IMG/VR virus record: IMGVR_UViG_3300025785_000036
Location: 1 to 41,514 of that record
Reading direction: 5' to 3' (one strand)
Source of the DNA: a virus
DNA: 41,514 nucleotides
The notes under the pieces are model-generated. The model searched no databases and had not been told where the DNA came from. It saw only the letters and a program-made list of their open reading frames with translations. The translations under genes were made by a program, and so were the position numbers. This document shows positions 1 to 41,514 of this stretch, piece after piece; within the stretch, counting starts at the first letter, position 1; the number at the start of each line of letters is the position of its first letter.

Positions 1-352
1 CCATGTCATAGAAATGCTTCTGCCTATCCTGCATCTCCTGATCGAAACCATTCCATAACTTCTCGGTAGACAGCACGTTCACACCATCGAACGTCCACGG
101 TACAGTCTCACGCTTGCACCAATTCCTACTATCCGCACCGAACTTATTGATCGCCTCCAACTCCTTGAAGTCAGGCATGATGTTCTTGTTGTATGCACCC
201 ACGTTACCCTGAGCACCCGCATCATTCTTAACCTTCTCGGTCTGTTGCTTGTCCTTACGTCTTGTGTTCCAGATACCGATCTTCAGATTCACAAGGACTG
301 CACTGCTGTGCAGGGTCGGGGCAACAGAAACTAAATTAACAACAGCGTTCAT
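1..352 (-). CDS. Leftward phage protein of unknown function (3' end cut by window edge)
   Basis: This open frame runs leftward from an ATG at 352 off the left edge, giving 117 codons with no stop. The start is supported by an AGGAG about 6 nt upstream. The protein begins MNAVVNLVSVAPTLHSS, then a basic stretch (NTRRKDKQQTEK), and later has a Trp/Cys-containing segment (RNWCKRETVPWTF). I do not recognise the family. It has its own promoter at 439-467 and a 20-bp palindrome in the presumed leader, so it heads a separate leftward unit. Strong expression is likely from the consensus promoter; function is unknown. Confidence 0.8.
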   Translation of the reverse strand, partial: MNAVVNLVSVAPTLHSSAVLVNLKIGIWNTRRKDKQQTEKVKNDAGAQGNVGAYNKNIMPDFKELEAINKFGADSRNWCKRETVPWTFDGVNVLSTEKLWNGFDQEMQDRQKHFYDM

Positions 353-381
353 GATTCACTCCTAAACGAAAGGTCGAAAAG

Positions 382-401
382 AACTTCATACGTATGAAGT
401 T
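382..401. repeat. 20-bp palindrome, copy 1
   Basis: Perfect copy of AACTTCATACGTATGAAGTT. It lies between the promoter at 439-467 and the start codon at 352, 37 nt downstream of the -10 hexamer and 29 nt upstream of the ATG. Likely a repressor or other protein-binding site, or a stem in the mRNA leader. Confidence 0.9.
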
Positions 402-438
402 GGAACTAAGCGGATACAGTCCGCCAACTGTGGAATAC

Positions 439-467
439 ATTATACACTACTTGACACAGCTTGTCAA
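439..467 (-). promoter_or_regulatory. Consensus sigma-70 promoter (P1), leftward
   Basis: Read on the minus strand there is TTGACA (467-462), a 17-nt spacer and TATAAT (444-439), a perfect match to the bacterial housekeeping consensus. The -35 box lies inside the short palindrome GCTTGACAAGC, and the 16-bp block GTAGGGCTTGACAAGC is identical in the promoter at 2021-2049. It would drive the gene starting at 352. Confidence 0.88.
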
Positions 468-479
468 GCCCTACAGAAA

Positions 480-611
480 TCATAAATAGTGGTAGCGCCT
501 GATCGGAGATATAAGACGGGTGCAACGCACCGATGACCATCGCTACCTGCCAAGGTTATTATGCAAGGGGCCACTCATGGCTTACGCCCCGGAGGTCTAC
601 ACCTCCCACCG
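480..611 (-). other. Structured intergenic segment downstream of the 612-863 gene
   Basis: No gene is seen here. Several complementary arms occur in about 130 nt. GGTAGCG (491-497) pairs with CGCTACC (541-547) and encloses ATCGG/CCGAT (502-506 with 530-534) and a GGTGC-AAC-GCACC hairpin, alternative to the ATCGG pair at its edge. GGAGGT-CTAC-ACCTCC (591-606) is a hairpin a few nt past the stop of the 612-863 gene, and GGGGC/GCCCC arms lie at 567-571 and 586-590. It could be a 3'-end structure or terminator, or a small RNA. There is no long U-tract. Confidence 0.45.
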
Positions 612-863
612 TTAATCGAATTCTATCAGCGCAATGAGTGGGTACGCTTCTTTGATCTTCCTCTTGACTGCACGAGGGGCACACCCTGCGGGTATATATG
701 CCACGCTATAGGGGGAACGTACGTGATGATCCAGATACCACTTGTCCGTATGAAAGTACGTTGCTACATAGAGTCGGCCTGATCCATTGCCTATGTATAC
801 GTGCATCCGGTTCATACCCTTCGATGTTTCCTTCTCTAAATTTATGACGACCCACTCTCGCAT
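612..863 (-). CDS. Small leftward phage protein, unknown function (83 aa)
   Basis: The ATG at 863 follows an AGGAGGAGAT Shine-Dalgarno, the best in the left arm. The protein starts MREWVVINLEKETSKGMNR, has an aromatic/His-rich middle (TYFHTDKWYLDHHV) and a basic segment near the C-terminus (APRAVKRKIKEAY). No family is recognised. It is the last gene of a leftward cluster whose upstream members start at 1600 and 1189, and its Shine-Dalgarno overlaps the stop region of the gene before it. Opposite-strand open frames across this stretch lack ribosome sites and look like shadows. Confidence 0.72.
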   Translation of the reverse strand: MREWVVINLEKETSKGMNRMHVYIGNGSGRLYVATYFHTDKWYLDHHVRSPYSVAYIPAGCAPRAVKRKIKEAYPLIALIEFD

Positions 864-871
864 ATCTCCTC

Positions 872-1189
872 CTAACTCAGCATTATTGTCAGCAGAGGGA
901 TCTGTCTATCTATCTCCTCTACGAAGTCGGGTTCGATCTCTCGCATATACGTTAGGTTCGACGTACCATCACCCTCGTATGTAGTCCACGCCATCGCTTC
1001 ACCATTAGGCCAATACACAGCCACATGGACGGGCACTCTAATATCTCGCTTGATACCATTCCCTGTGACGGAGCACCGCACTCCGTCACTCACTCGCGTT
1101 ATGGTTACTCGGCTCAGTCGCACAAACTCGTGATCTTCGCTCCCATACTCAAACGAAAACTTCTCACCACCATCGGGGTTGTGCACCAT
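872..1189 (-). CDS. Leftward phage protein, unknown function (105 aa)
   Basis: The start at 1189 has a GGTGGGAG ribosome site just upstream. The protein contains NPDGGEKFSFEYG near the N-terminus, a probable beta-rich middle and an acidic C-terminal stretch (REIEPDFVEEIDRQ). No family is recognised. It sits between the 122-aa and 83-aa leftward genes with short gaps (42 nt upstream, 8 nt downstream), so the three are likely co-transcribed. A PDGG-containing loop also occurs in the upstream 122-aa protein (DPDGGYVSF), a small similarity that may be chance. Confidence 0.7.
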   Translation of the reverse strand: MVHNPDGGEKFSFEYGSEDHEFVRLSRVTITRVSDGVRCSVTGNGIKRDIRVPVHVAVYWPNGEAMAWTTYEGDGTSNLTYMREIEPDFVEEIDRQIPLLTIMLS

Positions 1190-1231
1190 ACTCCCACCTC
1201 GCGAACGATTTACTCTTGGTTGGTTTCTTGG

Positions 1232-1600
1232 TCATTGGTCATTCTCCTTCAGACGCACAAACCTACGCTCTACTTTTTCTACTGTGAATGTGTACGTGGA
1301 ATACCACAGATCCAGTTCGCCTCGCTTCCACTTCTCGATATCCCATTTGTCAGCTACGTAACTATGGGCAGTCTCTAGCACACTGATATCCACGCGCCCA
1401 TCTTCCTCGCAGGCATCGAGTTCGATCTCATAGTCATCGTCGACACCCACGAAAGAGCGCAACATATCAAGCAGATCAGGGATAGTCTCAGCGCCCCACC
1501 TCTCGTTACCCGCAAAACTGACGTATCCACCATCGGGGTCGCACCCAGTCTCGTAGTGATCCTGTTCACCGAACTTATGCCAACCGTTTACTTCGTACAT
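1232..1600 (-). CDS. Acidic leftward phage protein, unknown function (122 aa)
   Basis: The ATG at 1600 has AGGAG 9 nt upstream. The protein starts MYEVNGWHKFGEQDHYETG and carries a very acidic stretch around residues 50-70 (GVDDDYEIELDACEEDGR), then a Trp-rich segment (DKWDIEKWKRGELDLWY). No family is recognised. An 8-bp GC hairpin (1619-1637) and a palindrome copy (1638-1657) lie directly upstream. Small acidic early phage proteins often inhibit host enzymes or mimic DNA, but nothing here proves that role. Confidence 0.73.
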   Translation of the reverse strand: MYEVNGWHKFGEQDHYETGCDPDGGYVSFAGNERWGAETIPDLLDMLRSFVGVDDDYEIELDACEEDGRVDISVLETAHSYVADKWDIEKWKRGELDLWYSTYTFTVEKVERRFVRLKENDQ

Positions 1601-1618
1601 TGCTTATCTCCTGTTGAG

Positions 1619-1637
1619 GGCGGGGCGAGGCCCCGCC
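1619..1637 (-). other. GC-rich hairpin upstream of ribosome site
   Basis: GGCGGGGC-GAG-GCCCCGCC is a perfect 8-bp stem with a 3-nt loop. It lies between the palindrome at 1638-1657 and the Shine-Dalgarno of the gene starting at 1600. No U-run follows, so it is a leader structure rather than a normal terminator. Confidence 0.7.
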
Positions 1638-1657
1638 AAGTTCATACGTATGAAGTT
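1638..1657. repeat. 20-bp palindrome, copy 2 (one mismatch)
   Basis: AAGTTCATACGTATGAAGTT differs from the other six copies at the third base. It overlaps the stop codon of the leftward gene 1656-1925 and lies 37 nt upstream of the start of the next gene (1600). No promoter is visible immediately upstream, so the site is inside a likely read-through unit. Confidence 0.85.
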
Positions 1658-1925
1658 ACCCACGAGTCCACAGTGGTTCGTACTCACACACATGGTAAAA
1701 GTCCTTGAGATCATTCGCCGTAGCGAACCCACACAACTCGTCGCGTGACCACATCGTCACGTGATTACTCGTAGTCCTGCTATACGTAGCAGTGGTACGC
1801 ACCGCTCCCACTCCCGGCATGAACGCACCCACAGGGGTAGCGTAAGAGAAGAATATCCGCGCACCATTCTCATAAGTACGCTCATGGCAGTTCTTCGCGC
1901 CGAACTTTTTAGTCGTGTATTTCAT
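1656..1925 (-). CDS. Small basic leftward phage protein, unknown function (89 aa)
   Basis: The ATG at 1925 has AGGAG 7 nt upstream. The protein begins MKYTTKKFGAKNCHERTYENG and has a Gly/Ala-rich middle (YATPVGAFMPGVGAV). No family is recognised. It is the first gene behind the consensus promoter at 2021-2049, with a palindrome copy at 1966-1985 and a short hairpin (CTCGG-TAACG-CCGAG, 1944-1958) in its leader. Its stop codon lies within another palindrome copy, which suggests the repeat is placed at gene junctions. Confidence 0.72.
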   Translation of the reverse strand: MKYTTKKFGAKNCHERTYENGARIFFSYATPVGAFMPGVGAVRTTATYSRTTSNHVTMWSRDELCGFATANDLKDFYHVCEYEPLWTRG

Positions 1926-1965
1926 TGCAATCTCCTAAAACAACTCGGTAACGCCGAGCGTCGTG

Positions 1966-1985
1966 AACTTCATACGTATGAAGTT
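1966..1985. repeat. 20-bp palindrome, copy 3
   Basis: Perfect AACTTCATACGTATGAAGTT, extended by one more base pair on each side (22 bp symmetric). It lies 35 nt downstream of the -10 box of the promoter at 2021-2049 and 40 nt upstream of the ATG at 1925, almost the same layout as copy 1. Confidence 0.9.
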
Positions 1986-2020
1986 CGGAAGCGAGTGGGA
2001 TTTCTCCAACTCAGGCTACC

Positions 2021-2049
2021 ATTATACACACATATACATGGCTTGTCAA
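2021..2049 (-). promoter_or_regulatory. Consensus sigma-70 promoter (P2), leftward
   Basis: On the minus strand TTGACA (2049-2044), a 17-nt spacer and TATAAT (2026-2021) give a perfect consensus. The upstream block GTAGGGCTTGACAAGC matches P1 exactly over 16 bp, and the -35 lies in the odd palindrome GGCTTG-T-CAAGCC (2040-2052). It would transcribe 1925 and the genes beyond it. Confidence 0.88.
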
Positions 2050-2117
2050 GCCCTACGGACTTTGGAGTTCCCGCGTAAATAGGGTGTTTTTGGGGCCTAC
2101 CCTGCGTTTGATGGGCA

Positions 2118-2140
2118 CTTCGCCCCCATAAGGGGCGAAG
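2118..2140 (-). other. Strong hairpin after the 2179-3614 gene cluster
   Basis: CTTCGCCCC and GGGGCGAAG form a perfect 9-bp stem around a 5-nt loop. It lies just beyond the palindrome that follows the stop of the 2179-2454 gene and upstream of promoter P2. It may end the leftward transcript, although no U-tract follows. Confidence 0.6.
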
Positions 2141-2157
2141 CCAGTAGAGCCACCCAC

Positions 2158-2177
2158 AACTTCATACGTATGAAGTT
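2158..2177. repeat. 20-bp palindrome, copy 4
   Basis: Perfect AACTTCATACGTATGAAGTT starting one base past the stop codon of the leftward gene 2179-2454. Ten bases to its left is GAAGCCAGTAG (2137-2147), an 11-mer that also accompanies copies 5 and 6 in the opposite orientation. Confidence 0.9.
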
Positions 2178-2178
2178 C

Positions 2179-2454
2179 CTACTCGTCACCCCATCCTTCG
2201 CCTTGAAGGGCAATCAGGAGTGTGGGTTTCATTTCTTCTACCCAGTTCCGCACAGGACGGGGCAAGTTGTCTTGGTTTATGAGCGAATGTTCGTTCCGGT
2301 TATGCACCTCGAACACAGGTGGTGTTATCTTCACTCGCCCTCTGATTGTCAGACTGAAGGATAGCTTGAATATCCTCCCCGCATGGGTTAGTTCCACAAG
2401 GATGTATTGGCTATCCCCGAAGGAGTACATCTGCAGAACAGTGACCTCATCCAT
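2179..2454 (-). CDS. Small leftward phage protein, unknown function (91 aa)
   Basis: The ATG at 2454 overlaps the end of the upstream 79-aa gene by 8 nt and has a GGAGG 7 nt before it. The protein starts MDEVTVLQMYSFGDSQYILV, looks beta-rich in the first half and ends acidic (GEGWGDE). A Pro/Arg/Trp segment (NLPRPVRNWVEEMKP) precedes the C-terminus. No family is recognised. It is the last gene of a tightly packed leftward trio (3614-2179), so it probably works with or is expressed like those two. Confidence 0.72.
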   Translation of the reverse strand: MDEVTVLQMYSFGDSQYILVELTHAGRIFKLSFSLTIRGRVKITPPVFEVHNRNEHSLINQDNLPRPVRNWVEEMKPTLLIALQGEGWGDE

Positions 2455-2686
2455 GCTGAAGCCTCCAATCCTCGTATGTAGCGTTGATGACAGCTAGGCA
2501 GGTGATTTCCTGATTAGCGAAGGTTGGTGAGCGTAGCGCCGCTTGTGGTTTATAGTGATAGACGTATGCACCCTCTAGTCGTTGGAAGTGTGTAACAAAG
2601 AAACCAATCGCTTTCCTGTGCTCTAGCTTTAGCTTGTCCATAAAAGATAAAACGTCATCCGCGCTTTTGAATATGAGAGCATCCAT
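2447..2686 (-). CDS. Small leftward phage protein, unknown function (79 aa)
   Basis: The ATG at 2686 lies one base past the stop codon of the 308-aa gene and has GAGGA 9 nt upstream. The protein begins MDALIFKSADDVLSFMDKLK, with a hydrophobic strand (KAIGFFVTHF) and a later segment ITCLAVINATYEDW. No family is recognised. Overlap with the next gene and the 1-nt gap to the previous one indicate translational coupling in a three-gene operon. Confidence 0.7.
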   Translation of the reverse strand: MDALIFKSADDVLSFMDKLKLEHRKAIGFFVTHFQRLEGAYVYHYKPQAALRSPTFANQEITCLAVINATYEDWRLQHG

Positions 2687-2687
2687 C

Positions 2688-3614
2688 TTATTTCCTCGTC
2701 AGGTCGAACACAGCACACCAGTCCTGAGCCGCGTTGGGTTGTTCGCTGATGCGTGTTTTCTGTGAGTGGGTGTAGCGCACATCCTGTTTGAAGTTCGGCA
2801 CGGAGAGTTTTAACGCGGCCACTTGTAGATGCAGTTTGATCGACCGTCCTCCCATCGTGTTCTCTATATCCTCGAACCGCCCTACGTATGTGCGCTTGTA
2901 GTCCTCCGGGTTGTAACGCTTGGTTGTGGATACGTACTTGCCATCGACCTTCTCTATCTTCACTACGGTGCGCCGAATGAACGGTTTGTGTTCGGCTATA
3001 TAATTGTCCAGCTCCGATAGCGTAGCGCGCTGTGCCTTTTCTTTGGGTTTGGCACGATGCAGAACTTTTCTTTCAAGCGTGCGGATACGGCGCATCATGC
3101 GCTCACGTTCCAGTTCCTCCTCTGTCTTTCTATTATGTGCCATGTGCTCGCCACGGATCATGCGCTCGCGGTACTGCTCGACCCACTCATCCATAGCACG
3201 GGCAACAAGGGCAACGTCATTCCGGTATCGCCTACGCATGCGCGCGGCGGTTTTCTTATACTCATGCTCGGGCGGGTTCAGTCGATCAGCACGTAGTTCT
3301 TCCTTCTTACTCAGGTCGTAAATGTGGCATTGGCATTGTGCTCCTTTGTAGGGAGTGCCCTTGTAGAACCCTGTCAGTTTTGAACAGATGAAGCTATCGG
3401 TGAGCCTGAGTGTTTCATATCCTCCACATTCGTAAAGCTCTTTGGCTACTTGGGCCTTGATGTAGAGGGTGTCGGTGTCGGGTTCGTAGCGCATACTGGC
3501 AGTTCGGTAGAACTCGCGTTCCTCGGGTGTAAGTTCTTTCTTTTCTGCACGAGCATTGCTATCCACACGGATAACGTCAACTGAATTGTTCATGAGATCG
3601 CGTAGCATACCCAC
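2688..3614 (-). CDS. Leftward phage protein with basic coiled-coil region, unknown function (308 aa)
   Basis: The start is a GTG at 3614, six nt after AGGAGG; a later in-frame ATG two codons on has worse spacing. The protein has a possible Cys/His cluster near residues 93-97 (CQCH, with C77 upstream), a highly charged helical region at about 125-205 rich in Arg/Glu (RKTEEELERERMMRRIR), and a Lys/Arg/Tyr-rich C-terminal third. The charge pattern suits nucleic-acid or protein binding, but I do not recognise a family. It is the first gene of the 3614-2179 operon, preceded by a long non-coding leader. Confidence 0.78.
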   Translation of the reverse strand: MGMLRDLMNNSVDVIRVDSNARAEKKELTPEEREFYRTASMRYEPDTDTLYIKAQVAKELYECGGYETLRLTDSFICSKLTGFYKGTPYKGAQCQCHIYDLSKKEELRADRLNPPEHEYKKTAARMRRRYRNDVALVARAMDEWVEQYRERMIRGEHMAHNRKTEEELERERMMRRIRTLERKVLHRAKPKEKAQRATLSELDNYIAEHKPFIRRTVVKIEKVDGKYVSTTKRYNPEDYKRTYVGRFEDIENTMGGRSIKLHLQVAALKLSVPNFKQDVRYTHSQKTRISEQPNAAQDWCAVFDLTRK

Positions 3615-3626
3615 TAAAAACCTCCT

Positions 3627-4031
3627 ATGTGGTGTTCAGCCCTTGCGGGGCGCGGGATTAAAAGGACGGACTAAATGTAACAGAAAAACGAGGAACCGAC
3701 AACTTTAATGGACGGGCTAGGTGTGACGGGGGATGAGCGGGTTCTTTAGTTTAGAAAAAGGTTTTATAAATAAAAAAGCACCAAGCTATAGATAGAGAGA
3801 TAGAACGGGAGGAGTAGACAGAGATAGACATAGCCGGGGAGATACTCGCTAAAGTTTTATATATTATTTTTTATAAAACTTATTATAGAGAGAGAAAGCC
3901 CGTTGCCTCCCGTTGCCTCTAAGGGCTGTGCATAAAAAGTCCTGTAGTGCCTACTTTCCGCGCTTCTAATTTTTATTCTTTACCCTCGCGTCTGGTGTGG
4001 GCTGCACGTAGCCTGCCATGCTTTTATCACC
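3627..4031 (-). other. Long non-coding leader with AT-rich and GATAGA-rich tracts
   Basis: About 400 nt with no convincing gene. A short GCCC-TTGCG-GGGC hairpin (3639-3651) lies before the ribosome site of the 3614 gene. A purine-rich tract with repeated GATAGA/GACAGA units spans roughly 3788-3832. A 10-bp inverted repeat AAGTTTTATA...TATAAAACTT (3852-3861 and 3872-3881) surrounds a pure A/T loop, followed by a TATAAT-like hexamer on the minus strand (3887-3882) with no good -35. The AT-rich inverted repeat beside an iteron-like purine tract could be a replication origin; promoter or processing signals are alternatives. A 17-codon frame (4019-3966) just after palindrome copy 5 has only a weak ribosome site. 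Confidence 0.4.
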
Positions 4032-4051
4032 AACTTCATACGTATGAAGTT
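4032..4051. repeat. 20-bp palindrome, copy 5
   Basis: Perfect AACTTCATACGTATGAAGTT in the long non-coding leader of the 3614-2179 operon, 65 nt from copy 6. Confidence 0.9.
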
Positions 4052-4060
4052 CAAACCACC

Positions 4061-4179
4061 ACGCCCCTTGCCATCCTACTGGCTTCTCATCTCTACAACT
4101 TCATACGTATGAAGTTCGCCCCTCGTCGTGCGCCCTCGCGCGCCTCATCCCTGACGCCCCTTGCCCGACTACTGGCTTC
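4061..4179. repeat. Direct repeat accompanying palindrome copies 5 and 6
   Basis: ACGCCCCTTGCC occurs at 4061-4072 and again at 4154-4165, and CTACTGGCTTC at 4076-4086 and 4169-4179, both with a 93-bp period. Palindrome copies 5 and 6 precede the two units. The reverse complement of the second element (GAAGCCAGTAG) recurs beside palindrome copy 4 at 2137-2147. The palindrome therefore belongs to a larger, partly duplicated unit. Confidence 0.75.
4097..4116. repeat. 20-bp palindrome, copy 6
   Basis: Perfect AACTTCATACGTATGAAGTT, between the terminator at 4239-4268 and copy 5. Confidence 0.9.
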
Positions 4180-4238
4180 GTGAGAGCGTCCACAAGGCGC
4201 GAAACGAACGTAGGGTAGGCTGACCTACCTTCAGACAC

Positions 4239-4268
4239 AAAAAAGCCCGTCACGCGAACGTGACGGGC
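4239..4268 (-). terminator. Rho-independent terminator, leftward
   Basis: On the minus strand GCCCGTCACG-TTCG-CGTGACGGGC is a perfect 10-bp stem with a stable UUCG tetraloop, followed by six T. It ends the transcript carrying the 5104, 4469 and 4356 genes. Confidence 0.93.
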
Positions 4269-4281
4269 AGGAGGGAGGAAC

Positions 4282-4356
4282 TTAGAATTTTTCAATCAAT
4301 CCGGGGAGGATCAACAAACCGAAGATCAAGAACCAAATAACGTATTTATCTTTCAT
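4282..4356 (-). CDS. 24-codon hydrophobic peptide, probably membrane-embedded
   Basis: MKDKYVIWFLIFGLLILPGL followed by IEKF and TAA. The ATG at 4356 has GGAG 7 nt upstream. The peptide is Lys-Asp-Lys at the N-terminus, then about 17 hydrophobic residues, which suits one membrane helix. It is the last frame before the terminator 13 nt beyond, and is separated from the 23-codon peptide by a GC hairpin. Small phage membrane peptides of this kind can act in host takeover, lysis control or superinfection exclusion, but the role here is unknown. Confidence 0.62.
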   Translation of the reverse strand: MKDKYVIWFLIFGLLILPGLIEKF

Positions 4357-4371
4357 GGTATCTCCGAAAGT

Positions 4372-4391
4372 GGGGCCGATTGCTCGGCCCC
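4372..4391 (-). other. GC-rich hairpin between two small genes
   Basis: GGGGCCGA-TTGC-TCGGCCCC is an 8-bp perfect stem with a 4-nt loop, placed 15 nt upstream of the 4356 start codon and just before its Shine-Dalgarno. It has no U-run. Confidence 0.7.
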
Positions 4392-4397
4392 GTATGG

Positions 4398-4469
4398 TTA
4401 ATATGTGGTGCAAGAGTGAGTGAGAATGTATAACCCTAGCATCACGATCATGTAGACGGTGAATCTCAT
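4398..4469 (-). CDS. 23-codon hydrophobic peptide overlapping the 212-aa gene
   Basis: MRFTVYMIVMLGLYILTHSC then TTY and TAA. Its ATG overlaps the TGA of the 212-aa gene in an ATGA arrangement, typical of translational coupling. One Arg near the start and about 14 hydrophobic residues suggest one membrane helix with a Cys near the far end. With the 4356 peptide it forms a pair of tiny membrane-type genes in one operon. Existence rests on the coupling geometry; expression is not shown. Confidence 0.5.
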   Translation of the reverse strand: MRFTVYMIVMLGLYILTHSCTTY

Positions 4470-5104
4470 TTCTTTACCGTCAGTTTGCCCTTCGCGTCGA
4501 GTACCGCGTATCCCTTAGCAACTAGCGTGGACTTGAAAGCCGCGATGATTTTTTCGTCGGCTTTCTTGACCGTCTTAACATCGACCCCGAGAGTCTCGAA
4601 CACCCCGAGAGCGATCGCCCCGAAACCTTCGCGATCCAGTGAGAGAATCAGTGATTCAGTGCAAGGGATATCAGCCGCGGCCAATTTGATGACCTTGCCG
4701 TCGATCAGGTCGATGTGCCGCGTCTTTTCCTTGAATCGGCTCGGGTTGAGGTCCGTTACTTCGTACCCATTCTTGCCGCCATTGTAGAAATTTTTCATGG
4801 CGGAAAGGTTGTTAGCAACCGAACCCTTTTCAAGTCCCTGCTGGGTTTGAGAGTCCATCAAGGCTTTGATACCCGAATTTGTTTTAGCCGTGCCCGTCCA
4901 CTTCCAACCTGCCAGCTTTGCGGCTTTCAGGTTGAGGTTGAGTTCGGCGCGGTGAACTTCGACCGCCGCTTTCACGGCTTCCCGAGTCTTTTTCATGGAC
5001 TCGCGGCCATCGGCTTGCGCCTTGACCATTGCGCCAACCGCATTACCGGCATTGGTGAGAAAGCCGACGATTTCGGCTATTGGTTTTTTGGCTTGTGCTG
5101 CCAT
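4466..5104 (-). CDS. Leftward phage protein, unknown function (212 aa)
   Basis: The ATG at 5104 has GGAG 7 nt upstream. The N-terminal half is Ala/Lys-rich and helical (EIVGFLTNAGNAVGAMVKAQ; later AAVEVHRAELNLNLKAAK), followed by a Trp-containing turn (AGWKWTGTAK) and a mixed C-terminal half ending in a Lys-rich tail. I do not recognise a family. It is the first gene of a leftward unit with the promoter at 5189-5216 and terminator at 4239-4268. The abundance of Ala and Lys and its strong promoter suggest a highly expressed early protein. Confidence 0.77.
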   Translation of the reverse strand: MAAQAKKPIAEIVGFLTNAGNAVGAMVKAQADGRESMKKTREAVKAAVEVHRAELNLNLKAAKLAGWKWTGTAKTNSGIKALMDSQTQQGLEKGSVANNLSAMKNFYNGGKNGYEVTDLNPSRFKEKTRHIDLIDGKVIKLAAADIPCTESLILSLDREGFGAIALGVFETLGVDVKTVKKADEKIIAAFKSTLVAKGYAVLDAKGKLTVKK

Positions 5105-5133
5105 AGTAAATCTCCAATCAGTTTGTTAAAGAA

Positions 5134-5153
5134 CGAACCGAACGCGCGGTTCG
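5134..5153 (-). other. Hairpin in the leader of the 212-aa gene
   Basis: CGAACCG-AACGCG-CGGTTCG forms a 7-bp stem, 29 nt upstream of the ATG at 5104. It is another example of the leader hairpins seen before leftward genes. Confidence 0.6.
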
Positions 5154-5188
5154 ATTGCGTGGTTGGCTTGTTGCCTTCCACGGTTCCC

Positions 5189-5216
5189 ATCATACACCAA
5201 TAGCTAACCGTGTCAA
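5189..5216 (-). promoter_or_regulatory. Sigma-70-like promoter (P3), leftward
   Basis: On the minus strand TTGACA (5216-5211), a 16-nt spacer and TATGAT (5194-5189). The sequence around the -10 (GTGTATGATG) parallels P1 and P2 (GTGTATAATG). Palindrome copy 7 lies 9 bp upstream of the -35, unlike P1 and P2 where it is downstream. Confidence 0.8.
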
Positions 5217-5225
5217 CCCTTGTTT

Positions 5226-13065: not shown

Positions 13066-13728
13066 ATGGCATATCCTAACGGTATCGGCCCCTCCGGTTT
13101 GGTTCCTGTTAACCTGATCGGTGGTCGTGTTTATAGCGGAGCGATTCGTGAAATTCCGATTGCATCTGGGTACGCTCAGAACATCGGCTATGGCGATTTC
13201 GTCACTTACACCACTGATGGCACCATCGTTCGTGTTGACACTGCTGCGGGTCAGAAAGCTGCTTTTGCAGCGGCTCCAGTTGGTATCTTCCTTGGATGTC
13301 AGTATTCACCGAGCACCGGCCTCAAGCAGCCGCTGTGGTCACAGTACTGGCCGACGGGCACCACGATCCTCACCGACAGCGCTAACACTAACTACGGTTA
13401 TGGTTGGGCATACGTCTGTGAAGACCCCGATGCTGTCTTTGTAGCTACCGTTTCTAACGGTTCAGGCGCTCTGTACACCTCTAGCGCAGCTACTCAGGCT
13501 AACGTAGGCCAGAACATTGGCTACTACGTAAAGACGGGTCTGATTAACACCACGACTGGTGACAGCCTCGTGACTGTGGACCTCACCTCTGCAGCTACCA
13601 CCAACACTCTGCCGCTGCGTATCGTTGACGTTGTCCGTTCTACGGCTCTGTCTGATGGTACCTACCAGCAGGTTCTGGTGAGCTTCAATGCAGGCTTCCA
13701 CTTCTATCGTCAGGCCACTGGTATCTAA
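13066..13728 (+). CDS. Probable head decoration/structural protein (220 aa)
   Basis: AGGAG precedes the ATG at good spacing. The chain is Ala/Gly/Thr-rich and beta-type with many aromatic turns (PLWSQYWPTGTTILTDSANT), and lies directly upstream of the major capsid gene. Such proteins in this position usually bind the capsid surface or act in head completion. It has no transmembrane helix or enzyme motif. The strong ribosome site fits high expression. The specific role is inferred from neighbours. Confidence 0.7.
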   Translation: MAYPNGIGPSGLVPVNLIGGRVYSGAIREIPIASGYAQNIGYGDFVTYTTDGTIVRVDTAAGQKAAFAAAPVGIFLGCQYSPSTGLKQPLWSQYWPTGTTILTDSANTNYGYGWAYVCEDPDAVFVATVSNGSGALYTSSAATQANVGQNIGYYVKTGLINTTTGDSLVTVDLTSAATTNTLPLRIVDVVRSTALSDGTYQQVLVSFNAGFHFYRQATGI

Positions 13729-13740
13729 GGAGTAACTTAA

Positions 13741-14655
13741 ATGGCTGCTATTTCACGCGCGCAATTACTTAAAGAGCTGCTCCCCGGCTTGAACGCCCTG
13801 TTCGGTCTGGAATATGAGCGGTATGGCGAGGAATACAAGGAGCTTTTCGAGACCGAAAGCTCTGAGCGTTCCTTTGAAGAAGAACAGAAGCTCTCTGGCT
13901 TCGGTGCTGCCCCGGTTAAGGCGGAAGGTTCAGCGATTGCGTATGACAATGCGCAGGAAGCATGGAACACCCGCTACACCCACGAAACCATCGCTCTCGG
14001 CTTCTCCCTGACGGAAGAAGCAATCGAAGATAACCTGTACGACTCACTGTCTGCTCGTTATACCAAGGCGCTGGCTCGTGCTATGGCTTACACCAAGGAA
14101 GTCAAGGCGGCTAACATTCTGAATAACGGCTTCAACTCGAACTACAAAGGTGGTGACGGTCAGGCTCTGTTCTCAAATGCTCACCCGCTGGTTTATGGTT
14201 CAACCATTTCCAACATTCCGACGACTGCAGCGGACCTGAACGAAACCTCACTTGAAAATGCGGTAATTCAGATCTCTCTGTGGACCGACGAACGTGGCCT
14301 GCTCATCGCAGCTAAGCCGAAGAAACTGATCATCCCGTCTGCACTGCAGTTCGTGGCGACCCGTATCCTCGAAACTGAACTGCGTGTTGGTACCTCCGAC
14401 AACGACATCAACGCTCTGAAGAACAACGGCTCAATCCCGGGCGGCTGGACTGTCAACCACTGGTTGACCGACACCAATGCTTGGTTCTTGACCACCGACG
14501 TTCCGAATGGCCTCAAGCACTTTGTCCGTACCCCCTTGGCGACTTCAATGGACGCTGATTTTGATACGGGGAACGCTAGGTACAAGGCGAGAGAGCGCTA
14601 CAGCTTTGGATGGTCCGATTTCCTCGGAGTATTCGGAAGTCCCGGAAGTTCCTGA
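13741..14655 (+). CDS. Major capsid protein, Mu gpT-like (304 aa)
   Basis: The protein matches the pattern of Mu-like major head subunits (gpT family, HK97 fold): an N-terminal helix LLKELLPGLNALFGLEYERY, an acidic segment, ITLTEEAIEDN-type helix (FSLTEEAIEDNLYDSLSARY), a FSNAHPLVYGS motif, and a C-terminal GWTVNHWLTDTNAWFL. Length fits a capsid without a large delta domain. AGGAG lies 8-9 nt before ATG. The transcript ends at a strong terminator 20 nt downstream, which suits an abundantly made last gene of the head operon. Confidence 0.88.
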   Translation: MAAISRAQLLKELLPGLNALFGLEYERYGEEYKELFETESSERSFEEEQKLSGFGAAPVKAEGSAIAYDNAQEAWNTRYTHETIALGFSLTEEAIEDNLYDSLSARYTKALARAMAYTKEVKAANILNNGFNSNYKGGDGQALFSNAHPLVYGSTISNIPTTAADLNETSLENAVIQISLWTDERGLLIAAKPKKLIIPSALQFVATRILETELRVGTSDNDINALKNNGSIPGGWTVNHWLTDTNAWFLTTDVPNGLKHFVRTPLATSMDADFDTGNARYKARERYSFGWSDFLGVFGSPGSS

Positions 14656-14674
14656 TTTATCAGGGTTTATCGGG

Positions 14675-14703
14675 AGAAAAGGGCCTTCGGGCCCTTTTCT
14701 TTT
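14675..14703 (+). terminator. Rho-independent terminator after the capsid gene
   Basis: AGAAAAGGGCC-TTCG-GGCCCTTTTCTTTT: a GC stem extended by an A/U stem, UUCG loop and U-rich tail. It is nearly the same design as the terminator at 15605-15630. Confidence 0.92.
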
Positions 14704-14712
14704 GCCCGCATG

Positions 14713-14741
14713 TTGACACAGCGTTCCTTCAGTGGTTTAAT
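14713..14741 (+). promoter_or_regulatory. Sigma-70-like promoter before the GIY-YIG gene
   Basis: TTGACA (14713-14718), a 17-nt spacer and TTTAAT (14736-14741), with TGG just before the -10 (extended -10). It is directly downstream of the capsid terminator, so the endonuclease gene seems to be independently transcribed. Confidence 0.75.
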
Positions 14742-14764
14742 ATCTTTACCAACCCGGAGGGCGC

Positions 14765-15580
14765 ATGAAGAACGTAATTTACAAAATCCGAAACGTAGTC
14801 AACGACCACTACTACGTAGGCAGCACAGTCGACTCTCGCAAACGCTTTTGGGCGCATAGAAAAGCTCTTCGCTTAGGGAACCATGACTGCGTGCATTTGC
14901 AACGTGCATGGAACAAATATGGCGAGGACTGTTTTAAATTCGAAGTGCTAGAGACGCATAGCTCTAAAGACGAGTTGTACCCAGCGGAACAAAAATGGCT
15001 GGACGAGCATTTCGGTAAAGACTACTGCTACAACGTAGCTGCCCACGCCGACTCCCCTATGAGGGATGCGAGCCCAGAGATCCGGGCTAAATTAGCTGAA
15101 AAAACCAAAGCATGGCTTAAACGAGAGGGACACCCTCGGCAAGGCGTAGCACATACAGAAGAATCCCGCGCTCAGATGTCAGAGACGCGTAAAGGTAAAG
15201 CAGCAGGCGCAGACCACTACCGCTACGGTAAAACAGTTTCAGAGGAGACACGTAAAAAGATTGGCGATGCTCAACGTGGTAAACCTAAAGCGCCCGGGAG
15301 AACCATATCCGCTGAAGGCCGTGCCAAAATCCGTGCCGCAGCTGAGGCGGGGCACTACAGTCACTGGGAAGGTCGCACTCATTCGGAGGAGTCAAAGGAG
15401 AAGATGGGCCGCGCCGTCATAGCGACGGATCCTGCTGGTGTAGAGCATAGGTTTGCTACAATCACTCAGCTTCGAAAGGAGCTTGGGCTGACTCCACCCA
15501 CGGTGGATAGGGCTTTAAAATCTGGCAACGCCCTGACAAAAGGCAAAGCCGAGGGGTGGAGTTTTAGATATACTGACTGA
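14765..15580 (+). CDS. GIY-YIG homing endonuclease with NUMOD3 repeats (271 aa)
   Basis: The N-terminal nuclease has VIYKIRNVVNDHYYVGST (the GIY and YIG elements), R25-type residue in SRKRFWAHRK, and the catalytic Glu in YPAEQKWLD. Several NUMOD3 DNA-contact repeats follow (HTEESRAQMSETRKGK, VSEETRKKIGDAQRGK, HSEESKEKMG), and the C-terminal ~50 residues form a NUMOD1/IENR1-like helix-turn-helix (TITQLRKELGLTPPTVDRAL). GGAGG lies before the ATG. Such free-standing enzymes cut endonuclease-free relatives and spread the gene. It sits between two terminator-promoter pairs, so it does not disrupt a gene. No intron is apparent. Confidence 0.92.
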   Translation: MKNVIYKIRNVVNDHYYVGSTVDSRKRFWAHRKALRLGNHDCVHLQRAWNKYGEDCFKFEVLETHSSKDELYPAEQKWLDEHFGKDYCYNVAAHADSPMRDASPEIRAKLAEKTKAWLKREGHPRQGVAHTEESRAQMSETRKGKAAGADHYRYGKTVSEETRKKIGDAQRGKPKAPGRTISAEGRAKIRAAAEAGHYSHWEGRTHSEESKEKMGRAVIATDPAGVEHRFATITQLRKELGLTPPTVDRALKSGNALTKGKAEGWSFRYTD

Positions 15581-15604
15581 GGACTGGGAGATCCCGGTCG
15601 GGAC

Positions 15605-15630
15605 AAGGGGGCTTCGGCCCCCTTTTCTTT
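15605..15630 (+). terminator. Rho-independent terminator after the GIY-YIG gene
   Basis: AAGGGGGC-TTCG-GCCCCCTT followed by TTCTTTT. It resembles the capsid terminator in loop and tail, and is followed by another TTGACAC promoter element. Confidence 0.92.
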
Positions 15631-15634
15631 TGTC

Positions 15635-15663
15635 TTGACACTGAAAAATAAGTAAGCTACAAA
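15635..15663 (+). promoter_or_regulatory. Possible promoter for the next structural operon
   Basis: TTGACA (15635-15640) with TACAAA (15658-15663) at 17-nt spacing. The -35 is perfect and the -10 weak. About 90 nt of leader without a gene separates it from the ATG at 15752. Confidence 0.5.
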
Positions 15664-15751
15664 GGCTCAAATCTAGGGATTTTCTAATTGCCTGCTCGAC
15701 CGCCCTAGCGGTACTCGCACAAGACGACAGGCGCATGTGCATGAGGTTATC

Positions 15752-16249
15752 ATGGGATTCTCCACTTGGCTTGGCCCGATTCGCACGGGTACCGTAAAGG
15801 ACACCACCGGAACCACCGCTGGTACTGTCGCTAACTGCGGCGTCGTCAGTCTTTCTCAGAACTCTGTTGTGTCTCCTGCTACTACCGCTGGCACGACCAC
15901 GATCGGTTGGATTCCGGCAGGTTCTCAGATTCTCGGTATCGAACTCGACACCACCACGGCCTTCACCTTCACCGGAGGCACCACTCCAGCAGCCACCATT
16001 ACGGTGGGTGATGGGACCACGGCAAATAAGTTTGTCACCACGACCACTGTGACTTCTGCAGGTCGGGCTTCACTGGCCACCACTGGCTCATACGCCAACT
16101 GGGTAAGTATCGGTTCTGTCGATATTCCGGTCGTGGTCACGCTGGCCTTCACCGGCTCACCTTCTTCTGTCAATGCAGGTGCATTGAACCTCACGGTGCG
16201 TTACGCTCAGAAGAACAGCGATGGCACTGCAGCTCCAGCCTCTGCCTAA
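15752..16249 (+). CDS. Probable virion structural protein, Thr-rich beta (165 aa)
   Basis: I start it at ATG 15752 (MGFSTWLGPIRTG) with GAGG nine nt upstream; an earlier in-frame ATG at 15737 has no ribosome site. The protein is Thr/Ala/Gly/Val-rich with alternating beta strands (TTIGWIPAGSQILGIELDTT, VDIPVVVTLAFTG). Such proteins in aquatic phages are virion surface or head-decoration proteins. It is the first gene of the second late operon. No enzymatic motifs are present. Confidence 0.75.
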   Translation: MGFSTWLGPIRTGTVKDTTGTTAGTVANCGVVSLSQNSVVSPATTAGTTTIGWIPAGSQILGIELDTTTAFTFTGGTTPAATITVGDGTTANKFVTTTTVTSAGRASLATTGSYANWVSIGSVDIPVVVTLAFTGSPSSVNAGALNLTVRYAQKNSDGTAAPASA

Positions 16250-16262
16250 GAGACTGGTAGCG

Positions 16263-16496
16263 ATGGATGCGCAAAATATCATTAATATCACTGCAGCGGT
16301 CATCGGAGCAGTCATTGGTTGGTTTGTAAAAATCATGTGGGATTCTGTTAAAGAACTCCAGAAAGACGTGAAAGAAACCAACCAGTCTCTCCATGAGAAC
16401 TACGTCCGTAAAGATGATTATCGAATCGACATGGCCGAAATAAAGGGTATGTTTAACCGGATCATGGACAAGTTGGACAACAAGGTGGACAAATGA
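16263..16496 (+). CDS. Membrane-anchored coiled-coil protein (77 aa)
   Basis: From ATG 16263 the chain has an N-terminal hydrophobic segment (INITAAVIGAVIGWFVKIMW, residues 6-25), then a charged helix (VKELQKDVKETNQSLHEN) and a C-terminal helix. One membrane helix followed by coiled coil is typical of phage i-spanin, holin-associated or DUF-type membrane proteins. It sits away from the lysis cassette (27731-28961), so its role is uncertain. An earlier in-frame ATG at 16221 would overlap the upstream gene and adds a non-hydrophobic leader, so I reject it. Confidence 0.72.
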   Translation: MDAQNIINITAAVIGAVIGWFVKIMWDSVKELQKDVKETNQSLHENYVRKDDYRIDMAEIKGMFNRIMDKLDNKVDK

Positions 16497-16549
16497 CACT
16501 GCCGTCCCGCGGTATTTCTCCAATTCAGCGTAAAGCTAGAGGAAATAAA

Positions 16550-16834
16550 ATGGCTAAGAAATCAGGTATGCCTACTTTGGCAAAGAAAGAGTCTATGAAG
16601 GCTCGTGTAACCAAGCGCGCTCCCGCACTGAACGCTATGTCTTTGGGTGCGGCTAATGCTCCTATGCCTCCGGCAGCAGGTCTCCGTACCGCTGGCCCTA
16701 TGGGTATGAAGTCTGGCGGTTCTTGTGGCACCAAGAAGATGGCTTGCGGTGGCAAGGCGATGAAGGGCTACTATAAAGGTGGTTCTGTCGATGGCTGCAT
16801 CTCTAAGGGCCACACCAAAGGGAAGTTTGTCTGA
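16550..16834 (+). CDS. Small basic Gly/Lys-rich protein (94 aa)
   Basis: ATG 16550 follows AGAGGAAAT, a good ribosome site; an earlier ATG at 16493 merely overlaps the previous stop. The N-terminal half is Lys/Met/Pro/Ala-rich (MAKKSGMPTLAKKESMKARV), and the C-terminal half has MACGGKAMKGYYKGGSVDGC with four Cys overall. The YKGGSVDG element recalls GG-x-V motifs seen in several virion proteins of this window. It is probably a minor virion or head-tail junction component. Confidence 0.7.
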   Translation: MAKKSGMPTLAKKESMKARVTKRAPALNAMSLGAANAPMPPAAGLRTAGPMGMKSGGSCGTKKMACGGKAMKGYYKGGSVDGCISKGHTKGKFV

Positions 16835-17265
16835 TGGCTGGGGGCGGCGGGCAGGGAGTTGATTTATCTCAGCTTCAGCAGAGCTTATCGGGCGGTGCGA
16901 ATAGCCAGTCTGGCTATAACAACTTTGCCGCCCCCAACCAAAACTTCATGTCCTACCAAGGACAGGGTCAGCCGAACCAGCCACAGGGTATTACGCCCGG
17001 CACTCCGCCTCCGGCGTTTGGCGCGACTCCTCAAAATCAGAATTTTATGTCAGGTCCTGATGTGACAGGCAATATGCCCGGCGGCAACGAAGGTTTTGAT
17101 GGTAGCGGCAGTGATGGCGGCGTAGGTGGTCAGCCCGCCCCGATGCAGAGTCCTCTGCAGCAAGGCAACAAACCTCTGGGTATGAGCCAGTTTCAGCAGC
17201 CGCAAGGACTGCAGATTCAAGGAAACCCTACTTCACAAGTAGTGCAGAGGCCCCAGCAGAGGTAA
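16834..17265 (+). CDS. Low-complexity Gln/Gly/Pro-rich protein (143 aa)
   Basis: The ATG overlaps the preceding TGA (TGATGG). The protein is built of Gln, Gly, Asn and Pro with a repeated QNFMS element (NQNFMSYQG and NQNFMSGPD, about 32 residues apart). No folded domain is evident. Low-complexity virion proteins of this type are common in aquatic podovirus-like phages; function is unknown. Tight coupling on both sides suggests co-translation with the neighbours. Confidence 0.7.
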   Translation: MAGGGGQGVDLSQLQQSLSGGANSQSGYNNFAAPNQNFMSYQGQGQPNQPQGITPGTPPPAFGATPQNQNFMSGPDVTGNMPGGNEGFDGSGSDGGVGGQPAPMQSPLQQGNKPLGMSQFQQPQGLQIQGNPTSQVVQRPQQR

Positions 17266-17267
17266 GC

Positions 17268-17528
17268 ATGGCTAAGTCTCCCGCGTGGCAAAGAGCTGAA
17301 GGTAAAGACCCCAAGGGCGGTCTAAACGCCAAGGGTCGCGCCTCTGCCAAGAAGCAGGGCATGAACCTGAAACCCCCGGCCCCAAAGCCCAAGACAAAGG
17401 AAGACGCCGGAAGGAGAGCCTCCTTTTGCGCCCGAATGTCAGGTATGAAAAAGAAACTCACGAGCAGCAAGACTGCGAATGACCCAAATAGCCGCATCAA
17501 CAAATCGTTGAAGGCGTGGAACTGCTGA
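17268..17528 (+). CDS. Small basic protein, DUF6321-like (86 aa)
   Basis: AGAGGT precedes the ATG. The sequence SPAWQRAEGKDPKGGLNAKG, RASAKKQGMNLKPPAPKPK and RRASFCARMSGMKKKL follows a pattern I recall as DUF6321-type small phage proteins. The chain is strongly basic (Lys/Arg) with a Cys in FCARMSGMK. It may bind DNA or act in the virion; no experiment is known to me. Family name is from memory and not verified. Confidence 0.72.
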   Translation: MAKSPAWQRAEGKDPKGGLNAKGRASAKKQGMNLKPPAPKPKTKEDAGRRASFCARMSGMKKKLTSSKTANDPNSRINKSLKAWNC

Positions 17529-17538
17529 GGTAACGACA

Positions 17539-18063
17539 ATGACGATGCAATATGATGTAAAAGCCGCGCACATAAGTGTTTCTGGAATTATCCTAAGTGG
17601 GCGTGCGAGACTGAAGCAGTTTACATTTGCCGGTACGGGTGGTCAGAACGGTAGGCTCGTGGCTTTTGACTGCCTGTCAGCGCCAACCGCCGCTACTTAT
17701 GCTCAGTCAGGCACAAACACTGTTACGGTAACTAGCACCGCGCACGGGTTGGCTACGGGGGCGACAGTGGGTATTTCATACGCGTCTACTACAGGCGGTT
17801 CCGCTACCGACGGCAATTACACTATTACGGTGACGGGGGCTAACACCTTCACGATTACCGATCCGAATAGCAACACGCTCAGCGGATCACCCCCTGCTTG
17901 TCAGTATGTTTCAGGCAGCAATCGCTGGATCACTACCTATGAAACTTTGACAGGATCTACGGCTACCTCAAGTGTGAATGTTCCCGGTGAAGGACTTTTG
18001 GCCGCTAACGGCATCTACGTCTACATGCTGAACATCGGTTTCGTAACCATCCATTACGGTTAA
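17539..18063 (+). CDS. Probable virion structural protein with Ig-like beta module (174 aa)
   Basis: GAGGTAAC precedes the ATG. The chain is beta-rich, with a middle module GTNTVTVTSTAHGLATGATV ... GNYTITVTGANTFTI that matches the Ig-like/fibre-type repeats often seen in phage virion surface proteins. No enzyme motif is seen. It is the last gene before the relic of the adaptor gene start (18067). Confidence 0.75.
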   Translation: MTMQYDVKAAHISVSGIILSGRARLKQFTFAGTGGQNGRLVAFDCLSAPTAATYAQSGTNTVTVTSTAHGLATGATVGISYASTTGGSATDGNYTITVTGANTFTITDPNSNTLSGSPPACQYVSGSNRWITTYETLTGSTATSSVNVPGEGLLAANGIYVYMLNIGFVTIHYG

Positions 18064-18066
18064 GCC

Positions 18067-18129
18067 ATGACCACCTCCGGCGTCACAGATTGGAACCCGC
18101 AACTTGATGAGATCGTTGAGGAAGCCTAG
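18067..18129 (+). pseudogene. 20-codon relic of the adaptor gene's 5' end
   Basis: ATG-led frame reads MTTSGVTDWNPQLDEIVEEA then TAG. The intact gene at 18760 begins MATSGTANWNPQLDEIIEES, identical at 14 of 20 positions; the DNA matches at about 37 of 60 bases by hand count. It is therefore a truncated homologous start left on the near side of the inserted homing endonuclease. Its GAGGAAG also serves as ribosome site for the endonuclease ATG at 18132. Confidence 0.85.
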
Positions 18130-18131
18130 AT

Positions 18132-18770
18132 ATGAGAGCAATAAATCCAGAAACGACCAGATATGCGTATGTGCACTGTCGTCCTGATGGGTCTATTTTT
18201 TATGTAGGCAAGGGTGCTATGCGCCGAGCAAAAAATCTTAGGGAACGGAATGAGTACCATAAGCGGGTCGTAGCTAAGCACGGTAAGGAAAACATTTTTA
18301 TCGGAACCATAGAATGCTCATCTGATGCGATATCACTAGAGTTGGAACGGGGCATCATCAAGTGTCTCAAACGTTCTGGAGTTAAACTAACTAATTGCAC
18401 GGATGGTGGCGAGAAGGGCACAGTTTTAACACCGGAGACATTAGAGAAGTTGTCCATAGCGGCAAAAAAACGCGGCGTATCAGCAGCCTGCCGAACCGCT
18501 ACCGTAACCGCGAGAAAAGGAAAACCGCTACCAGAAGCGCACAGATTGAAAGTATCGCGGAGTATGCAAGGTAAAGTATTCTCTGAAGAGCATCGACGTA
18601 ATATCAGCGCTTCCGCTAAGAAAAGAGGCATGTCTCCACAAATAACAGCCGCAGCCCACGCTAAGACCAGAGGCAGGGTGCAATCTGAAGAGGAGCGCGC
18701 AATGCGGAGCGCAGCGCTGTTAGAATCATGGCGCAGGCGTAAAGCGGAGGCAACAAATAATGGCGACTAG
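18132..18770 (+). CDS. GIY-YIG homing endonuclease (212 aa)
   Basis: The N-terminal nuclease domain contains TRYAYVHCRPDGSIFYVGKG (GIY-YIG elements), Arg/Lys-rich helix (MRRAKNLRERNEYHKR) and an acidic ISLELERGIIKCLKR helix with the likely catalytic Glu. The C-terminal part has NUMOD3-like repeats (LPEAHRLKVSRSMQGK, FSEEHRRNISASAKKRG, QSEEERAMRSAALLE). It is a different subtype from the 14765 enzyme. The gene sits exactly between a relic and an intact copy of the next gene's start, and its last codons contain GGAGG that is the ribosome site of the downstream gene (11-nt overlap). Confidence 0.9.
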   Translation: MRAINPETTRYAYVHCRPDGSIFYVGKGAMRRAKNLRERNEYHKRVVAKHGKENIFIGTIECSSDAISLELERGIIKCLKRSGVKLTNCTDGGEKGTVLTPETLEKLSIAAKKRGVSAACRTATVTARKGKPLPEAHRLKVSRSMQGKVFSEEHRRNISASAKKRGMSPQITAAAHAKTRGRVQSEEERAMRSAALLESWRRRKAEATNNGD

Positions 18771-19464
18771 TGGAACAGCTAATTGGAACCCCCAGCTAGA
18801 TGAAATTATTGAAGAAAGTTATGAAAGAGTTGGGGTCGAAATCCGCACGGGTTACCAAGCTCGTACCGCGCGACGAAGTCTCAACTATCTCATAACCGAG
18901 CTTGCTAACCACGGGTTGAATCTTTGGACTTACGAAGAAGCGGACATCCCGCTCACCCAAGGACAGTACATTTACGATCTTCCAGAAGACTGCGTAGACC
19001 TTGTTGATCAAGTGATTCGACAGAATCCGGGTAGCCAATACAACCAGACCGATTTAGTTATCCCACGTATAGCCCTGCCGACTTATGACGCGATCCCAAA
19101 CAAGCTGTCGCAAGGACGCCCCGTACAGGTATGGGTAAACAGGCAGTCACCTATCCCGAAAATTTACTTGTGGCAAGTGCCCAATCAATCGGGCTACTCT
19201 TTTCATTATTGGTATCTGCGCCGCGTTCAAGACGCTGGGCAGTCAGGTGCTACAACGCAAGATGTACCTTTCCGTTTTTACGAAGCATTGACCGCGGGAC
19301 TTTCGTATCATTTGGGTAGAAAACAACCGGATTTGGATATGAATAGACTGCAGATGCTGAAAGCGTCTTATGATGAAGCATTGCAGTTGGCAATGGATGA
19401 GGACAGAGATAAAAGTCCTGTGAGATTTGTTCCGATGGCTGGGTACTTGGGTGGTGGCTGGTAA
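18760..19464 (+). CDS. Probable head-tail adaptor protein (234 aa)
   Basis: Helical N-terminal domain (IIEESYERVGVEIRTGYQ, ARRSLNYLITELANHGLNLW), then TLPLTQGQ-type strand ADIPLTQGQYIYDLPEDCVD, and a C-terminal helical region. This is the general layout of podovirus adaptors such as P22 gp4 and T7 gp11-like or SU10-type adaptors, which ring the portal and join the tail. The intact start follows the endonuclease and the Shine-Dalgarno lies inside the endonuclease gene. A diverged relic of this start remains at 18067. Confidence 0.75.
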   Translation: MATSGTANWNPQLDEIIEESYERVGVEIRTGYQARTARRSLNYLITELANHGLNLWTYEEADIPLTQGQYIYDLPEDCVDLVDQVIRQNPGSQYNQTDLVIPRIALPTYDAIPNKLSQGRPVQVWVNRQSPIPKIYLWQVPNQSGYSFHYWYLRRVQDAGQSGATTQDVPFRFYEALTAGLSYHLGRKQPDLDMNRLQMLKASYDEALQLAMDEDRDKSPVRFVPMAGYLGGGW

Positions 19465-19847
19465 TGGCTACACGGTTCGCGAGTTATAAGCGGGCGTTCG
19501 GGTATTGCGATCTTTGTGGCCAGCGCTATGACCTCAAGGTGATGAAAAAGATCTATATTATGGGGAAACTCATTAACACCAAACGGTGTACTGAGTGTTG
19601 GGAAATTGACCATCCTCAGAATTGGGTCGGAATCATTGGTTCGCAGAAGGTTTCAAATGACCCGCAGGCTCTCCGTGAGCCTCGTCCTGACACGAACAGG
19701 AATGACTCTTGCGCTGACTTCGCTTTTAACCCTGTGGCTACCCAGCAGCTCACCACGTATCTGAACAATGTTAGAATTACGGCATTCACTTCGGTAGCTC
19801 CCGGCGCTGTGATTGTTCCTCCGCTTCCGGGTAACGCACTTCTCTAA
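19464..19847 (+). CDS. Zinc-ribbon-type virion-associated protein (127 aa)
   Basis: The ATG overlaps the preceding TAA. Two CxxC pairs at residues 15-18 (CDLC) and 42-45 (CTEC) plus H50 suggest a bound zinc. The C-terminal half is Asn/Thr/Pro-rich (RITAFTSVAPGAVIVPPLPG) and probably extended. Proteins of this design occur between the two adaptor genes of aquatic podovirus-like phages; function is not established. Confidence 0.75.
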   Translation: MATRFASYKRAFGYCDLCGQRYDLKVMKKIYIMGKLINTKRCTECWEIDHPQNWVGIIGSQKVSNDPQALREPRPDTNRNDSCADFAFNPVATQQLTTYLNNVRITAFTSVAPGAVIVPPLPGNALL

Positions 19848-19858
19848 GAGGTAACACG

Positions 19859-20029
19859 ATGGCCAAGCATGATGATGTCGCTGAAGACAAGAAACTGATC
19901 AAGCAGACTGTTAAAAAGTCCGCTCTGAAGGGCATGAAAAAGGGCGGTGTAACCTCCCTCGACATGAAGAAGTATGGGCGCAACCTCGCTCGTGCTATGA
20001 ATCAGAAGGGGTCTAGCCGTGGCAAGTAA
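19859..20029 (+). CDS. Small Lys-rich protein (56 aa)
   Basis: The frame starts MAKHDDVAEDKKLIKQTVKK and contains KGMKKGGVTSLDMKKYGRNL before ending RGK and TAA. AGAGG lies eight nt upstream of the ATG. It is basic, probably helical, with a K-K-G-G-V/T-S-L-D-M-K-K-Y-G-R-N-L-A-R pattern typical of tiny phage proteins preceding the second adaptor. Function is unknown. It overlaps the next small gene by 11 nt. Confidence 0.75.
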   Translation: MAKHDDVAEDKKLIKQTVKKSALKGMKKGGVTSLDMKKYGRNLARAMNQKGSSRGK

Positions 20030-20189
20030 AGAACATCAGGAAGGCTCTGCAGAGTACAAAGGAATAAAGTCTGTTCCGACTCCCAAGTCCTCTGGGTACC
20101 CGAACAATATCGCATCTACGCAGACTGTCAAGACTCGCGGCACAGGCGCGCAGACGAAAGGCACTAAGCACAGCACCAAGATGGGCTAA
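20019..20189 (+). CDS. Small protein with RGTGAxTKG motif, GTG start (56 aa)
   Basis: The GTG at 20019 has AAGGGG upstream at good spacing. The chain ends TVKTRGTGAQTKGTKHSTKM then G and TAA. The R-G-T-G-A-x-T-K-G motif is shared by many small aquatic-phage proteins of unknown function. It overlaps the previous frame by 11 nt and ends two nt before the adaptor ATG at 20192, so it is certainly in the same transcript. Confidence 0.7.
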   Translation: MASKEHQEGSAEYKGIKSVPTPKSSGYPNNIASTQTVKTRGTGAQTKGTKHSTKMG

Positions 20190-20191
20190 AC

Positions 20192-20854
20192 ATGTCATAC
20201 GACATTACGACATACGCGGGGCTGGTAGAGGCAATACAAGCCTTTACTGAAGTTGATGAGGCGAGCTTCATCAGCAACATTCCTAACTTTGTTCAGGATG
20301 TAGAGCGGCTGGTTAATAACACCGTTGAGCTCCCCGCGTTTCGTAGGAATGTCACAGGCACAGCCACAGCTTCTTTTCCGTATCTGACGCTTCCGAGCGA
20401 TTTTCTGTCCACGTTCTCCGTGGCAGTGATGAACTCTGGAGACACACAGGCGGACGGCTATCGGTACATGCTGAACAAGGATGTGAACTACATCCGCGAG
20501 TTCTTTCCCTTCCCCGGTGTTACCGGAACGCCGCAGTACTACGCACTGTTCGACAACAACACGTACATTCTTGGGCCTACGCCTGATGTGAACTACGACA
20601 TCGAACTGCACTATTTTGCGTATCCGACTTCCATTGTGACCGCAGGGACTACGTGGTTGAGCACCAACTTCCCGAACGTATTGCTGTACGGCGCTCTGGT
20701 TGAGAGTTATATATTTTTGAAGGGCGAGGCTGATTTGATCCAAGCGTATCAGACCAAGTACGATCAGGCTATGGCTCTGTTGAAGCAGCTCGGTGACGGT
20801 AAGGATCGTCAGGATGAATACAGGACCGTGCAGGTCAGGGACAAGGTTGTATGA
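20192..20854 (+). CDS. Phage adaptor/head-tail connector protein (220 aa)
   Basis: The sequence TYAGLVEAIQAFTEVDEASF, FVQDVERLVNNTVELPAFRR, YLTLPSDFLSTFSV and YFAYPTSIV, with a C-terminal helix (KYDQAMALLKQLG), matches the adaptor family found in SU10-like and other podoviruses. It would bind the portal below the head or the nozzle. This is the second adaptor-like gene in the window, so the two may build successive rings. The start has GGGCTAAAC upstream, a weak ribosome site. Confidence 0.82.
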   Translation: MSYDITTYAGLVEAIQAFTEVDEASFISNIPNFVQDVERLVNNTVELPAFRRNVTGTATASFPYLTLPSDFLSTFSVAVMNSGDTQADGYRYMLNKDVNYIREFFPFPGVTGTPQYYALFDNNTYILGPTPDVNYDIELHYFAYPTSIVTAGTTWLSTNFPNVLLYGALVESYIFLKGEADLIQAYQTKYDQAMALLKQLGDGKDRQDEYRTVQVRDKVV

Positions 20855-21276
20855 TCACACAATGCCTGACATCGTCATTTAAGCTGGAACTCCTCGAAGG
20901 GATTCACAACTTCTCCCTTGTGGGTGGTGATACCTTTAAGATCGCCCTGTATACGAGCGCGGCTAACATCGACTCCACCACTACGGTCTATACGACTTCT
21001 GGGGAGACTACGGGTACGGGATACACCGCGGGTGGTGGCACGCTGACGGGTCTTGGGGTTACGCTCTCAGGCACTACGGCCTACACAAGCTGGCAGGATT
21101 TTACGTGGTCTAATTCCACGCTGACGACTGCGGGTGCGTTGATATACAATGCGTCTAAGGGTAACCGCTCCGTGGCGGTTCTGAATTTTGGTGGCTCCTA
21201 CTCAACCAGCGCGGCCCCATTCACGGTAACTTTCCCGGCAAACAATAGCACCGCCGCGCCGGTTATCATTTACTGA
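20851..21276 (+). CDS. Probable virion surface/tail protein (141 aa)
   Basis: The ATG overlaps the adaptor stop (ATGA). The protein begins MITQCLTSSFKLELLEGIHN and contains TFKIALYTSAANIDSTTTVY, a pattern I recognise from many aquatic phage structural proteins, and then Gly/Thr-rich strands. It has no enzyme motif. It is most likely a tail or virion surface component. Confidence 0.8.
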   Translation: MITQCLTSSFKLELLEGIHNFSLVGGDTFKIALYTSAANIDSTTTVYTTSGETTGTGYTAGGGTLTGLGVTLSGTTAYTSWQDFTWSNSTLTTAGALIYNASKGNRSVAVLNFGGSYSTSAAPFTVTFPANNSTAAPVIIY

Positions 21277-21283
21277 GGTTAAC

Positions 21284-21895
21284 ATGAGTAACGAACTTTC
21301 AAATTTTGGTGACCACGCTGAAGTCTCTATGCAGGCCAACGCGGTTATTCCCGAAGGTATGGGCATCGAAGGTTCTTGGCACGTTGAGTGCCGAGACAAG
21401 GATGGCAACCTGAAGTGGACTGAAGAATTCCCTAATCTTGTCGTTGCCGCAGGTAAAGAACTCCTGCTCAATACGTTGCTTCGCACCTCGGGAACGTATA
21501 CCACGGTAGGCCCGTTCTTGGGTCTGACTAAGGTCAGCCTGACCCCGGCAGCGACAGATACTATGGCCACGCTGGTTACGACCAATGCGGCTGAATTCAC
21601 CAACTATACGGTGGGCGGCTCTGCGGTTCGCGGTACGGCGGTGTTTGCTGCGGCTACTTCTACGGGCACCACGCCTTCCAACGTGACTTCATCCACGGCT
21701 ACGGCTATCACCTACACCATCACGGGCGCGGGCGGTACGGTCTACGGATGCTTCTTGGTCACGGGTACGGGTGCTGTGAACACTCAGAGCTCAACGGCTG
21801 GCGTTCTGTACTCCGAAGGCAATTTCAGTGTGGCTAAGACTACGACCGCTGGAGACACCGTCAGTTGCACGTACAGCACTAGCGCGACAAGTTGA
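21284..21895 (+). CDS. Probable virion structural protein (203 aa)
   Basis: GAGG precedes the ATG. After a short leader (MSNELSNFGDHAEVSMQANA) comes GSWHVECRDKDGNLKWTEEF and NLVVAAGKELLLNTLL, followed by Thr/Gly/Ala-rich beta sequence. The W-x-x-x-x-x-D-x-x-G-x-x-x-W-x-E-x-x-x-N-L pattern is common in phage tail proteins next to the fibre cluster. A hairpin (21917-21936) follows the stop. Confidence 0.8.
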   Translation: MSNELSNFGDHAEVSMQANAVIPEGMGIEGSWHVECRDKDGNLKWTEEFPNLVVAAGKELLLNTLLRTSGTYTTVGPFLGLTKVSLTPAATDTMATLVTTNAAEFTNYTVGGSAVRGTAVFAAATSTGTTPSNVTSSTATAITYTITGAGGTVYGCFLVTGTGAVNTQSSTAGVLYSEGNFSVAKTTTAGDTVSCTYSTSATS

Positions 21896-21916
21896 TCTGA
21901 TAAACTAAGCGCACCA

Positions 21917-21936
21917 AGGGCGGCTGGAACCGCCCT
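21917..21936 (+). other. Hairpin between structural and HNH genes
   Basis: AGGGCGG-CTGGAA-CCGCCCT is a 7-bp stem with a 6-nt loop, followed by a small GAAG-T-GCTTC arm. No U-run follows, so it may be a weak terminator or processing site upstream of the HNH gene. Confidence 0.55.
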
Positions 21937-21973
21937 GAAGTGCTTCACCAACAATCTGTTAGGGAGATTGAAG

Positions 21974-22486
21974 ATGCGGAACGATCATATCATTGTTGAA
22001 AATGCCCAGCAATTATGGGACTACGATCCAGAGACAGGCAGAATTTACTGGAAAGAGCCGAAGTGTAATGGTGCTATAAAGGCGGGACAGGAAGCGGGGT
22101 CTACAACGACATCGGGTTATAGAGAGGTTAGAGTAGGCAGAAAGCCCGTTTTGGTCCACAGGGTAATCTGGTTTTTGTATTATGGTGAACTTCCTAGATG
22201 TCAGCTAGACCACATAAACAGAGATCGGGCGGACAACAGAGTTTGCAATTTACGGATAGCGTATAACAACGCTAGCGATAACAACCAAAATAGGGCGGTA
22301 GGAAAAAACAACACCTCTGGGTACAAAGGTGTTATATGGAACCCTAAGAACAGTAGATGGATAGTCCGACTTAAACATAAAGGGCGAAGCATGTATTTTG
22401 GGTCTTACCTCGATATCAAAGATGCCATAGCTGCTAGGAAAAGGGCAGAAGCAGAGCATTTTACTTTTATACATTCTCAGGAATAG
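21974..22486 (+). CDS. HNH homing endonuclease with AP2-type DNA-binding domain (170 aa)
   Basis: The nuclease has VHRVIWFLYYGELPRCQLDH, with INRDRADNRVCNLR completing the D-H...N...N core of HNH_3-type enzymes. The C-terminal AP2 domain reads SGYKGVIWNPKNSRWIVRLK then KGRSMYFGSYLDIKDAI. It uses ATG 21974 with GGGAG seven nt upstream; a TTG two codons earlier lies too close to that ribosome site. It is a free-standing mobile endonuclease between the 21284 structural gene and the fibre gene at 22490. Confidence 0.92.
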   Translation: MRNDHIIVENAQQLWDYDPETGRIYWKEPKCNGAIKAGQEAGSTTTSGYREVRVGRKPVLVHRVIWFLYYGELPRCQLDHINRDRADNRVCNLRIAYNNASDNNQNRAVGKNNTSGYKGVIWNPKNSRWIVRLKHKGRSMYFGSYLDIKDAIAARKRAEAEHFTFIHSQE

Positions 22487-22489
22487 GCC

Positions 22490-22987
22490 ATGGCTTTCGT
22501 CCTTGCTGACCGTGTGCAGGAAAGTTCGACAACAGCGGGTACGGGAACACTTACCCTGTCGGGCGCGGTCACGGGGTACAAAACCTTCAGCACCGGAATC
22601 GGTAACGGGAACACCACCTATTACACGATCTTCGATTCCACTGCGAATGTCTGGGAAGTAGGACTCGGCACTGTCGGCGCCGGGACGCTATCGCGGGATA
22701 CGGTCCTCTCCAATTCCTCCAATACGACCGCGCTGATTAGCTTCGCTGGTAACACAATCAATGTCTGGTGTGACTATCCTGCTACGCGCTCTGTCATTCA
22801 GGATGCAAGTCTTAACGGTACGGCTCCGCAGATCCGGGCTTCTAATGGCCTGTTGGTGACCGCTCAGACGGTCACGGCGAACTACACAATCGCATCAACG
22901 GATAACGCCATCTCTCCCGGCCCCATCGCGGTCGCTTCGGGGATTACGGTCACGGTCAGTTCAGGCTCAGTTTGGGTGGTGGTATGA
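22490..22987 (+). CDS. Probable tail-fibre base/virion protein (165 aa)
   Basis: The chain begins MAFVLADRVQESSTTAGTGT and includes GAVTGYKTFSTGIGNGNTTY and NTINVWCDYPATRS, a widely shared phage tail-protein pattern (residue order L-A-D-R-V-x-E then Gly/Thr strands). It is beta-rich. It starts the fibre cluster and overlaps the next gene by ATGA. Not an enzyme by any motif visible here. Confidence 0.82.
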   Translation: MAFVLADRVQESSTTAGTGTLTLSGAVTGYKTFSTGIGNGNTTYYTIFDSTANVWEVGLGTVGAGTLSRDTVLSNSSNTTALISFAGNTINVWCDYPATRSVIQDASLNGTAPQIRASNGLLVTAQTVTANYTIASTDNAISPGPIAVASGITVTVSSGSVWVVV

Positions 22988-23598
22988 CGATTACGATCAA
23001 CGGGACTACGGGTGTTACCTATCCTGCTGGCGGTACGGACAATGTCGCTGGATCTGGTGTGGGCACGACTGACTCTCAGACGCTGACGAATAAGACTTTA
23101 ACTAGCCCAGCAATTACAGGAGCAACGCTTGGTGTAACTACTTTTAACGGTGGTGTAATCACTTCTGGTACGGCTCAAGCCACTACATCAGGAACGGCTG
23201 TAGGGTTTACTGGTATTCCAAGTTGGGTTAAGAGGATTACTATACAAAATAATGGCGTTGTCTCTAGTGGAGCGGCTCCTTTTATTCAGGTAGGCTCTGG
23301 AAGCTATGTAAGTACGGGGTACAATGCTGGATATGGATCTGGAGCTACGATAGTAAATACAACCAATGGAATTCTTTTTGGGGCAAGTGCGGCTTCATGG
23401 GGATCAATAACTTTTACTTTACAAAATTCAAGCACTAATACATGGGTTGCTGCTGGGAGTGTGTGGAACACGTCAATCCCATTTGCTTTTGTAATTGCTG
23501 GACAAATTGCTCTTTCTGGTACTCTAGACCGTATTCAAATTTCAGTATCTTCCGGTGCATTTACCGCTGGCTCAGTCAACATTCTTTACGAAGGCTAA
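22984..23598 (+). CDS. Tail-fibre protein (204 aa)
   Basis: ATG 22984 overlaps the previous stop. The N-terminal 38 residues (MTITINGTTGVTYPAGGTDN and DSQTLTNKTLTSP) are a common anchoring motif of phage fibre genes; the remainder is AT-richer and Gly/Ser/Asn-rich, possibly a carbohydrate-binding or receptor domain. The 14-bp CAGACGCTGACGAA within the QTLTNKT-encoding part also occurs in the next gene (23731), a likely recombination joint. It probably makes a trimeric fibre. Confidence 0.8.
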   Translation: MTITINGTTGVTYPAGGTDNVAGSGVGTTDSQTLTNKTLTSPAITGATLGVTTFNGGVITSGTAQATTSGTAVGFTGIPSWVKRITIQNNGVVSSGAAPFIQVGSGSYVSTGYNAGYGSGATIVNTTNGILFGASAASWGSITFTLQNSSTNTWVAAGSVWNTSIPFAFVIAGQIALSGTLDRIQISVSSGAFTAGSVNILYEG

Positions 23599-23601
23599 CC
23601 C

Positions 23602-24798
23602 ATGTCCGGCAACATCAAGCTCAACACCCCCAGCAACGGATCGGTAACGATCTCAACGCCAGATACGGCCTCTGCTGTCACGGTCACTATCCCTGCGGCA
23701 ACGGACACGGCTACGCTGAATACTCAAGCTCAGACGCTGACGAACAAGACGCTGACAGCGGCGGGGGCAAATTCAATCGAAGCCACATCAGGCCCAACGT
23801 CAACGCAGCTTGCTGGCAATAGAAACAAGATCATCAACGGCGCGATGATGATTGACCAGCGGAATGCTGGGGCGGCGGTTACTCCGGGTGCCGGCGGCAC
23901 TTACATTCTTGATCGCTGGAGTTTTGCTGTATCACAGGCATCTAAAATTTCTGTTCAGCAAAATGCAGGATCAGTCACCCCACCAGCAGGGTTTTCTAAA
24001 TATTTAGGTGTTACGTCTCTATCTGCGTATTCTGCTACGGCATCAGAATTTTTTGATTTTGGTCAATTAGTAGAGGGACTTAATTGCGCTGATTTGTCAT
24101 GGGGAACCGCAAGCGCGAAATCCATTACTTTATCCTTTTTAGTTTATTCAAGTCTCACAGGAACATTTGGCGGTGCAATAACAAACGGTTCGTTTAACAG
24201 GTCGTACCCGTTTTCATACACGATTTCTTCCGCCAATACGTGGACAACTGTTTCAATCACTATTCCCGGTGACACTTCTGGTACTTGGCTTACTACAAAT
24301 GGCATTGGACTTCTGTTAGTTTTTGACATTGGTTGTGGGTCAAATTATAGAGGCACAGCAAATGCTTGGGCTGCTGGAACATATTACGGTGTCACTGGAA
24401 CACAATCTGTAGTCGGAACCAACGGCGCAACCTTCTACATCACCGGAGTCCAGCTAGAAAAAGGCGCTACGGCTACACCGTTTGAGAACCGTCTTTACGG
24501 CACTGAGTTGGCGTTGTGTCAGAGGTATTACGAATCAGACGTTATCCCGTTTTGGGTAAACGCTATTTGGGCGGCAGGTAGTTACACCGCAGCAGGTAAT
24601 AATAGCGCCCAGTTTCATACGCCAAAACGGGCTGTACCCACAGTAGCTGTTACGTATACATACCTAGATAACGTATCTGGAGCCAGCATAGTCAGCACTT
24701 ATTCCGGGGGATTTATTGCTACCTTAAACATAGTTGCTTACTCAACCTACCCGTATGCCCGAGCTTATATCTTTTACCAAGCATCGTGTGAGCTATGA
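23602..24798 (+). CDS. Tail-fibre/receptor-binding protein (398 aa)
   Basis: The N-terminus (MSGNIKLNTPSNGSVTISTP, then QTLTNKTLTAAG) is a fibre-type attachment sequence. From residue ~72 GNRNKIINGAMMIDQRNAGA and TYILDRWSFAVSQ mark the start of a jelly-roll/carbohydrate-binding-like domain (to about 295, ending VQLEKGATATPFENR), which is well known in phage receptor-binding proteins. A C-terminal beta domain follows. The central DNA (about 23930-24420) is visibly AT-richer than its flanks, as expected for horizontally exchanged recognition domains. Confidence 0.82.
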   Translation: MSGNIKLNTPSNGSVTISTPDTASAVTVTIPAATDTATLNTQAQTLTNKTLTAAGANSIEATSGPTSTQLAGNRNKIINGAMMIDQRNAGAAVTPGAGGTYILDRWSFAVSQASKISVQQNAGSVTPPAGFSKYLGVTSLSAYSATASEFFDFGQLVEGLNCADLSWGTASAKSITLSFLVYSSLTGTFGGAITNGSFNRSYPFSYTISSANTWTTVSITIPGDTSGTWLTTNGIGLLLVFDIGCGSNYRGTANAWAAGTYYGVTGTQSVVGTNGATFYITGVQLEKGATATPFENRLYGTELALCQRYYESDVIPFWVNAIWAAGSYTAAGNNSAQFHTPKRAVPTVAVTYTYLDNVSGASIVSTYSGGFIATLNIVAYSTYPYARAYIFYQASCEL

Positions 24799-25022
24799 AA
24801 TACCAACAACAAAAAAATACTTCTCCGACTGAATCAGCGCCAGCGACTGGTGTGTTGCTTGTGGAGGACGACGGAAAGATTTGGCTAGTTCCATTCGACC
24901 CCGCCAACAGCGATCTCCAAACCTTCAAGCGAGAAGTCTCCGAAGGCGTCGAACTCCAAGACCCTGATGGGAATGTGATGACGCAGGAAGAAGTAGATGC
25001 GTTCCTTAAAACCATTCCGTAG
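24795..25022 (+). CDS. Small acidic protein beside fibre genes (75 aa)
   Basis: The ATG overlaps the previous stop (ATGA). The chain includes APATGVLLVEDDGKIWLVPF and ends acidic (NVMTQEEVDAFLKTIP). The position immediately after a receptor-binding gene suits a small fibre-assembly chaperone, though no homology is established. Not recognised otherwise. Confidence 0.65.
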   Translation: MKYQQQKNTSPTESAPATGVLLVEDDGKIWLVPFDPANSDLQTFKREVSEGVELQDPDGNVMTQEEVDAFLKTIP

Positions 25023-25030
25023 GTAAAGCC

Positions 25031-26122
25031 ATGTCGGTAGTTAAAAGTAACGCCCATCAAGTAGGGCAATCCGTAACGGCCACCAACAATTTCACCCTCT
25101 ATCAGCCTGCATCCCCGGACGGCACGGTGCGCTTGGGTGTCGGTAACGCTGGAGCTACGACTGCTGATGTCATCACGGCTTCATCCTCCGCTGTTTCTTT
25201 TGGCGTACCGCTTGGGTTGCCTACTTGGACTACTGCGACTAGACCTGCGTCCCCTGCTACGGGAACTACGGGGTACAACACAGGGCAAAATACTATCGAG
25301 ACTTGGAGCGGCGCTACTTGGTATGCTTCTTCAACCGCGCCTATTGTTTCAGCCTCTTATCTTATAGCCGCTGGTGGTGGTGGTGGTGCAAATCCGTTTA
25401 TCACTGTTGACTCTGCTGGTGGCGGTGGCGGTGCTGGTGGCCTATTATCTGGAACAGCAAATCTCACTGTAGGAACGGTTTATTCAATCACTGTAGGGGC
25501 TGGAGGGGCCGGCAATACAGGGGTCGATCAGGGTGGATCAGGAGGAAACTCTGTTTTTAACTCGCTTACAGCCATAGGCGGTGGTGGTGGAGCTCGGCAA
25601 AGTCGAACTGGTGCTAATGGTGGATCTGGTGGAGGGGGGAATTTATCCGCTGGTGGCTCCGGTACTTCAGGACAAGGATTTGCTGGAGGTACTGGACAAT
25701 CAACGACTTCTCTTCAGGCTGGTGGAGGTGGTGGCGCTGGCGCAGTTGGCTCCAACAGCGGCAACGATAACGGCATTGGTGGCAATGGCGGCATAGGCGT
25801 TGCATCATCAATAACGGGATCGTCCGTTTATTATGCTGGAGGTGGTGGTGGTGGTGGCTCTGTCACGGCAGGAACTGGAGGTTCTGGCGGCGGGGGCAAT
25901 GCGTCAACGTCGACTACAGGAACTGCTGGAACAGTTAATACTGGAGGGGGCGCCGGAGGAAGCAGGGGTAATGTCACTGGTGCAAATGGTGGTTCAGGAG
26001 TGGTGATTCTTTCTGTTCCAACAGCGGCTTATTCCGGTACAACTACGGGATCACCAACAATCACAACATCCGGCTCAAACACCATCATCAAATTCACCTC
26101 CTCTGGGAGTTACACAGCATGA
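25031..26122 (+). CDS. Glycine-rich tail adhesin (363 aa)
   Basis: The first ~115 residues contain fibre-type sequence (NNFTLYQPASPDGTVRLGVG; PASPATGTTGYNTGQNTIE). From about residue 118 there are many poly-Gly tracts (AAGGGGGAN, GGGGAGG, AIGGGGGAR, AGGGGGGGS) separated by variable Ser/Thr/Asn loops, the layout of polyglycine-helix receptor-binding domains such as T4-like gp38. The C-terminus closes with GVVILSVPTAAYSG. The poly-Gly scaffold with variable loops would present receptor contacts. A second gene of this type is at 30050. Confidence 0.85.
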   Translation: MSVVKSNAHQVGQSVTATNNFTLYQPASPDGTVRLGVGNAGATTADVITASSSAVSFGVPLGLPTWTTATRPASPATGTTGYNTGQNTIETWSGATWYASSTAPIVSASYLIAAGGGGGANPFITVDSAGGGGGAGGLLSGTANLTVGTVYSITVGAGGAGNTGVDQGGSGGNSVFNSLTAIGGGGGARQSRTGANGGSGGGGNLSAGGSGTSGQGFAGGTGQSTTSLQAGGGGGAGAVGSNSGNDNGIGGNGGIGVASSITGSSVYYAGGGGGGGSVTAGTGGSGGGGNASTSTTGTAGTVNTGGGAGGSRGNVTGANGGSGVVILSVPTAAYSGTTTGSPTITTSGSNTIIKFTSSGSYTA

Positions 26123-26487
26123 GTCATTTCGCAAAAGTCCTTGATGGCAAAGTTATCCAAGTTATTGTCGCTGAAGCGGGTTTTTTCGATACGTTCGTGG
26201 ACTCTTCTCCGGGGCAGTGGATACAGACCTCATACAACACTCGCGGCAATGTTCACTATGGGCCTGACGGGCAGCCGGATGGCGGTGAAGCGCTGCGTGG
26301 TAACTATGCGGGGATTGGGTTCAATTACGATGCGTCCATTGACGCTTTCTACCCGCCGCAGCCCTATCCGAGCTGGGTGCTGAGTCCTCTTACACTGCTG
26401 TGGGAATCCCCGGTGCCTTATCCCGCTGACGGCAAACTCTACAAATGGGACGAGGCCACCACTTCTTGGGTTGAAGTAACCCCGTGA
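26119..26487 (+). CDS. MSHFA-family phage protein (122 aa)
   Basis: Reads MSHFAKVLDGKVIQVIVAEA, then GQWIQTSYNTRGNVHYGPDG, NYAGIGFNYDASIDAFYPPQ and PYPSWVLSPLTLLWESPVPY. This is a well-conserved small protein of aquatic phages, found next to glycine-rich adhesins; it may be a virion or adhesin-linked component. It overlaps the adhesin gene's stop (ATGA). A shorter paralogue is at 30953, also right after a Gly-rich protein, so the pair seems to travel together. Confidence 0.82.
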   Translation: MSHFAKVLDGKVIQVIVAEAGFFDTFVDSSPGQWIQTSYNTRGNVHYGPDGQPDGGEALRGNYAGIGFNYDASIDAFYPPQPYPSWVLSPLTLLWESPVPYPADGKLYKWDEATTSWVEVTP

Positions 26488-26819
26488 GCAACATCTACGC
26501 TTGGACGATCACCGCGATGGATTGTGTGCCGCAGGTAGACGGTCTGATGAATTATGTGGTGACCAGCCATTGGCTCTGCCAAGGCACGGATGGATCGTAT
26601 ACAGGCTCCGAGGCCAACACGGCAACCTTCGTCATTGATCCAAACAAGCCGGACTATATCCCCTACAACCAGCTCACCGAAGCCGAAGTTGTAGCGTGGA
26701 CGCAGGCCGCGCTGGGGCCTGATATCATTCAAACTGTGTACGCATCTATCAACGCGCAGATTGAGACACAGGAGCATCCTGTAGTCGTGCAGCCGCCTCT
26801 ACCTTGGAAGACAGGCTAA
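26484..26819 (+). CDS. DUF7936-like small virion protein (111 aa)
   Basis: It starts at a GTG that overlaps the preceding TGA (GTGA). The sequence WTITAMDCVPQVDGLMNYVV, TSHWLCQGTDGSYTGS and DPNKPDYIPYNQLTEAEVVA matches a family of small proteins beside fibre genes (I recall DUF7936; name not verified). The C-terminal half is helical with Pro-rich end. Role unknown; tight overlap shows co-expression. Confidence 0.72.
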   Translation: MSNIYAWTITAMDCVPQVDGLMNYVVTSHWLCQGTDGSYTGSEANTATFVIDPNKPDYIPYNQLTEAEVVAWTQAALGPDIIQTVYASINAQIETQEHPVVVQPPLPWKTG

Positions 26820-27722
26820 ATGTTTGGTCGCTACGCCATATCGCAAGCACCGTTTGCTGGTCAATCGGGTAACTTCTACGCGCTCACGCGCAACGAGAAC
26901 ATAGGGCTTGCAGATTCATACGTAGCGACTTCGACCGCTTCGCTCTCGGTCACTGAGACCATCACCGTAAACGACACCAACGCGCAGCAGGACGTTTTCT
27001 ACTTCGGGAACGTGGATGCGGTCTTCTCTACGATTGACATCGAGACGGTCAACTCGGCTTTCCTGCAGTCTTTAACGGAGCCCGTCACTCTGACGGATAC
27101 CCAAACCGCGTCCGCGGCTTTCCCCGTTTCTCGTACCGAGAACGTCACACTTGCCGACTCCAGCACGCAGGTTTCTGCATTCAACCAATCGCAGACGGAA
27201 AACATCACTCTGGCGGACACCTTCTCATTCACAGGTGTGCTGTACTTTGGTATCACGGAAGCGTTTACTTCCAAGGACACGCCGACCATCACGGCGCAGT
27301 ACCCGCAGTCCATAACAGAGAGCATCAATCTCGCGGACACCATCACTATCACCGCGCAGTTCAAAGGGTCGGTAACGGAAGCGCTGGCTTCACTCGATGC
27401 CTATCAAGCGGGTGTTGTGGTGTTGTTCACCATCAACGAGAATACGAGCCTTGCGGATTCGAGCGTGGCCAATTCAGGGTTTACGTTCCATCAGTATGAG
27501 GTTTTCAACGCGCTAGACACGCCGACGATCACAGCCCAGTTTGTTGTTGCTGAGAATGAAGCCTTTGCGATCAATACGCACCTAGAACTTCACGGCTGGA
27601 TTAAGATCCCCGACCATCAGAACGCAAACTGGCAGGCGATCAATGATACTCAGACCGCGAATTGGACTCCTGTAGACGATGCCCAGACGCCAAATTGGGT
27701 AAACATTTTTGACAAACAATAG
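26820..27722 (+). CDS. Repeat-rich tail protein (300 aa)
   Basis: Seven or more imperfect repeats of about 23 residues share a T-E-x-x-x-L-x-D core (SVTETITVNDT, SLTEPVTLTDT, SRTENVTLADS, SQTENITLADT, SITESINLADT, TINENTSLADS). A run of three 11-residue repeats with an N-W core closes the protein (DHQNANWQAIN, DTQTANWTPVD, DAQTPNWVNIF). These suggest an extended beta fibre and a Trp-based terminal domain. Repeat number could vary among relatives. It is the last gene before the lysis cassette. Confidence 0.75.
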   Translation: MFGRYAISQAPFAGQSGNFYALTRNENIGLADSYVATSTASLSVTETITVNDTNAQQDVFYFGNVDAVFSTIDIETVNSAFLQSLTEPVTLTDTQTASAAFPVSRTENVTLADSSTQVSAFNQSQTENITLADTFSFTGVLYFGITEAFTSKDTPTITAQYPQSITESINLADTITITAQFKGSVTEALASLDAYQAGVVVLFTINENTSLADSSVANSGFTFHQYEVFNALDTPTITAQFVVAENEAFAINTHLELHGWIKIPDHQNANWQAINDTQTANWTPVDDAQTPNWVNIFDKQ

Positions 27723-27730
27723 GTGACACC

Positions 27731-27964
27731 ATGAACCCAATCGTACTTTTTCTTCTCAAGCAGGTTGTTGATCTCATTCTTGGCTCCGACGTTTTTGAAC
27801 GCGTGCTGGCTGCTGTAGAGCGCTGGGCGGATAAAGAAATCTCCGGCCTTGAAAAGAAACAGGGCGTTCTTGCTGAACTTGAAATCATCGGGTTGAACCT
27901 GACCAAGTCCGGTGCCAACTTCGCAGTAGAAGCTGCGGTACAGTATCTGAAGGCCAAAGCATGA
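27731..27964 (+). CDS. Lysis-region helical protein (77 aa)
   Basis: Begins MNPIVLFLLKQVVDLILGSD, an amphipathic/hydrophobic helix, then ERVLAAVERWADKEISGLEK and a helical C-terminus. It overlaps the next gene (holin-like) by ATGA. Genes with this look precede holin-like genes in aquatic phages. A membrane-associated lysis accessory is plausible, but homology to known anti-holins is not established. Confidence 0.65.
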   Translation: MNPIVLFLLKQVVDLILGSDVFERVLAAVERWADKEISGLEKKQGVLAELEIIGLNLTKSGANFAVEAAVQYLKAKA

Positions 27965-28206
27965 GCCTGAAAGACGACCTTAATCTTTCTACGGACACGG
28001 GGACTAACATCCTCGCGGTACTTGCCCCGGTGCTGACCTATGTGCTCTCTATGCCGGAAGGAACGGCAAAGCAAATTCTGGTGGGGCTATGTGTCACTGC
28101 GATCTCCGTCAACCTCTATCTCATCAAGGGGAGCAAGGGGCAGGCCGTTCAGGGGGTAGATAGTTCCAAACCTTTGGAAGAGATTTTGAAGGAAGGCCGG
28201 GAATGA
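27961..28206 (+). CDS. Holin-like protein (81 aa)
   Basis: Two hydrophobic segments (about residues 17-32, NILAVLAPVLTYVLSM; and 38-55, QILVGLCVTAISVNLYLI) with a short linker, then a charged C-terminal tail (SSKPLEEILKEGRE). Size and topology fit a class II holin, the membrane protein that times lysis. It lies between the 77-aa gene and the lipobox gene, just before the lysozyme. The assignment is by topology and position, not by family. Confidence 0.68.
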   Translation: MSLKDDLNLSTDTGTNILAVLAPVLTYVLSMPEGTAKQILVGLCVTAISVNLYLIKGSKGQAVQGVDSSKPLEEILKEGRE

Positions 28207-28418
28207 TTCGCTTATTGGGTTTTTTGCTCCTCTCTGGGTGCGTCAGCGCGCCTGTAGCACCGAACCTGAAACTGCCCGAGCAGAACTGTCCGAAGCTGGA
28301 TATAAAGCCCGTACCGCAGAAAGCCTATCTCGACATTCAAGGCGACAAGATTGTCTACGATGCTGGCGGGGAGCAGTTATTGCGGGGTTATGTAGCTTGC
28401 CGGGCTGCGCTACGGTAA
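28203..28418 (+). CDS. Lipobox protein, probable outer-membrane spanin (71 aa)
   Basis: The signal peptide is very short (MIRLLGFLLLSG) and ends in a lipobox LLSG with lipidated C13. A Pro-rich segment follows (APVAPNLKLPEQ), then an acidic chain to the stop. Small lipoproteins before a lysozyme in Gram-negative phages usually are Rz1-type o-spanins that fuse the membranes. No inner-membrane i-spanin is seen overlapping it. A second lipobox-like signal runs in another frame over its 3' end (see findings). Confidence 0.72.
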   Translation: MIRLLGFLLLSGCVSAPVAPNLKLPEQNCPKLDIKPVPQKAYLDIQGDKIVYDAGGEQLLRGYVACRAALR

Positions 28419-28523
28419 CGAACTACCTTAATTGCACACCCTCCGGGCAGTTGATCTACTTGAGCTTTGACAAAGGACTGATTGCGGGAGCATCGTGCCG
28501 ATATGACATTGACGGAAACTTAG

Positions 28524-28961
28524 ATGGACATAGGACGCAAGGGCGAAGATCTGATCAAGAGCTTTGAAAGCTGCAAGCTGACCGCGTACCGGGATCAGCG
28601 AGGCATTTGGACATGCGGCTGGGGCGCTACAGGCCCCGATATTTCTGCGCGAACACATTGGACGCAGGACCAAGCCGATGCTCGTTTCGATAAGGACATT
28701 GAGATCAGAGTGAAACAGCTTAATGATTTTTTAGACGGCGCGCCTACGACGCAGGACCAATTCGATGCTTTGTTATCTCTAGGGTACAATATCGGCATGG
28801 GAGCGCTCAAAGGCTCTACAGCGCTTAGGAAACACATTATCGGTGATCATGCGGGAGCAGCTAATGCCATCCTCATGTGGAACAAAACTAACGGACAACC
28901 TAACAAGGGTTTAACCAGACGCCGCGAAGCGGAACGCAAGCTCTATTTGAGCGAGGATTAA
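28524..28961 (+). CDS. Lysozyme, glycoside hydrolase family 24-like (145 aa)
   Basis: The start has only a weak ribosome site (GGAA). The sequence KGEDLIKSFESCKLTAYRDQ and GIWTCGWGATGPD has the E15-(8)-D24-(5)-T30 active-site pattern of P22/T4-type lysozymes, and DQFDALLSLGYNIGMGALKG and GLTRRREAERKLY are the usual later blocks. It hydrolyses the peptidoglycan glycan chain and needs the holin to reach it; no signal peptide or SAR helix is seen. It is the last gene of the lysis cassette. Confidence 0.93.
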   Translation: MDIGRKGEDLIKSFESCKLTAYRDQRGIWTCGWGATGPDISARTHWTQDQADARFDKDIEIRVKQLNDFLDGAPTTQDQFDALLSLGYNIGMGALKGSTALRKHIIGDHAGAANAILMWNKTNGQPNKGLTRRREAERKLYLSED

Positions 28962-28964
28962 CAG

Positions 28965-30050
28965 ATGTCATCAACTTATTCTTCCAACCTGCGTTTCGAG
29001 CTCATCGGTAACGGTGAACAGGCCAATACGTGGGGCACCACAACCGACACCAACATCGGTACGCTGATCGAGGAATCCATTGCGGGACTTGTATCGGTGG
29101 ATGTCACCGCAGCGAACGTCACGTTGATTTCTCTGAACGGAGCGTCTGACCAAGCTAGGCAGATGATCATTAACGTAACGGGTACGCCTAGCGCACCGCG
29201 TGTAGTTTTTGCCCCGACAACGTCAAAAGTTTATATCGTCTCCAACAACTCCACACAGGATGTGGATATTCAAACGACGGCTTTGGGCGACTCTTATACA
29301 GTCATGCCCGGTTTAGCTGCGATTGTCTATTCAGACGGGACCAACTTTTACTCGGCATCAGGCGACGCACTGCCAACTACGGGCGGCACGATCACAGGTA
29401 ATCTTGAAGTCGATGGTACGCTGACGCGCGGTGGGTACACAGTCCTCAATGCAAGCAACTTCAATTCGTATGCCCCCACTAATTTGGGTGTAGGCGCCTC
29501 GGGCACTTGGGGGATCAGTATCTCGGGAACCGCGGGATATGCCATCTATCCTTCTGGCGGTGGAACTTTCATCACCTCATCTAACATTGGAAGCCAAAGT
29601 GTTAGCAGCGCAAGTAGCGCGACCAATGCGACCAACGTCGTCTCAGGCGGTAATGTCACCACGACCAGCGTGGGTGTAGGAACCGCGGCCTCAGGTTCTT
29701 CAGGCGACGTTCGAGCAACGGGCAATGTGACCGCATACTACACTTCAGACTCACGCCTCAAAAACGACCAGAAGAAGATCACCAGCCCGCTAGACAAGGT
29801 TAAGTCTCTCGACGGAATAGAGTTCAACTGGAACGATGAGTTCCTGCGCCGTAATGGCGGCGAAGATAAGTTCTTCCTACGTAAGCATGATGTGGGTGTG
29901 ATCGCTCAACAGGTGCAGAAAGTCGTACCCGAAGCGGTAGCGCAGAAGCCTGATGGTTTCCTTGGCGTGCAGTACGACAAACTCATTCCACTGCTGATCG
30001 AAGCCATTAAAGAACTCTCCACCAAGATCGAGGAACTGGAGGCCCGCTAA
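28965..30050 (+). CDS. Tail fibre/spike with S74 intramolecular chaperone (361 aa)
   Basis: The N-terminal domain (FELIGNGEQANTWGTTTDTN, then VFAPTTSKVYIVSNNSTQDV) is a common virion-anchoring sequence, followed by Ser/Gly-rich beta fibre. From residue 261 SDSRLKNDQKKI begins the Peptidase_S74 domain that folds the trimer and cleaves itself off (Ser261 and Lys266 form the catalytic dyad; cleavage before Ser261). GVIAQQVQKVVPEAV and YDKLIPLLIEAIKEL are its other conserved parts. It ends in a short coiled-coil and overlaps the next gene's start by the TAATG. Confidence 0.92.
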   Translation: MSSTYSSNLRFELIGNGEQANTWGTTTDTNIGTLIEESIAGLVSVDVTAANVTLISLNGASDQARQMIINVTGTPSAPRVVFAPTTSKVYIVSNNSTQDVDIQTTALGDSYTVMPGLAAIVYSDGTNFYSASGDALPTTGGTITGNLEVDGTLTRGGYTVLNASNFNSYAPTNLGVGASGTWGISISGTAGYAIYPSGGGTFITSSNIGSQSVSSASSATNATNVVSGGNVTTTSVGVGTAASGSSGDVRATGNVTAYYTSDSRLKNDQKKITSPLDKVKSLDGIEFNWNDEFLRRNGGEDKFFLRKHDVGVIAQQVQKVVPEAVAQKPDGFLGVQYDKLIPLLIEAIKELSTKIEELEAR

Positions 30051-30943
30051 TGACGATGAATAGCTCAGGGCCGATCTCTCTTGGCGGCTCCGTCACCGGG
30101 CAGTCCATCAATCTTGAGATCCTACAGACTGCTACGACTCAGGTCTCTTTAAACGACTCAAAAGTTCGCACGCTGGCCCAAGTTCCGTCCGGGCAGATCA
30201 CAATGCCCGCCAATTTCTGGGGTAAAAAATACGCAGCAAATAGCGCCTACTATTTTATGATGGGCGGCGGTGGGAATAGCGCGGGCGCGGGCGGCGGTCA
30301 GATGATCGGGCAAAATACGGGAGCGCAGGCTACAGCGCTTTCAGGCACCTACACGGTTGTTGTGGGTGGAGCAGGTGCGTCTTCCAGCATAAGCTGGGGC
30401 GCTACGGCCATAGCGGGCGGTACGGGGCCTTCGTACTACGCTTCTTATTGCGCCACTCCGGGTAACGGAGCATGTGGTGCTGGGGCTGTTGTAGCTTATG
30501 AAGCTGGGGCGTGTTCTCCGGGTACTGGGTATTATGGCTACGGCGGCGGCGCTAGTATCTGGGGCGGATTTCCTAATCAGGACTCTTTAGGTGGCGGAGG
30601 CGGAGGGCTAGGCAGTCCGGGCGGTTCGGCTAACATATCCTACGGATCGGGTGCCGGGGGCAACGGCGTTACGTCTTCGTTTAACTATGCAGGATCAGCT
30701 ATCTACTATGGTGGCGGTACGGGTGGACAACCTTTTATTTGTAGGCCCGGCGTGAACTGTAACATTGGTGCTAATGGCGCGGGTGTTGGCCCTAATACGG
30801 GTGGTGGCGGTTCTTCTGGTATCGTTATCATCCGTACCCCAGATTCATTCCCCCAGTGCCCTACTACGGGCTCCCCATCTATTGTGCAATCCGGCGGGTA
30901 CTATTGGTACACGTTCAACGGCTCCGGCACAATTACGTTCTAA
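30050..30943 (+). CDS. Second glycine-rich adhesin (297 aa)
   Basis: A short conserved N-terminal domain (SSGPISLGGSVTGQSINLEI, SLNDSKVRTLAQVPSGQIT) precedes Gly-rich loops from about residue 70 (FMMGGGGNSAGAGGG, YGYGGGASIWGG, GGGGGLGSPGG). Unlike the adhesin at 25031 it has several Cys pairs (CATPGNGAC, CRPGVNC), so loops may be cross-linked or metal-bound. It ends YYWYTFNGSGTITF. It follows the S74 fibre, and its N-terminal domain likely docks on the tail. Receptor role is inferred. Confidence 0.82.
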   Translation: MTMNSSGPISLGGSVTGQSINLEILQTATTQVSLNDSKVRTLAQVPSGQITMPANFWGKKYAANSAYYFMMGGGGNSAGAGGGQMIGQNTGAQATALSGTYTVVVGGAGASSSISWGATAIAGGTGPSYYASYCATPGNGACGAGAVVAYEAGACSPGTGYYGYGGGASIWGGFPNQDSLGGGGGGLGSPGGSANISYGSGAGGNGVTSSFNYAGSAIYYGGGTGGQPFICRPGVNCNIGANGAGVGPNTGGGGSSGIVIIRTPDSFPQCPTTGSPSIVQSGGYYWYTFNGSGTITF

Positions 30944-30952
30944 GAGGAAGGT

Positions 30953-31231
30953 ATGTCCCATTTCGCAGAGTTAGATGAAAACAGCATGGTTAAAATGGTC
31001 ATCGTCGTGAATAACGAGGTGCTCAATGATCTGCCTTTTCCTGAGTCTGAACCGCTAGGAATCGAGTTCTGCAAGTCTCTCTTTAGCCATGAAACCAACT
31101 GGAAACAGACTTCAATAAACCATAATTTTAGGAATCAATACGCCCGGCGTGGGTTCTTTTATGACGCAGAAAGAGATGGCTTCTACGATCCTGAAGCTCC
31201 TGAAGGCTACCCTGACTACGAAGTAAGCTAA
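30953..31231 (+). CDS. MSHFA-family protein, second copy (92 aa)
   Basis: Good ribosome site AGAGGAAGG. Reads MSHFAELDENSMVKMVIVVN, then NWKQTSINHNFRNQYARRGF and YDAERDGFYDPEAPEGYP. It shares the start and the aromatic Tyr-Asp-Phe-Tyr-Pro layout with the 26119 gene, but lacks its last 30 residues (the PSWVLSP block). It again follows a Gly-rich adhesin, as its paralogue does. Confidence 0.78.
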   Translation: MSHFAELDENSMVKMVIVVNNEVLNDLPFPESEPLGIEFCKSLFSHETNWKQTSINHNFRNQYARRGFFYDAERDGFYDPEAPEGYPDYEVS

Positions 31232-31389
31232 TGTTCGTTGACAAACCTAAAGCCCAAGCTCGTTACGATGTCTGCAAACCTTGCGAATTTTTCAAAAAAG
31301 AGCAAGCTCAATGTACCCAGTGTGGGTGCTACATGAAGCTCAAGGTAAAGTTCGAGAAATCCAAATGCCCTGAGGGGAAGTGGGAATAA
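31231..31389 (+). CDS. Small zinc-ribbon protein (52 aa)
   Basis: The ATG shares its A with the preceding TAA. The protein has CKPC (15-18), CTQCGC (28-33) and C46 in a basic chain (KSKCPEGKWE at the end), suitable for one zinc site (DUF6171-like in pattern, from memory). Small proteins like this accompany tail genes in aquatic phages; function unknown. It ends one nt before the nozzle-like gene. Confidence 0.78.
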   Translation: MFVDKPKAQARYDVCKPCEFFKKEQAQCTQCGCYMKLKVKFEKSKCPEGKWE

Positions 31390-31390
31390 T

Positions 31391-33937
31391 ATGGCACAGC
31401 AACAGCTTCAGGTCCTCCAGCTCCGCCCTGGATGCAACAGAGAAGGCACGTCTTATTCGGGTGAAGGTGGTTGGTACGCCTGCGACAAAGTGCGTTTTCG
31501 CTCGGGCCTTCCAGAAAAACTGGGGGGTTGGGTGCCGTATGGTTCAGGAAGCTATGTAGGCACATGCAAACATTTTGCTGAGTGGGTTTCGCTGTCCGGC
31601 TATTACCTGTTGGGTGTAGGGACCAATCTCAAATACTACATTCTTACGGGTAACACCTACTTCGATATCACGCCAATTAGGCAGACGGACACGGGTCTCA
31701 GCAATCCGTTCTATCCTATCTACTCTACGCTGGCCTCAAACATTGGTGCTACGGATACGACCATTTTCGTCGCATCAGGTACGTCGTTCGACTTTATCTC
31801 TCCATTTGTCATTCTGATTGGCTCGGAGCAGATTTACGTTTCCTACGCCGGTGGTACGACGCTTTCTGGTTGTATTCGCGGGTACAACGGCACCACGGCG
31901 GCGGCACATTCTTCAGGTGCGGTAGTTAGTAGCTCTTGGATGGTGGTGAATGATCCCGGTAATGGTGCTACCCCCGGCGATTTTGTTACGTTCAGTGGGG
32001 CGACCGCTTTTGGTCCGTATACAGCAGCGCAGCTTAATAAAGAATTCCAGATTCAAGATGCTGGCGGGTCGTACATTTGCTTTGACTGTGGGGTGCAGTC
32101 TACTTCATCGACCAATGGCGGCGGTACGGTCACAGCGGCCTATCAGATTTACACGGGTCTTCCCTACACCGAAACTTTGAGTGGTTGGGGTTCTGGGGTT
32201 TGGGTAGGGCTTCCTCTGGGTGCAGGTGCTACGACTCTGTCTTCCACCATTAACTCTTCCGTAACGACTATCCCTGTCGTGGATGCGTCTTCCTTTGCTT
32301 CTTCCGGCTATGCCATCATCGAGTCTGAGATCATTCAGTACTCTGGCAAGACCAGCAATACTCTGACTGGCGTAACGCGCGGTATCTCAGGCAATGCAAC
32401 TGGGCACATGGTAGGCATTGGGGTTAATGGTGTTGTCTACAGCGCGGGTTCGCGCGGCTGGGGCACAGGTTATTCCGGAGGGGGGTTTGCAGAAGAGCTT
32501 CGCCTTTGGAGCGCCAGTAACTTTGGTCAGGATCTGTTCTTCAACCCAAGAAACGGTGGTCTTTATTACTGGAACGCCGCTACGAGCTTAAACGCCGCGG
32601 GGCAGGTGACTGGGCGCGGTATCAACATGACCAGCACGACGTTTTCTAACGTCACTCTAGGTGACATCGTCGTAGGTAACACTTATGCTATTCGCTCTTT
32701 GGGGTCTACCACGCAGACTCAATGGAACACGTTGGCGGGTACTACAGGCGTAACCTACGCCGGTGGCGATATCTTTAACTGTGCGGCTACGATTGCTACA
32801 GGCTATGGTTCTGGTGTGGTCTACGATCCTGCAATTCCTGTCGTGTCTGCAATCGTTCTAACAACAGACGAACGCCATGTAATTTCTTATGGATGCAACG
32901 ACGCCGTTTCAGGAAGTCTGACTCAGGACCCCATGTTTATTTCATGGTGTGATCAGGAACAACCGCAGGTGTGGTATCCCACAGTGACGAACACGGCAGG
33001 CTCATACCGCCTGACCTACGGAAGCCGTATCATTGCGGCAGTCAAAACTCGTCAGGAAATCCTTGTCTTCACGGATACGGCCCTCTACTCCCAGCAGTAT
33101 CTGGGCGCGCCTTATGTGTATGGGTTCAATCCAATTTCTGTTGACATCACGATCGTCAGTCAAAATGCCGCGGTATCAACCAACGGCATCACCTACTGGA
33201 TGGGCCAAGACAAGTTCTATGCGTACTCTGGGCGTGTGGATACACTGCCTTGCGCACTTCGTCAGTATGTCTTTGATGATATCAATGCGGATCAGCTCGA
33301 GCTGGTCTACTGTGGCACGAACGAAAAATACAACGAAGTCTGGTGGCACTACCCATCAGCGGGTTCCGTTATCAACGACAAGTACGTCGTCTATAACTAC
33401 CTTGAAAAGCTCTGGTACTACGGCATTTGGGATGTGGATGGGTTAGGGGTTGTTGAACGCTCCGCATGGTATGACTCGCACATCATTGGAAATCCAGTCG
33501 CCGCGGTGAACAACATCACAGTGCAGCATGAAACGGGATGTGATGATGGGTCTGTAAACCCTCCGGCGGCGATTGACGCTTACATTGAAACTTCTGACTT
33601 CGACATCGGAGAAGGCGGTTATCAGTTCAGCTTCGTCAAGCGCATTATTCCTGACATGGACTTCATTGGGTCTGTGAACGCCACACCGTCAGTAACCATG
33701 ACAGTCAAAGCGCGGAACTATCCGGGTCAAGGCGTTGCGGGTACTACATCGGCGCAGAACATTTCAGGCGCTGTTGCTGGTAAAGAAATCACCACGCAGG
33801 TCTACGATTACACACAAATGATCTGGGTGCGTATCAGAGGCAGGCAGCTCTCGTTCCGTGTTGAGAGTACGGACCTTGGTGTTAAGTGGCAGATGGGTAC
33901 GCCCCGTCTTGAGCTGCAGCCGGATGGGAGAAAGTAA
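31391..33937 (+). CDS. Tail nozzle/needle-tube protein (848 aa)
   Basis: The protein begins MAQQQLQVLQLRPGCNREGT, GEGGWYACDKVRFRSGLPEK and later has SWCDQEQPQVWYPTVTNTAG, FDDINADQLELVYCGTNEKY and NEVWWHYPSAGS, a pattern I associate with podovirus tail nozzle or packaged-DNA stabilising proteins (P22 gp10, SU10 nozzle type). Two related inserted modules of about 60 residues lie at ~113-178 and ~283-346 (T-L-x-S-x-I-x-x-x-x-T-T-I-x-V then S-G-x-x-x-G-x-x-R-G). They resemble fibre beta modules. The C-terminal part ends LGVKWQMGTPRLELQP. Length is normal to large for nozzle proteins. Confidence 0.8.
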   Translation: MAQQQLQVLQLRPGCNREGTSYSGEGGWYACDKVRFRSGLPEKLGGWVPYGSGSYVGTCKHFAEWVSLSGYYLLGVGTNLKYYILTGNTYFDITPIRQTDTGLSNPFYPIYSTLASNIGATDTTIFVASGTSFDFISPFVILIGSEQIYVSYAGGTTLSGCIRGYNGTTAAAHSSGAVVSSSWMVVNDPGNGATPGDFVTFSGATAFGPYTAAQLNKEFQIQDAGGSYICFDCGVQSTSSTNGGGTVTAAYQIYTGLPYTETLSGWGSGVWVGLPLGAGATTLSSTINSSVTTIPVVDASSFASSGYAIIESEIIQYSGKTSNTLTGVTRGISGNATGHMVGIGVNGVVYSAGSRGWGTGYSGGGFAEELRLWSASNFGQDLFFNPRNGGLYYWNAATSLNAAGQVTGRGINMTSTTFSNVTLGDIVVGNTYAIRSLGSTTQTQWNTLAGTTGVTYAGGDIFNCAATIATGYGSGVVYDPAIPVVSAIVLTTDERHVISYGCNDAVSGSLTQDPMFISWCDQEQPQVWYPTVTNTAGSYRLTYGSRIIAAVKTRQEILVFTDTALYSQQYLGAPYVYGFNPISVDITIVSQNAAVSTNGITYWMGQDKFYAYSGRVDTLPCALRQYVFDDINADQLELVYCGTNEKYNEVWWHYPSAGSVINDKYVVYNYLEKLWYYGIWDVDGLGVVERSAWYDSHIIGNPVAAVNNITVQHETGCDDGSVNPPAAIDAYIETSDFDIGEGGYQFSFVKRIIPDMDFIGSVNATPSVTMTVKARNYPGQGVAGTTSAQNISGAVAGKEITTQVYDYTQMIWVRIRGRQLSFRVESTDLGVKWQMGTPRLELQPDGRK

Positions 33938-34251
33938 TGGCTAATGCTAACCGTACCGCGGCCCCGGTCCTCCCACTGCCGCCGATGGAATATGACGTGC
34001 AGTATCTGAACAATTTGGTTCGACTGCTCAATTTCTGGATTCAGCAGACTCAAAACCCCGGTGATATCCGCGGCACTGCTGTTACAATTACAGATAGAGA
34101 GGGTAAGCTCGCATTATCCGTACAGTCTGCCGAGATGGTCGATGAAAATGTGTTCATCCTTGCGGAGCTTCCGACCAGCGCGACGGGTCTGGCTAAAAAC
34201 CAAGTCTGGCGTGACCCTGCCACCAACATTCTTCACATAACGCCTCCGTAG
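33937..34251 (+). CDS. Small virion protein beside the nozzle gene (104 aa)
   Basis: The ATG overlaps the TAA of the nozzle gene. The chain contains YDVQYLNNLVRLLNFWIQQT, an amphipathic helix, followed by a beta-rich C-terminal half (VFILAELPTSATGLAKNQVW). The L-N-x-L-V-x-x-L-N-x-W pattern occurs in several podovirus-like tail proteins. Possible tail-tip or needle attachment; no direct proof. Confidence 0.72.
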   Translation: MANANRTAAPVLPLPPMEYDVQYLNNLVRLLNFWIQQTQNPGDIRGTAVTITDREGKLALSVQSAEMVDENVFILAELPTSATGLAKNQVWRDPATNILHITPP

Positions 34252-34259
34252 GAGCGAGC

Positions 34260-35660
34260 ATGTACCACACCACATCTAAAGGCATCGCGGCTCTCGGGCG
34301 TAATGGGGATGACACTCTTCTTCATGTAAAGAAAGATGAGCTCGCGGGTCTCGAAGCGCTATTAGGTCCTGTTACGACCAACCCCAAGACGGGGCTTCCT
34401 GAAGCCTTTAACTGGACAGATATCTTGACCTCTTTAGGTTTAGGTATTGCGGGTGCTTTGACTGGCGGCGCGGCGGCTCCTGCATTTGGGGCTATTGGTA
34501 GCACTATTGTCGGCGCAGGTACAAGCGCTCTGGCTGGTGGAGCATTGAGCTCTGCACAGGGTAAAGGTTTTGGTCCCGGCGCTGTCGGAGGCGCGATTAG
34601 TGGGGGTATGGGAGGGTTTGGCGCTGCTGATATTCCGGGCGGACCAGTCGCTAGCGCAGCAGAAAAAACCGCAGGCGCTTCTATAGAACTAGACAATCCA
34701 TCGGTATGGGATCAGTACGGCTCTAATCTGGCACAGCAAGGCTCAGCCATGCTCACCAAGCCGGGTATGGAATACCTTATGCAGCCTGTAGGGTTAGGCA
34801 CGATGCTAGGCGCTACGGCGCAGGGCACAATGGAGCAAGCCAGCACAGGCGCTACGCAGCTACGTAATCAAAAGCTACAGCAGGCAAAAGCAGATGCTGA
34901 ACAGCGGCAGTACTTCGCGAGTCTGGGCTTCCCCCTTCCTTCTGGGACCGCGGGCACTTCTACCGACCCTAACCAGCAGCGTGACTATTTTGGCAATCTA
35001 ATCTACGGTAAGGCCGCGGGCGGGCCGATCGAAATGTCGCGTACGGTAGGTGGAGTGCCAATACACACCACTGTCCCTCCGAAGTATGTGTCGCAGTTTG
35101 AAAACTCTGATGTGCAGGACAATCTCGACCCCGCTTTACAGAACCTACAGGGGATCGCACAGGGTGTGCAGCAGAAACTGAGCGGGCAGGGTTTCGCTAC
35201 TGGCGGGTACATGAACACAAACCCCTTTAGCCCTCAAGATTTTTACCCTCAGTCTCGCATCGCGAGCGCGCAGCCTTATGCTGCTGCAGGAAACACCGGA
35301 GTCATTAACACTCTCGCGCACGGGGCGAGCTTCGCTGAAGGTGGCTCAACCTACGATAAAGGCGGTTTCCTCGACGGCCCCGGCGATGGAATGAGCGATG
35401 ACATTCCTGCCAACATTGATGGGCAGGAAGAAGTACGTCTGGCAGATGGTGAGTTTGTTGTGCCTCCAGAACTTGTCAGCCTCATTGGTGGTGGCGATCC
35501 TGAAGAGGGTAAGCGACTCCTTGATCAGCTTCTCCCCATGGTGCGGCAGGCAGCGCACGGTAAGAAAGAGCAGATAAAGCAGGGTGCAGGTAAACTAGCC
35601 GCAGAAAAACTCTTGGTAAGAAAAGGACATGCAGGAAGTTCAGGAATCGCAGCAGGTTAG
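34260..35660 (+). CDS. Internal/ejection-type virion protein (466 aa)
   Basis: GGAGCGAGC precedes the ATG. After a start MYHTTSKGIAALGRNGDDTL the chain is Ala/Gly-rich with probable membrane-active helical part (FGAIGSTIVGAGTSALAGGA), then a charged helix and a conserved C-terminal module: GFLDGPGDGMSDDIPANIDG, EEVRLADGEFVVPPELVSLI, GGGDPEEGKRLLDQLLPMVR. The ADGEFVVP module recurs in a related form in the gene at 36066. Such proteins in podovirus-like phages are head-internal and injected with the DNA. Inference from composition and position. Confidence 0.7.
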   Translation: MYHTTSKGIAALGRNGDDTLLHVKKDELAGLEALLGPVTTNPKTGLPEAFNWTDILTSLGLGIAGALTGGAAAPAFGAIGSTIVGAGTSALAGGALSSAQGKGFGPGAVGGAISGGMGGFGAADIPGGPVASAAEKTAGASIELDNPSVWDQYGSNLAQQGSAMLTKPGMEYLMQPVGLGTMLGATAQGTMEQASTGATQLRNQKLQQAKADAEQRQYFASLGFPLPSGTAGTSTDPNQQRDYFGNLIYGKAAGGPIEMSRTVGGVPIHTTVPPKYVSQFENSDVQDNLDPALQNLQGIAQGVQQKLSGQGFATGGYMNTNPFSPQDFYPQSRIASAQPYAAAGNTGVINTLAHGASFAEGGSTYDKGGFLDGPGDGMSDDIPANIDGQEEVRLADGEFVVPPELVSLIGGGDPEEGKRLLDQLLPMVRQAAHGKKEQIKQGAGKLAAEKLLVRKGHAGSSGIAAG

Positions 35661-36069
35661 TATTGACGAGTTTCGTCATGCGATTGACGCCGCTATCGAA
35701 CGAGGCGAGCTGGCTCCTGTTGATACTCCTCTTACCCATTATCATACTCCTGACCTGTACGCTCGTCGGATTGTGGTGCCTGCTGGATCTATTTTTACCA
35801 CGATGGTTCACAAGACGGATCATATTGCCGTGGCGCTACGGGGGGTTATAGCTTTCTATGACCAAGATCGCATAGAGCATATCGTGCGCGCGCCCGAAGT
35901 AATGGTGACTAAAGCAGGTACGCAACGAGTGGTCGCCGTCCTTGAAGAATGCGAATGGGTCACTGTGCATCACTGTGCAGAGCAGGACGATAAGAAGGTT
36001 AAGGACGCGCTGGGATTCGAGACTATGGCTGAGTACGAAGCCACTAAATTGCTGGGAGTAGTGACATGA
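35629..36069 (+). CDS. Cupin-fold phage protein (146 aa)
   Basis: It overlaps the previous gene's end by 32 nt. The middle part LYARRIVVPAGSIFTTMVHK, then DHIAVALRGVIAFYDQDRIE and VTKAGTQRVVAVLEECEWVT, VHHC is the double-stranded beta-helix cupin pattern with possible metal-binding residues H and E/Q. Similar proteins occur in other phages. A virion-linked or small-molecule-binding role is possible; the catalytic function is unknown. Location amid internal-protein genes is notable. Confidence 0.75.
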   Translation: MQEVQESQQVSIDEFRHAIDAAIERGELAPVDTPLTHYHTPDLYARRIVVPAGSIFTTMVHKTDHIAVALRGVIAFYDQDRIEHIVRAPEVMVTKAGTQRVVAVLEECEWVTVHHCAEQDDKKVKDALGFETMAEYEATKLLGVVT

Positions 36070-36584
36070 CTTTGGTTGTTTCTATTGGAGTAGCTATTTT
36101 GCCTGAATCAGTTATGGCGGCAGTAGGAGGCACAGTCGCAGCGGGCACAGGAGTAGCGGGAACCGCAGCGGCAACCACAGCAGGTGCGCTAACGGCAGGT
36201 GCACTAGGCGCAGGTACAGTAGGCGCGGTAGGTTATGGGGCTAGTCAAATGATGAAAGGTCCTCCTAAGTCCACGCCAAATGTCCCTACGCTCGCTCCGG
36301 GGCTTTCTCCAGCCATGACAGCAAGCCAAGTCAATACGTCGGCTCCCGCAGCGCCCCTTAGCGGGCTCGCTTCCATCGGGCAACAAAAAGCACCGGGTAT
36401 GGCCCACGGCGGGCAAGTACCACTAAAGAATGGCGCGTACATCATCCCGGCGGACGTAGTCAGCGCACTAGGCAACGGGTCATCTAAGGCGGGCGCGGAA
36501 TTCCTCCGCAGGCTCATGGAAGAAGTGAAACACAATGCGGTAGGCCGACACGGGTTAGGAGCGGTGAAGCGTGACGCTGCTTAA
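36066..36584 (+). CDS. Ala/Gly-rich internal virion-type protein (172 aa)
   Basis: GGGAG precedes the ATG. The N-terminal half is almost only Ala, Gly, Thr, Val (AAVGGTVAAGTGVAGTAAAT), which would form a hydrophobic or membrane-inserting helix, followed by a Pro/Ala-rich segment. The C-terminal module MAHGGQVPLKNGAYIIPADV and VSALGNGSSKAGAEFLRRLM parallels the FVVPPELVSLIGGGDPEEG module of the 34260 protein. The two genes may share an origin. It probably belongs to the ejected internal set. Confidence 0.7.
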   Translation: MTLVVSIGVAILPESVMAAVGGTVAAGTGVAGTAAATTAGALTAGALGAGTVGAVGYGASQMMKGPPKSTPNVPTLAPGLSPAMTASQVNTSAPAAPLSGLASIGQQKAPGMAHGGQVPLKNGAYIIPADVVSALGNGSSKAGAEFLRRLMEEVKHNAVGRHGLGAVKRDAA

Positions 36585-36987
36585 TGTTCAGCAGGTTCCG
36601 CTGGAGTATGTAAACCAAGTCTGGCCGCAGGTTGAACGATTTATAGACGATGCCTTGCACTATGCGCATGGCGATTACACAGTAGATGATGCACGGGTCT
36701 ACGCTACCCTTGGGCAATGGTCACTCATTGTCGGTGTAGATGATCAGAACTTAGTTCACGGGGCGCTTTTAGTGTCTTATTTTAATCGGCCTCATGCGCG
36801 TGTTGCATTTGTTGCGGCTATCGGTGGTCGACACATAGCGAGTAGAGAAAACTGGGCGCAGTTTGAGGCTATAATTAAAGCTAACGGGGCAACCCATCTG
36901 GAAGGCGCAGCAAGAGAATCCATAGTTCGTCTATGGTCGCGCTATGGAATGGAGCCGAAATACACAATCGTAGGCAAAGATCTGTAG
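36571..36987 (+). CDS. GNAT-like internal protein (138 aa)
   Basis: Start is a GTG with AGGAG nine nt upstream (overlaps previous gene by 14 nt). The middle and end read ALLVSYFNRPHARVAFVAAI, then GGRHIASRENWAQFEAIIKA, GATHLEGAARESIVRLWSRY and GMEPKYTIVGKDL. This resembles phage acetyltransferase-fold proteins found in internal-protein clusters. A catalytic role is unproven; the fold may be structural. Not related to the cupin gene nearby. Confidence 0.68.
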   Translation: MTLLNVQQVPLEYVNQVWPQVERFIDDALHYAHGDYTVDDARVYATLGQWSLIVGVDDQNLVHGALLVSYFNRPHARVAFVAAIGGRHIASRENWAQFEAIIKANGATHLEGAARESIVRLWSRYGMEPKYTIVGKDL

Positions 36988-36997
36988 AGGTGCCATT

Positions 36998-38935
36998 ATG
37001 GGCGGCGGCGTACCAGCAAGTACTACTTCAACAACCACGGTCAATCAATCACCGTGGCAAAATCCCACGTACCAAGCGCTTATGCTAGGTACTCAAAACA
37101 ATCCGGGTCCGGTCACCAATATCCTCCGCAGCAACGCGGGAATGATGAACGCATATAACAACCTGCTCGCTCAGGGTGTTACGCCTATGGATGTGGTGCG
37201 TTCCAACCAATTTAACCCCACGGCAGGCGGCGCGGGTACGTCCTTTCAACCTACACAAAAAGCTGCTGAAGGCGGCATCATGGGGGTGCGTAAGTTCGCC
37301 TCTGGTAGCTCTACGGCACCTAAAGACATTTCTTCAGGGCAGGCTAATCATTTAGCTCAGCTTCAGAAACGGGTAGACGCAAATAAACCGCTCAGTGCTA
37401 GTGACCAGAACGTCTATAACTACTTAACTCAAACCCGTCAGGCGTATACCGACTACCAGAACCAACAGCAAACGCAAACGGACAATACCGCTACGGCGCA
37501 GCAGGGGCTCCTCGATCAGTCTATGGGGCAAACCGCCTTCACGCGGGTAAACCCGCAAACCGGCGCACTTGAGTCAACCAACCCGCTGTTCAACCAAGCA
37601 GTAGGCGAAATTCAACAGGCGCAGCAACTACCGTCTCAATTTGGGCAGGCGACGAATGCCTATAATCAGGCCCTATCTGGCCTACAGGGGATGACCAATT
37701 ATACCCCGCAACAGGTGCAAGCTATGCAGGAGCAGGCGGCGCAGTATCAAGCCTCCCTAATGAATGCCCCTGCAGATATCAGCGCGCAAAGTTATGATGC
37801 GGCGCAGGCGCAAGCCGCCCAGATGAATCAACCCCAAGATGTGCAGGCTGTGCGTACACGCGCGGCTCAAATGCAGGGACCTCAGTCTTGGAACGCTCCG
37901 GGCACTGTACAACAGTACATGGACCCTTATATTCAAAGCGTCATTGCTTCGCAGCAAGGGTTAGCTAACCGGCAGTTTGCGCAACAGCAGAACCAGCTTC
38001 GCAGTCAGGCAACCGGGCAGCACGCCTTTGGCGGCGCGAGGGAAACCCTTGCTGAACAGAACGCACAGTTAAACCAGAACATTGCCAATCAGAACCTCGC
38101 GGCACAAGGGCTCTCGAATGCCTACACCACAGGGCTCGGCCAGTTCAACACGGCGCAGGGTCAGGGACTTCAGGCAGGTCAGGCAAATCTCTCAGCGGCG
38201 ATGCAGGCAAACCTTGCGAATCAGCAGGCGGGTATGACCGCTCAGCAGCTCAATCAGGCCGCAGGGCTCACCACGGGGCAAGCTAATCTGTCGGCGGCGC
38301 AGCAGACCGCACTGGCGAATCAAAACGCGCTCAATACTCAGCGGTCTCAGTACGTCACTCAAGCTCTGCAGGCAGCACAAACCAATTATGGTGGTCAGCT
38401 TACCGCGGCTCAACAGAACCAAGTGGCTCAGAATGCTGCAGCGCAGTTCAATGCTCAGTCGCAAAATCAGATCAATCTGGCAAACCAGCAGGCGTCTCTG
38501 CAAGCCGGATTGGCTAACCAAAGCGCAGGTCTGCAAGCTAACCAGCAAAATCTCGGTGCCTATGGGCAGATGCTAACAGGAGCTGGGGGTCTGGGTTCCC
38601 TAGGCGCTTCGCAGGCGTCCACTAACCTCGCCAACATCGGGGCTCTCGGTCAGGGTGCAAGTGCTTGGCAGAATCTTGGGCAGCAGTATCTCAACACGCA
38701 GACACAGAACGCACAGAACGCCATCAACTTCCCGAGCAGCCTCTATAGCGGTGCGCTGAATGCGATCAATGCTCAGCCTTCTACGGGTGGTACCAACACC
38801 GCGTTCGGTACGTCTACTCCGGCATCTCCGTTCGGTAAAGCGCATGGCGGTGAGGTCGAAGCGCATAAGGAATGGGATAAGGCCAAGGGCGGTAAGACTG
38901 TGAAGAAAGGCATTGCATCTAAAGGGTGGAACTAA
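36998..38935 (+). CDS. Ala/Gln/Asn-rich internal virion protein (645 aa)
   Basis: The ribosome site is AGAGGTG. The N-terminal third contains SPWQNPTYQALMLGTQNNPG, and AEGGIMGVRKFASGSS; the rest is strongly Ala/Gln/Asn-rich and helical, with heptad/11-mer-like repeats (QQAGMTAQQLNQAAGLTTGQ, NLSAAMQANLANQQ). A central block QQYMDPYIQSVIASQQGLAN then RQFAQQQNQLRSQATGQHAF is conserved in this kind of protein. Long Q/A-rich helices fit an ejection protein or channel. The C-terminus is Lys/Gly-rich. It overlaps the next start by TAATG. Confidence 0.75.
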   Translation: MGGGVPASTTSTTTVNQSPWQNPTYQALMLGTQNNPGPVTNILRSNAGMMNAYNNLLAQGVTPMDVVRSNQFNPTAGGAGTSFQPTQKAAEGGIMGVRKFASGSSTAPKDISSGQANHLAQLQKRVDANKPLSASDQNVYNYLTQTRQAYTDYQNQQQTQTDNTATAQQGLLDQSMGQTAFTRVNPQTGALESTNPLFNQAVGEIQQAQQLPSQFGQATNAYNQALSGLQGMTNYTPQQVQAMQEQAAQYQASLMNAPADISAQSYDAAQAQAAQMNQPQDVQAVRTRAAQMQGPQSWNAPGTVQQYMDPYIQSVIASQQGLANRQFAQQQNQLRSQATGQHAFGGARETLAEQNAQLNQNIANQNLAAQGLSNAYTTGLGQFNTAQGQGLQAGQANLSAAMQANLANQQAGMTAQQLNQAAGLTTGQANLSAAQQTALANQNALNTQRSQYVTQALQAAQTNYGGQLTAAQQNQVAQNAAAQFNAQSQNQINLANQQASLQAGLANQSAGLQANQQNLGAYGQMLTGAGGLGSLGASQASTNLANIGALGQGASAWQNLGQQYLNTQTQNAQNAINFPSSLYSGALNAINAQPSTGGTNTAFGTSTPASPFGKAHGGEVEAHKEWDKAKGGKTVKKGIASKGWN

Positions 38936-40326
38936 TGACCGCAGCAATTACGGACGACTCTTACAACCAGCAGGTTACGTCAATCTTTGACTTCCTGAAG
39001 AGCGCCTCGCCGCAGCAGTTGGCTCAGGTATCACAGGCGGTTCAACAGAACCCGCAAAGCCCGGAAGCTACCGCTTTGGCTATGGCTACGAACTACCAGC
39101 AGCAGATGCGTTCAGGGCAGGCTCAGGCTCCGCAGCAAACGGTATATCAGAAACATATCGCGCAGCTTTTGCAGAGTATTCAGCCTCCCGCCCAGCCCGC
39201 CCCCATGCAGAGCGGCATCGCCGCTGCGGGACCCAATCAATACGCGCTACAAGCGGCGGCAGCGCAAGATCCTATGCGCAACGCAGGTATCGGTGCGGCT
39301 CCTGAGAATACGCCTATGCAGCAGGCTGCGACGGGCGGTTTGGTTGCTCTTGCGCATGGTGGATCAGTACGTGGGTTTAGCGGGCTAGATGGTAGCTATG
39401 CGGTTCCTGAATTGGGCTCATACGATGCGCCTGAAGAAGAGGAAGAAAGCGAAGCCGCTGACGAGCGTCAGCTTGCTGAAGACCAGTACGACGAAGATAC
39501 AGGCGAGCCTGTAAACCAGCATGTACAGTATAAAGACGTACCCAAGACGCGCATTCCTCGACAGGATGGCCCTGATCTTCACACTCCGGCTCCGGGGAGC
39601 TCTGCGGCGCAAGCGCAGAAAAAATCAGCTACCGATGCCGTCAAGAAAGCATCTAATGAATTGCTGGATGTATATGGACCGTCTTATTCTATTTCTCCCG
39701 ATCTCCTGAGCAAACTAGATAAGATGCAACAGGGGGCGACCAGAGATAAATGGATTGGTGCTCTGGCCTCGGGTATTGGCAATTTACTTAGTGCGCAAAC
39801 TCCGTACATGAGCCAAGCTGTGGGCCAAGGGCTTATCGGCGGTCTCGCCGGATACCAGCAGGGTGCCAAGGAAGAAGGCGATATCGAAAAGCAGACACTA
39901 CAACTTCAGATGGCTGCAGAGAAGGAAGCGCACGCGGATAAACGGTCCGCAGTTAATTCAATCCTTGCACAGCAGGCAGCTACGCTTAAAGCGCAGCGTG
40001 AACGTGAGCTTGAAATGGATAAGCTCAAGGCTAAGGGCTACACCGATCTGCAGGTGGCTTCTATTCTCGCGGGACGCGGCGCTGCCGGTAATGTTGTCGA
40101 TCCCAATGAACGCAGTCAGCGCATCAAAGAAGCCGCCCAGCAGATCGCTAGTTCTTCTCAGGCATTGCAAGAAGCATGGAGCCCTGACCGTATTCGATTG
40201 GAAGCCGAAAGGCAGGTCGATGCAGAAATGGCCCGCGCACCTTCAGCGTTGAAGGGAGTTAATCCCGCACCGTATAATCCCCTGCAGGCTTACGGATTCA
40301 TCGGAGGCCCACTAGGCGGTCGTTAG
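38935..40326 (+). CDS. Internal virion-type protein (463 aa)
   Basis: ATG 38935 shares a base with the previous TAA; the upstream in-frame GTG at 38926 is inside the previous gene and not needed. The N-terminal part is Gln/Ala/Pro-rich (SIFDFLKSASPQQLAQVSQA), the middle holds TGGLVALAHGGSVRGFSGLD, similar to the GG-x-V elements of other genes here, then an acidic stretch, and the C-terminal part is a charged coiled coil (EGDIEKQTLQLQMAAEKEAH). Probably part of the head-internal or ejection set; no enzyme motif. Confidence 0.72.
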   Translation: MTAAITDDSYNQQVTSIFDFLKSASPQQLAQVSQAVQQNPQSPEATALAMATNYQQQMRSGQAQAPQQTVYQKHIAQLLQSIQPPAQPAPMQSGIAAAGPNQYALQAAAAQDPMRNAGIGAAPENTPMQQAATGGLVALAHGGSVRGFSGLDGSYAVPELGSYDAPEEEEESEAADERQLAEDQYDEDTGEPVNQHVQYKDVPKTRIPRQDGPDLHTPAPGSSAAQAQKKSATDAVKKASNELLDVYGPSYSISPDLLSKLDKMQQGATRDKWIGALASGIGNLLSAQTPYMSQAVGQGLIGGLAGYQQGAKEEGDIEKQTLQLQMAAEKEAHADKRSAVNSILAQQAATLKAQRERELEMDKLKAKGYTDLQVASILAGRGAAGNVVDPNERSQRIKEAAQQIASSSQALQEAWSPDRIRLEAERQVDAEMARAPSALKGVNPAPYNPLQAYGFIGGPLGGR

Positions 40327-40336
40327 AGGATAAAAT

Positions 40337-41514
40337 ATGGCTGAAGAATACGGATTGGCTAACCTTCTCGCTGGTCAATCAATACCCGCTGATGACTCTG
40401 GCTTAGGGCAAATATATGGCGGGGGAGACAGCTACACTGCTCAACCTCAAGCGCCTTCTTCAGCTACCGCGATTCCTCCGGGGTATAGGCCCGTACCATT
40501 ACCTAATGGTGGGTTTGTCTTTGCCTATAAGGACCATACCGACGAGCAAGCTATTGCAGCTTACCAAGCGGCGCAGGGGGCGCAGCATCCCCAGCATAAG
40601 CCGATCCCTCATGGGCACGCGGCTGCACGCGAGCCGGTAGCGCCTGAATTCAAGCAAGCGCAGCGTGAGCCGCGCTACGAAGCGTTTGATCCTATCACTG
40701 AAGTGCTTAACGCTGAGAACCAGCTTGATCGCGCTTCGATCGAGGAAATCCCCCGCGCCTATAAATATGCGCTGACTCCAGCGCAGGCGGCTCAGGTTAA
40801 ACGCCAAGAGGAAAAAGCAGCACTCGCCGCGCAACCTCGTGATCCTGAAAAGCAGGGGTTCATTCCCGCTGTAGGAGCTGGCTTTGCTCGTGAGATCGGG
40901 AGTGTAGGACGCTTCGCTTCAGAAAGTGCTCAACCGTTTGCTCCGGGTGTAGCGCAGACCATCAAGGAAGTCACACAACCTGCGGAAGCTAAGGCCAAGG
41001 AACTTCATCAGCCTATCTCTGACATTGAGATTGCCGAAGCAAAACAGAAAGGATTCGTACCTTACGCTGGCGCTCAGCTTACGCGTGCCGGAGATATTCT
41101 AGGTGGGTTTGCTGGTGAGTGGGGTGTTCCCGGTATTGTCAGTAGGGCAGGTGCTCCGGGTAGGGCTATCAGTGGTGGGCTGACGTTTGCACAGCTTTAT
41201 GGCGATCTGTCTCGTCGTGCCGAAGAATCCGGTGTGGAACTCTCATTGCCAGAGAAGTACGCAGGGGCCGCAATCAGCACCGCTATTTTTCAGTTGGCCC
41301 CCAACTTCGTAACCAAGGGCTTGCCCCTCAATGTGCTGGCTCCGTCTGCTAAAGCCATTGTCGATATCTATGAAAAGGAAGGTGCAGAAGCTGCGCAGAA
41401 AGCTGTAGGGTCTTTGGCTGGCAATATCGTCAAGAGCTATGGCTCAGGTGTTGTAGGCGGAACTGCCGCTATGGCCGGTACGGAAGCGGTAACTCGTCAC
41501 ATGCTGGGTCAACC
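40337..41514 (+). CDS. Large internal virion protein (start only; cut at window edge)
   Basis: AGAGGAT precedes the ATG at 40337 and the frame stays open for 392 codons to the window end. It begins MAEEYGLANLLAGQSIPADD, has a Pro/Gln-rich segment, then Ala/Lys/Glu-rich helices and two related blocks, KQGFIPAVGAGFAREIGSVG and KQKGFVPYAGAQLTRAGDIL, that look like internal repeats. This pattern is typical of the very large last internal protein in these phages. Enzyme domains, if any, lie beyond the edge. Confidence 0.75.
   Translation, partial: MAEEYGLANLLAGQSIPADDSGLGQIYGGGDSYTAQPQAPSSATAIPPGYRPVPLPNGGFVFAYKDHTDEQAIAAYQAAQGAQHPQHKPIPHGHAAAREPVAPEFKQAQREPRYEAFDPITEVLNAENQLDRASIEEIPRAYKYALTPAQAAQVKRQEEKAALAAQPRDPEKQGFIPAVGAGFAREIGSVGRFASESAQPFAPGVAQTIKEVTQPAEAKAKELHQPISDIEIAEAKQKGFVPYAGAQLTRAGDILGGFAGEWGVPGIVSRAGAPGRAISGGLTFAQLYGDLSRRAEESGVELSLPEKYAGAAISTAIFQLAPNFVTKGLPLNVLAPSAKAIVDIYEKEGAEAAQKAVGSLAGNIVKSYGSGVVGGTAAMAGTEAVTRHMLGQ

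Follow-up and report, generated by a model that had tools for sequence, protein, structure and literature searches.

Synthetic homing gene drives of the recoded-rescue type, engineered in insects, cut an essential gene and carry a recoded, resistant copy of the part that they cut. The free-standing endonucleases SegF and SegG of phage T4 are encoded upstream of the genes that they target, and some genes of the seg and mob types contain promoters of downstream genes, which favours their retention (PMC2988022). One-sided illegitimate repair is also documented for T4 homing (PMC2988022). The same source cites work from 1999 on a laboratory intron system in which, according to that account, homology on one side suffices, the other junction being formed at a microhomology after resection. 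It also cites MobE of phage Aeh1 (Friedrich et al. 2007), described there as a case of genes-in-pieces, in which the function of the ribonucleotide reductase is kept. In fungal mitochondria, mobile endonuclease ORFs replace the 3' ends of genes (atp6 of Allomyces; atp6, atp9, cox2 and nad3 of Glomus sp.), and for atp6 of Glomus the identity of the native part is 91% to the relative and 63.5% to the duplicate (PMC3630166).

Here we describe a phage locus where a tail/portal adaptor gene has probably been invaded at its start by a free-standing GIY-YIG homing endonuclease that carries along a diverged version of the gene's first 20–39 codons or so.

Structure of the locus

The window, i.e. the whole 41,514-nt stretch of DNA analysed, comes from an IMG/VR virus record. 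The locus comprises the following features.

17539–18063, + strand: upstream gene, in a region with 92–95% DNA identity to the endonuclease-free locus L047, up to the adaptor start
18067–18129, + strand: relic, apparently resident adaptor codons 1–20 plus TA, closed by TAG; codon 20 is GCC (Ala)
18118–18121, + strand: GAGG inside the relic, candidate ribosome site of the endonuclease
18132–18770, + strand: predicted GIY-YIG homing endonuclease gene, 212 aa, PHROG 314
18746–18750, + strand: GGAGG inside the endonuclease gene, candidate ribosome site serving the displaced adaptor gene
18760–18876, + strand: diverged, probably imported adaptor start (about codons 1–39), with 34/114 differences from L008
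18768–18770, + strand: endonuclease stop TAG in adaptor codons 3–4 (ACTAGT); L041 and L042 have the same 11-nt overlap
18817–18819, + strand: codon 20, AGT (Ser), proposed cleavage-resistance substitution
18877–19464, + strand: apparently resident body of the adaptor gene (SU10_adaptor family), about 88% identical to L008 in DNA

The relic, read directly from the window sequence, is MTTSGVTDWNPQLDEIVEEA followed by TAG, and the intact adaptor gene opens with MATSGTANWNPQLDEIIEESYER and encodes a product of 234 aa matching Pfam SU10_adaptor. The two starts are identical at 39/62 nt (63%), which agrees with the homology of about 62% in DNA given in the preliminary description. That description had also placed a GIY-YIG gene between the two copies, and an intact ORF of 212 aa indeed lies there. 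A profile of the adaptor N-terminus matched just two places on both strands of the 41.5-kb window, the relic (score 58.9) and the intact start; the sole chance match followed by a full start, in 5.2 Mb of related loci, scored 32.0.

The endonuclease and adaptor genes overlap by 11 nt, so that the endonuclease stop falls inside the adaptor coding sequence. The candidate ribosome sites are located as previously proposed: that of the adaptor gene, within the endonuclease gene, lies 9 nt 5' of the adaptor ATG, and that of the endonuclease, within the relic, lies 10 nt 5' of its ATG. The same locus was found in six other IMG/VR contigs, which excludes an assembly artefact.

Other genes of these types occur in the window. 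Another SU10_adaptor match is present at 20192–20854. A second GIY-YIG endonuclease gene with NUMOD3 motifs (14765–15580) follows the major capsid gene, and no relic of a neighbouring gene start was seen upstream of it. An HNH_3 endonuclease gene with a TTG start (21968–22486) ends 3 nt ahead of the gene at 22490, and no relic was seen there either.

The endonuclease

The 212-aa ORF matched PHROG 314 "homing endonuclease" (E 7.7e-15); the Pfam GIY-YIG model gave no match to it, and NUMOD3 was present in 16/22 of its relatives. Its predicted structural model had a mean pLDDT of 76, with about 90 over the first 80 residues. The modelled N-terminal domain resembled the catalytic domain of I-TevI (Z 7.8, 2.4 Å over 79 residues), and the nine top structure matches were all GIY-YIG-fold enzymes; Foldseek alone returned weak matches. 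The residues at the expected catalytic positions (Y13, Y24-V25-G26, R32, E72 and N88) were invariant in the 22 relatives. The product is thus predicted to have a GIY-YIG fold with conserved catalytic residues, and it appears to be related to annotated phage homing endonucleases. The dN/dS values between pairs of relatives (0.06–0.18) indicate that the gene is maintained. A search of bacterial genomes for relatives yielded two weak ones only, and solved structures sought by the endonuclease sequence gave none.

The endonuclease family at the adaptor start

In 20 non-redundant loci, members of the endonuclease family were found precisely where the adaptor gene begins, directly upstream of it and either overlapping it or within a few nucleotides. 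A wider search added 28 core-family loci (L124–L151), all directly upstream of an adaptor gene and mostly with a 4-nt ATGA overlap. Isolates carrying the cassette were sought and none was found. Since it lies outside an intron or intein and adjoins its presumed target gene, the endonuclease appears to be free-standing and seg-like. Where a carrier had a comparable endonuclease-free relative, the upstream homology often extended to the endonuclease ATG, placed where the relative has its adaptor ATG, and this was seen in many lineages.

Two carriers, L041 and L042, encode at this position an endonuclease 71–72% identical to that of the window. In both it forms an in-frame fusion with adaptor codons 1–11 and overlaps the restored adaptor start as in the window. 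Their genes (1395–2240 and 2986–3831, respectively) encode about 65 extra C-terminal residues that are absent from the window protein. In L150, nine codons of an adaptor start form the beginning of the endonuclease. Relics that are 20, 11 and 9 codons long indicate an interruption of the adaptor gene, and relics of at least nine codons occur in just three lineages. The two short relics score no better than one chance match, the free 20-codon relic was seen in the window genotype alone, and most loci are without a long relic. An additional relic in L367 was rejected as a chance match within another gene.

These observations bear on another explanation, namely that the locus results from ordinary intergenic homing with co-conversion, as for T4 SegF/SegG, the relic being incidental debris of a later rearrangement. 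The T4 seg genes are likewise directly upstream of their targets, some with signals of the downstream gene (PMC2988022), and the scarcity of long relics among our loci would also be expected. This explanation is nevertheless unlikely, because the endonuclease starts at the very position of the adaptor's ATG, the relics of three different lengths show the gene itself to be interrupted, and the upstream genes vary between carriers, so that homology on the left is often missing.

A family member with 39% identity precedes the gene that follows the adaptor gene in L152–L155 and L159 (at about 2992–3627; 961–1596 in L154), which indicates that the family has also reached the start of a second gene.

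Origin of the relic, the intact start and the adaptor body

The endonuclease-free phage with the adaptor body closest to that of the window is L008. The two differ at 34/114 nt in codons 2–39 and at 67/573 nt beyond (p=4e-6), i.e. DNA identity is 70% over the first 39 or so codons of the intact gene and 88% in the body, whereas the proteins are about 90% or more identical almost throughout. Among 201 adaptors the relic is also nearest to L008 (51/62 nt), and its nucleotides 25–62 match L008 at 35/38 positions vs 28/38 for the window's own intact start. The first 24 nt of the relic match L047 at 21/24, and the upstream region of L047 is likewise the nearest to that of the window. This pattern suggests that the upstream gene, the relic and the adaptor body are resident and the intact start is foreign; relic and body evidently derive from one lineage and the intact start from another. 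As in the ORFs that replace gene ends, a native part of the gene thus appears to have been kept as a relic close to an endonuclease-free relative. The donor of the intact start was not found, the nearest match having only 77% DNA identity, which indicates that the donor is not among the phages sampled. A tree of the adaptor 5' part was dropped as proof of the donor, since this segment is too short and support at key nodes was 30–53%.

All endonuclease-free relatives examined (L008–L011, L047–L049 and others) had a single start; both copies were looked for in them and not found. An independently conserved short gene, as which the relic might also be regarded, was rejected, the relic being unseen in other loci.

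L047 is 92–95% identical to the window over 14602–18099 and belongs to another adaptor lineage from the adaptor start on. Such a switch right at the adaptor start shows that recombination has a boundary here even where there is no endonuclease.

Exchange of the endonuclease and gene start as a block

The carriers L137 and L139 are 95–97% identical in the flanks, 83–84% in the endonuclease, 67% in adaptor codons 1–20, 83% in codons 21–26 and 99% in codons 27–57. L133, with the endonuclease, and L207, without it, have 21/102 differing nucleotides in the start vs 6/564 in the body (p=1.6e-13). The filled/empty pair L133/L207 and the exchanged block of L137/L139 fit a present/absent polymorphism with co-converted flanks. 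Nine carriers have a free relative whose body is at least 80% identical, and in 8/9 the identity of the first 20 codons falls to 54–72%. The median drop at the start was 0.23 in carrier–free vs 0.01 in free–free pairs (p=4e-4), the loci in the statistical tests being partly dependent phylogenetically. With body similarity held constant, endonuclease similarity predicted start similarity (partial r 0.46, permutation p<0.001). When all pairs of carriers were taken together, no simple excess in the similarity of their starts was found; carrier starts diverge both from free starts and from one another, so that only the partial correlation and the pair profiles carry the argument. The pairs L124/L251 and L132/L113 had no diverged start, and L251 has an HNH endonuclease there instead. 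On these comparisons, the endonuclease and the first 20–35 or so adaptor codons evidently differ as one block between otherwise near-identical phages.

Such blocks are difficult to reconcile with a local duplication at endonuclease insertion, followed by rapid change of the intact copy, as selection favoured a new translation start or acted against cutting, with nothing imported. That the protein sequence is largely conserved in spite of differences at third positions, and that the changed segment is short and adjoins the new ribosome site, could be explained in this way. However, the start and not the body has diverged between L133 and L207, the endonuclease of L137 and L139 diverges together with the start inside conserved flanks, and the DNA matches between L042 and the window consist of the endonuclease and the restored start only (98 bp, 77.6%, 3e-16), with none in the rest of the adaptor gene. 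Since all three patterns point to block exchange, we consider a local duplication quite improbable. The relic's TAG 2 nt before the endonuclease ATG and the GAGG inside it might suggest that the relic works as a leader peptide, retained because it couples translation to that of the endonuclease. This is highly improbable, given that the free peptide is absent from all other carriers and that the relic reads as the start of an L008-like gene; coupling may be a by-product.

The preliminary description had held that the endonuclease arrived with a diverged gene start from another phage and restored the gene. The foreign start and, most strongly, the block exchange in other phages with this endonuclease family agree with this, as does the comparison of the adaptor 5' and 3' parts that it had suggested, in which relic and body are nearest to L008 and the intact start is not. 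The left junction, in contrast, looks like end joining near a presumed cleavage site rather than arrival with the relic.

Codon 20 and the candidate cleavage site

Of the adaptors with the endonuclease, 13/20 have AGT (Ser) as codon 20, vs 2/128 of the free ones, and 125/128 free adaptors have Ala there (Fisher 5e-12), the strongest association among all codons. Seven of the 20 endonuclease-bearing adaptors keep Ala20; Cys17, noticed afterwards, accounts for five more carriers. Four free adaptors have Ser20 or Cys17, and two of these have an unrelated HNH endonuclease at the same place. When new loci were picked by DNA pattern alone, an endonuclease was directly upstream of 7/25 AGT20 vs 0/49 Ala20 adaptors (p=2.7e-4). 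A PHROG scan of upstream ORFs detected an endonuclease in 14/30 AGT20 vs at most 2/70 Ala20 adaptors, about half of the AGT20 adaptors being without a recognised endonuclease upstream.

In the window, the relic ends right after codon 20 (Ala) and the intact copy has Ser20. The codon 20 association and the position of the relic end lead us to infer that endonuclease-free adaptors are cleaved near codons 17–21, and the restored start appears to bear a resistance substitution at codon 20. Ser20 could also simply be inherited with the cassette, which would still show co-transfer, not resistance. Both the candidate cut site (codons 17–21) and the candidate resistance codon (Ala20 to Ser20) were derived from sequence alone.

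In L251, L264, L293, L228, L269, L280, L289 and L291 this 5' edge of the adaptor gene is taken up by HNH endonucleases or by another GIY-YIG/NUMOD3 type, and the adaptor mostly has Ser20.

Proposed mechanism and comparison with known systems

We propose that homing with import of a gene start proceeds in four steps. The enzyme would cut an endonuclease-free adaptor gene near codons 17–21. The right broken end would then be repaired from the donor phage, with copying leftwards through the donor adaptor start and the endonuclease, as the block footprints suggest. The left end, for which the donor offers no homology, would be joined illegitimately, leaving in the window a 20-codon relic whose end may mark the break. 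Finally, the adaptor would be expressed from the predicted ribosome site inside the endonuclease gene. A microhomology (TATGAG) at the left junction was suggestive by eye and was set aside, since four extra bases (TAGA) prevent a clean case. The copied start would preserve the protein while its DNA differs, codon 20 frequently being AGT (Ser), and may for this reason resist re-cutting and recombine poorly with the old start. As the endonuclease would use the expression site of the old gene and give the adaptor a new ribosome site, its loss would be costly.

Like SegF/SegG (PMC2988022), the window endonuclease is a free-standing GIY-YIG enzyme encoded directly upstream of its presumed target, with candidate expression signals of the target and apparent co-conversion of flanking DNA. 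It differs in its location at the target's own start codon, in the relic seen in some lineages and in the replacement coding start and ribosome site; cleavage is here predicted from sequence comparison. With the fungal mitochondrial ORFs (PMC3630166) it shares the location in an essential gene, a seemingly foreign, mostly synonymously diverged copy of the severed part, a native part (here the relic) and similar identity values. Those ORFs are mitochondrial, act on 3' ends and are mostly LAGLIDADG enzymes, whereas the cassette concerns a phage structural gene at its 5' end and comes with a new start codon and ribosome site. The cassette would thus work like the fungal ORFs without being one of them. 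Homology on one side only recalls the laboratory intron system as reported in PMC2988022, and would here apply to the natural spread of an intronless endonuclease. According to the same source, an essential phage gene also stays functional when Aeh1 MobE interrupts it; the Aeh1 gene stays as two working parts, whereas here the lost part appears to be replaced. We found no phage case with a replaced 5' gene end in the open-access full-text literature. Within that literature, the cassette would be a new 5' mirror of the fungal 3'-end replacers and a new variant of the seg-type free-standing homing endonucleases.

More tentatively, the adaptor start might be a hot spot common to unrelated endonucleases (the GIY-YIG family of the window, the other GIY-YIG/NUMOD3 type and HNH_3 types). 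These would have converged on one cut site and one solution: "home-and-rescue" cassettes with a resistant, synonymously diverged start, which enter phages without shared upstream homology by one-sided repair. This is possible, though we would not yet rely on it.

Like synthetic recoded-rescue drives, the cassette would bring a recoded and resistant version of the part that is cut, and it may be regarded as a natural phage counterpart of these engineered elements. It illustrates a way for selfish endonucleases to enter a structural gene at its coding start and yet leave that gene intact. It also suggests why homing genes can occupy gene starts exactly, how they may enter genomes without common upstream sequence and why phage gene starts can be mosaic, and it offers the cut site and the resistance codon in testable form.
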